This document shows positions 1-64,000 of a DNA stretch of 64,000 nt, piece by piece. The stretch spans positions 38,828,672 to 38,892,671 of the forward strand of contig OX031063.1 in assembly GCA_943736015.1 (NCBI GenBank), read 5' to 3'. Every line of letters begins with the position of its first letter. Position 1 is the first letter of the stretch. Below the pieces are notes generated by a model, which was not told the origin of the DNA, did no database searches, and saw only the letters and a list, made by a program, of their open reading frames with translations. Source of the DNA: Tridacna crocea. Taxonomy: Eukaryota > Mollusca > Bivalvia > Cardiida > Cardiidae. The position numbers and the translations under genes are program-made.

Positions 1-911
1 CATGAAAATGTCTGAAATGAGATATATATATTGAACTCATTGCTGTCGAAACAAAACAAAAAAGGTAAAAATCAGAGTCATATCTGCCTTTAATTTCAAA
101 ACATATTTCAGGAGGAAAACAATCTGGGAAAGAAATGCATGCAATGATTAAGACACTAGAGACTAAGTAATATAAAAGCACCATCTGATTGATTTTCAAA
201 GTTCACCTGTTTGAAATTTCAAAAAAATTGTTATGTGAGCTGTGGGTTAAAAACAGTAAATAATTTAGGAAGGATAAATTTAAATTGAAATAGTAAAGTA
301 TCGTGATGACTCAAACTACTTTGAAGACTTTGTTTAGAGAGGAAAAATGTAGAAATAAAAAAACAATAACTCTGTAACTCTGATAAAATAATGTTAAAAA
401 AAAGAGTAAAGTAAAGGGGAGATAACTCAAAAACCGTTAGCTATAGAAAACTTTCGTCATAATTTTACACTAACTATTTAATACACTGTACATATGCAAA
501 ATATCATTGGAATCCCTCCATATATAAAATGATGTTGTGGTTTTTCGTAAAGTTGGAGAACTGAAAAAAAGCTAAAATTTAGGCATGTCAGTCAATTCTG
601 TAAAAACACATTTATTACAAGAATTTTTAAAAAATTTTAGCATAAGCTATTATATCTGATATTGTTTAAGAAAGCATGAAATTGTTAACTTTGAGCTCTG
701 AATTACAATGAAAATATCATCGATTTCCTAACAGACCCCTCTTTGGGTCAGATTTACCCCACCCACTTTGAACCTGCACACATCTTATAAATCTTTACTA
801 ATTGATTCAATATTGCATAAAATTACAGCCAATATGTATAGGTTTCAATGTACAAAATTTTAAAAAAATCGGTAGTGGCCATGAAAAGGGCCTTATGGAC
901 ACCCTTCCTTT
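1..911. other. AT-rich DNA with no recognised gene
   Basis: No exon-like ORF is seen on either strand. The GGAGATAACTC text near 418 resembles a phrase in dispersed repeats elsewhere in the window (for example 13317), so this may be an old repeat. Confidence 0.5.
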
Positions 912-1055
912 GAAATTCGTTTTGTAAAGGATAGAAAACATTGCAGGAAAAGGAGAAAATGCTGGTTACCAGCATTTTCTGCTTTTCCCACAATGTTTTC
1001 CAAAGGCTTCCTTCTCATAGTCTTCAAAACGAAGGATTGTGTGGTAATGGGTTAA
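912..1055 (-). mobile_element. Hairpin MITE A, outer left arm missing
   Basis: The central palindrome and the right end (GGTAATGGG then TTAA) are kept; the first ~85 bp are lost. Confidence 0.8.
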
Positions 1056-1439
1056 AAGACATTATCAGTAAGATGTTTGTATCGCAACAAATTTCCTTAT
1101 GGAATTAAGCTAGGCTAGAAAAAGAATGGTTTAGACAAGCAAAGAGGTTTTCTCTAGGTATCATTCATACTAAATATCAATCAACTTGAAAAGCAATTAC
1201 TGACAGGAAGATTTCTTGAATTTTTGCAGAAGAGAAACAGTTTTTCTTTGGCATGAATGGTAAAGTTTTGAAACCAAATTCGGTACATTTATGCCTTACT
1301 ACATTTTTATCATTTAACACATGTGAGCATTACTTTTTCCCACAAAAAAAAAAACATTAAGATTGAAATCAGAAAAAGACCATGACTGTGTGATGTCTGT
1401 GATAGTGAGGTAGAGCTTCGGCCTCGAATGCCGTATCAG

Positions 1440-1690
1440 GACAATTTCCCCCAGACAACTGCCCCCTGGACAACTACTCCCTGCAAATTCCCCTCGGGAC
1501 AATTGTCCCCAAGACAACAGCCCCTCGAGAAATTACCCCCTGGACAATTAACCTCCCAAGGCAAATTGCCCCCAGACAATACCCCTTAGGACTATTACCC
1601 CCTGGACAATCCCCCCAGACAACTGCCCCGCCCCTGCCAATTCCCCCGGACAATTGCCCCTGGGCCATTCCCACACACACAAACCCACCC
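1440..1690. repeat. Degenerate GGACAATTGCCCCC tandem array
   Basis: About 15 imperfect units of 13-18 bp built on GACAATT followed by a C-run, ending in a long C-run and A-run at 1698-1728. Confidence 0.8.
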
Positions 1691-1835
1691 CGGACGATTT
1701 CCCCCCCCCCCCCAAAAAAAAAAAAATCTAACTCGAAATTTCTTCTGCTTTTGCTTTGGGACGAGGTCCTTGTCGGCTTTCAGCGTCAAACCTTGGGTTC
1801 AGCCCAATCTCATGCGTCCATGCATTTTCATGGAC

Positions 1836-2086
1836 CAATACATTCTCTTGGGCCCATACATTCTCTTGGATCCATACATTCTCATGGATCCATATATTCT
1901 CATGGGCCCAAACATTCCCATGGGCCCATACATTCTCTTGGGTCCATACATTCTCTTGGGCCCATACATTCCCAAGGGCCCAAACATTCACATGGGCCTA
2001 TACATTCCATACATTCTCATGAGCCCATACATTCTCATGGGCCCATACATTTTCTTGGGCCCACACATTCTCATGGGCCAATACAT
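1836..2086. repeat. 18-bp minisatellite (CCATACATTCTCATGGGC)
   Basis: About 14 units, mostly 18 bp, vary between CTCATGG and CTCTTGG forms. Because 18 is a multiple of three, several frames stay open, giving false repetitive proteins on both strands. Confidence 0.9.
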
Positions 2087-2285
2087 TTGGCGCGGGTACT
2101 GGTGTAGTTCCCATGAAGCAGGATCCAGAGATGTTAGTTTAAGTTGTAAGAACATGTTTCTCAATCGGTGTGAGATAAATATGTTTAAACTTTGACTCTC
2201 TTTTATCATGCGACAAAATTTTGGACTTGACACAATTAAAAAGCGCATGTAGTTGACAAATTAAAAGAAGCTCAAATGATCTTTT

Positions 2286-2477
2286 CAGAGCTCCAGATAG
2301 AGGGAGTGATTTTGATTTCATAATTGAAAATATAAGTTATTCTTCACTAAACCCTTTGTTGTGGGTACTCATTAGAATCGTCTCATCGAGACGATTCTAA
2401 TGAGTACCCACAACATAGGGTTTGGAAGAGAAATGAAGGATTTAGAACGTAATCACTCCCTCTTATCTGGAGCTCTG
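2286..2477. mobile_element. hAT-like hairpin MITE, family F4, complete copy
   Basis: The termini CAGAGCTCCAGATA and its reverse complement flank two arms around a TCGTCTCATCGAGACGA centre. The flanks share ATCTTTT (7 bp, or 8 counting a shared G), consistent with a hAT target duplication. Other copies are at 16336, 19924, 39512 and 41847. Confidence 0.75.
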
Positions 2478-2827
2478 ATCTTTTTATTGTATATCATGAA
2501 AACATTAACGTGCAATCAAATTTGAAGGAAAGAAAATAGTCACCCCCTAATGCTTTGGGGAAAAAAACGTGGGCAATGGAATTTTAACAAGCAATCGGTC
2601 CTTCTTCAACAGTGTTAAAGCTCAAGGGACGGAAAAGAGATGGTACTCTTTTTGTATTGCAAAGGGTATAGTGTTGTTTTTTTTTTGTAAATTCAACGCT
2701 CAAAATAGTAAACAATACAAGGGATCATCTGTTGAACTTTGTCTGAGTCACTGTCATGCACTTTGGTCTAAGTGACTGTCAATGACAGCCTATTGTTGTG
2801 TGAAGTATGTCTGAAGTTGGTACATTA

Positions 2828-3582
2828 TTGGCCTGCAGCACACGAAAAGGGGCATTTGGACATTTGCGTAAAATGTCGTCTCGGATCAGCCTGCGCAGTC
2901 CGCGCAGGCTACGTCTACTTTAGATTTTGTGCAACACTAAAAGTGCGAAAAAAAGAAAACTACATATGAACTGACGGACTAGTCTCGGGATAATCCGCGC
3001 GGACTGTGCAGGCTGATTTGAGACGACACTTAATGCTAAGGTCCGAATGCCCCTTTTCGAATGTTGCATCCCCGTGGGGTCCCGGAGGTTTTTACTGTAT
3101 AGAATAGGACCTCGGCCTTTCTCTATGCCATGTCGTAGAGGGCGACTAAAATTAGAGACAAACGGCTGCTTTCCTCGTAATTCGTAGGATTGCAGCAGGC
3201 TGGGTAGTTCTTATTCCAAATCCTATATTTTTTTTCTTGATGTAAATAGGGTTTCGAATGGGAATCAGTTGGCCTGTGGGACCCCGTGTGGTTTAATCGG
3301 TGGTATAAGAATAAACCACTGCAGTCCCGCGATCGTCACATCTGCCATTTCATCTGGCGGAACAAAAGTGACAGCATGCATGTCGTCAAAGGCGACAAAA
3401 GGGGCATCATTTTGTGTTTCATCCATTCCTCATTTATCATGTTTGTCTTATGTTGTTGCACATGTATGTTATTTTCACCTCGCATTATTGTTTACTAAGT
3501 AAGTGCGCCCAATATGACCTAAGTTGTCGACGGGCCTTAAAACGCTATTCATTCATTCATTCGAATGTTGCAGGCCGTATAT
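2828..3582. mobile_element. Foldback element family F3, split by a retroposon
   Basis: Long inverted arms start TGGCCTGCAGCACACGAAAA and end TGTTGCAGGCCGTATA. Each arm carries a GATCAGCCTGCGCAG-type hairpin. The retroposon at 3069-3562 sits in the right arm. Other copies are at 6906, 49611 and 58420. Confidence 0.75.
3069..3562 (+). mobile_element. ~494-bp retroposon with (ATTC)n tail
   Basis: It starts TCCCCGTGGGGTCCCGG and ends GGGCCTTAAAACGCTATTC with ATTC repeats. The sequence TCGAATGTTGCA flanks both sides (10-12 bp target duplication, partly merging with the tail). It has no long ORF. The copy at 28549 starts at the same base, so the 5' end is defined, as in a SINE, rather than randomly truncated. 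I see no tRNA-type B box at its 5' end. Confidence 0.8.
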
Positions 3583-3774
3583 GAAACAGAATTATTGTAT
3601 TAATTTTGTTATGTCTGTATGACCCTTTATCCGGATATCCCGTGTTATAACGATGAGGACAATTATCCTACTTTTAAAAGCATTGTGGAAAAGGGAGAAA
3701 TGTTGGTTAGCAGCATTTGTCCTTTTCTGCACAATATGTACAAATTCTTTAAAAGCAAATTTCCTCGACTAAGC

Positions 3775-4010
3775 CACTTTTTACTCTTAAGCTACTAAGC
3801 GCGTGTCACTGACCTTTTGAGAACAGTGTAGATCCAAGATCAGACTGCACAGAACGTGCAGTCTGATCTTGGATCTACACTGTCCGATAAGGAGATATTA
3901 TTAATCCAAAAATGACTTTGAAATAGCAATATTTGGGTTTATACAATCAAATTTAGAATTTCATTTTCGTTAATATCTATTAGGACAAGGGTTTATGTGT
4001 TGTATGCCCA
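3775..4010 (+). mobile_element. Hairpin family D, decayed ends
   Basis: The centre GATCAGACTGCACAGAACG pairs with GTGCAGTCTGATC, extended by GATCCAA/TTGGATC. TTAA-type ends are no longer clear. Confidence 0.7.
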
Positions 4011-4073
4011 ACCTTTCAGCATGAACAAGAATAAAATTGTGTCATCATACAAGATTTTTATTGTGAAATAACG

Positions 4074-4306
4074 TTAACCCTTTACCCCATAGGGCATTTC
4101 TATCCATGGTACCTCTAACAGATCCTAAATAACAGCAAGGATGAAGCCGTTTCTTATGTGTATATAACACCTTTTGACAGCATTGAAAACATTGTGGCAA
4201 AAGGTGAAATTGCTCGTTACGAGCAATTTCACCTTTTGCCACAATGTTTTCCAAAAGCCCTTTCAAGCAATGCGTAGAAATGAGTATCTATGGAGTAAAG
4301 GGTTAA
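4074..4306 (-). mobile_element. Hairpin MITE B, TTAA-flanked
   Basis: Near-complete copy with the GGCAAAAGGTGAAATTGCTC centre and both ends reading CCCTTTAC.../...GTAAAGGG inside TTAA. Confidence 0.92.
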
Positions 4307-4539
4307 GTACTGCATAATTATGCTAGAGGCCTCACAAAAATGAAGTAATGAACTATATATAAAACATGACTAATTAACCATTTGGCTGCTAAAAAAAACC
4401 ACATTGCCTGTGCAAGCCTTGCAGGCTGATCTAGGTAGAAAATAGTTATCATGGGGTGACTGGTCAGTGGTCAGCATTTTTTTTCCTGTTCCACAATGTT
4501 TCCCAAATTTTCTTTCTTCGGCACTGAGTTTGTATGGTG

Positions 4540-4752
4540 TTTTTTACGCCGCTTTCAACGTTATTTCAGTCATATCACAGCGACAGTTCACATATTCATG
4601 TTCCCTGGGTCTCACCAGAACTAGGCTAGGCTCTGAAGTGTCTTGCCCAAGGACACTGCCGTGAAAAAAAACAGTGGAGCTAGTGAGGCTCGAACCCGGG
4701 ACCTCCAGATCACGAGTCCTGCACTTTACCACTGAGCCACACAGGACCCTTC
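4540..4752 (-). mobile_element. tRNA-derived SINE
   Basis: On the minus strand the head reads GTGGCTCAGTGGTAAAGTGC (A-box-like), then CCCGGGTTCGAGCCTC (B-box-like), then a body ending in a GCGGCGTAAAA segment at about 4545. The body matches decayed SINEs at 14663 and 21545. Confidence 0.75.
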
Positions 4753-4820
4753 TTCGGCACTGAAACAGTTAAAGTCCGAAATTGCCAATGTGTCTTAAAG
4801 GGCTGAAATTAAGATTATGT

Positions 4821-4891
4821 GGTTCTTATTATTACGATGGTTCTTATTATTACGATGGTTCTTATTATTACGATGGTTCTTATTATTACGA
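4821..4891. repeat. 18-bp tandem repeat, four units
   Basis: Unit GGTTCTTATTATTACGAT, four near-identical copies. Confidence 0.95.
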
Positions 4892-4931
4892 ATTCTTCTA
4901 TCTTTTTGAACCATGCTCTGGCAAAGGGAAT

Positions 4932-5163
4932 TTAACTCTTTACCAAAAGACAAAATTTTAGACTGGTCCAAATTGAAAGCATTTGCAAACGACAAAATAA
5001 ATGTGACTAAAGAGTTGAAATTTGTTTAAGTAAGGGAAGAAAACGTTGCGGAAAAAGGAGAAAATGCTGGTTTATACCAGCATTTTCTCCTTTTCCCACA
5101 ATGTTTTCAAAAGGCTTCTTTTACAGGGGTGTTAAAAGTCGGGATTGTGTGGTAAAGTGTTAA
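4932..5163 (-). mobile_element. Hairpin MITE A, TTAA-flanked, full length
   Basis: Long arm first; the centre is GGAAAAGGAGAAAATGCTGG plus its complement with a short asymmetry. Confidence 0.92.
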
Positions 5164-5164
5164 A

Positions 5165-5410
5165 GCACCTCCTTGATTATACCCGAAGCAAATATCACAT
5201 GATTAGGGATCAATCAAATTCATTCTGTCTTATAACAGACCTAATCATGAGGTAGACTAGTCCAAGGACACGCAGAAGAAAAATCATCAATATCAAAAAC
5301 TTTCGATCAAGGTCAGCCTGCGCAAAGTGCACAAGCTGATCTCGATCGATACTTTTTGCAGATACAATAGGCCTACACCTACTTACATTACAACAGAGCT
5401 GAAGTGTTTC
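5165..5410. mobile_element. Foldback family F5 copy
   Basis: The GGTCAGCCTGCGCA core lies inside arms carrying ACTTTTTGCAGAT and its counterpart. Further copies: 11427, 23401, 24945, 26650, 27745, 37253, 48085 and 57950. Confidence 0.6.
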
Positions 5411-5558
5411 GCAAGAGGATAAAGTATCATTCTATTTGTAACGATGACCCGTCTAATGAGTTAAAAATACGTCATCAGTTAAATATATCTTCTTTCTTGT
5501 CAAAAACAAGTTTTGAACAGGCCTAGTTTGAAGTCAGATAAACTTTAGCCGTGATCTT

Positions 5559-5930
5559 TTACCGACCTTTAACGATCCTGACACATAAGACTTTCAAAAA
5601 ACATTGTGGGAAAGGAAGAAAATGCTGGGAACCAGCATTTTCTCCTATTCCCTTAATGTTTTCTATCAAGGAAAGATCACACTGAGCTATACAAAGTTGC
5701 CTCTGAAAGACTTCGACTTGTATCGACCTTTCACGATCCTGACAAACAAGACTTTCAAAAAACATGTGGGAAAGGAAGAAAATGCTGGTAACCAGCATTA
5801 TTTTCTCCTTTTCCCATAATGTTTTGTACCCAATCAAGGAAAGATCACATTGAGCTACATTAAAATTGTCGTCTGCAAATGCTTCGAATTTGGACAAGTC
5901 TAGAATATTGTCATTTGGTAATTATCAGCA
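5559..5930 (+). mobile_element. Hairpin MITE A with tandem duplication
   Basis: The central hairpin plus short arm occurs twice (about 5570-5690 and 5730-5850), followed by one long arm. Confidence 0.8.
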
Positions 5931-5936
5931 AAAAAA

Positions 5937-6157
5937 CCCATTACCACACAATCCCTACTTTTGACGCCCCTAAGAAAGAAGCCTTTTGAAAACACTATGG
6001 GAAAAGGAGAAATTGCTGGTAACCAGCATTTTCTCCTTTTCCCACAGTGTTTTCTACCCTTCCCAGAACATATTTCTTTTAGTCACCTTTATTTTTTCGT
6101 CTTCAAATGCTTTCAATTTGGACCAGTCTAAAATTTTCTTTCGTGGAAAGGAGTTAA
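5937..6157 (+). mobile_element. Hairpin MITE A
   Basis: Left TTAA lost, right TTAA kept; the centre is almost intact. Confidence 0.88.
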
Positions 6158-6546
6158 GCTAGATCTATGATCTGTGTTTCATTTTTATGCCAATGGTTGC
6201 CCCCTGACAGTTACAACTTGCAAAGAAGCACAGAATATGGCGGCACAATATATAAAGAAAATACATTTTTCTCTCTATATTGGCTTTTTTTTTTATTCAT
6301 ACATCTTATATCGTTTTTTTCTTTAACTAGGATTACACAACTAACTAGATTCTACACACAGTAAAGTTTTATCAACGTTTGTTTATTCTGTCTTTCAAGA
6401 TCTTTAAAAACTTATACGTTTTTCAAAAAAAAAAATTAAAGATTTTAGACAAGCTCTATGTCCAAGATTATAATGTCTGAAAAATACAGTCTGATCTTGA
6501 TCTCATGTCTGCATTAAAAAAAAAACAAGACGTGATGGTCGAAGAG

Positions 6547-6765
6547 TTAACCCTTTACCAAACAATCCCTGGTTTTACGATCCTGAAATACAAGCCTTTT
6601 GAAAACAGTGTGGAAAAAGGAGAAAATGCTGGTAAACAGCATTTTCTCCTTTTCTCACATTGTTTTCTACCCTGCTGGAAACAAATTTAAAATTTTTGAG
6701 TAACGTTTTATTTGTCGTCCGCAAGTCCTTTGAATTTGGACCAGTCTAAAATTTTGTCAGAGCTA
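6547..6765 (+). mobile_element. Hairpin MITE A, right end lost
   Basis: Starts TTAACCCTTTACCAAACAATC; the last ~15 bp are missing. Confidence 0.85.
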
Positions 6766-6905
6766 AATTGTCCTTTAATATCAGCTGACTCTATAATTAT
6801 ATAGTCTCCGGTGATCTTTTTCATATTTGGACATTTACTGTCTACAGGCGACCAGTCAAAAAGTAACATCGCCTTTGGGGACAGTTATAGACTGTACTAG
6901 TACAC

Positions 6906-7164
6906 TATATGGTGTGCAACACGCGAAAAGGGACATTCGGACATCTGCGTAACGTGTCGTCTCGGATCAGCCTGCGCGTAATCCGAGACGGCACTTTACG
7001 ACTACAGTAGATTTTGTGCTACAGTAGACATGCGCAAAACAGAAAATGGCATTAAAACGGAAAGTGCCGTATTGGATTAGCCTGCGCGGACTGCGCAGGC
7101 TGATCCGAGACGACACTTTACGCAGATGTCCAAATGTCCCTTTTCACGGGTTGCAGGCCATATA
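6906..7164. mobile_element. Foldback family F3, complete-looking
   Basis: Inverted ends TATATGGTGTGCAACACGCG and its complement. Arms of ~80 bp contain CCGAGACG and a GATCAGCCTGCGC hairpin on each side, about 20 bp after a ...GCGTAACGTG/CACTTTACGC... pair. Confidence 0.8.
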
Positions 7165-7204
7165 GAGTCAAATGGTCAAAACTTAGGATCTACCTGGAAG
7201 GCTA

Positions 7205-7402
7205 TTAACCCATTACCACACAATCCCTACTTTTGACACCCCGTAGAAAGAAGCCTCTGGTAACCAGCATTTTCTCCTTTACCCTCAATGTTTTCTACCC
7301 TTCACAAAACAAATTTCAAATTTTCAGTCACTTTTATTTTGTCGTCTGCAAATGCTTTCAATTTGGACCAGTCTAAAATATTGTCGTTTGGTAATGAGTT
7401 AA
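7205..7402 (+). mobile_element. Hairpin MITE A with half the hairpin deleted
   Basis: The left half of the palindrome is gone (AAGCCTCTGGTAACCAGC) while both TTAA ends remain. Confidence 0.88.
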
Positions 7403-7482
7403 TGGTATCAATCAGACCTGAACTCCAACTTTGATCATGACAAACCCTAATATTAACATCAGATAATTTGCTGAAGCCGACT

Positions 7483-7705
7483 TTAACTCTTTACCAATCG
7501 GCAAAATTATACACTTTACATGTATAAGCATTTGCAGACAACAAAATAATTCTGGCTGAAAAATTGAATTTTGTTTTAGGACAGGTAGCAAAAATTGTGG
7601 GAAAAGCTGAAAATGTTAGTTTTCAGCATTTCCTCCTTTTCTAACGGTGGTTTCAAAAGGCTTCTTGCTTGGCATCGTTGAAAGTCAGGATTGTACGGTA
7701 ATTAG
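7483..7705 (-). mobile_element. Hairpin MITE A, diverged
   Basis: Left TTAA kept; the hairpin has several mismatches. Confidence 0.75.
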
Positions 7706-8470
7706 TGAAAACTTATTTAACTAGACTAGTACTCTTACTGTCTCCAGCGGCCACAAAGGTAGCTAGCTAAGGGACCCACAGAATTGTGCGGTTGATGAGC
7801 ATGATTATAGAAGAATCTTGATATCCTATTAATGTGATTTGTGTAATGAGATGATTTGCGGTCATGTGACGTCTTTAAACCGCGCGAGAGGAACATTTTC
7901 CTGCACAGAGAACTCCCAAAGTAGATGGCTTAATCTTACGGACAATAAGGAAAACAAATGCACCAGATCTATAATAAGAAAGAGTGCAAAGGTATATATC
8001 TAAATATTTTACAAAGATTACATTAATGAAAAACATCGAAAATATCTCACGCTTCCAGACAGAAACCACACACAAACTGAATACATTGTATCGATCAAAT
8101 TAAACACAGACTGAGACTGAGAGGAGAAACTATGTCAGCCAACGTATACATACAATACACGTCAGACGGCCGAATGTATCAAATAATTTAGTCCATGAAC
8201 CGAGTGCAATTACTATTAGAAAAATACATATAAAAAGAAAGCTGAAGTTCATACCTTGCTTTTCAGACATTATTCAACAATTATAACCAAAAATCCCTGG
8301 TTTATCGGGAGCAGTAATATTAGAAAATATTCCTGTGTATAATATCCACACTACTAATGAGAAAACCCGCCGCACAACGCAACACAGAGTAAGTTTGGTG
8401 TATGCAGTGTGCGCTCCAGCAGCTGAGAAATTTATCAGACCTGCTGGTATTTTTCTCTTATCAGCAAAAA
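7706..8470. other. No feature recognised
   Basis: Single-copy-looking sequence with no supported exon, RNA gene or repeat. Confidence 0.4.
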
Positions 8471-8474
8471 CGTG

Positions 8475-8660
8475 TTAACTCTTTGCATATCAAAGACGAT
8501 ACCAGAAGCTTTTATGGACAGTGTAGATCAAGATCAGACTGCACAGAACGTGCAGTCTGATCTCTGATCTACTCTGTCCAATGCTTTAAGAAAAAGATTA
8601 TGAACGAACTAACTCTTGATCTTGCAGAGGAGATGTATTATTCGCCTTTGAGAAATTGCA
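8475..8660 (+). mobile_element. Hairpin family D, decayed
   Basis: The central GATCAGACTGCACAGAACG hairpin is intact; the ends are eroded. Confidence 0.65.
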
Positions 8661-8746
8661 ATTTATTTATCCAGTAGTGAAAGAATAAACTCTTTCGAAA
8701 TGATCTATTAGAGGCCTGTAACTGTAGATGCTACTTAGGACTTCGC

Positions 8747-8975
8747 TTAACCCATTACCACACAATCCCTACTTTTGACGCCCCTGAGAAAGACGCCTTT
8801 TGAAAACACTGTGGGAAAAGGAGAAAATGCTGGTAACCAGCATTTTCTCCTTTTCCCACAGTGTTTTCTACCCTTCCCAGGACAAATTTCAATTTTTAAG
8901 TCACCTTTTTTTTGTCCTCTGCAAATGCTTTCAATTTGAACCAGTCCAAAATTTTCTCATGTGGTAAAGAGTTAA
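8747..8975 (+). mobile_element. Hairpin MITE A, full length
   Basis: TTAA on both sides and an almost perfect central palindrome. Confidence 0.93.
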
Positions 8976-9870
8976 TCAAGATAGGACTGCTATATATTTA
9001 TATAGCGTGCAGTCTGATCTCAACGTAAGTTATAATTGCACCTATTAGGTGACTGAAAATGTAAATAGGGCTGTTAAGTGTAAATTACAGATACAGTGTA
9101 GTCTAAAATCATTTAGTGCATACCAAACAGAACAGAACAGAAGTTTTATTTTGACTCTTAAGCATATATAAGCTTAATGGTCATAGCAAAATAGTACAAA
9201 GCATGCAATATATATAACATATTTCAATATACGAGTACAAATATTGAAGAAAATGAATAATTTCACTGATTATTTCAGTAACTTAGTGGACATTCTTTTG
9301 CGTATTTTTAAATGTGAGAGTGATTTAAATACTATTAGTCTTTTCCTGCAATGTTTTGTATCGTAAATGGAATTAAAGAAATAGTTGAGAGTTTTCGACA
9401 AGTTTTGACATGATTGAATGCTGTGTTAAAGACTAATATTGTATCGTAACTAAAACCCATTTTCCATACCATTTACACATGTATATGTATACTTTCGTGG
9501 TTTTTTTTTTTGTCCTTTCCGTCATATACGAAACAGTCTGCTTTGAAAAAATTGGCTTATATCCTTTCTAGCCGACAAAATTTTAGACTTGCCCATCAAT
9601 AAAAGCCTTTGTAGGCGACAAATAGAAAATTGCTTGTATTAGAGGATTTTTTGTATGAAAGATTAAAAACAGCTTGGTAATAGGTACGAAAAAAGTATTT
9701 TAAGTGCATGCATTTTTTGGTCCTTTTTTCCTTTGAAAATAACATTTTCGAAAGCCTTTTTCGATCATAAAACAGCATACCTCTCACATCGCCAGAAAAG
9801 TTGTCTGCACGGTGGTTACTAAAGACAATCTAGTCGGTGTCTTTAATAAATATTTGTAAAATAAGCAAAG
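8976..9870. other. Mostly unrecognised, with a decayed MITE A arm
   Basis: A stretch near 9560-9640 resembles the long arm of family A. The rest is AT-rich with no supported gene. Confidence 0.4.
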
Positions 9871-10303
9871 TTAACCCTTAATCTGCTTATCGCGACTTGC
9901 TGACCTTTTGCGGACAGCGTAGATCAAGATCAGACTGCACAGAACATGCAGTCTGATCTTGATCTACGCTGTCCGATAAGGAGATTTTTTTTTTAAATGC
10001 ACTTGAAATAGCATAGTTTGGATTTTTGCTATTGGCCTGAAAAGTTTCACTTAACTCATTACCAAACGACAATATTCTACGCTTGTCCAAATCGAAAGCA
10101 TTTGCAGACGACAAAATAAAAGTGACTGAAAATTTGACATTTGTTTTGTGAAGGGTTGAAAACATTGTGGGAAAAGGAGAAAATGCTGGTTACCAGCATT
10201 TTCTCCTTTTCCCACAATGTTTTCTAAAGGCTTCTTTCTCAGGGGCGTAAAAAGTAGGGATTGTGTGGTAATGGGTTAATTTATCCAGCAGGAGAAAGGT
10301 TAA
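9871..10303 (+). mobile_element. Hairpin family D, interrupted by a MITE A
   Basis: Starts TTAACCCTTAATCTGCTTA and ends ATCCAGCAGGAGAAAGGTTAA. The centre GATCAGACTGCACAG is perfect. A family A element (10051-10279) sits at a TTAA in its right arm. Confidence 0.85.
10051..10279 (-). mobile_element. Hairpin MITE A nested in family D
   Basis: TTAA is duplicated exactly; removing the insert restores a continuous D right arm (TTTCACTTAATTTATCCAGC). Confidence 0.93.
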
Positions 10304-10352
10304 TTTTAGTTATACATGAGAAGGCGTTAGTTAAAGACAGCCATGATAAGAC

Positions 10353-10582
10353 TTAACCCTTTATAAACAATCCCTGGTTTTCCTGACCCCCAAGATGCGA
10401 GCCTTTGGGAAAACAATGTGGGCAAAGGAGAAAATGCTGGTTACCAGCATTTTCTCCTTTTCCCGCAATGTTTTCAACCCTGCTGGAAACAAATTTCACT
10501 TTTTGAGTTACGTTTATATTGTCGTCTGCACGTGCTGCCAGTTTGGACCAGTCTAAAATTTTGTCGTCAGGTAAAGAGTTGA
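10353..10582 (+). mobile_element. Hairpin MITE A
   Basis: Left TTAA kept; right end reads AGAGTTGA. Confidence 0.88.
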
Positions 10583-10602
10583 ATGATGTTGAAACTGGCC
10601 TT

Positions 10603-10831
10603 TTAACCTATTACCATACAATCCCTACTTTTGACGCCCATGAGAAAGAAGCTTTTAGAAAACATTGTGGGAAAAGGAGAAAATGCTGGTAACCAGCATT
10701 TTCTCCTTTTCCCACAATGTTTTCTACCCTCCACAAAACAAATTTCAAATTTTCAGTCACTTTTATTTTGTCGTCTGCAATTCCTTTCAATTTGGACAAA
10801 GCTAAAATTTTGTCGTTTGGTAATGGGTCAA
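10603..10831 (+). mobile_element. Hairpin MITE A
   Basis: Central palindrome perfect; right TTAA mutated to TCAA. Confidence 0.9.
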
Positions 10832-10872
10832 CGCCAAACAATTACTACAGAGTCCATAAATGGTAAAGACGA

Positions 10873-11098
10873 GTAACCCTTATCCCTATGACTTTGAACT
10901 CTAAATAACTGAGATGAAGCTGTCAAGCTGATAGTAAATCCCCAATTTTGCCTTTCCAATGTATTTTTTTTTTTGCAAAAATATCTCCCTATCAGTCAGT
11001 ATAGATCGAAGATCAGACTGCACGTTCTGTGCAGTCTGATCTTGATCCACATCATCCACTAAAGGTCAGTAAGTCGCGCTAACCAGCCAAATGGTTAA
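10873..11098 (-). mobile_element. Hairpin family D
   Basis: Reads AACCCTTATCCCTATGACTT to ...GCCAAATGGTTAA; the centre CACGTTCTGTGCAGTCTGATC is kept. Its right TTAA (11095) is also the left TTAA of a decayed MITE A (11095-11255). Confidence 0.8.
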
Positions 11099-11255
11099 CT
11101 CTTGACAAGTCTACAAAATTCAGACTTGTTCATTTTAAGAGCATAAATTGCAGACAACAAATTACATGAAGTTTAATAGAAAACATTGGGAGAAAAGGTG
11201 AAAATGCTGGTTACTAGCATACTTTCCTTTATCACAATGTTTTCACTGTTCTAAA
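11095..11255 (-). mobile_element. Hairpin MITE A, decayed
   Basis: Long arm and part of the hairpin remain. Confidence 0.65.
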
Positions 11256-11426
11256 ATTTAAGCGTCATGAATCAAAAACATTACGGCCGCATAACAGCTT
11301 TTCAAGTGTAACGCTACACCGACCATTCACCAAAACAATGCAAATGAGGTCATATGGTTTCGTTATAAAGTGCAGTATACACACTGTAAACAAGCACCTA
11401 AGGTGACCTTACACAATTTAGCTACA

Positions 11427-11570
11427 TGTATGCTTTGAGAAAAGGGAACTTAATGCATACGCAAAAAGAAGCTTCTCGTGTCAGCCTGCGCAGTCTCGAA
11501 GACTGACATGGATCGAAACTCTTTGCGTTTTTTGTGAATTGTCTGTATGTTCAAGGACCATAAGATCAGG
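11427..11570. mobile_element. Foldback family F5, partial
   Basis: The GTCAGCCTGCGCAGTC core with AAACTCTTTGCG on the right. Confidence 0.55.
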
Positions 11571-11635
11571 TCGAGTATTACACAAAATGGACTTTGTGAA
11601 TCTCCAAATATGTGATGACTTACTCTGTAGAACGC

Positions 11636-11814
11636 AAAGAAAGAAGCCTATAGAAAATATTGTGGGAAAAGAAGAAAATGCTGGTTACCATCATTTTCTC
11701 CTTTTCCCACAATGTTTTCTACCGTTCACAAAATTTTTAGTCACTTTTTTTTGTCGTCTGCAAATACTTTGAATTTGGACAAACCTAAAATTTTGTCGTT
11801 TGGTAATGAGTTAA
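11636..11814 (+). mobile_element. Hairpin MITE A, 5'-truncated
   Basis: Ends in TTAA at 11811, which is shared with the next D element. Confidence 0.82.
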
Positions 11815-11955
11815 CTGCTATCCTGCTACATAGCTGAAATGAAAGTTTCAAGCCGATAAAAATAAGATACAAAATAACACAATTTAAAAATCATTTCTTT
11901 GAGAAAAATTTCTCCTTGTTGGACATTGTAGATCAAAGATCAGACTGCACGTTCA
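11811..11955 (-). mobile_element. Hairpin family D, half element
   Basis: Starts TTAACTGCTATCCTGC; stops inside the centre after CAGACTGCACGTTC. Confidence 0.7.
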
Positions 11956-12775
11956 CGTCTGCCAACGGTTAGCGATCGTGTTCAGCAGCCTAGTGATTTA
12001 AAGGGCCGGACAATGAACGTTGGTCGCATAACTCTTCTAGCGAACCCGCCGAATGAATTAACTTTCCTGCATACTGGGTCCGTTTTACTTTCGCTCAAAC
12101 GGGCAGCCAATAGTACTCTCTACAAAGGAGAACGCAGATAAAATAGGACAGATATTTCAATTTCAATCCTTATAAGGATTTACTAGTATTCTATGAAAGT
12201 AGCGAAAATTTGCAGCGCTGCTCGCCTTTAGGCTTTGCCCAAATACCTTCAATTTGTTTTTCCCATATGGAAATGGCACATTACTTTGTGTTTCGGTGAA
12301 ATTTGTTTTACCGATATGGAAAGAGACCATAAGATTAATTTGTGTTGCCTTGATATTCATATCAGACAAAAAAATTAACGAGCGAACAAGAAATCGTTTG
12401 TTATTTACGAAAAGATTAAATTGAAATAGACAAGATCTAGATGATGATGATGATCATGTAATTGATGATGATGATGTGAGTTTTATAGCCAATAATCGTA
12501 TATGGCATATGAAATTGACCCATATCTTGGTGTATCCAATCATGACATTCAAATGCTTTGAGTCTTTTATCCTGATTGCGACAAAAGCGCATTTCATTTA
12601 TCAATTTGGTTAGATAGCATGGACATTCAAACATAGATGTAGGATTACTAGAGTGAGCTTTTACATATTGCGCAACCTCTACGTACTATAATCCAACACA
12701 GCTGCTGCATTGTGAAACAGTTTGCAATTTCAGTCATACTGATCTTTCTCTCCCGATGATTTTTAAGTCTATGCT
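11956..12775. other. No gene recognised; short GAT repeat
   Basis: A (GATGAT)n run lies at 12440-12475. Nothing else is supported. Confidence 0.4.
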
Positions 12776-12957
12776 TACTGATAAAATTTAGACTACTCCA
12801 GATTGAAAGCAGAAGCAAACGACAAATGAATTGTGGCTCAGTTGATGGTATTACTCTGTGAGAGAGTTAAAAACATTCTTTGAAAAGGCGAAAATATTGG
12901 CTACCAGCATTTTCTCCTTTTCCCTAGATGCTTTCAGTATTTTGGGGTCGTTAAACC
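12776..12957 (-). mobile_element. Hairpin MITE A, decayed
   Basis: The hairpin core is recognisable at about 12880-12930. Confidence 0.65.
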
Positions 12958-13021
12958 ATGGGGTTATCTGCATGCGAGAGAGAGAGAGGGGTGGGGGAGA
13001 GAGAGTTGTAACTTTATAAAC

Positions 13022-13157
13022 CATTTACATGTATCAAACAATTACTTCTTTCAACGACCTCGAAGAAGAAAGTTTTTGAATACATTGTGGAAAAAAACAG
13101 AAAATAACAGTAACTAGCAATATCTCACTTTCCAACTATGTTTTCTATCCTTTTATT
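13022..13157 (+). mobile_element. Hairpin MITE A, decayed
   Basis: Short arm plus a heavily mutated centre. Confidence 0.5.
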
Positions 13158-13216
13158 TTAAAAGATAATTCCTGTCATTTTAGCCACAAAAAAAGAGCTA
13201 AAGGAAGCAACCGACG

Positions 13217-13600
13217 CCGTATATAACAAGAGCTTCGCTGAGCGGCGCATATACGTTCGAAGGGGCTTGTCAGTGAAATGGGTTTAAATAAGTTATTTTA
13301 CCGTTTCAAAAAATCAAGGGCAGATAACCATAGAAAGTCTCAACAAATCAAAATATAAAATGTCACATGCACAACCACACACCATGGAGATCATTGTGGT
13401 AAGTTTCAAATTATTCCGATAGAAAGTTTAGGAGAAAATAGCCGCACAAGAAATTGGTTATTTTAGAAATCAAGGGCAGATAACTCTAGAATACCTGAAG
13501 AGATCCTAATGTTAAAAGGCATATACACAACTAAACATCATAGAGATTCATTGTGGCAAGTTTGGAAACTTGTTTGATATAAGCTGGTTTTCCTTTGCCA
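13217..13600. repeat. Dispersed molluscan-type repeat with two internal units
   Basis: Two ~150-bp units each begin ATCAAGGGCAGATAAC and contain CATTGTGG(T/C)AAGTTT. The class is unknown. Confidence 0.5.
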
Positions 13601-13607
13601 CAATATT

Positions 13608-13801
13608 TTAACCCTTTACCGCACGAAAGAAAAATGTTAGACTAGTCCAAATTCAAAGCATTTGCAGACGACAAATTACACGTGGATCGAATGTTGAGAT
13701 TAATACATTTTTTGAATGGTTACCATGATTTTCTCCATGTCCCACAATGTTTTCAAGTACATCAATTCTCAGGGATTAGGGGTCAAATGGTTGCGTGTTA
13801 A
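13608..13801 (-). mobile_element. Hairpin MITE A, decayed centre
   Basis: TTAA on both sides; the left half of the hairpin is largely lost. Confidence 0.78.
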
Positions 13802-14083
13802 AAACGGGCAGCAGATACAAGAAAAGCTTTCTGCAAGGGGGAGGGGATGTATTATTTTTTCTCCATTTTTTTTCGAACCGGAAGAAAGTAACCCAGTCAT
13901 AGAATTGTAAACATCTCTTGAATCTTCATCCAGATTGCGTGATAAACAGATATCACTCAGAACGTTTGGTGCATGGAAAAACTATTTATGAGGCTTATCA
14001 GTCAAGTGTAAAAGCATGTTGTTGAAACCCAATGTTTTGCCAATTTATATCGTTGGCTCGTCTATAAGATAGACTTTCGTCGA

Positions 14084-14312
14084 TTAACCCTTTACTCCAT
14101 GTATACTCATTTCTACACATTGCCTGTAGGAGCCTTTGGAAAACATTGTGGCAAAAGGTGAAATTGCTCGTGACGAGCAATTTCACCTTTTGTCACAATG
14201 TTTTCTATGCTATCAAAAGGTGTCATATACACATAAGAAACGGCTTCATCCTTGCTGTTATTTAGGGTCATTTAGAGTTAGCATAGAAATTCCTTATGGG
14301 GTAAAGGGTTAA
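14084..14312 (+). mobile_element. Hairpin MITE B, full length
   Basis: TTAA-flanked; the centre GAAATTGCTCGTGACGAGCA is a perfect palindrome core. Confidence 0.93.
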
Positions 14313-14409
14313 GACGAAACTTATTGAGGAACAAGTGCTTGTAACTAACAATGAAGCAGTAGAGAGTGTTGGTCTTTCAGACTGCTCGATTAATGCTACA
14401 AGTGTACTC

Positions 14410-14640
14410 TTTGCCAAACGACAAAAATGTAATCTATGTGAAATTTCAAAGCATTTGCAGACGACAATTTGAATGAAGATTAAATGATGCAATTTGTCTA
14501 TAAAAGGGTTGAAATTTTTGTGAGATACGGAGATAATGCTGGTTATAAGTACTTTCTCTTTTCTCCAACAATGTACATGAAAGGATTTTTTCATCACGAT
14601 CTTTAACATTATCGAGGTTTGTATGGTAAATAATTAAATT
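14410..14640 (-). mobile_element. Hairpin MITE A, decayed
   Basis: Long arm recognisable (CATTTGCAGACGACAA); hairpin weak. Confidence 0.55.
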
Positions 14641-14662
14641 GATTTATTAATTGATTGATTGG

Positions 14663-14955
14663 ATAGTGATTTACGCCGTTTTCAACATTATTTGAGTTAT
14701 ATCGCGCGGCCAGTGCACCTATCTATGCTTTCCTGGGGTCTCTTTTACAAGTACTTCGCACGATTTCCTTTCCAAGCTACTGACTTCACATAACCTTTGT
14801 TGAAAGAATAGTCAGCGGTGGGAGAGGAATAAGTCCTGTTACAATGACTATAATCATTTCTCCGAAAGAAATAGGCCAAGCCGGGAATCGAAACAACGAC
14901 TCCCCTGTTCTCAAGTCCTGCACGTGACCGGCTGAGCAGCCGGAGCTCGGCTGGT
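14663..14955 (-). mobile_element. tRNA-derived SINE
   Basis: On the minus strand GCTGCTCAGCCGGTCACGTG then TTTCGATTCCCGGC gives an A/B-box layout. The body ends in an AACGGCGTAAATC segment at about 14670. Confidence 0.6.
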
Positions 14956-15165
14956 AAAGGGTTAAAGGAATTTTATTTATAACACGAACATCGTTCTCTC
15001 TCTCTCTCTCTCTCCGAAAGAAATAGGCCAAGCCGGGCATCGAAACAACGACCCTCTGTTCTCAAGTCCTGCAAAACCGGCTGAGCAGCTGGGGCTCGGC
15101 TGGTAAAGGTTAAGGAATTTTACTTATAACACATTGTTCTCTCTCTCTATCTATCTCTCTCTTCT
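14861..15165. repeat. 150-bp tandem duplication of a SINE head plus TC microsatellite
   Basis: Units 14861-15013 and 15015-15165 each start CCGAAAGAAATAGGCCAAGC and end in a (TC)n run. A (GA)n run at 15179-15198 followed by CAATGTT mirrors the unit end, so the locus can fold back. Confidence 0.85.
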
Positions 15166-15640
15166 TGCCTTTTTAATCGAGAGAGAGAGAGAGAGAGCAA
15201 TGTTCGGGTTCTTATTGCAAGCCTATTTGTTAAAGAGAATTTTTTCATTGAGGCAATTGTTATTCTTCAAGTGAAGAAATCATTTTAGAAAAGGAGTGTT
15301 CCTACTTGCCTGAACCCATGATATTTTGTAATGATAATTTCTGGAATCGTTCCATATAGCATAGGTGAGATACCAGGTAAAGTAAGCATTCCAGATAACT
15401 TTACACTGTACCTACCTTTTGGCTTAGTTGGACCTTTTGGCTGTTAATCGCCGCTCAAGGACCTTTTGCAAATAGATTGTGCAGTCTGATCTTTGATCTT
15501 CATTGTCCAATAAGGAAATATTTTGAATATATATAAAAAAAAACAAGCTACCGATAAAATAGCAAAATGTTGGTTCTTAATATCGGCTCGAACGTTTCAT
15601 TTCATTTATTTCGTAGGTAAAGGTGTAAACATACAAGGTT

Positions 15641-15788
15641 TTAACCCTTTGGCTTCTAAGGGTGACTCACCTTTTGCAGATATATGTCCTCCCAAAAATA
15701 CCCTTGAAATATATGTAGAAAATTTCGCTTTTTACATGTACCAATGGATTTAAAATTTGATTTCATTATTTAGAAGGATAAGGGTTAA
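15641..15788 (+). mobile_element. Hairpin family D with centre deleted
   Basis: Starts TTAACCCTTTGGCTTCTAAG and ends TTTAGAAGGATAAGGGTTAA; the palindrome is absent. A more decayed D piece precedes it at about 15430-15560. Confidence 0.75.
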
Positions 15789-16010
15789 ATCGACATATTT
15801 TTCTTTCAACTTGTTTTCATCATTTTTTGGTTCCTTCTTCGAAACCTTGCCCAGTTTTCTCGCTGTGATGTAGGTAGCTCTAACAGTTGATCCAGCTCAG
15901 CACGAAATTCTAACCCGAAACCTTTGATGTGAGAGGCCAACACTTACTTCGCCCACAACCTTTCTGTCTAGCTGCGAAACACTTTTGAAAACATTGTCCA
16001 AGACACGAGC

Positions 16011-16275
16011 GCCCACCCGGGTGGCTCAGTAGTGAGCGAGTTGGACTCATGAACTGGTGGTTACGAGTTCCATACCCGGTTGAGGCGAAGTTTCTTTCCG
16101 GCGTATATTCGCCTCTCACCTCTGCTGAAGCATGTGAGAAAAGTAGTCAGTGGCTTTGGAAAGAAAGTTGTGTTAGTACTGGTGTGAGAAAGCCAGGAAA
16201 CACATGTGCGTCACCGACCGCCATGATATGACCTTAGCAGTTAAAGTGGCGTTAAACTCCAATACAACCAACCAA
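16011..16275 (+). mobile_element. tRNA-derived SINE with 13-bp target duplication
   Basis: A-box-like GTGGCTCAGTAGTGAGCGAG at 16020 and B-box-like GGTTACGAGTTCCATACC at 16059 are followed by a ~180-bp body and an (AACC)n tail. CCAAGACACGAGC occurs at 15998-16010 and again at 16276-16288. The host is a decayed hairpin MITE (GAAAACATTGT to the left, TTGTTTTC to the right). Confidence 0.92.
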
Positions 16276-16335
16276 CCAAGACACGAGCTATTTCTCCCTT
16301 TGCCGTATTGTTTTCACGTGCATTCAAATAGGCCT

Positions 16336-16521
16336 CAGAGCTCCAGATAAGAGTGAGTGGTGGTATTCTAAATCCATTATTTCTCTCTAAAACCCAATGT
16401 TGTGGGTACTTATTAGAGTCGTCTCGACGACACGATTTTAATGAGTACCCACAACATAGGGTTTAATGGAGAATAATCAATATTTTCGAATTCGAAATTA
16501 CTCCCTCTATCTGGAGCCCTG
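16336..16521. mobile_element. hAT-like MITE F4
   Basis: CAGAGCTCCAGATAA at the left, CTATCTGGAGCCCTG at the right, with a CCCAATGTTGTGGGTACT hairpin between. Confidence 0.75.
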
Positions 16522-16644
16522 GGCTTTTTTATTTACAGATGCTTTCAAAATCTTCTGCTGCATTTTTTTTTTGTGAAGGGGAAATGAACAGATATTAAGT
16601 TGGGTCCCGGTCCTTAATGCACCCGGCTAGTAATCTAGAGGGGA

Positions 16645-16752
16645 AAATTCTCCTTTTCCCACATTTTTTTTCAATCTCCTTTTCCCACATTTTTTTTCAA
16701 AAGTCTTCTTTTTCAGGGTCGTTAAAAGTCGTCATTGAGTAGTAAAGGGTTA
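16645..16752 (-). mobile_element. Hairpin MITE A, right half only
   Basis: The CTCCTTTTCCCACATTTTTT segment is duplicated in tandem; ends GGGTTAA. Confidence 0.75.
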
Positions 16753-16878
16753 AATCATGTATTGTTAAAAGTTATTAAATATTAATAAATAATAATCAAC
16801 TCGCTATCCGGTTAAGTGGAATATTCAAAATGCTACAATAAACTGTTGTGAAGCTGAATCCAGACTAAGATAACAAAC

Positions 16879-17103
16879 TTAACCCTTTCCCAAACAACAA
16901 ATTTTGGACCCTTCCAAACCGCAAGAGTTTGCTGACAATTTTAGATTTGGAGAAAATGGCAGAAACTTCTCAAAAAGGGTAGAAAACACTGGGGGAAAAG
17001 CAGAAATTGCTCGTTATGAGCAATTTCTCCTTTTCCCATAGTGTTTTCAAAAGACCTTTACTGCAGACACGTAAAACCCAGGGCTTGTTTGGGAAAGGGT
17101 TAA
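16879..17103 (-). mobile_element. Hairpin MITE C, full length
   Basis: Ends read TTAACCCTTTCCCAAAC and GTTTGGGAAAGGGTTAA; the centre is AGAAATTGCTC. Confidence 0.92.
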
Positions 17104-17439
17104 ACGGAAAAATAATATTCACAGAACATGAAAGACCATGACCTTATTTTTTTCACTTTTATTGACTTTTTTTTTTTTAGATAATGCAAGCTTTACAAAA
17201 TCCCAGCTTTCTTCTATATACAAAAATGTAAGATACTAATTTGTATTTTCAACTGACTCACTGTTTCTTTGTAGCCGGAAGTTCTTCAACACTTACAAAT
17301 CTGTATACATATTAACTTTATATCGTGGAAAGAGAAAATCCAAGATTAGACTACCCATTTTGTGAAGCCTGGTCTTGGCACACTGTCTCCAACATCATAT
17401 GACATAACGTTTAAACACTTAACTGTTTGTTGTTTTCTG

Positions 17440-17685
17440 AATTGCAGTTTCAGATAAAACATACATGCCGATGTTTCAAAGACTCGAAAAAGAAACAGCT
17501 TTTGAACACATTATGTGAAAAGATTAACGTGCTGATAGCCAGCATTTCTTCCTTTTCTCACAATATGTTCTATCCACAACAAGAAAAACATGATCATTTA
17601 AGCCACATCTACTTTGATCTTTTCGAGGCCTTCCATTTTAACCCGTCTGACAATTTGTCTTTCAGTAATGATTTGCAGGATATAT
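17440..17685 (+). mobile_element. Hairpin MITE A, decayed
   Basis: Short arm, hairpin remnants and long arm are in the right order. Confidence 0.55.
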
Positions 17686-17694
17686 AGAGAATAT

Positions 17695-18020
17695 TTATTT
17701 TTTACGGTGAATCAAAATCGAAGTTACAAGTGAAAATATTACCGATGATGTTCACTCCATGAAATAAATATTGGTCTTTCACCGAAAAAAAAAAAAACTA
17801 TTTATTTTATGCTTTTAACCCTTTCTGGGGTGAACTTAAACAAAATCCAGTACATTTTTTTTTTTCGCGCGTACCTCCTCCGCCTCATGAGCAACGCATC
17901 TGGCTGTAAGGCTTCAATTGAAGAATTAAAATCGGTATTTCCACTAGTTGTAATCATGAAGTATCGAAAAAATATTTCACCGATAATTTTTGACAACCTA
18001 CTAGAAAGCATGAAATAGTA
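17695..18020 (-). mobile_element. Element R15, copy 1
   Basis: Contains AAGTGAAAATATTACCGATG, GGTCTTTCACCG and, in reverse, CATGCTTTCTAGTAGG. Other copies at 47612 and 63388. No coding capacity; class unknown. Confidence 0.65.
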
Positions 18021-18028
18021 TAATATAA

Positions 18029-18257
18029 TTAACCCATTACCATACAGCAAAATTTTAGACCTATCCAGATTGGAAGCATTTGCAGATGACAATTTCAAAA
18101 TGGCTCAAATGGTACTATTCTGCTTTGATAGAGTAGAAAACTTTGTGGGAAAAGGAGAAAATGCTGGTTACCAGCATTTTCTCCTTTTCCCACAATGTTT
18201 TCTAAAGGCTTCTTTCTCAGGGGTGTCAAAAGTAGGGACTGTTTGGTAATGAGTTAA
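18029..18257 (-). mobile_element. Hairpin MITE A, full length
   Basis: TTAA-flanked, centre perfect; lies ~117 bp past the AGK stop codon, so it may be in the AGK 3'UTR. Confidence 0.92.
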
Positions 18258-18373
18258 CATAGCATTTTTAGCCACAACTTTTCATTCTTTATATGAAATA
18301 AGATTTGATTAAACTAGTCAAAAATTATCAGATATGATGAGGATGACACACTTTTCCAACAGCGTTGTTAATA

Positions 18374-21300
18374 TCATCTACTGTCCACACTTGGCTGAAC
18401 TTCTGTGAATAATTTCAGTCTATCTTTTAACAGCGTTACTGTAATTGGCTTCGCTTCAAACTGCTCCCCATCAAGATTAAACCACACTTCTTTTTCCTAA
18501 AATAAAACAACATTAAAATATTACTTTCTGAAAGGAACTTGCTGTAGACAAGTTATAGCAAAAATTCTTTTAGGTCGTTTTACAAAGCAATTGCATGTTT
18601 AAATAAGCCCAAGAGAGAAGGCTTTTAACTCTTTACGGAACAAAATAATTTTGACTGGTCCAAACTGAAAGGATTTGCAGACAACACATTAAATGTAGCT
18701 GAAATGATGTTTCTTGTCGGTGAAAGTGTAGGAAACCTTGTGGGAAAAGGGAAAATGCTGGTAACCATGTTTTTAATATTTTAATCTAATTTTTTTGAAA
18801 GGCTTCAACCTCAGAGTTGTGAAAACCAAAAACATGCTGTCTGATCTTGAAACTATGCTGTCCATCATTTTTTAAAATACAGTGACAACCTTCCCCCCCT
18901 CCTAGAATGCATTAGGTTCTCTTTATTAGTACGTTAACCCATTACCACACAATCCCTACTTTTGATGACCCCAAGAAAGAAGCCTTTAGAAAACATTGTA
19001 AGAAAAGGAGAAAATGCTGGTAACCAGCATTTTCTCCTTTTCCCACAATGTTTTCTACCCTTCACAAAACATATTTAAAAATTTCAGTCACTTTTATTTT
19101 GTAATCTGCAAATGCCTTCTATTTGGAGAAGCCAAACATTTTGTCGTTTGGTAATGAGTTAACAAGCATGCTGGCTTACAGACTATAATGAATTACCTCT
19201 GGTACCTCTGGAGTAAATTTCACTCTTTTCACTAAAATTTTGTCGTTACTATCATGTCCTATGTTCCACACCTTGTCCTTTAATCGTGACCATCTGAATG
19301 AAATAAAGAAAAACAACAATAAAGTAAAGGGTCCATGTTTGCCCTGAAAGGTTAAAACAACTTACAACACATTGTCAAAATATTGTATGAAAGGCAGAAA
19401 ATGTTGTCATCTGCCTACACGCTAGATTTTCTGCGAATGCTTGTAATATGAACTAATTTAAAAGTTTTGTAAATCTAATAGAGTTACAATCTGAAAGAGA
19501 CAATGCTCCAATCTCCACAGCAGCCATGTCTTTTGACAGATAGACATTCGACCTTGGTTATGAAGAAGTTCCATCCCAAAAGAACACTCATGCAGGTTAG
19601 TGATCAATTCTAACCCACTCCTTTTGATGATTAGATCATATTCAAATGATCAAGTAGAAGCACAGACAAGACTACTATAAGATTTCCATCTACAAAACTG
19701 AAAGTAGCCTACCCAAGCATCATCCTTGCAAACCTCTAAATGTGGTCTCACAAATAATTATCTACCAAACCAACGTTCAAAAAAGTGCAATGCTGATGGG
19801 AGAAAAGATAGTAACAGTTCATCATGAGTTCACTAAGAAAGCCATAGAGAATCAAAAGGAAAATATTTCCTGTACATTAACTCCTAACTCTCTGAGGTCA
19901 AATTCATTTTAGCCAACAGCATACAAAGCTCAAGACAGAGGAAGTGATTTTGATTTCAAAATTAAAAATGTTAATTGATTCTCCACCAGAACCTGTATTA
20001 GGGGTTCTCATTAGAATTGCCTTGTCAAGACAATTCTAATGAGTACAAACAACATAGGGTTTCAAAGAAAAATACATGTAATGGATTTAGAATACCATTA
20101 CTCCCCCTTATCTTGAGCTCTGGGGTCCATAAATCAAGTTCAAATTGCATATTCTGTATAAATGCTCTTAGATCTCCTCTGCTTAATAGCCTGTAAGAAC
20201 TTCTAGCCCAAAAGGTCTTCAATTTGCTTTACATAGTCCAAAATCACAGTTAAAATTGTTACAATTAATGATCATACCCTTCAGAAATAAAGGTTGACTT
20301 TGTTATTTCAGCTGGACCCAATTCCAGCTCAACACCTCTTAATTTCTGAAAAAAAAAAAATACAACAATATATTTAAACAAATAGTCCACCATTTTAATG
20401 TTTTCAATATTCTGTAATGTAGAGTTTACAGTCATAAACTACCTGGTATAAAACAAACAAAGACTGTCTACATCACAGTTAGTGTATTGTTAATTGTCAA
20501 TCATTTGGCATGATGCAGCAGCTCTATTCTAACACAATAAAATTTCGAATCATAAACTTACACCTTTTATAAATTAGACTTTCTAAGACATTTGACAACA
20601 TGGACAATTATGGAGGAAATTTTTGAAGCAATTCTATTGCTAATTCTCTAAAATTCATTAATTCTGCTGAAAAAAGATATCTTTTTTTCAAATATTTTGT
20701 AAACATTATTCACTATCAATGTATAATAACATCATTCACTATCAATGTAAAATAAATAGATTTAAACTGAAGGTAATTATCCAAAGGGTAACAGTTTTGA
20801 CCTTATCTGTGTCAGTGAAACCAGAGTTCATATTAATTTCCACCGCCTCAATGTCTCTAGTTATCACCTCATCCCCTTCACAATCATACTCCTCTTCTTC
20901 ATGCAAGCCTTCCTCTGCGACTGTAAAAATTTTTAAATATTTCATCAATCCTCAAATATGAACAGAATCATTAACCCATTACCAAACGACAATATTTTAG
21001 GCTTGTCCAAATCGAAAGAATTTGCGGACAACAAAATAAAAGTGACTGAAAATTTAAATTTTTTTTTTGTGAAGGGTAGAAAACATTGTGGGAAAAGGAG
21101 AAAATGCTGATTACCAGCATTTTCTCCTTTTCCCACAATGTTTTCAATAGGTTTCTTACTCAGGGTCGTCAAAAGTAGGGATTGTGTGGTAATGGGTTAA
21201 TCCTTATCCTGCTAAATAACTAGAATGATTTTTCATTTCAATTGGAAAAACCAACTATTGCTTTTTTAATATTTTGTTTTGGGGAATAAAATATCATTCT

Positions 21301-24300
21301 TAGTCAGTGTAGAGCCAAGATCAGACTGCATGTTCTGTGCAGTCTGATCTTGATTCTACGTTGTTTGCAAAAGGTCAGTGAGTCTGGCTTGATAGAGTCT
21401 AAGGGTTAAAACACAGGGAGAAATTGTTCCATTTAGAGCAATTTTTCCAAGTGACAAAATAATTTTCAAAAGTTTGAAATCTGCATTAGATTTTTAGTTG
21501 AATATGGCAGCTTTCAATATTTTTTTCATTTATAATACAGCATCACATAATTTGTGTGGGTCCTGAGTTTCACCAGTACTAGGTTCGGGCTCAGCACTGC
21601 CTTGCCTAAAGACACCCCAAAGTTACCACAGCCCAGAACCTCTAAGTTACCAATCCAACACATCAACTATGCAAGACACATCAGCCATGCAAGACACCTG
21701 CATGGTTGGGATAGCCATCTCAAAATGACTGATAGCCAAACCAGAGAAGAATCTTGGCCTAACAAGACTTGAACTCATTAATCAATGCCACGAGGACGGT
21801 GCATCACCCTTTGAGCAACTTCTGGTTTAGCTCAAGAAGATAAGTCTCATTTTACATAGACAAAAAAATCTTACCTTGTCTTCTAGATCTATTTCCAAAT
21901 ATGATATTTTTCCAACTCCATGGTTGCTTCGGTGTTTCTACTGGCTTGACTTCTGTTTTAGGTTTTGGTACAGCATTTTCTTCAGTTAAAGGCACATATT
22001 CAATGATACCCTTTATAGAAGGTGGCCATTTACTAAGAGTGGTCCTTAAATATGTATATCTGTGTTTAAGTGGACCAAAATACCAGTATCTGTGAAAGCA
22101 GAGATCAACAGAGAATGGATACAATTAACTCTATACCAAACAATACTGGGTTTTCATGACTGTGAAAGAAGCCTTCTGAAAACATTGTGGGTAAAGGAGA
22201 AAATGCTGGTAACCAGCATTTTCTTCTTTTCCCACAATGTTTTATACCATTCCTGAAACAAATTTCCATTTTAGAGTTACTTTAAATTTATTGTCTGCTA
22301 ATGCTTTTGATTTGGCTTGGTCTAAAATTTTGTTGTTTGGTAAAGGGTTAACTCTGTACCACACTGCAAACTTTTAGACTTCCATGTATTTCAATTTGAA
22401 AAGATTTGCAGATGATAAAATAAAATTTTAAATGTCCTCAGGTATTTGGATTTTTCTTGAAAAAGATTAAAACTAGAGCTGTCACTGAATGTGACTTTAT
22501 ACCCCTGCCAGCACTTTGACTGAAAAAAGTGTCAAGTTAAATGGGAGATAATTCCTCAACTTGGAGGAGTCAACGCTTGAAAGTTGTGTCTTGCAAATCT
22601 TTAATATATTATCAATATATGTGCAAAGTTTCAATACAATTCAATGAAAACTGTAGGGGGAGTTTGCGACACAACATTACTAGTATGTTGTAAACAGAGG
22701 GACACATGGACGGACAGACACACAAGGATGGACGGACAGACAGGCTGATTCCAGTATGCCCCCAAAACCATTCAGCTAAATTATTTCACAAAGAGCATTA
22801 TGTAGGGGTAGAATCCCTTGTTTAAACAATGCTTAGCAGCCTTTCAAAGAGAAATTCTGTCATTTGAGCTACATTCGATTTGTCACCAGCAAATTTTATG
22901 CCTTGAATTTACACAACTTTAAATTTCGTCATTTGGTAAACAGTTAAACTCACTTTGAAGTCCTTTCCTTAGCATCTCTATAAGCACCTGCCTCCATTCC
23001 ACAAAGAGCATATGTGGGACTGGTTCCACTTCCCTACATTTTGACAAAGAATATATAAAAAATGAAATCTAGGGACCATCCTTCACATAATTATCATCTT
23101 ACATTTGTTTCCATACTTCACAGATAAAGCCCAGCCACCTGATTTAACCCTTTACTCCATAGATACTCATTTCGATGCACTGCTTGTAGGAGCCTTTGGA
23201 AAACATTGTGACAAAAGGTGAAATTGCTCGTGACGAGCAATTTCACCTTTTGTCACAATGTTTTTCTATGCTATCAAAAGGTGTCATTTACACATAAGAA
23301 ACGGCTTCATCCTTGCTGTCACTTAGGGTCAATTAGAGATGCCATAGAAATGCCTTATGGGGTAAAGGATTGATGAAATAAGCAACACCCTGGCAAAAGG
23401 GGGGCTTAATGGATCTCGGTGATACCAAGCAAGTCATCACATGATCATGGATCCACTGTGGGTTCATTTTATCTAACAGCCAACTGAATCACAAGGTAAA
23501 ATGGTCCTTGAACATGAAGGAAATTGATCAATAGAAAAAAGTTTCGGCCTTGGTCAGCCTGGGCAGGCTGACTTTTGTTGATACTTTTTTGCTGATTCGC
23601 TATGGACCCTTTTCACAGGGCATAGCTAAAAAATTTTGCCTTAGCTACTCAGATGACCTGCGTTGCATTTCAAACCATGAAAAATACATGTATCTAGAAT
23701 GATCAGTGTATAATGTCCCTGAGTTCTTGCCATTCTGAATTTCTTTCTATATCATTCCATATCTAAAAGACTACATATCTAATCAGATAAAAAAGAATTC
23801 CTTCATAAAATCAAACTGCCACCCCTGGGATTTAGAATGAAATATTAATTTATTGATTTAGGTGAATACAGTCCCTGTATCTTAAAATTTCTTTCCCTGA
23901 TAAAGTCTTATGATAGAGTATTATGGCCTACTTTATATTAACCCTTTCCCAAATGACAAATTTTTGGACTAGACAAAATGGAAAGCATTTGCAGACGACA
24001 AATTTAAGGTGGCTGAAAAATTGGAATTTGTTCTGGGAAGGGTAGAAAACACTGTGGGAAAAGGAGAAAATGCTGGTTACCAGCATTTTCTCCTTTTCCT
24101 ACAGTGTTTTCAAAAGGCTTCTTTCTCAGGGGCGTCAAAAGTAGGGATTGAGTGGTAATGGGTTAATATTTACATCTCAATATTATTCAAAGTAAACTAT
24201 TGCATGAAGAAAAACCCTGTTTGCAAAAATTAGTGTATTAACACATTACCACACAACAAAATTTTAGTCTATATTGAAAGCATAACTATGCAGACAACAG

Positions 24301-27300
24301 ATTACATGCAACCAAGACCATAGCATTTGTCTTCAAAAGGGTAGACAACATCGCAGGAAAAGGAGAAATGGCCTTCCTCAAAAGGATCTAAAAACATAGT
24401 ATTGTAAAGTGTTCAGAAATATAATATGCTATCTATTATTTAATGTAAACTCTTTGAGAGCTAGGGAGATTTCAAAGTCAAACTTTCAAGGCTGCTTTGC
24501 CTAGAACTACCAATGATAAATTAGACAATGAAGTAAAATTATCAGACTGCATGATCCTTCCAGTTATTGGCATGCACCACTTACAAGCATCAGATAATGT
24601 TACCCTTTACTCTCTAAGCGAAAAAATCTAATACATATAAAAGTTATACCTGAAATTGGATGACATCCACATTCTTGGTCATACCTTTCACAACAGACAT
24701 TGCAGCATCTAGACATCGCCTGAAATTCACCCATCTAATTTATATCATAATCAAAGTCATTAAAATTCTAATTATGATATATAACAGTAAACAGTACATC
24801 TGATAAGTTAAGTTTTTACAAACAATCAACATTTTTTCATTTTCTCACAATGTTTTCTGCCCTTTCAAAGATAAATCTTATCATCTAAACCCCATATAAG
24901 TTTTTGTCTGCAAATGCTTGCACTCTGGACAATTCTTAAAAAAAAAATGAGCCAAGCTCCAAGAAAAAGGAGCTTAATTCATCTGCGAAAAATATCAATC
25001 CAGGTCAGCCTTCACAGTGCAAGCAGGCTGACCTGGACAGAAACTTTTCGCTATGGCTCAATTTTCTGTTTGTCAAAGTACCAATCTACCTTATAACTCT
25101 GTAGATTGTTAGACTTAATGGATTTTACTGATCCACTGTCATCTGATGACATCCATGACATTATGCATCACAGATATAAATGAAGCGCCCTTTTACCACA
25201 GCATGGCTCAATTTTCCGTGTAGTAATGAGTTTATATTTACCTGACATTAGATTTGTCTGGCCCGTAGAAGAAAGTTGCGAATTTGTTCTGACTGCCAAC
25301 AGGTATAATACCAATAGGAGTTTTCTTTCTAAAACTCTGAAAAAAATCAATTACCAAAGAAATGGAACATTTGTCTATTATGCAGTATAAGATCATTCTT
25401 GGCACAATTTTTCAATTTTGAAGCATTTCTTTGACTATCATCTTTACCAAATTTTCTGCCAAAGTAAACTTATGGCATAACAACTCTTCCAATCTAATTG
25501 TTAACAAACAAAGGAGAAAAGCCAGCTTGTTCTCCTTTTACAGTGATGCTTTCAAAAGCCTCTTTGCACTAGATTGTTTAAACATTGCAATGTTTGGTAA
25601 TGGCATAAGAGTTCATATCTGATTTCCTATTTTTTTAAAGAGCCATATGAACAGTAGTTTCATTATTTTTCCAAACCTTACTTATCAAAGCAGATTATTA
25701 TAAAGTTTAATGTATAAATAAAACATCTTTACCATTTATGACACAAAATATCAATAACTAATTTAACCCTTTACCCCATAAGCCATTTCTATGGTATCTC
25801 TAATTGACCCTAAATAACAGCAAGGATGAAGCTGTTTCTTATGTGTATATGGCACCTTTTGATAGCATAGAAAACATTGTGGCAAAAGGTGAAATTGCTC
25901 GTCACGAGCAATTTCACCTTTTGCCACAATGTTTTCCAAAGGCTCCTACAAGCAATGCGTAAAAATGAGTATCTATGGAGTAAAGGGTTAAATAAACAAT
26001 CAAAGTGATTTACCTTGTCATCTTTCCTCATCATACCAGTCACGAGCTGAAAAATTAGTAAAACTTACAAACAAGATCCATTTCAAAAATGATTTTTTAT
26101 TGCATTTAAATCTAGCAAATTTTGCTCTGCTTTCCACAGAGTTCTAGCTGTTCTGTTGGCAGTTCAATTTCCTCACACTTGTAAACTTCATCACAGATTG
26201 TGCAAACTCGCAAAGCTGACATGGGTCAATGCTTTTACTGTTCGATATTTTGTCCAAAAGCAAGTTTTTTCAAACAATTCCAGGCAATGAAATCAATAGT
26301 GAATTAAATGCTGGAATTTACCCTTGAAAAGGTTTGAAAACATTGTGAGAAAACGGGAAATTCTAGCAAACCACCATTTTGTAAAAGTTTTCTACCTCAG
26401 GTTTGCTAAATCAATGGATTATTTGGCAAAATATTCAAGAATTATACATGTAAACAGCAAATTCACTCATAGCCCCATAGATTTCTTTATGTGTAGTGAT
26501 GTGAGACTAGAGTAGTTGAATACAGGAAGTCACATGACAGGTAACAGACATACTAACAAATTACTAAGTCATGCACAATTCAAAGAAGGTAAAAAGTAAT
26601 GCTGTTTTTCAAAAGTCTTTGAAAATTTACAGAACTGATTGGTAAAAGGAAAACCAGCTGAATCGTAATGTAGACTGGTCCTTCAATATGCACAAAATTG
26701 AACAAGAGCAAAGAGTTTCGACCCATGTCAGTCTGAGTGGACTTTCCAGGCTGACATAGGTTGATACTATTTGTAGATGTATTAACTCTTTACCAAACAA
26801 CAAAAAGTTTGGACTACCCCAAATTGAAAGCATTTGCAGATGACACAAAAACTGACTTTTTTATTTTGGGAGGGCAGTAAACATTGTGGGAAAAGGAGAA
26901 AATGTTGGTTACCAGCATTTTTTTCCTTTTCTCACAATGTTTTCAAAAGGCTTCTTTCTATCTCAGGGTCATTAAAACTTGGGATTGTCTGGTAAAGAGT
27001 TAAACCCACTTTTTATATAGCATGGTCAATTTTTGATACAATGTACTTACCTCTAAAACTGATACATTTCCACCAGCAACAATAATAGCATCTGCATACT
27101 TCTGCTCAAATACTTTCATGTATTCTTTAATTTGGCCTTCATACTCTGTCTAAGAAATAATTATCTTTTTACCACACAATACCAACTTTTAACAACCTCA
27201 AGAAGGAAACCTTTTGAAAACTTGGTGGGAAAATAAGAAAATACTGGTACCATTTTTCCTACCTTCCAAAAACAGATTTCGGGTTACCAGCATTTTCTCC

Positions 27301-30300
27301 TTTTCACACAATGATTTCAAAAGTCTTCTGTGCCAGGGTAGTTAAAGGCAGGATTGTGTGGTAAAGTGTTAAAGTATCCTTGTAAACCCTGTAACACATA
27401 ACACAGTCTTAATGATCTGGAAGGAGAAAAAGCTTTTGTAAACTTTGTGAGGAAAGGAGAAAATGCTGTCAGTCAGATTTCTTTTGTCTTCTGCGAATGA
27501 TTTCAATTTGGAACAGTCTAAAACTTTGTCATTTGGTAAGGAGTTTACTCTTTTACCACACATACCTGACTTTTCACAAGTAAGAAATAAGCCTTAACCA
27601 GCAATTTCTCCTTTTCTTACAATATTTTCTATCCCATAAAAGTCAGAAATCTTCGTATTACCTAGATGCTTTGAACTTGGTCGAGTCCTGAGATTTGTCA
27701 TTTAGTAAAAAGATTATTGTCAACAAAAAAGTGCAGAGTTGATGGAAGTGTTATTTTCATTTGAACCATGCTCTGTGAAAACTGGGTTTAATGCATCTGC
27801 AAAAAGTATTGACCCAAGTCAGCCTGCGCAGTCCTTGCAGGCTGACCTGGGTGTGAACTTTTTGCTACTGGTCGATTTCCATGTGTCAATGAACCGGTCT
27901 TCCTCATGATTCAGTCAGTTGTTTGACAAAATGTATTTTATAGTTCCACATGCATCATGGAGATGCATTTAGGCTCCTTTTCACAAATCATTTAAATTTG
28001 TCTGTTTGGTATTGAGTGCTGTTTAAGTTTGCCATGTGGAACATTGATGAACCAAAGCTCTCTTTGTCCTACTCCATCCGTCCCTCTAAATTTGTACTTT
28101 AAGTTGAATGGCGGTCAAAAGCCCCTTCGGTCATTATCCCCTACCCTCAAAACAGGTATGGCGGTCAAAAGCCCCTTCACGATTTTGCATGGGCAGTCAA
28201 TATCCCCTTCATCAAATTTTAAAGGTGGTCAAAAGCCCCTTCGCGATTTTAGCAAGGGCGGTCATCATCCCCTTCATCCAATCTTAAAGGCGGACAAAAG
28301 CCCCTTTAAATAGGCTAGTGTTTTCCGTTGTGATTTCTAACGAAGAAATAAAATAATCTCAGTGACTTACCTGTGCATGCATTCCTATTCCCCACTTTTG
28401 TTTCTTTGCTCGATGGTGATTTACTCATGAAAATTGTTTCCTGTCGGTCTTAAACATTCAACATGTAAACGTGTGATCACTTTGAATCATAACAGATAAG
28501 TTATCTTAATCCGTCCTCAGTTTGTCTCGTCCATTTCAATAGATGTAATCCCCGTGGGGTCCCGGTTTTTTTTTACTGTATAGAATAGGACCTCGGCCTT
28601 TCTCTATGGCATGTCGTAGAAGGCGACTAAAATTACAGACAAACAGCTGCTTTCCTCGTAATTCGTAGGATTACAGCAGGCTGGGTAGTGCTTATTCCAA
28701 ATCCTATACATGTATTTTTTTTTTCGATGTAAATAAGGTTTGGAATGGGAATCAGTTGGCCTGTGGGACCCCGTGTGGTTTAATCGGGAGTATAAGAATA
28801 AACCAGTGCAGTCCCGAGATCATCACATCTGCCATTTCATCTGACGGAACAAAATTTAAGTGACAGCATGCATGTCGTAAAAGGCGACAAAAGGGGCATC
28901 ATTTTGTGTTTCGTCCATTCCTCATTTATCATGTTTGTCTTATGTTGTTGCACATATATGTTATTTTCACCTCGCATTATTGTTTACTAAGTAAGTGCGC
29001 CCAATATGACCGAAGTTGTCGACGGGCCTTAAAGCGCTATCCATTCATTCAATCGATGTAAAGACAACACCTTTTCTAATATAAAGAAAATAAATGACCA
29101 ACTTTAATAAAAATTTTCAAACTTTCTATCCGTAATTAAAATTACATGTGTAAAACTACAGACAGACGGATTTACATTTCACTCGAAAAAAAAATGGAAT
29201 TCATTGAAACAGCTTGTGGTTCAAGGAAACTTTGCTATCATGGCCATACACGTTTAAGGCAGTCTGATACTGATCTACACTGTTCTTAACGTTGTCTTGA
29301 TGTTTTGATGTCATGTGTAGGACTCGTTACCTGGAGGCTCCGGGTCTTGATTCCAAGAGCCATATAGAATGCCTTTAGAACATGTTTTGTCTGTTTTTGC
29401 AAGCCGAGTTGTGGTGGCTCAGTCGGTATTATACAGCACTTTGGAATAGGGCGTTGCTGGTTCCAATTCCTTTCCGAGGATTGATGATATTCACTCATCC
29501 TCGGATACCCCGGGGTCCATCGACCCCTGGGACAATTAATTGAATTTCTCTCGCTTTACCGCTGGCCGAAAGCTGGTTTTTCATTGGTTCCATCATCATT
29601 TTGTGATGGGCGAGTCGATGTACGCTATGACGTTTCGTATCGATTTTCGGCGGCTGATTCAAAGTTTTATTAGTCATTTGTCCCAGGGGTCGATGTAGCG
29701 TAGCAAATAGGGAGACCCCGGGGTATCCGAGGATGATATTCACTGCGATAGGATTCATACATGTACCCGTCACTGCTGACCATTGGCACTTAAATGGTTA
29801 TGTGAGAAACCATTGGAAAAAAAATGGTTTTGTGAGAAAAAAAAAAACACCCTGGGAAAGCATTGATAGGTACACTTGCCGCTACGATATAAGTCAAATA
29901 ATGTTAAAAATGGCGTTTAACGGCATACAATTAATCATCAATTATCAATTCTAGATCCACATTGGATGATTTCACACGTTCAAAATTTGTATAGAACTTA
30001 CTGTATATTGTAGTCTACTAGTATTCTATTTCAGAGCGATTATCAGACTTCAGGTCTACGGAGGGAATATTGTCGGCATGGTTACCATCCAAAGGGACTA
30101 TTGTCTGCTACTGATAAAGGGGGTTTTGACCGGCTGAAGTCATAATTTGATGAAGGGGATAATAACCGCCCTTGCAAAATAGCGAAGGGGCTTTTGACCG
30201 CCTTTAAAATTTGGTGAAGGGGATAATGACCGCCCTTGCAAAATTGCGAAGGGGCTTTTGACCGCCTTACCTGTTTTGGGGGTAGGGGATAATGACCGGA

Positions 30301-33300
30301 GGGGCTTTTGACCGTTTACCCTTTAAGTTTAACCCTTCCTACTCTCTCCTCAGTTTAAAAACCATGAAAATAAAAGCCTTTGAAAACATTATGGGAAAAG
30401 AAGAAAATGCTGGTACACAACACTGTCTCCTTTTTCCACAATGTTTTCTACCATTTTATAAACAGTTTTATCGTTTTAGACACAATTAACATATAGTCTG
30501 AAAATGCTTAAAAATTTGGTTGTTTGGTAAAGAGTTAAGAACAAAATAGCCTGATAGTGTTAAAACTATTACCTTGACAACATTCACTTCTAGTCCTGCT
30601 AGATACAAGATAGGGGCAGCATTCTTCTCAAATAATTTCTTTGCTCCTCTTAAAATAAAACAAAAAAGAAATCCCTTAAGTCTTCACCATAAGACAAAAT
30701 TTCAGACTGGTCCAAATTGAAAGCACTTGCAGACAAATTAAACGAAACTAAAAAATTGAAATTTGTTTCAAGCCGGGTAGAAAACATTGTGGGAAAAGGA
30801 GAAAAAGTAGGGATTGTGTGGTAATGGGTTCAATGATGAAAAATTTTAGACAGATCCAAATTGGAAGCATTTTTAAAGGATATATTGAAACCATGTGGCA
30901 CAGATAATAAGATTTGCCTGAAAAGAGTAAGAAAACATTGTTGGGAAAGAAGAAAATGCTAGTTACCAGCATTTCCTTCTTTTCCCATAATGTTTTCAAA
31001 AGCTTTCTTTCTATGTATCACTAAAACAATTAAACTCAGGATTGTGTGGTAAAGAGTTAAACATTTATCAAATAACATTTAGACTGGTCCATATTGAAAG
31101 GTTTGCAGATGAAGAATTAAATGTGGCCATAGTTATATAATTACCCTTTTGCCAGTATTAAACACTCTGGGAAAAGAAAAAAAAAAAAAAGACGCTGGTC
31201 ATCAGAATATCCTCCTTTTCCCTTAATGTTTTCAAGAGGCTCCATCTCAGGATTGTTGAAAAACAAGATCTTTAAAGAGTTTAACTTATCATTTTAAAGT
31301 ACTTGTGAAGACCTGATGCAATTTCTTTAATGACATAACCCACCATCCTGTTTGTTGAAAAATTACAATCCCCTGTCAGATATTCGAAAACGTTTACATG
31401 AATTATGAAAATGACATTTTGATCATTGCTGTTTTCTAAAAGAAAATGGGAAAAGGAGCAAGTGTATGTAGGGTACAAATGCTCATTTCCCCCCCCAATA
31501 TTTTTCTTTCAGATGACCCAGGGAAAGATTTTTTTTTTTTAAGAATGCTGTTGGAAAAAGCAAAATTGCTGGTAGCCAGCTTATTCTCCTTTCCCTACAA
31601 TATTTTCCAACCTTTCACAGACAATTTGCACTGTTTGACCCAAGTTTGTTTGTCAGCCACAAAAGTGTTCAATATGGTGTCTTACCCCATTACCACACAA
31701 TCCCTACTTTTGACAATCCAGAGAAAGAAGCCTTTAGAAAACATTGTGGGCAAAAGGAGAAAATGCTGGTTACCAGCATTTTCTCCTTTTCCCACAATGT
31801 TTTCTTCTCTTCACAAAGCAAATGTCAAATTTTCAGTAACGTTTGTTTTGTCGTCTGCAAATGCATTTGATTTAGACAAGAGCAAACTTTTGTCGTCTGA
31901 TAATGAGTTAAAACAAATTTCGATTTCTGAGTTACATCTAATTTGTGGTCTGCAAATTCTTTTAATTTGGACAAGTCTAAAAGTTTCGTCACTTGGTAAA
32001 GGGATTAGACAGACTGTGAGACACATAGTGTCTTACCCATGACTAGCAGCTGGGTTCAGAAAAACTGTAACTTTTCTTGTCTTACTTCCAAGCTGTATTG
32101 GCATCTCTCCATATTTCTGTAATACAAGCAAAAGAATCTGTAATATCAAAAGACAAGAAAATCAAAAACACTGGTGTTGCTTACATCTAGAGCTGTGACG
32201 AGTACTCGAGTACCCGGGTATCGGGTAGGGTAACGTTGGTACCCGGGTACTAAATCATTACCCGGGTACCCGATAATTAAAAGCATAAAAGGCGGAAAGT
32301 TTAAAAAATATATAAATTTACGTGGATACATTGACAGGAAATTTGGAATAAAAACATAGATTGATGTGAATATGGTGTATATTTTACCATCAAGTTTGCT
32401 TTGTATCGCTATTCATGGTTTAGCTGACTCTGCGAGGTTGTTGCCGGATCGCTTCCTTAGCTTCATAGGGTGTTTAAACTCAATGTGCTTTTCATGGATG
32501 AGGCACCACCCTCCCCTCTTGGTAGCTAAGTTCTATATCGCAAATCAGTGTTCACACTAACTTTTTATTTGAAGGGTACACTTACCCCCTAAGCTGTAAT
32601 TCTGGAGGTAGGGCCTCTAGGCCTAAGGTTTCATATTAGAGGGTACGACAATAATGGTTCCAACCTAGAAGTTAAGTAATCAATAATGATTTTTTGCACC
32701 ATAAAGTGTGTTATATTAAGATAACTGTGGAAAGTTATTGTTTAAAGTCATTAAAAAGCTGAAAAGAGGGTCTGAAGTGACTCTGATCGGACAATGTCGA
32801 AAGGAACATTGTGTTGTGTCATGGGTTTCCGTGTTTTCTGCACCGCGTATTTTTTCATGTGTTTTGATTCATGGATAGGTTTTTCCCCCTGATTTGATAA
32901 TAAATTATCAATAAGGGCAGCAAGCAACGTCAAATCCCGTCATTTAACACAAGTTTAGTGGATAATGAAGTTTTTTACGTTTTCTTTTTCTTTCGTGAAT
33001 TACAATTCTAGATCTACAACGCGATTTACGCAACAATTTTGCTTGAATGGGAACACTGCAAATGTTACACTTTGTCCTTTGTTTGTCTTGCAAAACACCA
33101 AAGAACTGCCAAACTCGGGATTTTGACGAAGCTTGGCTATTTGAAGCCTTGTTTAGTTGTTTTCATGTATTGGTACATGTGCAAGTGCCAGGATGCATAA
33201 AGATATACAACTACTGATGTTTCATGTAATGGGAAGTAATAACATCGGGTACTCGAGTACCCGCGGGTAATACGGCCACGGGTACCCGGGTACAAAATTT

Positions 33301-36300
33301 CTACCCGTCCCAGCTCTACTTACATCAATCAACATAATGATTACTCTGGGTCAATATCATTCTCATGACAGAAATAAACTATAACTGAATTTGACTACAC
33401 ATTACCTCTACAATCAGTCTTTCAGCAGACGACTTTCACACTGTTTAAAACTACTAAGTCTAGGATAATTTCCCATGATATGTGGGAGCAAACTAAACTT
33501 CCTTACTTACAGTAATTTAATGCAAGGGCTTTTAAGCAAACAATCACCTGACCACGGAGAAAAAAACAAAACAAAAAAATGCAATTTACCCTTGCCTCCT
33601 CACAGTACTGTCTTCTAAGCAAGTCATCTCTGAAAAAAAAAAAAAAAAAACAGACTCACTGAAGAAACTTGTTTTCTCATTATCAAATTTCTTTTGTATC
33701 TCTGTTACATTGCAAAAAAAGAAACGAAAGTGTTGGCAAATCCTTCATGCACAGTTAATCCTTTTAGCACAATGCTTTAACCCTTTCCCACACAATGACT
33801 ACTTTAGAGAACCCTTGGAAAGAAGCCTTTTGAAAACATTTACACAAAAGGAGAAAATGCTGGTGACCAGCATTTTCTCCTTTTTCCACAATATTTTCTA
33901 CCCTATCAATAAACAACTGCACCATTTGAACCACATTGAAATTGTCGTCTGCAAATGCTTTCAATTGGGACAGGGTTGGAAGTTTGTCGTCTGATAAAAG
34001 GGTTAAAAGTATTCATACATGTATCTAAATTTATTAAATGATATTTATTACCCATATTCCTAAAGAAAGCAATGTCTCTGGGGAAAAATACCCACATGTT
34101 CGAAATACAGGACGATCGATCTCGGGTACGAATATCATAAAAACGGTTTACAGTCAAAACGTCCCACCGTCAAAACGTCCCACAGTCAAAACGTCCCACT
34201 TTTGGTTAAAACGTCCCCCCAATTTGGTTAAAACGTCCCACTATTCCAAAAATTTGGTCAAAACGTCCCACTTCGAATTATTTAGTTCTTATCAGCGACT
34301 GATAAAAGTGTAAGTGGTTGATAATTTTAATATTTTTTTGTATAAATTACAATGTAACAATAAAATTGTTTCTTCACAGATTTTGTTGATGTTAATTGCA
34401 AGTGTGATAAATCGAGTATAGATGAAAAAGAAAACTGGCTAATTGGGCGACATACAATAACAAATGAACAGAGCAGAACACGCATTTTAAATACTTTCTA
34501 GTCGTAAATAGTCATTCAAAATAAAAACGTAATGGGAATCAACGTTTTTTGACATTGTTACTTTGTGCAGATAAAGCGGAATCTCGAACATTTATAAATT
34601 GCTATCGGAATATATTTCTGTGCGTTGTGTGCTCTGCAGTACTCTTGTAATCAACTGGTATTAGTACATTATATTATTCCTTAGAGTGGGAAATTTAAGA
34701 TAGATTTTATTCACTAAGTATGCACATGCATTTTGCATCACGCAAATTCATGTTAACATATTAATAGGTAATCACAAATAATCATGTACTGACTCTTAAC
34801 CTCATGATCCTTATATTTAATAAATATGAAAGAGAATGCTTTTGAAAACAGCGTTGGACAATGAGAAAACACTGGTAACAGCCTAAAGTTGCTTCTTTTT
34901 CCCTCATTAATTCTACAATATCAAAGACAACTAAAACTGTCATTTGAGCAAATGCAGTACATTGTAATTTGTTCGTGTATGTTGGCATACTTGTAATATA
35001 CTTTCATTTTGCCCCAGTCCAAAATTTCGTCGTTTTGTAAAGTATTACAAGTAATTTTCAAATGCTATATCATAAGAGAGGAAAAAAAAAAAAAAGGAAA
35101 TGTGAAAGATGGAAAGAAAGCAAGGACAATTCAAGTTTTTAGGTACAGTAAGTATCGTATACGACATTCTTGAAAGTGGCATTAGTTAGATTTGCTGCAG
35201 TATTGATCGAAGGGTCAATTAACTTTTTCAGAAGCTATATATCACTATCAAGTGTGACAAATTTGCTTTTTAACACCTAACCCTTTACACAGCCTGGGTT
35301 CCAGTTCAATCGGGGTTTAATCAACCCCCCTCCCCCTTTTATGTTCGGATTTTTTTTTTCAAAAACATGACGCATAATATTTTTGAAAAAAGTAATGGCA
35401 GAATACAAAAGAGAAAAATTATCAACCACACTGAAGAATTGGAGTCGACCAATGTTGTGTGAGAATTAAGAAAAGCCGTTAATACACGATTTCCGTTCCT
35501 GTTAAAATTTCTGCGGCCGCAATCACTATAAAGGCAAAGCCATGATAAACTTATTGTTTGTAGCTGCTTTTTATTAAATGTCCGATTTACTCATTTGGTA
35601 TGTACATGGTCAACTATTGTTCCTATAAACGGGCAAATCATTGCAAACAGTGATTGCTCTTTTCCTTCTTTGCTCCCAACAAAAAAAAAAAATTTGTCGA
35701 GAAACAATCTTGGAAAAGAATAAAATGCTGATTACTGGGATTTGTCCTTTTCTTCCGATGATATGAAAATGTTTCATTCTCTTGGTAGATAAGATTTCGG
35801 ATGGTTTGGATAAGGGTTAAATGAAAACTTAACACAATAAAATAAATCAGTTATCTCAAAACACTTCAGGCGTTCGAGCGTGTCGAATTAACATTCGTGT
35901 AGGGAGACAATATGGGCCTTAACCCTTAGCCCACGTTTATAAAAATATTGATTCTATTTAGCCTACATTAGACAATCATGATTCCAATTGGCTAAAATCG
36001 TAAAAAAAAGGGATCCATGGATATGAGTGTAGTCTGGTATTGAAGGACACAGCTACGGTATTGAATATTGATTTAAGTCATATTAATTAAGTTGAATGTC
36101 ATAAGATTTGTCGATAATTAATTTTTTGCCCTTTAAAACTATAGGTTCAGCAGGATATGGGTTAATATATATGCAAAGCCCTGTAACAATAAATTTATGA
36201 CATCATAATATTACCCATCAACTTAGAAAGTCTTCTGAAATAATCAACCAAGATTAAAGTAATTATTTTTCATAGGATATACGGGACATTCTAGGGGGAC

Positions 36301-36588
36301 GTTTTAAGGGGACGTTTTAACCAATTTGGAATGGAATAGGGGACGTTTTAACCAAAAGTGGGACGTTTTGACTGTGGGACGTTTTGACTGTGGGACGTTT
36401 TGACAGGATACCCATAAAAACATGTACGCATTCACTTGCGAAGATTCAACCTACTCATAAAGTCCTTTGGCATAATGCAAACCATAGGCTCCTACAGCAA
36501 CAATCGCAATTGATTTCTTCCAATGATTCCGCAATCTTTTGAAAAAATTCCACCTTGTAGCGGGTCTCGTGTCTTCGACGGCCGCCAT
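18374..36588 (-). CDS. AGK: Acylglycerol kinase, mitochondrial (14 coding exons, complete)
   Basis: AGK is a lipid kinase of the diacylglycerol-kinase fold that also serves as a subunit of the TIM22 carrier translocase in the mitochondrial inner membrane. Coding exons, 5' to 3': 36455-36588, 33590-33629, 32037-32116, 30573-30648, 27051-27149, 26014-26046, 25242-25336, 24650-24719, 22954-23033, 21875-22089, 20802-20920, 20278-20345, 19197-19293, 18374-18496. They sum to 1329 nt (442 residues; human protein 422), all with GT/AG borders and matching phases. Conserved stretches include NHWKKSIAIVAVGAYGL near the N-terminus (membrane segment), VTVFLNPAA, LFEKNAAPILYLAG, TPIGIIPVGSQNKF, KYWYFGPLKHR and the C-terminal VEVKLL-like segment ITVTLLKDRLKLF. 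The start is the first ATG and aligns with the family. Oddity: the GGDGT signature reads GGNVS at residues 136-140. The gene call is confident; kinase activity is doubtful. Confidence 0.96.
18625..18840 (-). mobile_element. Hairpin MITE A, right hairpin half decayed
   Basis: In the last AGK intron; left TTAA kept. Confidence 0.75.
18934..19162 (+). mobile_element. Hairpin MITE A
   Basis: TTAA on both sides; ends 34 bp from AGK exon 13 (19197). Confidence 0.92.
19294..19923. other. AGK intron sequence without recognised repeat
   Basis: A weak MITE A-like remnant lies at 19360-19475; otherwise nothing supported. Confidence 0.4.
19924..20122. mobile_element. hAT-like MITE F4
   Basis: Hairpin TTAGAATTGCCTTGTCAAGACAATTCTAA; arms diverged by several substitutions. 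Confidence 0.72.
20971..21200 (-). mobile_element. Hairpin MITE A abutting family D
   Basis: Its right TTAA (21197-21200) is also the left TTAA of the next element. Confidence 0.92.
21197..21409 (-). mobile_element. Hairpin family D
   Basis: Reads TTAATCCTTATCCTGCTAAA to ...GTCTAAGGGTTAA; the centre GATCAGACTGCATGTTCTG is near perfect. Confidence 0.85.
21545..21830 (-). mobile_element. tRNA-derived SINE, decayed
   Basis: Shares GGTCCTGAGTTTCACCAGTA, ...GCCTTGCC and a B-box-like complement TTGAACTC with the SINE at 4540. On the host strand it lies in an AGK intron. Confidence 0.6.
22125..22351 (+). mobile_element. Hairpin MITE A
   Basis: TTAA-flanked; starts 35 bp upstream (genomic right) of the AGK exon 10 acceptor side. 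Its right TTAA is reused by the next fragment. Confidence 0.9.
22348..22949. mobile_element. Two MITE A long arms flanking another repeat
   Basis: The arms 22348-22470 (minus) and 22826-22949 (plus) face each other around the repeat at 22474-22822. Both are long arms, so this is not one simple split copy. Confidence 0.6.
22474..22822. repeat. Dispersed repeat with GGACGGACAGACA motif
   Basis: Contains TAGAGCTGTCACTGAATGTG, then GGACGGACAGAC runs and TGATTCCAGTATGCCCCC. This type is common in bivalve DNA; the class is unknown to me. Confidence 0.55.
23144..23372 (+). mobile_element. Hairpin MITE B
   Basis: Left TTAA kept, right end mutated to ATTGA; centre perfect. Confidence 0.9.
23401..23630. 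mobile_element. Foldback family F5
   Basis: GGTCAGCCTGGGCAGGCTGAC core; arms carry AAAGTTTCGGCC and GATACTTTTTTGCTGAT. Confidence 0.6.
23938..24166 (-). mobile_element. Hairpin MITE A, full length
   Basis: TTAA-flanked with an intact centre; left end reads CCCTTTCCCAAAT, like family C, so end types are mixed. Confidence 0.9.
24238..24414 (-). mobile_element. Hairpin MITE A, hairpin half deleted
   Basis: Left arm and AGGAGAAATGG remain. Confidence 0.65.
24945..25190. mobile_element. Foldback family F5
   Basis: CAGGTCAGCCTTCACAGTGC pairs with GCAGGCTGACCTG; arms carry ATCTGCGAAAAATATC and AAACTTTTCGC. Confidence 0.65.
25763..25991 (-). mobile_element. Hairpin MITE B, full length
   Basis: TTAA-flanked, centre perfect; ends 23 bp from AGK exon 6 (26014). 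Confidence 0.93.
26300..26440 (+). mobile_element. Hairpin MITE, decayed
   Basis: TTTGAAAACATTGTGAGAAAAC and a mutated right half. Confidence 0.5.
26650..26785. mobile_element. Foldback family F5
   Basis: CATGTCAGTCTGAGTGGACT with CCAGGCTGACATAGG. Confidence 0.58.
26782..27003 (-). mobile_element. Hairpin MITE A
   Basis: TTAA-flanked; ends 48 bp from AGK exon 5. Confidence 0.9.
27051..27149 (-). CDS. AGK: AGK exon 5, with altered kinase signature
   Basis: This 33-codon exon begins TEYEGQIKEYMKVFEQKYAD and ends AIIVAGGNVSVLE, joining LVTGMMRKDDK in exon 6. In human AGK the matching stretch is VAGGDGTLQE followed by VVTG, so alignment on both sides of the motif is unambiguous. GGDGT binds nucleotide and metal in the diacylglycerol-kinase family; here the Asp, Gly and Thr are Asn, Val and Ser. 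The splice acceptor (TTAG) and donor (GTAAGT) are normal and no other frame restores the motif. Confidence 0.93.
27168..27712. mobile_element. Cluster of three decayed MITE A copies
   Basis: Copies at about 27168-27372, 27395-27546 and 27546-27712 follow one another. Each has arm or hairpin losses. Confidence 0.65.
27745..27980. mobile_element. Foldback family F5
   Basis: AAGTCAGCCTGCGCAGTCCT with TGCAGGCTGACCTGG; one of the better copies. Confidence 0.68.
28549..29053 (+). mobile_element. ~500-bp retroposon with (ATTC)n tail, second copy
   Basis: It starts at the same base as the copy at 3069. TCAATAGATGTAA before it and TCAATCGATGTAA after it form a 12-13 bp duplication with one mismatch. 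The two copies look close in sequence, so the family was probably active fairly recently. Confidence 0.82.
29290..29790 (+). mobile_element. SINE-like repeat split by a MITE
   Basis: GTGGCTCAGTCGGTATTATA then GCTGGTTCCAATTCC gives a tRNA-like layout. It is broken at 29496 and resumes at 29736 with ATATTCACTGCG. Confidence 0.5.
29496..29735. mobile_element. 240-bp MITE, Mutator-like (9-bp duplication)
   Basis: Terminal inverted repeats begin CATCCTCGGATACCCCGGGG (22 bp). After an 18-bp insert on one side, CATCGACCCCTGGGAC repeats in both arms. ATATTCACT flanks at 29487-29495 and 29736-29744. Confidence 0.88.
30329..30538 (+). mobile_element. Hairpin MITE A, diverged
   Basis: TTAA-flanked; ends 35 bp from AGK exon 4. 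Its left TTAA overlaps the end of the foldback element's target duplication. Confidence 0.8.
30679..31284 (-). mobile_element. Three MITE A copies in a row
   Basis: Copies 30679-30831 (right hairpin half deleted), 30831-31060 and 31057-31284. The last two share TTAA at 31057. Confidence 0.75.
31548..32009 (+). mobile_element. MITE A cluster: decayed copy, good copy, solo arm
   Basis: 31548-31690 is decayed; 31686-31911 is near full length; 31908-32009 is an isolated long arm ending GGTAAAGGGATTA, 28 bp from AGK exon 3. Confidence 0.8.
32188..33318. mobile_element. 1.13-kb non-autonomous hAT element
   Basis: Termini TAGAGCTGTGACGAGTACTC and, inverted, TAGAGCTGGGACGGGTAG; CTTACATC is duplicated at 32180-32187 and 33319-33326 (8 bp, typical of hAT). 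Subterminal regions carry many GTACCCGGGTAC-type palindromes. No transposase ORF. Located in AGK intron 2. Confidence 0.9.
33777..34006 (+). mobile_element. Hairpin MITE A
   Basis: TTAA-flanked; in AGK intron 1. Confidence 0.9.
34145..36412. mobile_element. 2.27-kb foldback element with iterated GTCAAAACGTCCC ends
   Basis: The left arm (34145-34270) and right arm (about 36295-36412) are inverted, each with six GTCAAAACGTCCC or GTTAAAACGTCCC units. Outer ends read GGTTTACAGTCAAAAC and GGTATCCTGTCAAAAC. CATAAAAAC flanks at 34136-34144 and 36413-36421 region (9 bp, last bases 36413-36421). It lies in AGK intron 1, ending 34 bp from exon 1. The interior is non-coding and has decayed MITE A pieces at about 34800-35045 and 35640-35820. 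Confidence 0.85.
35919..36165. mobile_element. TTAA-flanked element related to family D, no hairpin
   Basis: Starts TTAACCCTTAGCCCACG and ends TTCAGCAGGATATGGGTTAA; the right end matches family D, but the centre lacks the palindrome. Confidence 0.6.
36455..36588 (-). CDS. AGK: AGK first coding exon
   Basis: The ATG at 36588 opens MAAVEDTRPATRWNFFKRLR, followed by NHWKKSIAIVAVGAYGLHYA. The basic stretch before a hydrophobic segment (about residues 26-40) matches the mitochondrial targeting and inner-membrane anchor region of the family. The exon ends within a codon at GTAGGT. No TATA-like box is obvious upstream on this strand. Confidence 0.93.
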
Positions 36589-37252
36589 ACTGTAGTTCCC
36601 ATTATCAAAGCACTGATAGTTTGGAAAGACTCGAGAGTGTGTCTACAGAATTTCAATCTCTAAAAGGGTCTATATGATCTAGATAATTTTACCTTGGATA
36701 TAAGTTTTTCGCTAAAAACTGATAAATACTTCTGGACAGATTTTCTGTTTAAAGAAGGAAGGGTTACAGTCAATAAAGATAAGCAGTAGGCCCTGTGCTA
36801 CACTACCGAGTAACTCAAAAATTTTCAATCTATATATATGTGCAACAATATACTTGACAATGCGTTTTGTCTGAAACACCATTAAAATTTAGGCCACAGT
36901 AACAGATGATCAACTTCTCGACCTTTTTTTTTTTTTTGGGGGGGGGGGTTACTTTTTTTCGTTGCCTTTACTATGAAAACCTCGGGTCTAAAGGAGCAAG
37001 GGAAGAAAACTCGTACATAGACCCTTACTCTGTGTCAGCCAAAGATTCTTCACTATTTCTCTCTTAAGTCGTAACGGAGAATTTTCATTCCCCACGAAAA
37101 AATTAGAATGCTCTGTTTTAAAATCTAAAATATACAGCTAGGAGTCTTCCATTAGGGTGGACAGCATAAAATGATAAACTACGTTGTCCGTTGGCTAGAG
37201 TCTGCAGGAACAAGGTTTTCTCTCCTGCCATCTCTATGATACATTATACAAA

Positions 37253-37452
37253 ACAAACTATCACATAATTATGGATCCATAAAATCAAATCTTTTTTGTC
37301 TAACGAACGGTTGAATCTTGAGGTAGAACTGCCCTAGGAAACGTGGAAAATTAGCAAAAAAGTTTCATCCCTTGTCAGCCTATGCTGCATGGCTGCGACA
37401 GCTGACCTGAGTCAAAACTTTTTCCGGTTGCATTAAACCTGTTTTTCACAGA
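37253..37452. mobile_element. Foldback family F5
   Basis: CTTGTCAGCCTATGCTGCAT with ACAGCTGACCTGAG; arms AAAAAAGTTTC and AAAACTTTTTCC. Confidence 0.6.
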
Positions 37453-37685
37453 GATGACTCATTCATATTTCATAGTTGTCATGTTTTTTTTTTTTTCATC
37501 TAATTTATTTACGGAAATCCCTGATTGTCCCTGTTCACGTGACGGGTCACAGTTGTTTTCTACTGATGGATTATATGGTACTGGATAGGGAAGATCCGAT
37601 TTCAAACGTGTACTCTCTGTACAGGGTGACCTTGATCTATCCAAGGTCGTGAAAACTCGGATTTGTGTGGTATAAGGTTAAGTCT

Positions 37686-37904
37686 TCAGCCCTTTACCAG
37701 ACAACATATTTTAATTCGTCTACATTGAAAGCACTTTCACACAACAAATTAAACATGATTTGAATTATGAGAATACCCCTGAAAGCATAGAAAACATTGG
37801 ATAAAAATGCTGATCACCAGAACTTTCTCCTTTTCCCACCATACTTTTAATAAGCCATCTCTGTAAAGGTCATTATAACTCGGGATCAAGTGGTAAATGG
37901 TTGA
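37686..37904 (-). mobile_element. Hairpin MITE A, decayed
   Basis: Long arm and most of the hairpin are visible; the TTAA ends are lost. Confidence 0.68.
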
Positions 37905-38131
37905 AAATATCACCTGCATATGTATACAAAACTGAATCGTACAGCGGGCTTCTCTCCCAGCGGGCCTTTGTTCCGGTGGGAGATTGTGGTCCTGTTGACT
38001 TTTGTCCTAGTGGGATACAGTGTCCAACTGGGCCTAAATCAACTCAGGCTCGTTCAACAAGACCCACTTCAGTCACAGCGAGAAAAAAAAAGAACCTTAG
38101 ATATTTACCAGAGATAAAGATCTCTTGGTTC

Positions 38132-38344
38132 TTAAACCCTAGGCTGCTAAACGCGACTCACGGGCCTCTTGCGGACTGTGTAGATCCAAGATCAGACTGC
38201 ACAGACCGTGCAGTCTGATCTTGGATCTACACAGTCCGATAAGGAGATTTCATTCCTTAAAAAATAACTTTGAAACATCAGTAGTTAGGTTTTTACTATC
38301 GAAATAAAAAATTCATTTTAGTTATTTAGCAGGATAAGCGTTAA
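38132..38344 (+). mobile_element. Hairpin family D, best copy
   Basis: TTAA on both sides. GATCCAAGATCAGACTGCAC and its reverse complement form a perfect 30-bp-class hairpin, with TGTAGATCC/GGATCTACA extending it. Ends GCTGCTAAA and TTTAGCAGG are inverted. Confidence 0.88.
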
Positions 38345-38888
38345 CGTAATAAATCTATATATCGGAATATAAAATGCAAAGAAAAGTTGTTCCTTTTCCA
38401 AAGGTCGCATATATTATTCCCCAGATTGACTGCCAATCGATGGTACAAATATTTGGAGGTTTACCGTCCGGAAAACATATTTCTAACTGACGACTCTAAG
38501 AGCATCACCGTAAGACATGAATATTCGACATACAAATAACTGTCTTAATATGCTTGATCTGCAAGTGCATGTCGTAAAAACACTGTGGCAAAAGATGAAA
38601 ACTGCAATTAATCCCAATTTTCACAGCTCTTGTCAAAAGTGGTCTGTGTGTGACATGCATAGTTTTCTGTAAGAAGTTAGTGAATTCTGTTATGTTAAAT
38701 TCTATCCCCCCCACTTCCGAAAAAAAGAATTCATATAGCTTATCCCTACGTGAGGTCTACTTGAGATTATCTGATCAATAGCGGCAACTTGTACAGTCTA
38801 CACGAGTACACAGTTGAACTTTGCCCCGAATTATGACCTGTGGATATACACAGGGGAGGAAAGTAGAACAGCCTTATTATGGTTTTTA

Positions 38889-38924
38889 ATGGCGGACCAC
38901 TTGTCAAAATCTATGCACTTATAG
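38889..38924 (+). promoter_or_regulatory. Short upstream ORF before the FCHSD start
   Basis: An 11-codon ORF (MADHLSKSMHL) opens and closes before the FCHSD ATG at 38938, out of frame with it and 13 bp from it. If the transcript starts upstream of 38889, this uORF could lower translation of the main frame. The transcription start is not known. Confidence 0.4.
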
Positions 38925-38937
38925 GATTTTGTTAATT

Positions 38938-41900
38938 ATGCCACAACCACCGCCCCGGAAGGTAATTACGATAGGCCGATCTACTTATGATGATTTATTT
39001 ATGTCATGATCGCGTATAGTATCTCATATCTGTCATGTCATCTCTTTAATTGCAGTTAAAGCCGAATGCCGTGTTGAAAAACCTGCACAATGATCATGTA
39101 TCGAAACTGCAGGCAAAACATCAACAGGAATGTGATCTTTTGGAAGACATAAGGTTGGTTTTAGTTTTACTGTTTTTTTTTTCCTTAAAGTTCATTGTCT
39201 CGGTTAACGACTGGTAGAGATGATTAAAATACGATAATATCACGGGGATGGGGCGGGGATATGTACATACATGCACATGTTGCTATTCGGTGTCCATGGA
39301 TGTGAGGTAGAACGTCGGCCTCATAACCTAAAGGTCCTGAGTTCGATACCCGGGAGCGGGTGTTAACTTTGGGATTTTTCATTGGCCCACACATTCGGCG
39401 CAAGTACTGGTGTAGTTCCCAGGAAGCAGAATCGAGAGAGATTAGTATAAGTTGTAAGAACTTAATTGTTTCTCAATCAATGTAAAATAAACATGTTTAA
39501 ACTAAACTAAAAACCCAATGTTGTGGGTACTCATTCGAATTGTCTCAATGAGACAATTCTAATGAGTACCCACAACATAGGGTTTGGTGAGAAATAATAA
39601 ATATGTTGAATTGTGAAATCCAAATCACTATCTCCATCTGGAGCTCTGTGACTGATTGGAGGATATTTTACTTTGCAAAAGGTCTAATGTATGTAATTTA
39701 AATTTTAACAAATAAAAAAAATGTTGATTTGTCTATTTTGAATGCAGATGAAAATTTAATTGTGACTCAAATAACAGAATTTGCCTTTCAAAGGGTAGAA
39801 AACATTTTGGTAAAAGGAGAAAATGCTGGTTACCAGCATTTTCTCCTTTTCCCACAATGTTTTCAAAAGGCTTTTTTCTTAGGGTCGTTAAAAGTCAGGG
39901 TTATGAGGCAAAGAGTTATTTCTGTACCAAACAACAACTACCAAGCCTTGTCTTAAAAGTACCTGTATTTACAGAAGACAAATTACATTAAGTGTGGCCT
40001 AGATGTTGTTATTTGTCAAGGAAAGGGTAGGTAGCATTGTGGGAAAAAGGAGAAAATGCTGGTAACTCACATTTTATCCTTTTCCCACCTCAATTATAAG
40101 GCCTTTTTTATTGGGGTACTTAAAACCAATGATTAATTGTTAAGTAAAGGGTTAGCAGCCTGTTCTAGGTATGTACATGTGTAATAAGGTGGACTCATTT
40201 AGAACCTCAAGAAGAGAAACAGGAGAGATAGAGGAGAAAAATTGCAATGCAACTTCAACAATTCCTTTTTTATTGACATTTTTCTCTCACTCCCCAAAGA
40301 AAAAGTTGAAAGAAACAAAACTCATATTAATGTGGATGGATTCAGGTTTCAGATGCTTTGTTTACACATTTTAAAAAGGTATAAATTTCACAAATTTTTT
40401 GCAATATCATGGTGGCAATCCTTGTTATGTACAGGCTGACATTTTTACTCCCTTGCATCAAAAAAGGTTGAAGTTAACAAATCAAAGAATTAAAATCTTG
40501 AGGGATGCAAATTTCATTTACTTTCCTTGGTTTGTGTCTTAACCCTTTCCCAAACGACAAGTTTTGGACTCTTCCAAACCAAAATAGTTTGCAGACAACA
40601 CTTTTAGATTTGGAGAAAATGGCAGAAAGTTCTCAAAAAGGGTAGAAAACACTGCGGGAAAAGGAGAAATTGCTCGTTACGAGCAATTTCTCCTTTTCCC
40701 ACAGTGTTTTCAAAAGACTCTTACTGCAGACACGTAAAAACCAGGGCTTGTTTGGGAAAGGGTTAACTCTTTACCAAACAACAAATTTTTGGACTGGACC
40801 AAATTCAAAGCATCTGCAGACAACAAATAAAATCTTGGTAATACGATGAATTCAGACTTTAATAGGTTAGAAAATATTGTGGAAAAGGGAGAAAATGCTG
40901 GTTACCAGCATTTTCTCCTTTTCCCACAATGTTTTCCATGTGATTCTTTCTCAGAGTGGTTAAAAGTTGGGATTGTGTGGTAAAGTAAAAGAGTTAATTG
41001 GTTTTCTATGGTATCTCTGGCTTCAGCTATACAGTGCACCTGTTCATGTGTTCTCTTTGTGAGGGATTTTATCTTGTGGCAATGACAATCAATCCTCAAT
41101 ATCTATTCCAGTTGATATGCGTGAATTATAACTCATAACCTTGTAGCAGCTGATTAACCCTTTATCACACAATGATGACTTGTGACAACCCTAAGAAAGA
41201 AGCCTTTTGAAAACATTGTGGAAAAAGGAGAAAATGCTGGCATTTTCTCCCTTTCCCACAATGTTTTCTACCCTATCAATAAACAATTGCATTATTTGAG
41301 CCACATTGAAACCATGGTCTGCAAATGCTTTCAATTTGGACAGGGCTAAAATTTTGTCGTCTGGTAAAGAGATAAAATCTCCAGTTTGCATACTTCCTGT
41401 ATGAGGATTGGTAATAATCATGTCAACAGGATTCATACTCCTTTACACTGATGATCATTGTTTTAGCGATAATTATTGGGGAAAGTAGCAAGTAATTTAG
41501 GAAGAGTAATTTGCATAGTCTTGGAAAAAAAAGACCTCCATGCAACTGTGATAATTGAATGTGCCAATGCAATTTAACTGAAACTATGTTGACAACGGTG
41601 TTAAACACCATACCTAAAAGTATACTCCCCTCTGTAACTAGCAACATTTGTAAATAAATTGACTATTTGAGGTACATAATGTACAGTATAACTGGTACAA
41701 TATTAATGTCTTATTTTCAACTTTCAGGACTTTTTCGAGGCAGCGATCGATCATTGAGAAGGAATATGCTCAGGTGAGGTGTGCTATGAACTCAAAGCTC
41801 TGATGCTCCTACTGTGCACAGCTTCATGTATAACTTAACCCTTTACCAGAGCTCTAGATAGACGAAGTGATTTTGATTTCATAATTGAAAATATTTATAA

Positions 41901-44900
41901 TTCTCTACTTAACCCTTTCCCAAACGACAAACTTTTGGACTATACTAAATTGAAAGCGTTTGCAGACGACAATTCAACCCTTGCTGAAAAGATTATTTCT
42001 GTCTATGATAGGGTAGAAAACATTGTGGGAAAAGGAGAAAATGCTGGTAACCAGCATTTTCTCCTTTTCCCAGAATGTTTTCAAAGGGCTACTGTTCCAG
42101 ACCCGTAAAATCCAGGGATTGTTTTGGTAAGGGTTAAGCCTATGTTAAACTTATGGGTATTATGAATACCCACAACATAGGGTTTGGAAGAGAAAGAACC
42201 AATTTAGAATGCAATCACTCCCTCTTATATGGAGCTATGCCATTACCATACAGAAAAAAAATTAAAACCTGCCCATATTGAAAATATATGTAGTTAACCC
42301 TTTACCCCAAAAGGCATTTCTATGGTATCTCTAATTGACCCTAAATAACAACAAGGATGAAGCTGTTTCTTATGTGTATATGACACCTTTTGATAGCATA
42401 GAAAATAATTGTGGCATGAGGTGAAATTGCTTGTCACGAGCAATTTCACCTTTTGCCACAATGTTTTCCAAAGGCTCCTATATAAGCAATGCTTAGAAAT
42501 GAGTATCTATGGAGTAAAGGGTTAAAGACAATAAGATGAGTGTGGCAAGGAGTAGGAATTTTATTGGCTGAGCCAAAGGTAAATTGGTTAAAATTCGGAG
42601 CTGAGCTGAAGATGCTTTCCCAATCTAAGCCACAAACCATCTGTTCTATTCATTCTGTTTCTGATTTATAATCCAACACAGACTTAATTGAAAACAAAAA
42701 ATGCTCAAAATGATGTATATGACTTTTTTTGCATTACACAATTTTAACAGTGGTAAACACTATTTTCTCCTTTTCCCACAATACATGTATTTTATACTGT
42801 TTCAAACAAACAAAACATTATTTAAGCCTCAATAAATTGTTGTCTGCAAATGCTTGCACAGAGGCAAGTCTAAAATATTACTATATGGAAAGATTCAAAG
42901 CACTGATTGTAACATAAATATTTTTTTTTATTGTTAAATCTTTACCAAAGGACATTATTTTAGACTAGTCCAAATTTGAAGCATTTACAGACCACAAAAT
43001 CAATGTGACTCAGAAATTGAAATTTGTTTTAGAAAGGGTGGAAAACATTGTGCGAAAAGAAGAAAATGCTGGTTACTAGCATTTGCTCTTTTTTCCACTA
43101 TGTTTTCAAAATGCTTCTTTCTCAGAGTCGTGAAAACCTGTTTGGTAAGAGTTAAGATTTTTTTTTTTTACCTTTGTATGATTGATTGTTTTACAGGCAT
43201 TGTTAAAGTTGACAGGCCAGTTACTGAAGAGAGATTTTCAGGCCATGCCAGATTTTGCCTCAGATGATGGCAAGGAACACAGGTATGATGTGGCTGTCAG
43301 ATTATTTTCTTGTTAACCCTTGAAAAACATGTTTTGGCTGAGGATTTTGAAAACACCCAAGTGTAATTATGATAATCAATTTATTTAAAGTTTCTGACAT
43401 GCATATTGTGAAAATATTGCAGGAAAAGCAGAAATTATTTATTAGAATCAGTTTTTATCTTAGACATTCTCAAGGAAATGAGGTATTGCATAGCACTGTA
43501 GTTGTCATTTACTTTGTCTTGCAAAAGTGTGACACTTTTTGATAGCTGTGTCATTACTGAAGACATTGTTTTTTATCAAACTTGGACTAGTTAAAATTAT
43601 CGAAAGGGGAACCCCATTACAACACAGGCAAGTAACCATCAAAATTTTTTTTGACAATTTCAGCTTAGAATTTTAGCTGAAATCGGGCATCTGCAGCCAG
43701 TTGTAGGCAACAGAATACGGCACTTTTTTTTTTTTTTTTTTTTTATTGCAGCCATTTTCAGAATTTGGGTGCCTCAAAATGAATAATTAAAGTGAAAAAA
43801 ATTATACATGTATGTACTAATTTACAAATTTTTAAATGAGAACATGTACAAACATAATTATGCCATTTAACTCTACCACACGAGAAAATTGTAGACTGGT
43901 CCAAATTGAAAGCATTTGCAGACAACAAAATAAAGGTGACTAAAAAAGAAGAAATGTGTTCTCGGAAGGGTAGAAAACACTGTGGGAAAAGGAGAAAATG
44001 CTGGTTTCCAGCATTTTCTCCTTTTCCCATAGTGTTTTCAAAAGGCTTCTTTCTTAGGGGCGTCAAAAGTAGGGATTGTGTGGTAATTGGTTAAGGAGAC
44101 AATAATGGAAACATTGTGGAAAGAAATCACCTTTTCTAACTAGTTTTGTGAATACTAGCAAGCATGTTTAAATGTCCCCAGTTGTTGCCCCACTTTATTT
44201 CTACTCTTTATTTACTGGAGACCTTGGTCTAATTATGGTGGCACAGTTTTAACTACTCATTACCATACAGGCTATTTTAAAGACGTATCTTTACTCATTT
44301 TCAGCCAGTTTTTTAACCAATTTTATCTTTATTTTATGAAATTATAATCATAATGTAGCCCCTGGCAGTTACAATGTTGGACGGAATACAGCAGATAGAA
44401 AATGCATTTTATTCTATAGCGGCTAGGCATCATTGAAAATGGTGAAGCCATGTTTGATTTGTCATCTACAAATGCTCCAGATTGGGATAAACCGACGATT
44501 TTGTCATCTGGTAAAGGGTTGAAAAACCTGCATTGTATGGTAATAAGTAAACCAATTACACTTCTCCTCAACCTTAAATCCTTTTTTTGTTTCACTTTTG
44601 TTAGCTATGGAAAAGGGAGGTAATTTGAAATGGTTGATTTAGTGGTTATAGAATGTTTTAGTTCTTACCAAAAGATAGTTCTTATTGTGATGGAAAGTGA
44701 GAATAAGTTGTTGAATCAACAAAAAAGTTTTGCCTTTGTAAGTTTTTTGTAAGGTCGACCTTTGTGTCTATTATGCATTTTCAATACAACAAAGAATAGA
44801 ATGTTACATATCGTACAGGTACATGTATTATTAAAGGAAGTAAAATAGTATGTTTGGGAGTGTATTATATAACTTACATGACTTTTTCTAAAAGTTTTTA

Positions 44901-47900
44901 TAAAATCTATCATCTATCAAAAGACAGTTTTGTTAACCCTTTACCACACGATAACGACGTTTGACGACCCTGAGTTAGAAACCTTTTGAAAACATTGTGG
45001 GAAAAGGAGAAAATGCTGGTAACCAGCATTTTCTCCCTTTCCCATAATGCTTTCTACCCTTCTCAAATCAAATTTTGATTCTTCAGTCACATTTATTTTG
45101 TCATCCACAAATGCTTTGAATTTGGACCAGTCTACAAATTTATCGTTTGGTAAAGAGTTACCAGGTGATAGCTATTATACAATACAGACGTGGTTACTTG
45201 TTTTTCTTTGCTATAAACCGGCATGGTAAATGTCTGTTAGAACTCTATTTTTGGTCAGAGAATCAGTTCAGTTCAGCTTTTCATCATCATTTTCCATCAC
45301 AGTTGACTTTGATGTAGTTTAGTGAATGATATACTGGTAAATTTTTAAATCTTTTGTTTAGAGTATGCACTAGATTTTATGTTTGGTGATTATGCACACA
45401 TACATGTACACATATTATAAGTTCTGTTATTATATAATAAAGTTTTAGATATAATAAAATGCTGTAGCTTCACAAGTAGTTTAATGTGGTGACCTATTTG
45501 AAATATTAGTGTTCTTATGAACATGAAAGTTCGCATCAAATGCGTGGCTGAAATACAAACCGCAACTGGCGAGATTTGAACCCATGACGAACCCTGTTTT
45601 CCGAGGTTTATAAGACCAATACCATAACCACTGAGCCAAAGGGATATCTCCCTTATCTCTTTACCACACGAGAAAATTTTAGACTGGTCCAAATTGAAAA
45701 CATTTGCAGACGACAAAATAAAGGTGACTGAAAAATAGAAATTTGTTCTGGGAAGGGTAGAAAACACTGTGGGAAAAGGAGAAAATGCTGGTTACCAGCA
45801 TTTTCTCCTTTTCCCAGTGTTTTCAAAAGGCTTCTTTCTCAGGGGCGTCAAAAGTAGGGATTGTGTGGTAATGGGTTAAAAGACCAATACCATAACCACA
45901 GAGCCAAAGAGATATCTCCCTTACGCAGTTGTTAGCTATTGTATTTAAATCACGACAAAGCCATGCATGAAGGAGTGGTCTCCTGCAATAGTGTGAAGAG
46001 TATTAACCCATTACTACACAATCCAGACTTTTAACAAACCTGGCAGACAAATCGTTTAAAATCACATTGAGTAAGGGAGAAAATGCTGGTAACCAGTATT
46101 TTTTTCCACTTTCTCACAATTTTCTTTTCACCATTTCTAAGAGAAATCATATAATTTAATCCAAAGTAATTTGTTGTCTGCAGTAGCTTGTACAAGTCTG
46201 AAATTTTGTCTGAAAAATATTGTCTTGTTTTCTCGGAATTACAATGCAAGATATTATAAGAAAAAATAATACATTTGTATAATACTTCTTAGTACAATTG
46301 TACCTCTGTCAATTTAAATAAGCAGCCACTTGTATTAAGCAAACATAATTTGAACCTGAACCTGTACTTTGAATGCTATTATCCTTGGGTTAAGCAGTGA
46401 CTTTCCGTAGGAGGCCAGTACTATTTATTTGATTGAATGATGATGTAATGGAGGCTTTTTAGATTATTTTATGTAAATTTAGAATTTGGTCAGACACTGC
46501 AAAATATCTGATGTTAGCCAGTTTTTGCCTGTCTTGATACTGTGATGAATCATTTTATGAAGTTTGGTGAGATTAGTAAAAATCATGACAGAGAGTCCGC
46601 TTATGAAGTTTTGACTATCATAGCTATTTCTAACTTCCAACACAAAATTATTCCAGGACTGCCATGGCAGTATGGAGAGTGATACTGGAGGAGACAGATG
46701 CTCAGGCTAAACGCCGGCTCCAAGCTGCCGAGACATATCTAGAAAGGATTGGGGAACCAGTGAAACTTTTGAAAACTTCAAAAGTTCAGAGTTTGAAAAA
46801 GGTACACATATGCAGGTTTTTTTGATAATTATGATCATCATCAGAAATGAAGATGATGTCATACAATGATTATGATGAACCTGATGGAATTTTTGGAAAT
46901 GCATTAGCTGAAGATATATTTCTTTCAAAAAAGCAAAAATGAAATAAGACTAAAAAAATTTTCATTAATGTCAGGTGGTACTTGGTTAAAATTTGCTAGG
47001 GAACGAAAACATTTATCAAAAGAGTAATTTACATGTAACTCTAACTCTGTGCAGTCTGATCTTAATTTACACTTTCTTTAACTCTTTACCAAACAACAAA
47101 TTATAAACTGGTCCAAATTGAAAGCATTTGCAGACGACAAAATAAATATGAAAGAAAAATTGGAAATTGGTTTGGGAAGGGCAGAAAACATTGTGGGAAA
47201 AGGAGAAAATGTTGTTTACCAGCATTTTCTCCTTTTTCCCCCAATGTTTTCAAAAGGCTTCTTTCACAGGGATGCTAAAAGTCGCAATTTTGTGAGGTAA
47301 AGAGTTAAAATCAACATAAGTTGTGCTTAGCACTCTAAAATTTATATTGTGCCCAGGTGTTACCTCAGCTGCAGACAGTCCATGGAGAAATCTCACAGAC
47401 AGTACTAGAAATGTGCAAGGCACAGAAGATCTACAATGTTGACGAGACACAAGCATATGATGCTAATGCAAAAGCCCAGGATGCAGAAGATAAGTTAGTA
47501 TTGGTTTCAGTTGAACAGAGTTTTACACTGCTTTTAGAAATGAGCTATTCTCTGGTAACAGGGAGTTTAGTGCATTTCGGTGATGCATTATTCCAAGGAA
47601 ATCTTACTACATTTATTTCATGCTTTCCGGTAGGATATCGAGAAGTAGCAGTGAAAATATTTTTCGATCTTACACTAGTACCACCAGTGAAAATACCGAT
47701 TTTCATGTTCTTGTTGCCTAGGTTAATTGCGTGTGCCTCACAACCAGATGGAAATATGACGTCATTTACCTTACATTTCTCGCGCTTGACGTAATATTGT
47801 AATATGTTGCTATGCCTGAGGGGTATGCCACAGGGAATAACGGAAAAGAACTGTACTGGATTTTGATAAAGCACCTCCCAGAAAGGGTTAAAAGCATGAA

Positions 47901-50900
47901 ATAAATAGATTTTTTTTTTTTTTTCTTTTTTTGCGGTGAACGATCAAAATTTATTTCATCTCGTGAACACTATCGGTGATATTTTCACTCATGGCTGTGG
48001 CACTTGTGAAAATATTACCGACGGTGTTCACTCGATGAAATAAATTTCGATCTTTCACCAAAAAAAAAAAAAACAAATATCCTCTATGTATATCTTCAAT
48101 CATAATCATGGGTCTATGAATCCAGTAAGTCCTACAACTGACAGTATCTGGAGGTAGAATAATACTTAAATATGCAAAAAAAAATTGCCAATAGCAAAAA
48201 GTTTCAGCATAGGCTAGGGTCTGCCTGAGCAAACTGTGGAGGCTGACTTGGTTTGATACTTTTTGCTGATGTATGAAGCCCCATTTTAACAGAGCTTCAG
48301 TCAAATATTTTATTCATGTCTTGGTGACACCTCACTTATTCAAGCCATGTCTTAGACTTTTAACTCTTTACTCACACAATTCCGACATTTCACACCCCTG
48401 TGACAGAGGCCTTTTGAAAACATTGTGGGAAAAGGAGAAAATGCTGGAAACCAGCATTTTCTTCTTTTTCCACAATGTTTTCTTCCTGTCTTAAAAAAAA
48501 ATTTCAAGTTTATAATTACATCTATTTTGTCGTCTGCAAATGCTTTCAATTTGAACTAGTCTAAAATTTTGTCCTTTGGTAAAGAGTTAAGTACTATGTC
48601 TGGACTCTTCAGTGCCCTAACCAAGGAATACAGACATGCAACTAGTACCGCTAATGTTGATTGAATCAGGATTTATGGATTTACATGTTCAATGACTTAA
48701 CCCTAAACCAAACAATCCTTGGTTTTTCTGACCCTGAGGAAGTAACCCTTTGAAAACATTAAGGGAAAAGAAGAAAATGCTGGTAACCAGCATTCTCTCC
48801 TTTTCCCACAATGTTTTCTGCCCTACGTGGAACAAATTTCATTATTTGAGTTGCATATATTTTGTTTTTTTTGCAATTGCTTTCAATTTGGACCTGTCTA
48901 AAATTTTGTTGGTTGATAAAGAGTTAATCATAGAGCCAAGGAGGACCAAGGCCTAAACTAGTGGCTAGGTTTAAAGTTTTTGGCCAGTTAACAGAAACAT
49001 GATTGTGATCTTTTGTTCTGGTGGCTATCTTTATTCATTTGATCATATAGAATGTAATAATTATTTACCTTTCAGGTTAAACAGAAAATCAAAGGGGATA
49101 TTCACATCTCTAGCTAGTCTACAAAAAAATTATGCAAAGGTACAAATTAAATCATTCTGTCAGTTCAGGAATTTCATTCATGCAAATGAAATATAACAGA
49201 GGATTAAGGAAATACCATATCTGTGTTATAGCCCTCTTGCCGACTGTGGGTCTATTGTTGTGCATAAACTTTGATAAAGGCTGAAATCTCTGTAATTATT
49301 GAAGATATCTACTCTAACTGTATACTATTTTTTTACTTTCAAAAGAAAAGCATATAGAACAAGGGCAGGTAATTATCAAAGTTTTGTATACCTGTTGACT
49401 AGGGAAATGAGTTCAGCAATATGCACAAACTGACAAGGAAAAACAGACAAGCAATGCAGACAAACTGACAAGGAAAAAGTGATGGGCTGAAAGCAGTTTC
49501 CAGATGTCTGCCTTTAAGATTTGGAGAATTATCTCACCTTGATTTTAGACTATATATAATGCATGTTATGCTGTAACATTGGTTTCTCCATCAAAGCAAT
49601 ATTTGTGATTTGGCCTGCAATACTTAAAAAGTGTCATTTGGACATTTGCAGGAAAGTGTCAGTTCGGATCAGCTTGGCAGTCTACATGGGCTAATCCAAG
49701 ATGGCACTTAATTTGCTACACGCTACACTGAATTTTGTCCAACATTAGACATTAGGCAAAACAGAAAATTAACAAAAAAATGGAAAGTGTTGTTTCAAAT
49801 TAGCCGGCATGGAATGTGTAGGCTGATCAGGAACGACACTTACACAAATATCCTAATGCCTCTCTTCATGTGTTACAACCCTTATTAATTTCTTTCTCTT
49901 ATTCCTTTCCTTGTTTTGGTGGGGGGAGGTAGGGAGGAATTGTAAATGTCTAAGGACTTTTCTCTTTCAGTTGAAAGGTCGAAGTGATGCCTGTGAGGTC
50001 AAGGCCACAGAGTCCCGCAACGAATATTTACTATGCATGGCTGCAGCCAACGCCCATCAGATAAGGTATTTTACGACAGATCTACCAAATTTGATGGAGG
50101 TAAGTACATGTAGCTCAAGTTTTACATCAACAGTACCAGATTTGAAAAGATCTAATTTCTTAGAAAATAAAGTCAAATTAGATACCTCCTCAGCTGACTG
50201 GTTCATTAGTTGTTATTACAACATTGCAAATCGAAAAATAAAGCTGAATATACCTTTAAAACTATGCAAACTGTAGGAAGTAAATTGATACCTGCATAAT
50301 TGTGTTGAAATCTATATGTAAGATCTGTAATCACATCCATACAAAATTAAGTCTTTCGTCAGAGGACAAAACTTTAGACTTGACCATATTGAAAGCAATT
50401 ACAAAAAACATAATGATGAAGTGTTATTTAACCCATTACCACACAAGCCCTACTTTTGACGCCCTTTGAGAAAGAAGCCTGTAGAAAACATTGTGGGAGA
50501 AGGAGAAAATGCTGGTAACCAGCATTTTCTCCTTTTCCCCCGATGTTTTCTACCCCTCACAAAACGAATTTCAAATTTTCAGTCACTTTTATTTTGTCGT
50601 CTGCAATTTCTTTAAATTTGGACAAACCTAAAATTTTGTCGTTTGGTAATGAGTTAAAGGATGAAATTTGTCTTTGAAAGAATAGATTACAATGTGTAGA
50701 AGGGAGAAAATATTGTTTTTCAGCATTTTCAGCTTTTCCCACACTGCTATTAAAAGCTTTCTTTCTCAGATTTGTTAAAACACCTGATTGTTTCGAAGGT
50801 TGAATTGACTATGCTGTTTTACTGTTATAGGTATTGGATGGAGAGATATTTGAGCGTATTCAGGAATACTTTGCTATTTATGGGAACACCGCGCAGGAAA

Positions 50901-53900
50901 TCAGCTGTTATGAAAACAGAAGCTTTAACAAAATAGTGGAGCAAACTGCAATGGTAAATTACTTTGTCTTTTAATAGTTCCTATACTGATTTCACTGGAG
51001 GAGACTGTTGGTTTGCTCTCTGTAGATACAGGCGACTACCTGCCCCTATGGGAAAAAAATGTGTTTTTATGACTCAAACGCAGAATTCCAAAAATTCTCT
51101 TTTCCGAAAACTTTTGATTTGATTTAAATTTGATTTTCATTTAGAGACTAGTTAATAACTTTGTCTGGTAGTGTCCTAAATGCTTCAATAACAGTTTACG
51201 TTGTTAGGTTTAAATCCATGAAATTTCATCATAAGAATGAATTGTAATGTCCAGGTACTACTTGGTTCATCGGATTCAGGTTAGTAGAATAATGGAAAAA
51301 TAATTGACTTGACATAATTTCAACACTGTATCTGCTATCCTAATGAAACTTTGTTTGAGAATAGAACTTGATACATATTAATTATATCTTCCATGTTACT
51401 GTTTATTGCCTACTTCTCTGACACTCAATATTAGAGAAATTAAAAACTCAAGTTGTAAAGCAGTAGGGAACTTCTTTTGCTGCCCAAGGTTTTAGCTTGT
51501 GTTTAACCGATTAACACACAATCCTGAGGTTGAGCAACCCTGGTAAATAACTTTTTGAAAACATTGTTAGAAAAGGAGAAAATGTTGGTAACCAGCATTT
51601 TCTGCTTTTCCCACAATGTTTTCCAACCTTTCAGAAAAAAGTCAAATTATTTATTTGAGCCAAACTTTAATTGTTATCTGCAAATGCTATCATGTTGGTT
51701 CTGTGAAAAAAAAATGTTTGGTAAAGAGTTAATCAGGTTTTAAGTTAGTCTCAATAAAAATGCTATGAATCACATTTTTGTTTGAAGTGTGCTGTACACT
51801 TTGATAGATCATGCTGTAGATTTTGTGGGTTTTGATAGGGTCATAATGAAAATTTGGACAATTGCATAAAATATTAGTATGACATAGTGCTTTATTACAT
51901 GACCTCTATTAATTCTGGAAAAAAATTGTGTTGTATGGAAGTTTGTATCTAACAAACTTTGGAATCAACAAGCATTGTCAATTTATTGATGTAGCAATGT
52001 TTTTGTTTTCTTATTTCAGATAAACAGAGACTTTGACCTAAAGTGCTTTTTGTACACAAATCACATATTTACAGACTTAGTGCAATATCAATTTGAACCA
52101 TGTCTAGGGGACCAGGTAAGATCATTTTAGCTAGTTTCTATAGAGCCTTTGTGGGTAGTTTGGACTAAAATAAAAACTGTTCATTTCTAATTGAAATTTT
52201 GAATAACTATTGTTTGTGATATGTAGAAATAAGTTAAAGCTACTTGAAGCTAAAGTATCAGAACTTAAGCTGATTTCTTTTGATTCTTTGAACATTATTA
52301 AAAGTACTTTAGGTCAGAATAATGATTGCTGTCTATCCTGAATAGAATTTTTTCATGTATAGAAGATGGTCTATAGAAACACATACTAAATGCCTTTGGC
52401 TGTAGGCATTTGCTGTATTGGTTACACAACCTTTTGAACTACACATAGTTGTATTGAATTAATGGTCAGATGAAAGAAAAAACTTTAACCCTTTACCCCA
52501 TAAGGCATTTCTATTGTATCTCTAATTGACCCTAAATAACAGCAAGGATGAAGCTGTTTCCTATGTGTATATGACACCTTTTGATAGCATAGAAAACATT
52601 GTTGCAAAAGGTGAAATTGCTCGTCATGAGCAATTTCACCTTTTGCCACAATGTTTTTCAAAGGCTCCTACAAGCAATGCGTAGAAATTAGTATCTATGG
52701 AGTTAAAAGACCTCAATCATCATCATTACTCTCATGGAAACCTTGTTACAATCAACCTTTTTTGACATTCCTTTCAGTGCAATAAAGTATCGAAGGAGCC
52801 CAATGCTTCACACAGTTTAGAAAAAGAAGCACGGAAGTGGGCTACCAAAATAGCCAAAGAAAATAAAGCCATAAAGGACCATCAAAAAGCCCTCAGAGCT
52901 TTGGGATCTGGGGACAGAGTAAGTATTGAGGTGTGGGAGCAGGGGCCAAAGTGAGTATTAAAAGTGAAACCTAGGTCATAATGCAACCTTCTTCAGATAA
53001 ATTTTGAAAATGTGCCAGCAAAGGAAGAAAATTTCTGTTAGGGAGGACTTTTCACTGTATAGTGCAATGATTTTCATTTATATGAATGCATTAACTCATT
53101 ACCACACAATCATGACTTTTTACACCCCTATATAAGAAACCTTTTGAAAACATTGTGGAAAAAGGAGAAAATGCTGGTAACCAACATTTTCTCCTTTTCC
53201 CACAATGTTTTCCTCCCCATCCAAAACAATAATCATTATTTCAGTTACATTTAATTTTTTGTGTGCAAATCCTTTCAATTTGGACCAGTCTAATTTTTTT
53301 GTCATGTGGTAAAGGGTTAAAACTTTATTCATATTGATTGTTTCCATAGTACATGAAGGCATTGACACTTGTGTAGTGCAAAATGTTTTAGGACATAATC
53401 AGATATGGATATGTGCATTTTTCAACCCTTTAACTCATAACCAAACAACAAAATTATAGGTTTGTCCAAATCGAAAGCATTTGAAGATGACATAATAAAA
53501 GTGACTGAAAATTTGAAATTTGTTTTGTGAAGGGTAGAAAACATTGTTGGAAGAGGAGAAAATGCTGGTTACCAGCATTTTCTCCTTTTCCCATAATGTT
53601 TTCTAAAGGCTTCTTTCTCAGGGTCATCAAAAGTAGGGATTGTGTGGTAATGGGTTAACAGATGACAAAATTTTAGCCTTGACCAAATTGTAAGTATTTG
53701 TAGATGGCAATTTTAATGTGGCTCAAATTGTGCATCTTTTCTATGATTTGGTAGAAAACATTATGGGAAAAGGAGAAAATGCTGGTTACCAGCATTTTCT
53801 CCTTTTCCCATGATGTTTTCAGGTGGCTTCTTCCTCAGGAGCCTGAAAACCAGGGATTGTTTGGTAAATGGTTTATGGCAAAACCTAGGTTGCCATATTA

Positions 53901-56900
53901 CTTTATTCTATGACTTTAATTGCGGTAATAGATCATGTCTGAAACATTGTTGGAGACTATAGTTTGACCTTTTTGACAGGTCTCAGAATCAGGGTCCACA
54001 GAGGGAGTGTCACATGACCCAGAGGCCAAAATGGAGGAACTGCAGCAGAATATAAGAAAAGCTGAGGTAACCAGTTATTCTTTATGTTTTTAGAATCATG
54101 GTGTTCTGTGTGACTCAGTATTTCAGGAACTGTCTGTAAGCCTGGTATATCACTTCCTTGCCCAATGCTACTACTAGTGACAAACAAGTTAGAGTAAGTG
54201 AACCATCTAAACTTGGCCTAAATGCTATATGAAGCAGTGGAAACAACAGCAATCGGTTAATTGGCTGTTACGCTGTATCAAAAGATCTCAAATATTTCAT
54301 GGTTTGGGTTGGCTGTTTGAATGCCTATCACAACTGTAGTTGGTTTCATAGACATTGGTCAAGAGATCAGGTTCATGGTTTATGTTCACAAACTATTCTT
54401 GAGAACATTATTACTCTAATTCTCAGGTATTTTTTAGATTTGAAAATAAAACAACTTATGATTGGCTAAACCAAAGATCCAATAAAGATTGAGTTACTTT
54501 CAAAATCTGGAATTAGACTTGAAATTAACCCATTATGGCACAATCCCTACTTTTGACGACCCTGAGGAAAAAACTTGTAGAAAATATTGAGGGAAAAGGA
54601 GAGATTGCTGGTAACCAGCATTTTCTCCAGTAGAAAACATTGTGGGAAAAGGAAAAAATGCTGGTAACCAGCATTTTCTCATTTTCCAATGTTTTCTACC
54701 CTTCACAAAACAGATTTCAAATTTTCAGTCACTATTTTTTGTCATCTGCAAATGTTTTCGATTTGGACAAGCCTAAAATATTGTCGTTTGGTAATGAGTT
54801 AAGCAAAGTTGAATGCGGTCCTAGACTGCATACAACTTTCCCTCTGATCTTGGATCTACAACCTTCAGATATCATGTGAGATTTTGGAATGAAAACATAA
54901 TTGGTATTACAATATTTAGGTAATTTTAGAGTTTAGACTTCAAATTTGGATTTCACTGTTTTGGCTGTTTAACCCATTACCCAATGACAATATTTTAGAC
55001 TGGTCCAAATTGAAAGCATTTGCAGACTGCAAAATAAAAGTGACTGAAAATTTGAAATTTGTTTTGTTAAGGGTAGAAAGCATTGTGGGAAAAGGAGAAA
55101 ATGCTGGTTACCAGTGTTTTCTCCTTTTCCCACAATGTTTTCTAAAGGCTTCTTTCTCAGGGGCCTCAAAGGTAGGGATTGTGTGGTAATGGGTTAAGGA
55201 TGAAAATAGTCAACCTACCAAGAATAGAAGATTTTTCCAAATTGTTCGATTGCAGAAGTGAATTATCATACTTCAATTGTGATATGCTAGGAGATTTTTG
55301 AGCCTTAAGACCAATTTTCAAATTTTATATCTGCAGACTGCCAGAGCCAAGGCAGAGGCCAGAATTGAAGCCCTTCGTTCATCTGGTGGTAAGATTTTAA
55401 TTTATGTTGCCCGTCTCTCTACCAAAATACTCTCTTACCTTTTAACTTTAAAGATTTTTCGCTTCAGATACACCATATGTATGACTGAATGCCGAAAGGT
55501 CAAGATCACATTTTAAGGTCACAAGAATTCTCCTTACAGTCTCTCACTCTGAGGCTTTTTCACAGCTTCTATTTTTTTCACAGCTGCATCATTTCATTTA
55601 CATAAAAATCAGTAAAATAAACTTCTATGAATTTCCTCATATCAATTTCTTATACCTATTGGAAATAGACTTTAAGTGTTGTCATATCTAATGTCATTTT
55701 TATAACTCTTTCAGACAAATGAATCAGGTTGGATTTATGATAATTATTGTATGTGAATATATAAAAATACAACAAGTTTCAAAAAGACGAAAACTTATGT
55801 AAAAACATGGGCATAAGCTGAGTTTTTTTTATTACAGTGAATGTTGAAGAATGGTTAAGCAGTGCTAATGTAGATAACTTGGGTGTGGATGATGATATGG
55901 ATCTACCCAGAACCTCTAGTCGTACCTCTGTTGGAACAGACAGTTCAGAGGTAGAATTGTTAACCTTAACTGTTAACCCTTTACCATACAATTCCATGAC
56001 CCTTAAGAACAGGACATTTTAACTCTTTACCAAATGACAAAATTATAGACTGGTCCAACTTGAAAGCATTAGCAACATAAATGAACACAACATATCATGA
56101 ACTTGTCTGCGTTGGAGTATATAAAACGATGTAAGGAAAGAAGAAAAAGCTGGTTGCCCCACTTTTTTCTCTTTTTAACGCAATGTGTTGAAAAGCCAAA
56201 AATATAAACCAGGATTTGCCAGGGAAATGATAAAATTGTAAATTGCCAAGGATAAAGTAGGAGCCTTCATTGAACTTCTATGGCAAAACTATTGACTTGT
56301 ATCAAGGTTCTTGGGTGGTTGAGCTGATCACATAGAAGTGTCTTTCTGCAAGGCATTACAGAATCCCAAAATTGGCAAAAGTCGGGAAACACACATATAA
56401 CAGATTTGTTGCCATGTCAAGATATCTCCTCCTCCACCCCCCTCGCAAAAAAAAAAAGAAAAAAGAAAGTGGAGACTATTTAAATCAAGACTGCAATGAA
56501 CAGACATTCTGATCTTGGATCCACACTGCTCCACTTTTAGCTCTTGAGGTCAGTAAGCTGTAATAACTAGTTTCAAAAGAGAAGATATTCAAAATGAAAG
56601 TAGACAAACAGGTGGGGATGCACAACAGGCATGAGGCCATGATGTGGGTTTGCTGAATATGGAGTTAATAAGTTAACCTGTTACCAGACAACAAAATTTT
56701 GGACCCATCCAGACCACAGTATTTGCAGATGATAAATTAGAGATGATTTTTATCTTTGGAAGGATTGAATAGATTGTTGGAAAAGGAGAAAATGCTGGTT
56801 TCCAGTATTTTTTCCTTTTCCCCACAATGTGTTCAAGAGTCTTAACGTTAGATTCGTAAAATGGCGGGATTGTTTAGCAAAGGCTTAAACATCAAAGTGG

Positions 56901-59900
56901 AAATTGCTTCATTGCAGCACACAGATGACCAGGAGCCTACATACACACATTACGATGAAGACGATGATTTCTTGGATGAAACATTTGATGTGTCTGTAGC
57001 AGACTTCTCCTTGAAAACTTCATCTAGTCAATATCCACTAAAATGTCGTTCATTGTATGAGTTCAAGGTAAGTGCTCATTTAACCCTTTCCCAAACAACA
57101 AAGCTTTTGACTTGCAAAATTAAAGGCTTTTACAGACAACAAATTCAGTGTTACTCAAAAACTGAAGTTTTATTTTGGTGGGATAGAAAACATTTGTGGG
57201 AAAATGAGAAAATGCTGGTAACAGCATTTTCTCGTTTTCCTACAATGTTTTCAAAAGGCTTCTTCCCTACAGGGTTGTGAAAACTAGTGATTGTTTAGTA
57301 AAGGCTTAATAGGTATATGGAGGGGTGTGTGATACATGTATTTGATACAATTAAATGAGCTATACTTTGACACAAGGGGTTGTATGGCATCTTCCTCATG
57401 CATCATGCCAAGCACGTTATAATATACTACTCACACTTTGATAGGAATCACTTACATGTTTCAGTGTGGGTATATATGTTACAACGGTTTTGCGTTAACT
57501 TTACTACACAATAAAATTCTGTCAAAGTTGAAAGAATTTGCTGACTAAAAACCAAATGCAACATACAATATGACGTCTGTCATAGGTCAAAAAACATTGT
57601 GGGAAAAGGAGAAAATGCTAGTATCCAGCATTTTCTCCTATTCCAATAATGTTTTTCAAAGGCTTCTTTCTTAGTGTCTTTAACACTCGACTGTTTTTGG
57701 TAAAGAGCAAACGATCCATTTCCTCTGGCGATTTAATTGATCAGTGTGGTAATATAACATATTGTAAAACTATACGTGATACATGTCACATATAGATCTA
57801 GGGTAAATCAGATAGGGTGATCTCTAGCAAATTTTGAGTAGTATAGTTGAATAAAGGATAAAAAATGATTTCGTTTTACACCAGAATTAATCATAATGTT
57901 GAGTGGTATTTTGACATGCTGAAATTGAAATTTCTCCATTGCTAAATTCGCCTAGGAGCAGCGTGCAAGGACTGAGCAGGCTGGTCCGTGTCAATACTTT
58001 TTGTAGATGTATTAGACCCTTTATCACAGCACATGGCTTAACTCTTTACCAAACAATCCCAGGTTTTTATGACCTGGAGATAGAAGCCTTTTGAAAACAT
58101 TGTGGGAAAAGGAGAAAATGCTGGTAACCAGCATTTCCTCCATTTCCCACAATGTTTTCTTCCCCATCCAAAACAAAAATCATCATTTCAGCTGAATTTA
58201 ATTTGTCGTCTGCAAATTCTTTCAATTTGAACCAATCTAATTTTTTGTCGTTTGGTAAAGGGTTAAATACAATTGGGGTTATGGTGGAATTCATCTATAT
58301 GCCCGTCTGTTGGCAAGTTCTTGTTCATTTACATTGCCCTCAGAAGCATCTGGAATTACTCAAGCTTGCTTTAGGATGAAATGAGGATAGGGGAAGCATT
58401 GAAATGGAAGTTTCAGATATTATATGGTTTGCAACATGCGAAAAAAGACATTCAGACATTTGTGTAAAGTTTCATCTCGGATTAGTCTGCGTAGTTGGCA
58501 CAGGCTAATCGGAAACAACACTTTAAGTTCTCATGTAATTTTCTGTTTTGTGCAAGTCTACTGTAGCACAAAATCGAATGTAGCCACAAGTGTCGTCTCG
58601 GATCAATCTGTGCGGACTGCACAGGCTGATCCTGGACAACACTTTATGCAAATGTCTGATTGTCCCTTTTCGGGTGTTGCAGGTCATATATGAAAGTGTT
58701 AAAAATATGCTTGAACTTGCATCATGGGAGTCTATAGAGTAGGGAAGGAATTAAAAGTTCTTATTTTGTAACATTTAACCCATTACCAAACAATCTCTAC
58801 TTTTGACTACCCTGAGAAAGAACCCTTTAGAAAACATTGTGGGAAAAGGAGAAAATACTGGTAACCAGCATTTTCTCCTTTTCCCACAATGTTTTCTAAC
58901 CTTCACAAAACAAATGTCAAATTTTCAGTCACTTTTCTTTTGTCGTCTGCAAATGCTTTCGATTTGGAAAAGCCTAAAATATTGTTGTTTGGTAATGAGT
59001 TAAATGACAGTGAGTTTTCTGTATTCTCATAGGCCAGCAACCCTGATGAATTAGACATGATGGAAAATGAAGAATTAGAAATCATAGCCAATGGGGATGG
59101 GGATGGCTGGGTTAGAGTAAGTAACAGTAGATTCCATTTTTATATTCCTGAAGAGCCATATTATGTTGTGGCCCCGGCTGTCCATCTTTTTATCCGTCTG
59201 ACTGTTAGTAATTGCTTACGTGTGCATCTCCTCCTACAGTTTTTATTGGAATAGGTTGAAACTTACCAAAATGAATCTTAATGATACATGTATATATTTG
59301 TGCATGTGACTTTTAAAATTGGGATCTCTGTTGGCGTTTTTGATTTTAGCTAATTTCAGAGACAAGCCTCTTTGGACTTGTATGTGTTGCTCTGTGAAGC
59401 TCTTGTTATTGTCTTCATTTTATAGTATGTTATCTCATGTGATATGGCAGTGAATAAGCATGAAAGTAAAATTTTCATCAGTTCAGTAGTTGTTGTATAC
59501 GTCTTTCTTGTTATCAACGTTATCTTGATCATTGACAAGGTTACTGTATAATTGTAACTGTGGTTAAGCACTAGAATTAGAAAAGACACCAAGAAACATT
59601 CATCAATACACAGCTTTTGAAAAATGAGAGACAATTACAAATACTATGCTTGTAATGTGTTACCTTACTTTCTGGACACCATGTACTTTGCTATTAATGT
59701 GCTCTCATTCCAGGCAAAGAATTCAGCAGGTATGATAGGTTTTATTCCAGAGAATTACATTGTGATGTCTGATGATGGGGTACAAGGGCCAGTGGACCAA
59801 CCAGATATTGTTGTCTCTAGTGAGGGTAAGTTCATCTACAAAGATGTAGTTGTAAAAGTTGTCCTTAACCCTTTACCAAACAACCCTGGTTTTCACGACC

Positions 59901-62900
59901 CTGAGATAGAAGGCTTTTAAAAACATTGTAGGAAAAGGAGAAAATGCTGTTCACCAGCATTTTCTCCTTTTCCCACAATGTTTTCTACCCTATCATATAG
60001 AAAAATCATCCTTTTAGAAACTGTTAATCTGTCATCTGCAAAATGCTTTCAATTTGGTCTGGTCCAAAATTTGCCATTTAGGAAAGGGTTAAGAGGCTGA
60101 ATAAAATAAATTCAAGCTAAATTCAGTTGTTCCTTTCATAACAATGCTGTGAAAAAGCAGTATACCACAGGGTTGTGGAAAGTGGCTGTTGTATATTGAA
60201 AGAGTTGCACTGATTTAGAAGTATGCATTGCTATCATAAAAGAGAAAGTTTTTGTTGTTACAGTTCAAGCAACTGGCATCAGTCAAGATGATTCAGAGAT
60301 AAACACCCCTCCACCCCCTCCCGAAACACCAGTCAGCCCCCCTGCAGACCAAGTCGACATTGACATTACAGAGTTTCCTCCCCCTCCACCCACTCCCATA
60401 TCTCCACCATCCTCCAATGACAACACACAGGAAGTGACATCATACTCCTCTGGTGACATTGAAGTCCAGCAGACAAACAGTATGCAATTACCTCTAGATG
60501 GTAAGTGATGATCTTGATGGAAATGGTTAAATCCTTTATTAACCCTTTACCCCATAAGGCATTTCTATGGTATCTCTAGTTGACCCTAAATAATACAAAG
60601 GACGAAGCTGTTTCTTGACACCTTTTGGTAGCATAGAAAACATTGTGGCAAAAGGTGAAATTGCTTGTCACGAGCAATTTCACTTTTTGCCACAATGTTT
60701 TCCAAAGGCTCCTACAAGCAATGTGTAGAAATGAATATCTATGGAGTAAAGGGTTAAAATAATTCTTTGGTTTTTAGAAGCCCAAGGAAGGTAGCTTTTT
60801 CAAAAGTAAGGGGAAAAGGAGAGAATGCTGGATGCATTATCCTCTTGTCTCAAAATGCTTTTTACTCTTACAAAGACAAAGCCAGTAATTTAGCCACATG
60901 CAATTTGTTGTCTTTGAAATGGTTTTAATATGAAATAGTTTTATTTTTAGGCTACATTTGATATTTTCAGATAGATCTAGATCACTTACAGGTTAGTGTC
61001 CTTATTGCATGGAATGATTGCTTCACGTACAGCATGATTAAATAATTAATTTAGCTTTTCTCAAGATAATTGTAATATTGAAATGTCTAGAAGCAGTTTT
61101 CTGTTAACCTTTTATCAGATATTCCTGCGTTTTTATATCACAAAAGAAAAACATCTTTTGAAACATTTTTGGAAAAGGAGAAAATGCTGGCAACTAGCAC
61201 TCTGTCAAAATATTTTCTACCAATTTAAGGGCAGAAATAATCTTTTTGGCAGCATTTTATTCGTTGTTTGTAAATACTTTCAGTTTGGACTAGTAAAATG
61301 TTTGTCATGTGTTAACCTTTTCCCAAACAAGCCCTGCTTTTTACGTGTCTGCAGTAAAAGTCTTTTGAAAACACTGTGGGAAAAGGAGAAAGTGCTCGTA
61401 ACGAGCAATTTCTCCTTTTCCCACAGTGTTTTCTACCTTTTTTGACAACTTTCTGCCATTTTCTCAAAATCTAAAATTGTCGTCTGCAAACTCTTTCAGT
61501 TTGGAAGAGTCCAAAATTTGTTGTTTGGGAAAGGGTTAAAGGTCAATAATGGTGAATTTAACTACTGGTAAAATATCTTTTTTGGTCTTTCCAGATGGTA
61601 TCTGGGTAAGGGCATTATATGACTATGAGGCCACATCGGAGGAAGAAATCTCATTTACTGAAGGTACCATGATTAAAATTATCCGTAAAGATGTGAATGG
61701 TATTGATGATGGATTCTGGGAAGGGGAGGTAAATGGATCAGTTGGTGTTTTTCCATCCCTCATGGTTGAAGAACTTGAAACCCCAGGATCAGTACAGGTG
61801 AATTGAACTCTTTAACTCTTTACCAAACGACAAAATTTTGGCCTAGTCCAAGTTGAAAGCATTTGCAGACGACAAAATAAATGTGAAAAAATAAATGAAG
61901 TTTTACTTGGAAAGGGTAGAAAACAGTGTGGGAAAAGGAGAAAATGCTGGTTACCAGCATTTTCTCCTTTTCCCACAATGTTTTCTAAAGACTTCTTTCT
62001 CAGGGACATCAAAAGTAGGGATTGTGTGGTAATGGGTTAAACCCATTATCCTTTGAAAGAGCTTCTTGATGACAACTTGTAGAAGCAAACATCTATCACT
62101 ATTAGAATTTCGTAAAAATTTTGTATTTTATTCAAATGTTTTCGATGTGAATGCTTTCAACATAGATGAATTATAATTTAATTGTTTAAAAAAAGAGATT
62201 ATGGACTCTCAAACCATAAAAAAAAATTAACAAACCAGTGACTCTATAGTGTAATTCTGTCATGTACTGTGATGCCCTTGTTTTGCAAGGCAGTTCTAGC
62301 TGGATGAAGGTTTGTGCATTTCTGTAATGTGATGAGCATGTACATGATCTATTTCTCTCCTTTGTCAACTTGTATTGCATGGCTTGACTCATTACTTCTT
62401 GAATAAATTTGCAGCTGACGGTTCTGAAAACGGCCCTGTACAAACATGCATAATCAGCATGACAGTTAATTCTTTACCAAAGGCAAAATTTGAGACTGGT
62501 TCAAATCGAAAGTACATGCAGACAAATTATAGAATGCCCCAAATGATCATATTTGTCCTTGATTTAGTAGAAAATTTTGTGGGAAATGTTTTCAAAAGCT
62601 TTCTTCTTCATGGTTGTCGTAACTTGGGATTTGATGGTAAAGGTTTGAATTTATGAATATACGAGAAGGCACAGTAGCCAAAGGAGAAATTGCTTGTTAT
62701 GAGGAATTGATCTTTTGACATAATGTTGTTAAATGCTGCCTGCTGCAATCTGTTTTAAAAAATTCCATTCCTTCCCTTTTTCTTGCTCTCTTTGAACTGT
62801 TTGAATGTTTGACACAGGAATTTCCATCTGTCCTACAATCTCCGCCTGATTATATGCCCCCACCTCCTGTCACTGTGACAGCTGCCACCCCAGAATCTGA

Positions 62901-62932
62901 GACTCCACCCACACCGTTAGCTAATGGCTCAG
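38938..62932 (+). CDS. FCHSD2: F-BAR and double SH3 domain protein (FCHSD/nervous wreck), 20 coding exons, C-terminus beyond window
   Basis: Proteins of this family bind membranes through an F-BAR dimer and recruit WASP, dynamin and endocytic partners through two SH3 domains; in flies Nwk tunes synaptic growth. Exons: 38938-38961, 39056-39153, 41728-41773, 43197-43282, 46657-46801, 47357-47493, 49076-49139, 49971-50099, 50831-50953, 52020-52115, 52778-52918, 53980-54066, 55337-55388, 55838-55950, 56918-57067, 59033-59116, 59714-59825, 60264-60500, 61595-61797, 62818-62932. They give 2242 nt, 747 codons plus one base, with consistent phases. Exon 1 encodes MPQPPPRK, matching the family start MQPPPRK, and an in-frame stop lies upstream at 38887. 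Order: F-BAR about 9-290, coiled region, SH3-1 about 490-543, proline-rich linker, SH3-2 about 646-702, proline-rich tail. The symbol follows the vertebrate FCHSD1/2 pair; a single invertebrate orthologue is expected (Nwk in flies). Confidence 0.95.
39056..52115 (+). CDS. FCHSD2: FCHSD F-BAR domain exons (2-10)
   Basis: Exon 2 gives LKNLHNDHVSKLQAKHQQEC and DLLEDIR, the first F-BAR helix of FCHSD/Nwk. Later family marks are TFSRQRSIIEKEYAQ (exon 3), LLKRDF (exon 4), AVWRVILEETDAQAKRRLQ (exon 5), ATESRNEYLLCMAAANAHQI and RYFTTDLPNLME (exon 8). The AAANAHQ-RYY/F block is especially diagnostic. The introns here carry about 30 hairpin MITE copies or fragments, yet no exon is broken. Confidence 0.93.
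39290..39511 (+). mobile_element. tRNA(Met-like)-derived SINE, compact copy
   Basis: GTGAGGTAGAACGTCGGCCT, CAT at the anticodon position, then GAGTTCGATACCC (B-box-like). The body GCAAGTACTGGTGTAGTTCC matches the expanded copy at 1400. It contains one GGCCCACACATTC unit where that copy has the minisatellite. In FCHSD intron 2. Confidence 0.8.
39512..39648. mobile_element. hAT-like MITE F4, left arm truncated
   Basis: Starts at the hairpin AACCCAATGTTGTGGGTACT and ends CATCTGGAGCTCTG, directly after the SINE. Confidence 0.72.
39705..40154 (-). mobile_element. Two adjoining MITE A copies
   Basis: 39705-39919 and 39919-40154 meet at TTAT (mutated TTAA). Confidence 0.78.
40539..40766 (-). mobile_element. 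Hairpin MITE C, full length
   Basis: Perfect GAAATTGCTCGTTACGAGCA core; shares TTAA at 40763 with the next copy. Confidence 0.93.
40763..40997 (-). mobile_element. Hairpin MITE A
   Basis: Directly chained to the family C copy through one TTAA. Confidence 0.9.
41154..41375 (+). mobile_element. Hairpin MITE A with shortened loop
   Basis: Centre reads AATGCTGGCATT: the loop and six neighbouring bases are gone, yet the pairing is kept. Confidence 0.87.
41847..42239. mobile_element. hAT-like MITE F4, interrupted
   Basis: CAGAGCTCTAGATAGACG at the left and CTCCCTCTTATATGGAGCTA at the right; a MITE A (41909-42137) lies inside. Confidence 0.78.
41909..42137 (-). mobile_element. Hairpin MITE A nested in F4
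   Basis: TTAA duplicated at both ends inside the F4 arm. Confidence 0.92.
42294..42525 (-). mobile_element. Hairpin MITE B
   Basis: TTAA-flanked; left arm of the hairpin has a few mismatches. Confidence 0.9.
42934..43155 (-). mobile_element. Hairpin MITE A, 42 bp before FCHSD exon 4
   Basis: TTAA-flanked; a poly-T/pyrimidine tract between it and the acceptor is kept. A decayed copy precedes it at 42720-42890. Confidence 0.86.
43867..44094 (-). mobile_element. Hairpin MITE A
   Basis: TTAA-flanked; centre perfect apart from the loop. Confidence 0.92.
44257..44521 (+). mobile_element. Hairpin MITE A, decayed
   Basis: Short arm start and long arm end (GTCATCTGGTAAAGGGTTGA) only. Confidence 0.5.
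44933..45160 (+). mobile_element. Hairpin MITE A
   Basis: Left TTAA; right end AGTTACC. Confidence 0.9.
45522..45656 (-). mobile_element. tRNA-derived SINE head
   Basis: On the minus strand TTTGGCTCAGTGGTTATGGT and GGGTTCAAATCTCGCC give an A/B-box layout. Confidence 0.65.
45657..45879 (-). mobile_element. Hairpin MITE A between 44-bp direct repeats
   Basis: The SINE segment 45612-45655 is repeated at 45880-45923 with about two mismatches; only the right side has TTAA. Confidence 0.88.
46003..46212 (+). mobile_element. Hairpin MITE A, diverged
   Basis: Left TTAA; right end lost. Confidence 0.78.
47078..47308 (-). mobile_element. Hairpin MITE A, 49 bp before FCHSD exon 6
   Basis: TTAA-flanked. 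A piece of family D (GTGCAGTCTGATCTT) lies just to its left. Confidence 0.9.
47612..48065 (+). mobile_element. Element R15, longest copy
   Basis: Starts about TTCATGCTTTCCGGTAGGAT and ends GATCTTTCACCAAAA. Its second half has ATTTATTTCATCTCGTGAAC and GTGTTCACTCGATGAAATAA in inverse, a ~60-bp imperfect hairpin. It adjoins FCHSD exon 6 within 120 bp, and an open frame reading through that exon's donor into it is not a true exon. Confidence 0.7.
48085..48310. mobile_element. Foldback family F5, diverged
   Basis: AGGGTCTGCCTGAGCAAACT with GGAGGCTGACTTGG; arms AAAAAGTTTCAG and GATACTTTTTGCTGATG. Confidence 0.6.
48360..48590 (+). mobile_element. Hairpin MITE A
   Basis: TTAA-flanked. Confidence 0.9.
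48697..48927 (+). mobile_element. Hairpin MITE A
   Basis: TTAA-flanked; in FCHSD intron 6. Confidence 0.9.
49611..49876. mobile_element. Foldback family F3, diverged
   Basis: TTGGCCTGCAATACTTAAAA at the left, TCATGTGTTACAACC at the right; GATCAGCTTGGCAG core mutated. Confidence 0.65.
50428..50808. mobile_element. MITE A copy chained to a decayed one
   Basis: 50428-50657 (plus) is good and shares TTAA at 50654 with a decayed minus copy ending 22 bp before FCHSD exon 9. Confidence 0.82.
51503..51732 (+). mobile_element. Hairpin MITE A
   Basis: TTAA-flanked. Confidence 0.88.
52485..52706 (-). mobile_element. Hairpin MITE B, 71 bp before FCHSD exon 11
   Basis: TTAA-flanked, centre near perfect. 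Confidence 0.91.
52778..55950 (+). CDS. FCHSD2: FCHSD coiled-coil and hinge exons (11-14)
   Basis: Exon 11 encodes NASHSLEKEARKWATKIAKE, matching the EARKWATRVAREHK block of vertebrate FCHSD2. Exon 12 gives MEELQQNIRKAE and exon 13 TARAKAEARIEALRSSG, matching ENIRKAEIIKLKAEARLDLL. Exon 14 gives NVEEWLSSAN, equivalent to VDTWLKSA, then an acidic, Ser/Thr-rich hinge. The charged helical composition fits the coiled coil after the F-BAR core. Confidence 0.92.
53091..53320 (+). mobile_element. Hairpin MITE A
   Basis: TTAA-flanked. Confidence 0.9.
53430..53875 (-). mobile_element. Two chained MITE A copies
   Basis: 53430-53658 and 53655-53875 share one TTAA; both in the same orientation. Confidence 0.88.
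54525..54802 (+). mobile_element. Hairpin MITE A with two centres
   Basis: TTAA-flanked. Two GCTGGTAACCAGC palindromes (about 54608 and 54660) lie between single copies of the outer arms. Confidence 0.9.
54969..55197 (-). mobile_element. Hairpin MITE A
   Basis: TTAA-flanked. Confidence 0.92.
55972..56232 (-). mobile_element. Decayed MITE A pieces
   Basis: A short left-end fragment at 55972, 22 bp after an FCHSD donor, then a copy from TTAA at 56019. Confidence 0.65.
56673..56888 (-). mobile_element. Hairpin MITE A, 29 bp before FCHSD exon 15
   Basis: TTAA-flanked; a decayed D piece (GAACAGACATTCTGATCTTG) lies at about 56495. Confidence 0.85.
56918..59825 (+). CDS. FCHSD2: FCHSD first SH3 domain exons (15-17)
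   Basis: SH3-1 starts at CRSLYEFK (the ALYDY position) at the end of exon 15. It continues in exon 16 with ASNPDELDMMENEELEII and GDGDGWVR and closes in exon 17 with AKNSAGMIGFIPENYI. The NPDEL and GFIPENY blocks match SH3-1 of vertebrate FCHSD2 (QPDEL, GYVPEKY). Exon 15 also carries an acidic linker rich in Asp and Tyr before the domain. Confidence 0.95.
57080..57309 (-). mobile_element. Hairpin MITE A, 12 bp after FCHSD exon 15
   Basis: TTAA-flanked; the closest copy to a donor site in the window. Confidence 0.9.
57495..57710 (-). mobile_element. Hairpin MITE A, diverged
   Basis: Left TTAA; hairpin mostly kept. Confidence 0.78.
58038..58266 (+). mobile_element. Hairpin MITE A
   Basis: TTAA-flanked; a piece of F5 (GCAAGGACTGAGCAGGCTGG) lies just to its left. 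Confidence 0.9.
58420..58690. mobile_element. Foldback family F3
   Basis: TATATGGTTTGCAACATGCG and its inverse at the right; two GATTAGTCTGCGTAG/GATCAATCTGTGCGG hairpins around a shared TTTTGTGC middle. Confidence 0.78.
58775..59003 (+). mobile_element. Hairpin MITE A, 29 bp before FCHSD exon 16
   Basis: TTAA-flanked. Confidence 0.92.
59865..60092 (+). mobile_element. Hairpin MITE A, 39 bp after FCHSD exon 17
   Basis: TTAA-flanked. Confidence 0.9.
60264..60500 (+). CDS. FCHSD2: FCHSD proline-rich linker exon (18)
   Basis: This 79-residue exon separates the two SH3 domains and contains TPPPPPETPVSPP and FPPPPPTPISPPSS. These runs could bind SH3 domains in cis or in partner proteins. The linker is richer in proline than the matching vertebrate region as I recall it. 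Confidence 0.9.
60539..60757 (-). mobile_element. Hairpin MITE B, 38 bp after FCHSD exon 18
   Basis: TTAA-flanked; centre with one mismatch. A decayed A copy follows at about 60770-60955. Confidence 0.9.
61104..61315 (+). mobile_element. Hairpin MITE A, decayed centre
   Basis: Shares TTAA at 61312 with the next C copy. Confidence 0.75.
61312..61539 (+). mobile_element. Hairpin MITE C
   Basis: Only family C copy here in this orientation; ends GTTTGGGAAAGGGTTAA. Confidence 0.92.
61595..61797 (+). CDS. FCHSD2: FCHSD second SH3 domain exon (19)
   Basis: A single exon holds SH3-2: VRALYDYEATSEEEISFTEG, then [20 protein letters not shown] and VEEL. It is nearly identical in pattern to vertebrate FCHSD2 ([45 protein letters not shown]). 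The ALYDY, Trp-Glu-Gly and Pro-Ser residues of the ligand groove are all present. Confidence 0.97.
61812..62040 (-). mobile_element. Hairpin MITE A, 14 bp after FCHSD exon 19
   Basis: TTAA-flanked; centre nearly perfect. Confidence 0.92.
62466..62648 (-). mobile_element. Hairpin MITE A with hairpin deleted
   Basis: TTTTGTGGGAAATGTTTTC marks the deletion join. Confidence 0.78.
62818..62932 (+). CDS. FCHSD2: FCHSD proline-rich tail exon (20)
   Basis: The acceptor GACACAG opens EFPSVLQSPPDYMPPPPVTV, then TAATPESETPPTPLANGS, ending one base into a codon at GTAGGA. It keeps the frame of exon 19 and has the composition of the FCHSD tail after SH3-2. The remaining C-terminus should lie beyond 64000 unless the doubtful exon at 63283 is used. 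Confidence 0.85.
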
Positions 62933-62955
62933 GTAGGATTTAGAGAGTAATCATA

Positions 62956-63183
62956 TTAACCCTTTCCCAAACGACAAATGTTGGATTCTTCTAAACGAAA
63001 AGAGTTTGTAGACGACAATTTTAGATTTGGAGAAAATGCCAGAAAGTTCTCAAAAAGGGTAGAAAACACTGTGGGAAAAGGAGAAATTGCTCGTCACGAG
63101 CAATTTCTCCTTTTCCCATAGTGTTTTCAAAAGACTTTTACTGCAGACATGTAAAAACCAGGGCTTGTTTGGGAAAGGGTTAA
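62956..63183 (-). mobile_element. Hairpin MITE C, 23 bp after FCHSD exon 20
   Basis: TTAA-flanked; centre perfect. Confidence 0.93.
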
Positions 63184-63282
63184 ACATCTCTTTTCTTGAT
63201 TTGCCCAGTTTTGTAATTACTGCAGGATGATTGTAAAAATGCAATTTTTTGTCTGTTTGTGTGTTTTTTTCCCCTCCCCTAG

Positions 63283-63386
63283 AAACTTCTGAAACTTACC
63301 TGTCATTTCATCAATTCAAAGCATGCTATGATGCCGTTGTGAACATTGTAGATCAAGATCAGATTGCTCAGACTTTTATATTATGA
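63283..63386 (+). CDS. Doubtful alternative last exon of FCHSD, partly repeat-derived
   Basis: A pyrimidine-rich tract ends in CCCCTCCCCTAG at 63282. If spliced to exon 20 it reads on in frame as ETSETYLSFHQFKACYDAVV, then a short stretch to TGA at 63384. The second half looks like a remnant of hairpin family D and element R15 starts right after. It may be a chance ORF or an exonised repeat; nothing in known FCHSD tails supports it. Confidence 0.22.
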
Positions 63387-63387
63387 T

Positions 63388-63750
63388 ATTTCATGCTTTC
63401 CGGTAGGATATCGAGAAATAGCAGTGAAAATATTTTTTCGATCTTACTCTGGTACCACCAGTGAAAATACCGATTTTCATGTTCTTGTTGCCTTGGTAAA
63501 TTGCGCGTGCCTAGGAACCAGATTGGAAATATTACGTCATATACTTTACATTTCTCATGCTTGACGTAATATTGTCAATGCGTTGCTATGCGGGAGGGGT
63601 ACGCCATCGGGAATAATGGAAAAGAACTGTACTGGATTTTGATAAAGCTCCTCCTAGAAAGGGTTAAAAGCATAAAAGCTCCGCCACTTGTGAAAATATT
63701 ACCGATGGTGTCCACTCGATGAAATAAATTTTGATCTTTCACCGAAAAAG
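63388..63750 (+). mobile_element. Element R15, copy 3
   Basis: Starts ATTTCATGCTTTCCGGTAGG; lacks ~90 bp of the second half relative to 47612. Confidence 0.7.
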
Positions 63751-64000
63751 ACAAATATCCTCTATATATTAGGCATAAATGAAATTCAAGTAGACATTTA
63801 TCCCTAATCTTTTATGAGAATTATTCTCATCTAGCACCTACAGAATTTGAGATACTTTTAGTCAATATTTAAATTTCATTACTGTACCAGGAAGGTAGGA
63901 AATTTAAAGATAAGGCTTTAATAGGAATAAAAAAGAAATTGATCAAAAAGAGAAGAATTCAAGGTGAGATGAGTACAAAAAAAGTTAAAGAAAAAGCCTG
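63751..64000. other. No feature recognised
   Basis: AT-rich presumed FCHSD intron. Confidence 0.4.

What the first reader, a model, noticed from the sequence alone, without database searches (positions are those of the whole stretch)
27051..27149. AGK has lost its kinase signature (GGDGT is GGNVS)
Seen: residues 134-143 read VAGGNVSVLE, flanked by well-aligned family sequence, with normal splice sites and an otherwise intact 442-residue frame. Known: GGDGT is the nucleotide/metal-binding signature of the diacylglycerol-kinase family, and AGK also has a kinase-independent role in the TIM22 complex. Inference: this lineage may keep AGK only as a translocase subunit, which would be a natural separation of its two functions.
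Basis: partly seen in the sequence, partly recalled or inferred. Interest (0 to 1): 0.78.

Follow-up and report, generated by a model that had tools for sequence, protein, structure and literature searches.

The report
AGK subunit without its kinase signature
This animal genome has a single, intact gene for a mitochondrial protein that in humans is both a lipid kinase and part of a protein-import machine, and its kinase active-site signature has been replaced, so it probably only does the import job.

Summary
Confirmed: the minus strand encodes a 14-exon, 442-residue acylglycerol kinase (AGK) orthologue with an open frame. Residues 136-140 read GGNVS where human AGK has GGDGT (residues 123-127). 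The valine sits at human G126, the residue mutated (G126E) to make kinase-dead AGK; the asparagine sits at D125. At least 6 substitutions and no indel separate GGNVSVLE from GGDGTLQE, so a one-base error cannot explain it. No second AGK and no alternative GGDGT exon was found. The 7 motif-bearing exons of other lipid kinases found in the genome all keep GDG (the search that found them favours such exons). Tim22 and Tim29, AGK's partners in humans, are encoded. The N-terminal helix, kinase fold, C-terminal domain and last acidic motif (LDGE) are retained. Best reading: an AGK that has lost lipid-kinase activity and is kept for its kinase-independent TIM22 role, parallel to fungal Tim54, which a published study considers an AGK orthologue that lost the kinase domain. 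Kinase death and TIM22 membership are inferred. Age and spread could not be tested: no other animal genome was available. New variant of a known kind.

The parts
18374..36588 (-). AGK orthologue gene, 14 coding exons, 442 aa
   Evidence: Spliced frame; best solved-structure match human AGK 7cgp_B E 8.3e-66; Pfam AGK_C and DAGK_cat over cut-off
36455..36588 (-). Exon 1: start codon and N-terminal basic/hydrophobic helix (NFFKRLRNHWKK...)
   Evidence: residues 15-110 (exons 1-4) align to human AGK 4-99, 50 of 96 identical
33590..33629 (-). Exon 2
32037..32116 (-). Exon 3: LNP motif kept; human CKGK reads SHGG here
30573..30648 (-). Exon 4
27051..27149 (-). Exon 5: carries the altered signature
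27060..27074 (-). GGNVS in place of GGDGT (residues 136-140; human 123-127)
26014..26046 (-). Exon 6
25242..25336 (-). Exon 7: PIGIIPVGSQNKF, the motif-4 region
24650..24719 (-). Exon 8
22954..23033 (-). Exon 9
21875..22089 (-). Exon 10: YWYFGPLK..., within the AGK-specific C-terminal domain
20802..20920 (-). Exon 11: acidic, poorly conserved segment; weak GTCAAA donor
   Evidence: 5 of 40 identical to human
20278..20345 (-). Exon 12
19197..19293 (-). Exon 13
18374..18496 (-). Exon 14: LDGE (retained acidic motif 5, residues 410-413) and stop codon
   Evidence: role of the motif from PMC4466670 section 5

Best explanation
This is the only AGK found in the genome and it is a pseudo-lipid-kinase: the fold and the parts used outside catalysis are kept, but the phosphate/metal loop has lost the aspartate and the second glycine, so it should not phosphorylate acylglycerols. 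It most likely works as a structural subunit of the TIM22 carrier translocase in the mitochondrial inner membrane, together with Tim22 and Tim29. Phosphatidic acid from diacylglycerol would then come from DGK genes that keep the motif. Shown: open gene, motif change, no second copy found, partners encoded, other kinases with the motif. Inferred: catalytic death, TIM22 function, compensation by DGKs.
For: Open 442-codon frame with 134 of 370 aligned residues identical to human AGK 35-409. V139 aligns to human G126 and N138 to D125; G126E is described as eliminating kinase activity with TIM22 integrity maintained, and mutant mouse livers were like wild type (PMC9065199 passages). In human SK1 the motif SGDGLMHE is the centre of the ATP pocket; alanine mutation of the residues predicted to hydrogen-bond ATP, Asp81 and Gly82 among them, abolished or substantially reduced activity (PMC4466670 section 5). 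Of 10 DAGK_cat matches in the genome at E <= 0.001, 7 span the motif and 7 of 7 keep GDG; the other 3 are exons without the motif position. The spliced protein gave 11 matches at E <= 1, 11 of 11 inside this gene; AGK_C gave 2, both here, one of them below its cut-off. A Tim22 exon (E 3.5e-19 to 7cgp_A) and Tim29 (E 1.8e-25 to 7cgp_C) are encoded. Residues 15-110 are 52% identical to human (50 of 96) against 36% for the whole alignment.
Against: No activity, localisation or interaction data. DAGK_cat still scores 74.5 bits (human segment 87.5), and exon 5 as a whole is well conserved (15 of 31). Asn79, Thr111, Glu143 and the DGE motif of the ATP/Mg site remain, so the pocket is not wholly eroded. 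Human AGK itself departs from SK1 at motif 4, so the AGK pocket may tolerate changes. A review reports mitochondrial damage in G126E cells, which would argue that kinase activity matters (PMC8339474 passages). The DAGK_cat search did not list this gene itself, so it favours motif-bearing exons and the 7 of 7 control leans towards GDG. No orthologues from related animals were available to show that the change is fixed and old.
Confidence: 0.7

Rival explanations
1. The protein is still a lipid kinase with an unorthodox phosphate loop; asparagine and the retained DGE acids suffice for (perhaps weak) catalysis.
For: Other pocket residues are kept (N79, T111, E143, LDGE 410-413) and the DAGK_cat domain scores far above cut-off.
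Against: A valine replaces the glycine of the phosphate loop at the G126 position; G126E is described as abolishing AGK activity and alanine mutants at the matching SK1 positions abolish or strongly reduce activity. Two lysines of the first loop, kept in human AGK and SK1, are also changed (human K73 to H84, K75 to G86).
Confidence: 0.15
2. Assembly or sequencing error, or a rare individual allele.
For: Only one assembly and no reads were available.
Against: At least 6 substitutions without frame change against codons for the human residues, 3 within D-G-T alone; the exon is in frame, with clean splice sites; other kinase exons of the same assembly carry the motif.
Confidence: 0.04
3. A GGDGT-bearing form exists: mutually exclusive exon or second AGK gene.
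For: Introns are long and mRNA was not seen; the genome search scores only the best candidates, so counts are lower bounds.
Against: Four motif-pattern matches in six frames of the window, none in an AGK-like frame; tblastn with human AGK found the known exons plus one chance-like plus-strand stretch at 59051-59101; no second AGK or AGK_C in the 1.05 Gb assembly at E <= 1.
Confidence: 0.04
4. The protein became a lipid or nucleotide sensor rather than a purely structural subunit: the pocket binds acylglycerol without turnover and reports lipid state to TIM22.
For: Retention of the DAGK_cat and AGK_C domains and the acidic LDGE motif, although catalysis should be lost.
Against: No direct evidence; the retained parts may simply be needed for folding.
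Confidence: 0.07

Closest known systems
Human AGK (MuLK), subunit of TIM22 (PDB 7cgp chain B)
   Same: Similar along nearly the whole length: N-terminal helix, DAGK_cat, AGK_C
   Different: GGDGT replaced by GGNVS; CKGK loop reads SHGG
Engineered kinase-dead AGK G126E
   Same: Same residue hit; described as keeping TIM22 intact (PMC9065199 passages)
   Different: Natural, with further changes in the loop
Fungal Tim54
   Same: Published as a divergent AGK orthologue in TIM22 that lost the kinase domain (PMC7523481); the window protein matches the Tim54 Pfam model at E 6.7e-8, 32.2 bits, below its cut-off of 34.7
   Different: Tim54's kinase domain is reported as virtually undetectable; here the domain is clear and the active-site loops have changed
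Other DAGK_cat kinases of the same genome (DGK-, CERK- and SPHK-like; names partly from recall)
   Same: DAGK_cat family
   Different: The 7 motif-bearing exons found keep GDG

Membership tests
AGK orthologue group | Full-length best similarity to AGK rather than to other DAGK_cat kinases | tested here: met
   7cgp_B E 8.3e-66; next best SPHK1 E 1.6e-8. Only solved structures were compared; no tree was made.
AGK orthologue group | AGK-specific C-terminal domain (PF19712) | tested here: met
   97.6 bits, cut-off 27
[quoted passage not shown]
   Sequence only: residues 15-110 align to human 4-99, E 1.9e-26; membrane insertion not tested
Active DAGK-type lipid kinase | GGDG nucleotide/metal loop | tested here: not met
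   GGNVS; not filed as an active lipid kinase
Active DAGK-type lipid kinase | DAGK_cat domain by profile | tested here: met
   74.5 bits, cut-off 23.6
Active DAGK-type lipid kinase | Acidic motif 5 (DGE) | tested here: met
   LDGE, residues 410-413; role from PMC4466670
Active DAGK-type lipid kinase | Phosphorylates MAG/DAG | not testable with these tools
   Needs an enzyme assay
TIM22 complex subunit | Partner subunits Tim22 and Tim29 encoded | tested here: met
TIM22 complex subunit | Physical incorporation into the complex | not testable with these tools
   Needs native gel or pull-down
Tim54 | Pfam Tim54 over curated cut-off | tested here: not met
   32.2 bits, cut-off 34.7; on comparable segments 29.6 bits for the window protein and 16.2 for human AGK

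The most novel reading that the evidence does not exclude
A whole animal clade has converted AGK into a purely structural or sensing TIM22 subunit, an old and fixed loss of the lipid kinase that parallels, independently, the step fungi took on the way to Tim54. This would show that the import role alone is enough to conserve AGK over long times.
Probability: 0.45. Interest if true: 0.72.

Novelty: new variant of a known kind. Interest (0 to 1): 0.6.

Why it matters
Whether Sengers syndrome (AGK loss) comes mainly from loss of lipid kinase or of protein import is stated as undetermined (PMC8708263 passages). A natural AGK that keeps the fold and has its partners but lacks the catalytic loop is a ready separation-of-function protein: if it restores carrier import in AGK-null cells, the import role can be studied without kinase activity. 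It would also be an intermediate step of the kind expected on the AGK-to-Tim54 route. Domain-level annotation of the protein would miss it, since the Pfam kinase domain still scores well over cut-off.

Tried and rejected
Single-base error or frameshift: rejected (at least 6 substitutions, no indel, other frames do not give the motif). Alternative exon or second gene: searched, none found (the stray matches are told in the observation check). General loss of the motif in this genome or assembly: rejected on 7 of 7 exons, with the caveat that the search did not list this AGK gene itself and so favours motif-bearing exons. Animal AGK sequences hidden in other collections: a scan of viral contigs with the AGK protein matched nothing, and a scan of genome contigs gave 6 pattern matches, none a relative; so the state in sister species stays untested, and no dN/dS or tree could be made. 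Structure prediction was not run: the spliced protein does not stand letter for letter in the DNA, and no relatives were at hand for an alignment. Literature: 0 papers in the held library with acylglycerol kinase + TIM22 + GGDGT, 0 with acylglycerol kinase + mollus, 1 with acylglycerol kinase + bivalv, unrelated by its listing; of 85 papers with two of acylglycerol kinase, pseudokinase, TIM22, I saw the listing of 10 and none names a natural loss. One search was too wide to be useful.

Full report
The minus strand at 27149-27051 encodes TEYEGQIKEYMKVFEQKYADAIIVAGGNVSVLE. I rebuilt the gene from the window: exon 1 (36588-36455) starts with ATG and encodes the N-terminal helix, and 13 further exons end at a stop at 18374. 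The spliced frame is 1329 nt, 442 residues, with AG at 13 of 13 acceptors and GT at 13 of 13 donors; the donor of exon 11 (GTCAAA) is weak.

The protein is an AGK. Its best solved-structure match is human AGK from the TIM22 complex (7cgp_B, E 8.3e-66, residues 35-409), well ahead of sphingosine kinase 1 (E 1.6e-8). Residues 15-110 align with human 4-99 (E 1.9e-26). Pfam gives AGK_C (97.6 bits) and DAGK_cat (74.5 bits), both over cut-off. Overall 134 of 370 aligned residues are identical to human 35-409 (36%), and 50 of 96 in residues 15-110 (52%).

The signature is really altered. Aligned without gap, GGDGTLQE (human 123-130) is GGNVSVLE here, so D125 is N138, G126 is V139 and T127 is S140. 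At least six base substitutions separate the codons, three of them in D-G-T, with no indel. In the first loop the human CKGK (72-75) reads SHGG. Other residues that the SK1 study lists for the pocket are kept: N79, T111, E143 and the D and E of LDGE (410-413). The change is therefore focused on the phosphate loops, not general decay. Identity to human is 5 of 7 just before the motif, 3 of 8 in it and 4 of 8 after it, and 15 of 31 over exon 5: a modest local drop on few residues.

Consequence for catalysis. In human SK1 the corresponding SGDGLMHE is the centre of the ATP pocket, and alanine mutation of the residues predicted to hydrogen-bond ATP, among them Asp81 and Gly82, abolished or substantially reduced activity (PMC4466670, section 5 and passages read). 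In AGK itself, G126E is described as eliminating kinase activity with TIM22 integrity maintained, and knock-in mouse livers looked like wild type (PMC9065199, passages). Against this, a review says that G126E cells show damage of mitochondrial ultrastructure (PMC8339474, passages). [quoted passage not shown] Loss of activity is thus well motivated but not measured.

It looks specific to AGK. The genome (1.05 Gb, 31 contigs) has 10 DAGK_cat matches at E <= 0.001. Seven span the motif, and all seven keep GDG: GGDGT in L001, L032 and L035; GGDGM in L031, L033 and L034; SGDGL in L029. The other three (L005, L007, L030) are exons with PLGTGND or PFGTGND and no motif position. This control leans: one search did not list the window's AGK, so an exon-by-exon profile search favours exons that keep the motif. 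From recall I read L031, L033, L034 and L035 as ceramide-kinase-like and the GTGND type as DGK; the SGDGL exon's best solved-structure match is SPHK1, weakly (E 0.055).

No second AGK was found. The spliced protein matched 11 places at E <= 1, all inside this gene; AGK_C matched 2, both here. The six-frame pattern search gave 4 matches, none in an AGK-like frame. tblastn with human AGK found exons of this gene and one short plus-strand stretch at 59051-59101 (E 0.32), which I take as chance. The genome tool scores only the best candidates, so absence is strong but not absolute.

The translocase partners are encoded. Tim29 has a hit at E 1.2e-48, and its translated stretch matches human Tim29 of 7cgp (E 1.8e-25). 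One of six Tim17-family matches (3 of 6 over cut-off) is Tim22 (E 3.5e-19 to 7cgp_A). Small-Tim family matches number 8, not sorted further. This fits a TIM22 complex of the animal type, but presence of genes does not prove assembly.

Precedent. Munoz-Gomez et al. (PMC7523481; parts 1-2 of 4 and passages read) conclude that fungal Tim54 is likely a divergent AGK that lost the kinase domain, and that holozoan AGK retains it. The window protein matches the Tim54 profile at E 6.7e-8 (32.2 bits, below the 34.7 cut-off); on comparable segments it scores 29.6 bits against 16.2 for human AGK. The match covers the part before the catalytic loop, so it speaks for common ancestry and not for kinase loss. 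What is new here is an AGK caught with a recognisable kinase domain but without the catalytic signature.

Limits. No other animal genome was available, and scans of viral and prokaryote collections gave no relative. Searches of the held library (listings only, 10 of 85) showed no paper that describes this, but the library lacks most subscription journals.

Verdict. Observation confirmed; interpretation plausible and partly supported. The best explanation is a catalytically dead AGK retained for TIM22, with confidence 0.7.

Noticed in passing
window 955-61964, many places, including 8 of the 13 AGK introns: A palindromic element (core TGCTGGTAACCAGCATTTTC, in a longer inverted repeat seen) gives 96 matches with up to 3 mismatches in 64 kb, most sites counted on both strands, against 0.01 expected; it looks like a very abundant short inverted-repeat element.
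   Followed up: partly
L031, L033, L034, L035 (G000 C7, C4, C4, C14): Four separate ceramide-kinase-like exons (GGDGM or GGDGT followed by GIIPAG, GVIPCG, GIVPAG or GIIPVG; naming from recall), which suggests more than one CERK-type gene in this genome.
   Followed up: no
window 32037-32116: The first nucleotide loop of AGK is changed too: human CKGK reads SHGG.
   Followed up: partly
window 20802-20920: Exon 11 is acidic, poorly conserved (5 of 40 identical to human) and ends in a weak GTCAAA donor, so its exact 3' border is uncertain.
   Followed up: no
window 18374-36588: The window AGK scores better than human AGK against the fungal Tim54 profile (29.6 against 16.2 bits on comparable segments).
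   Followed up: partly
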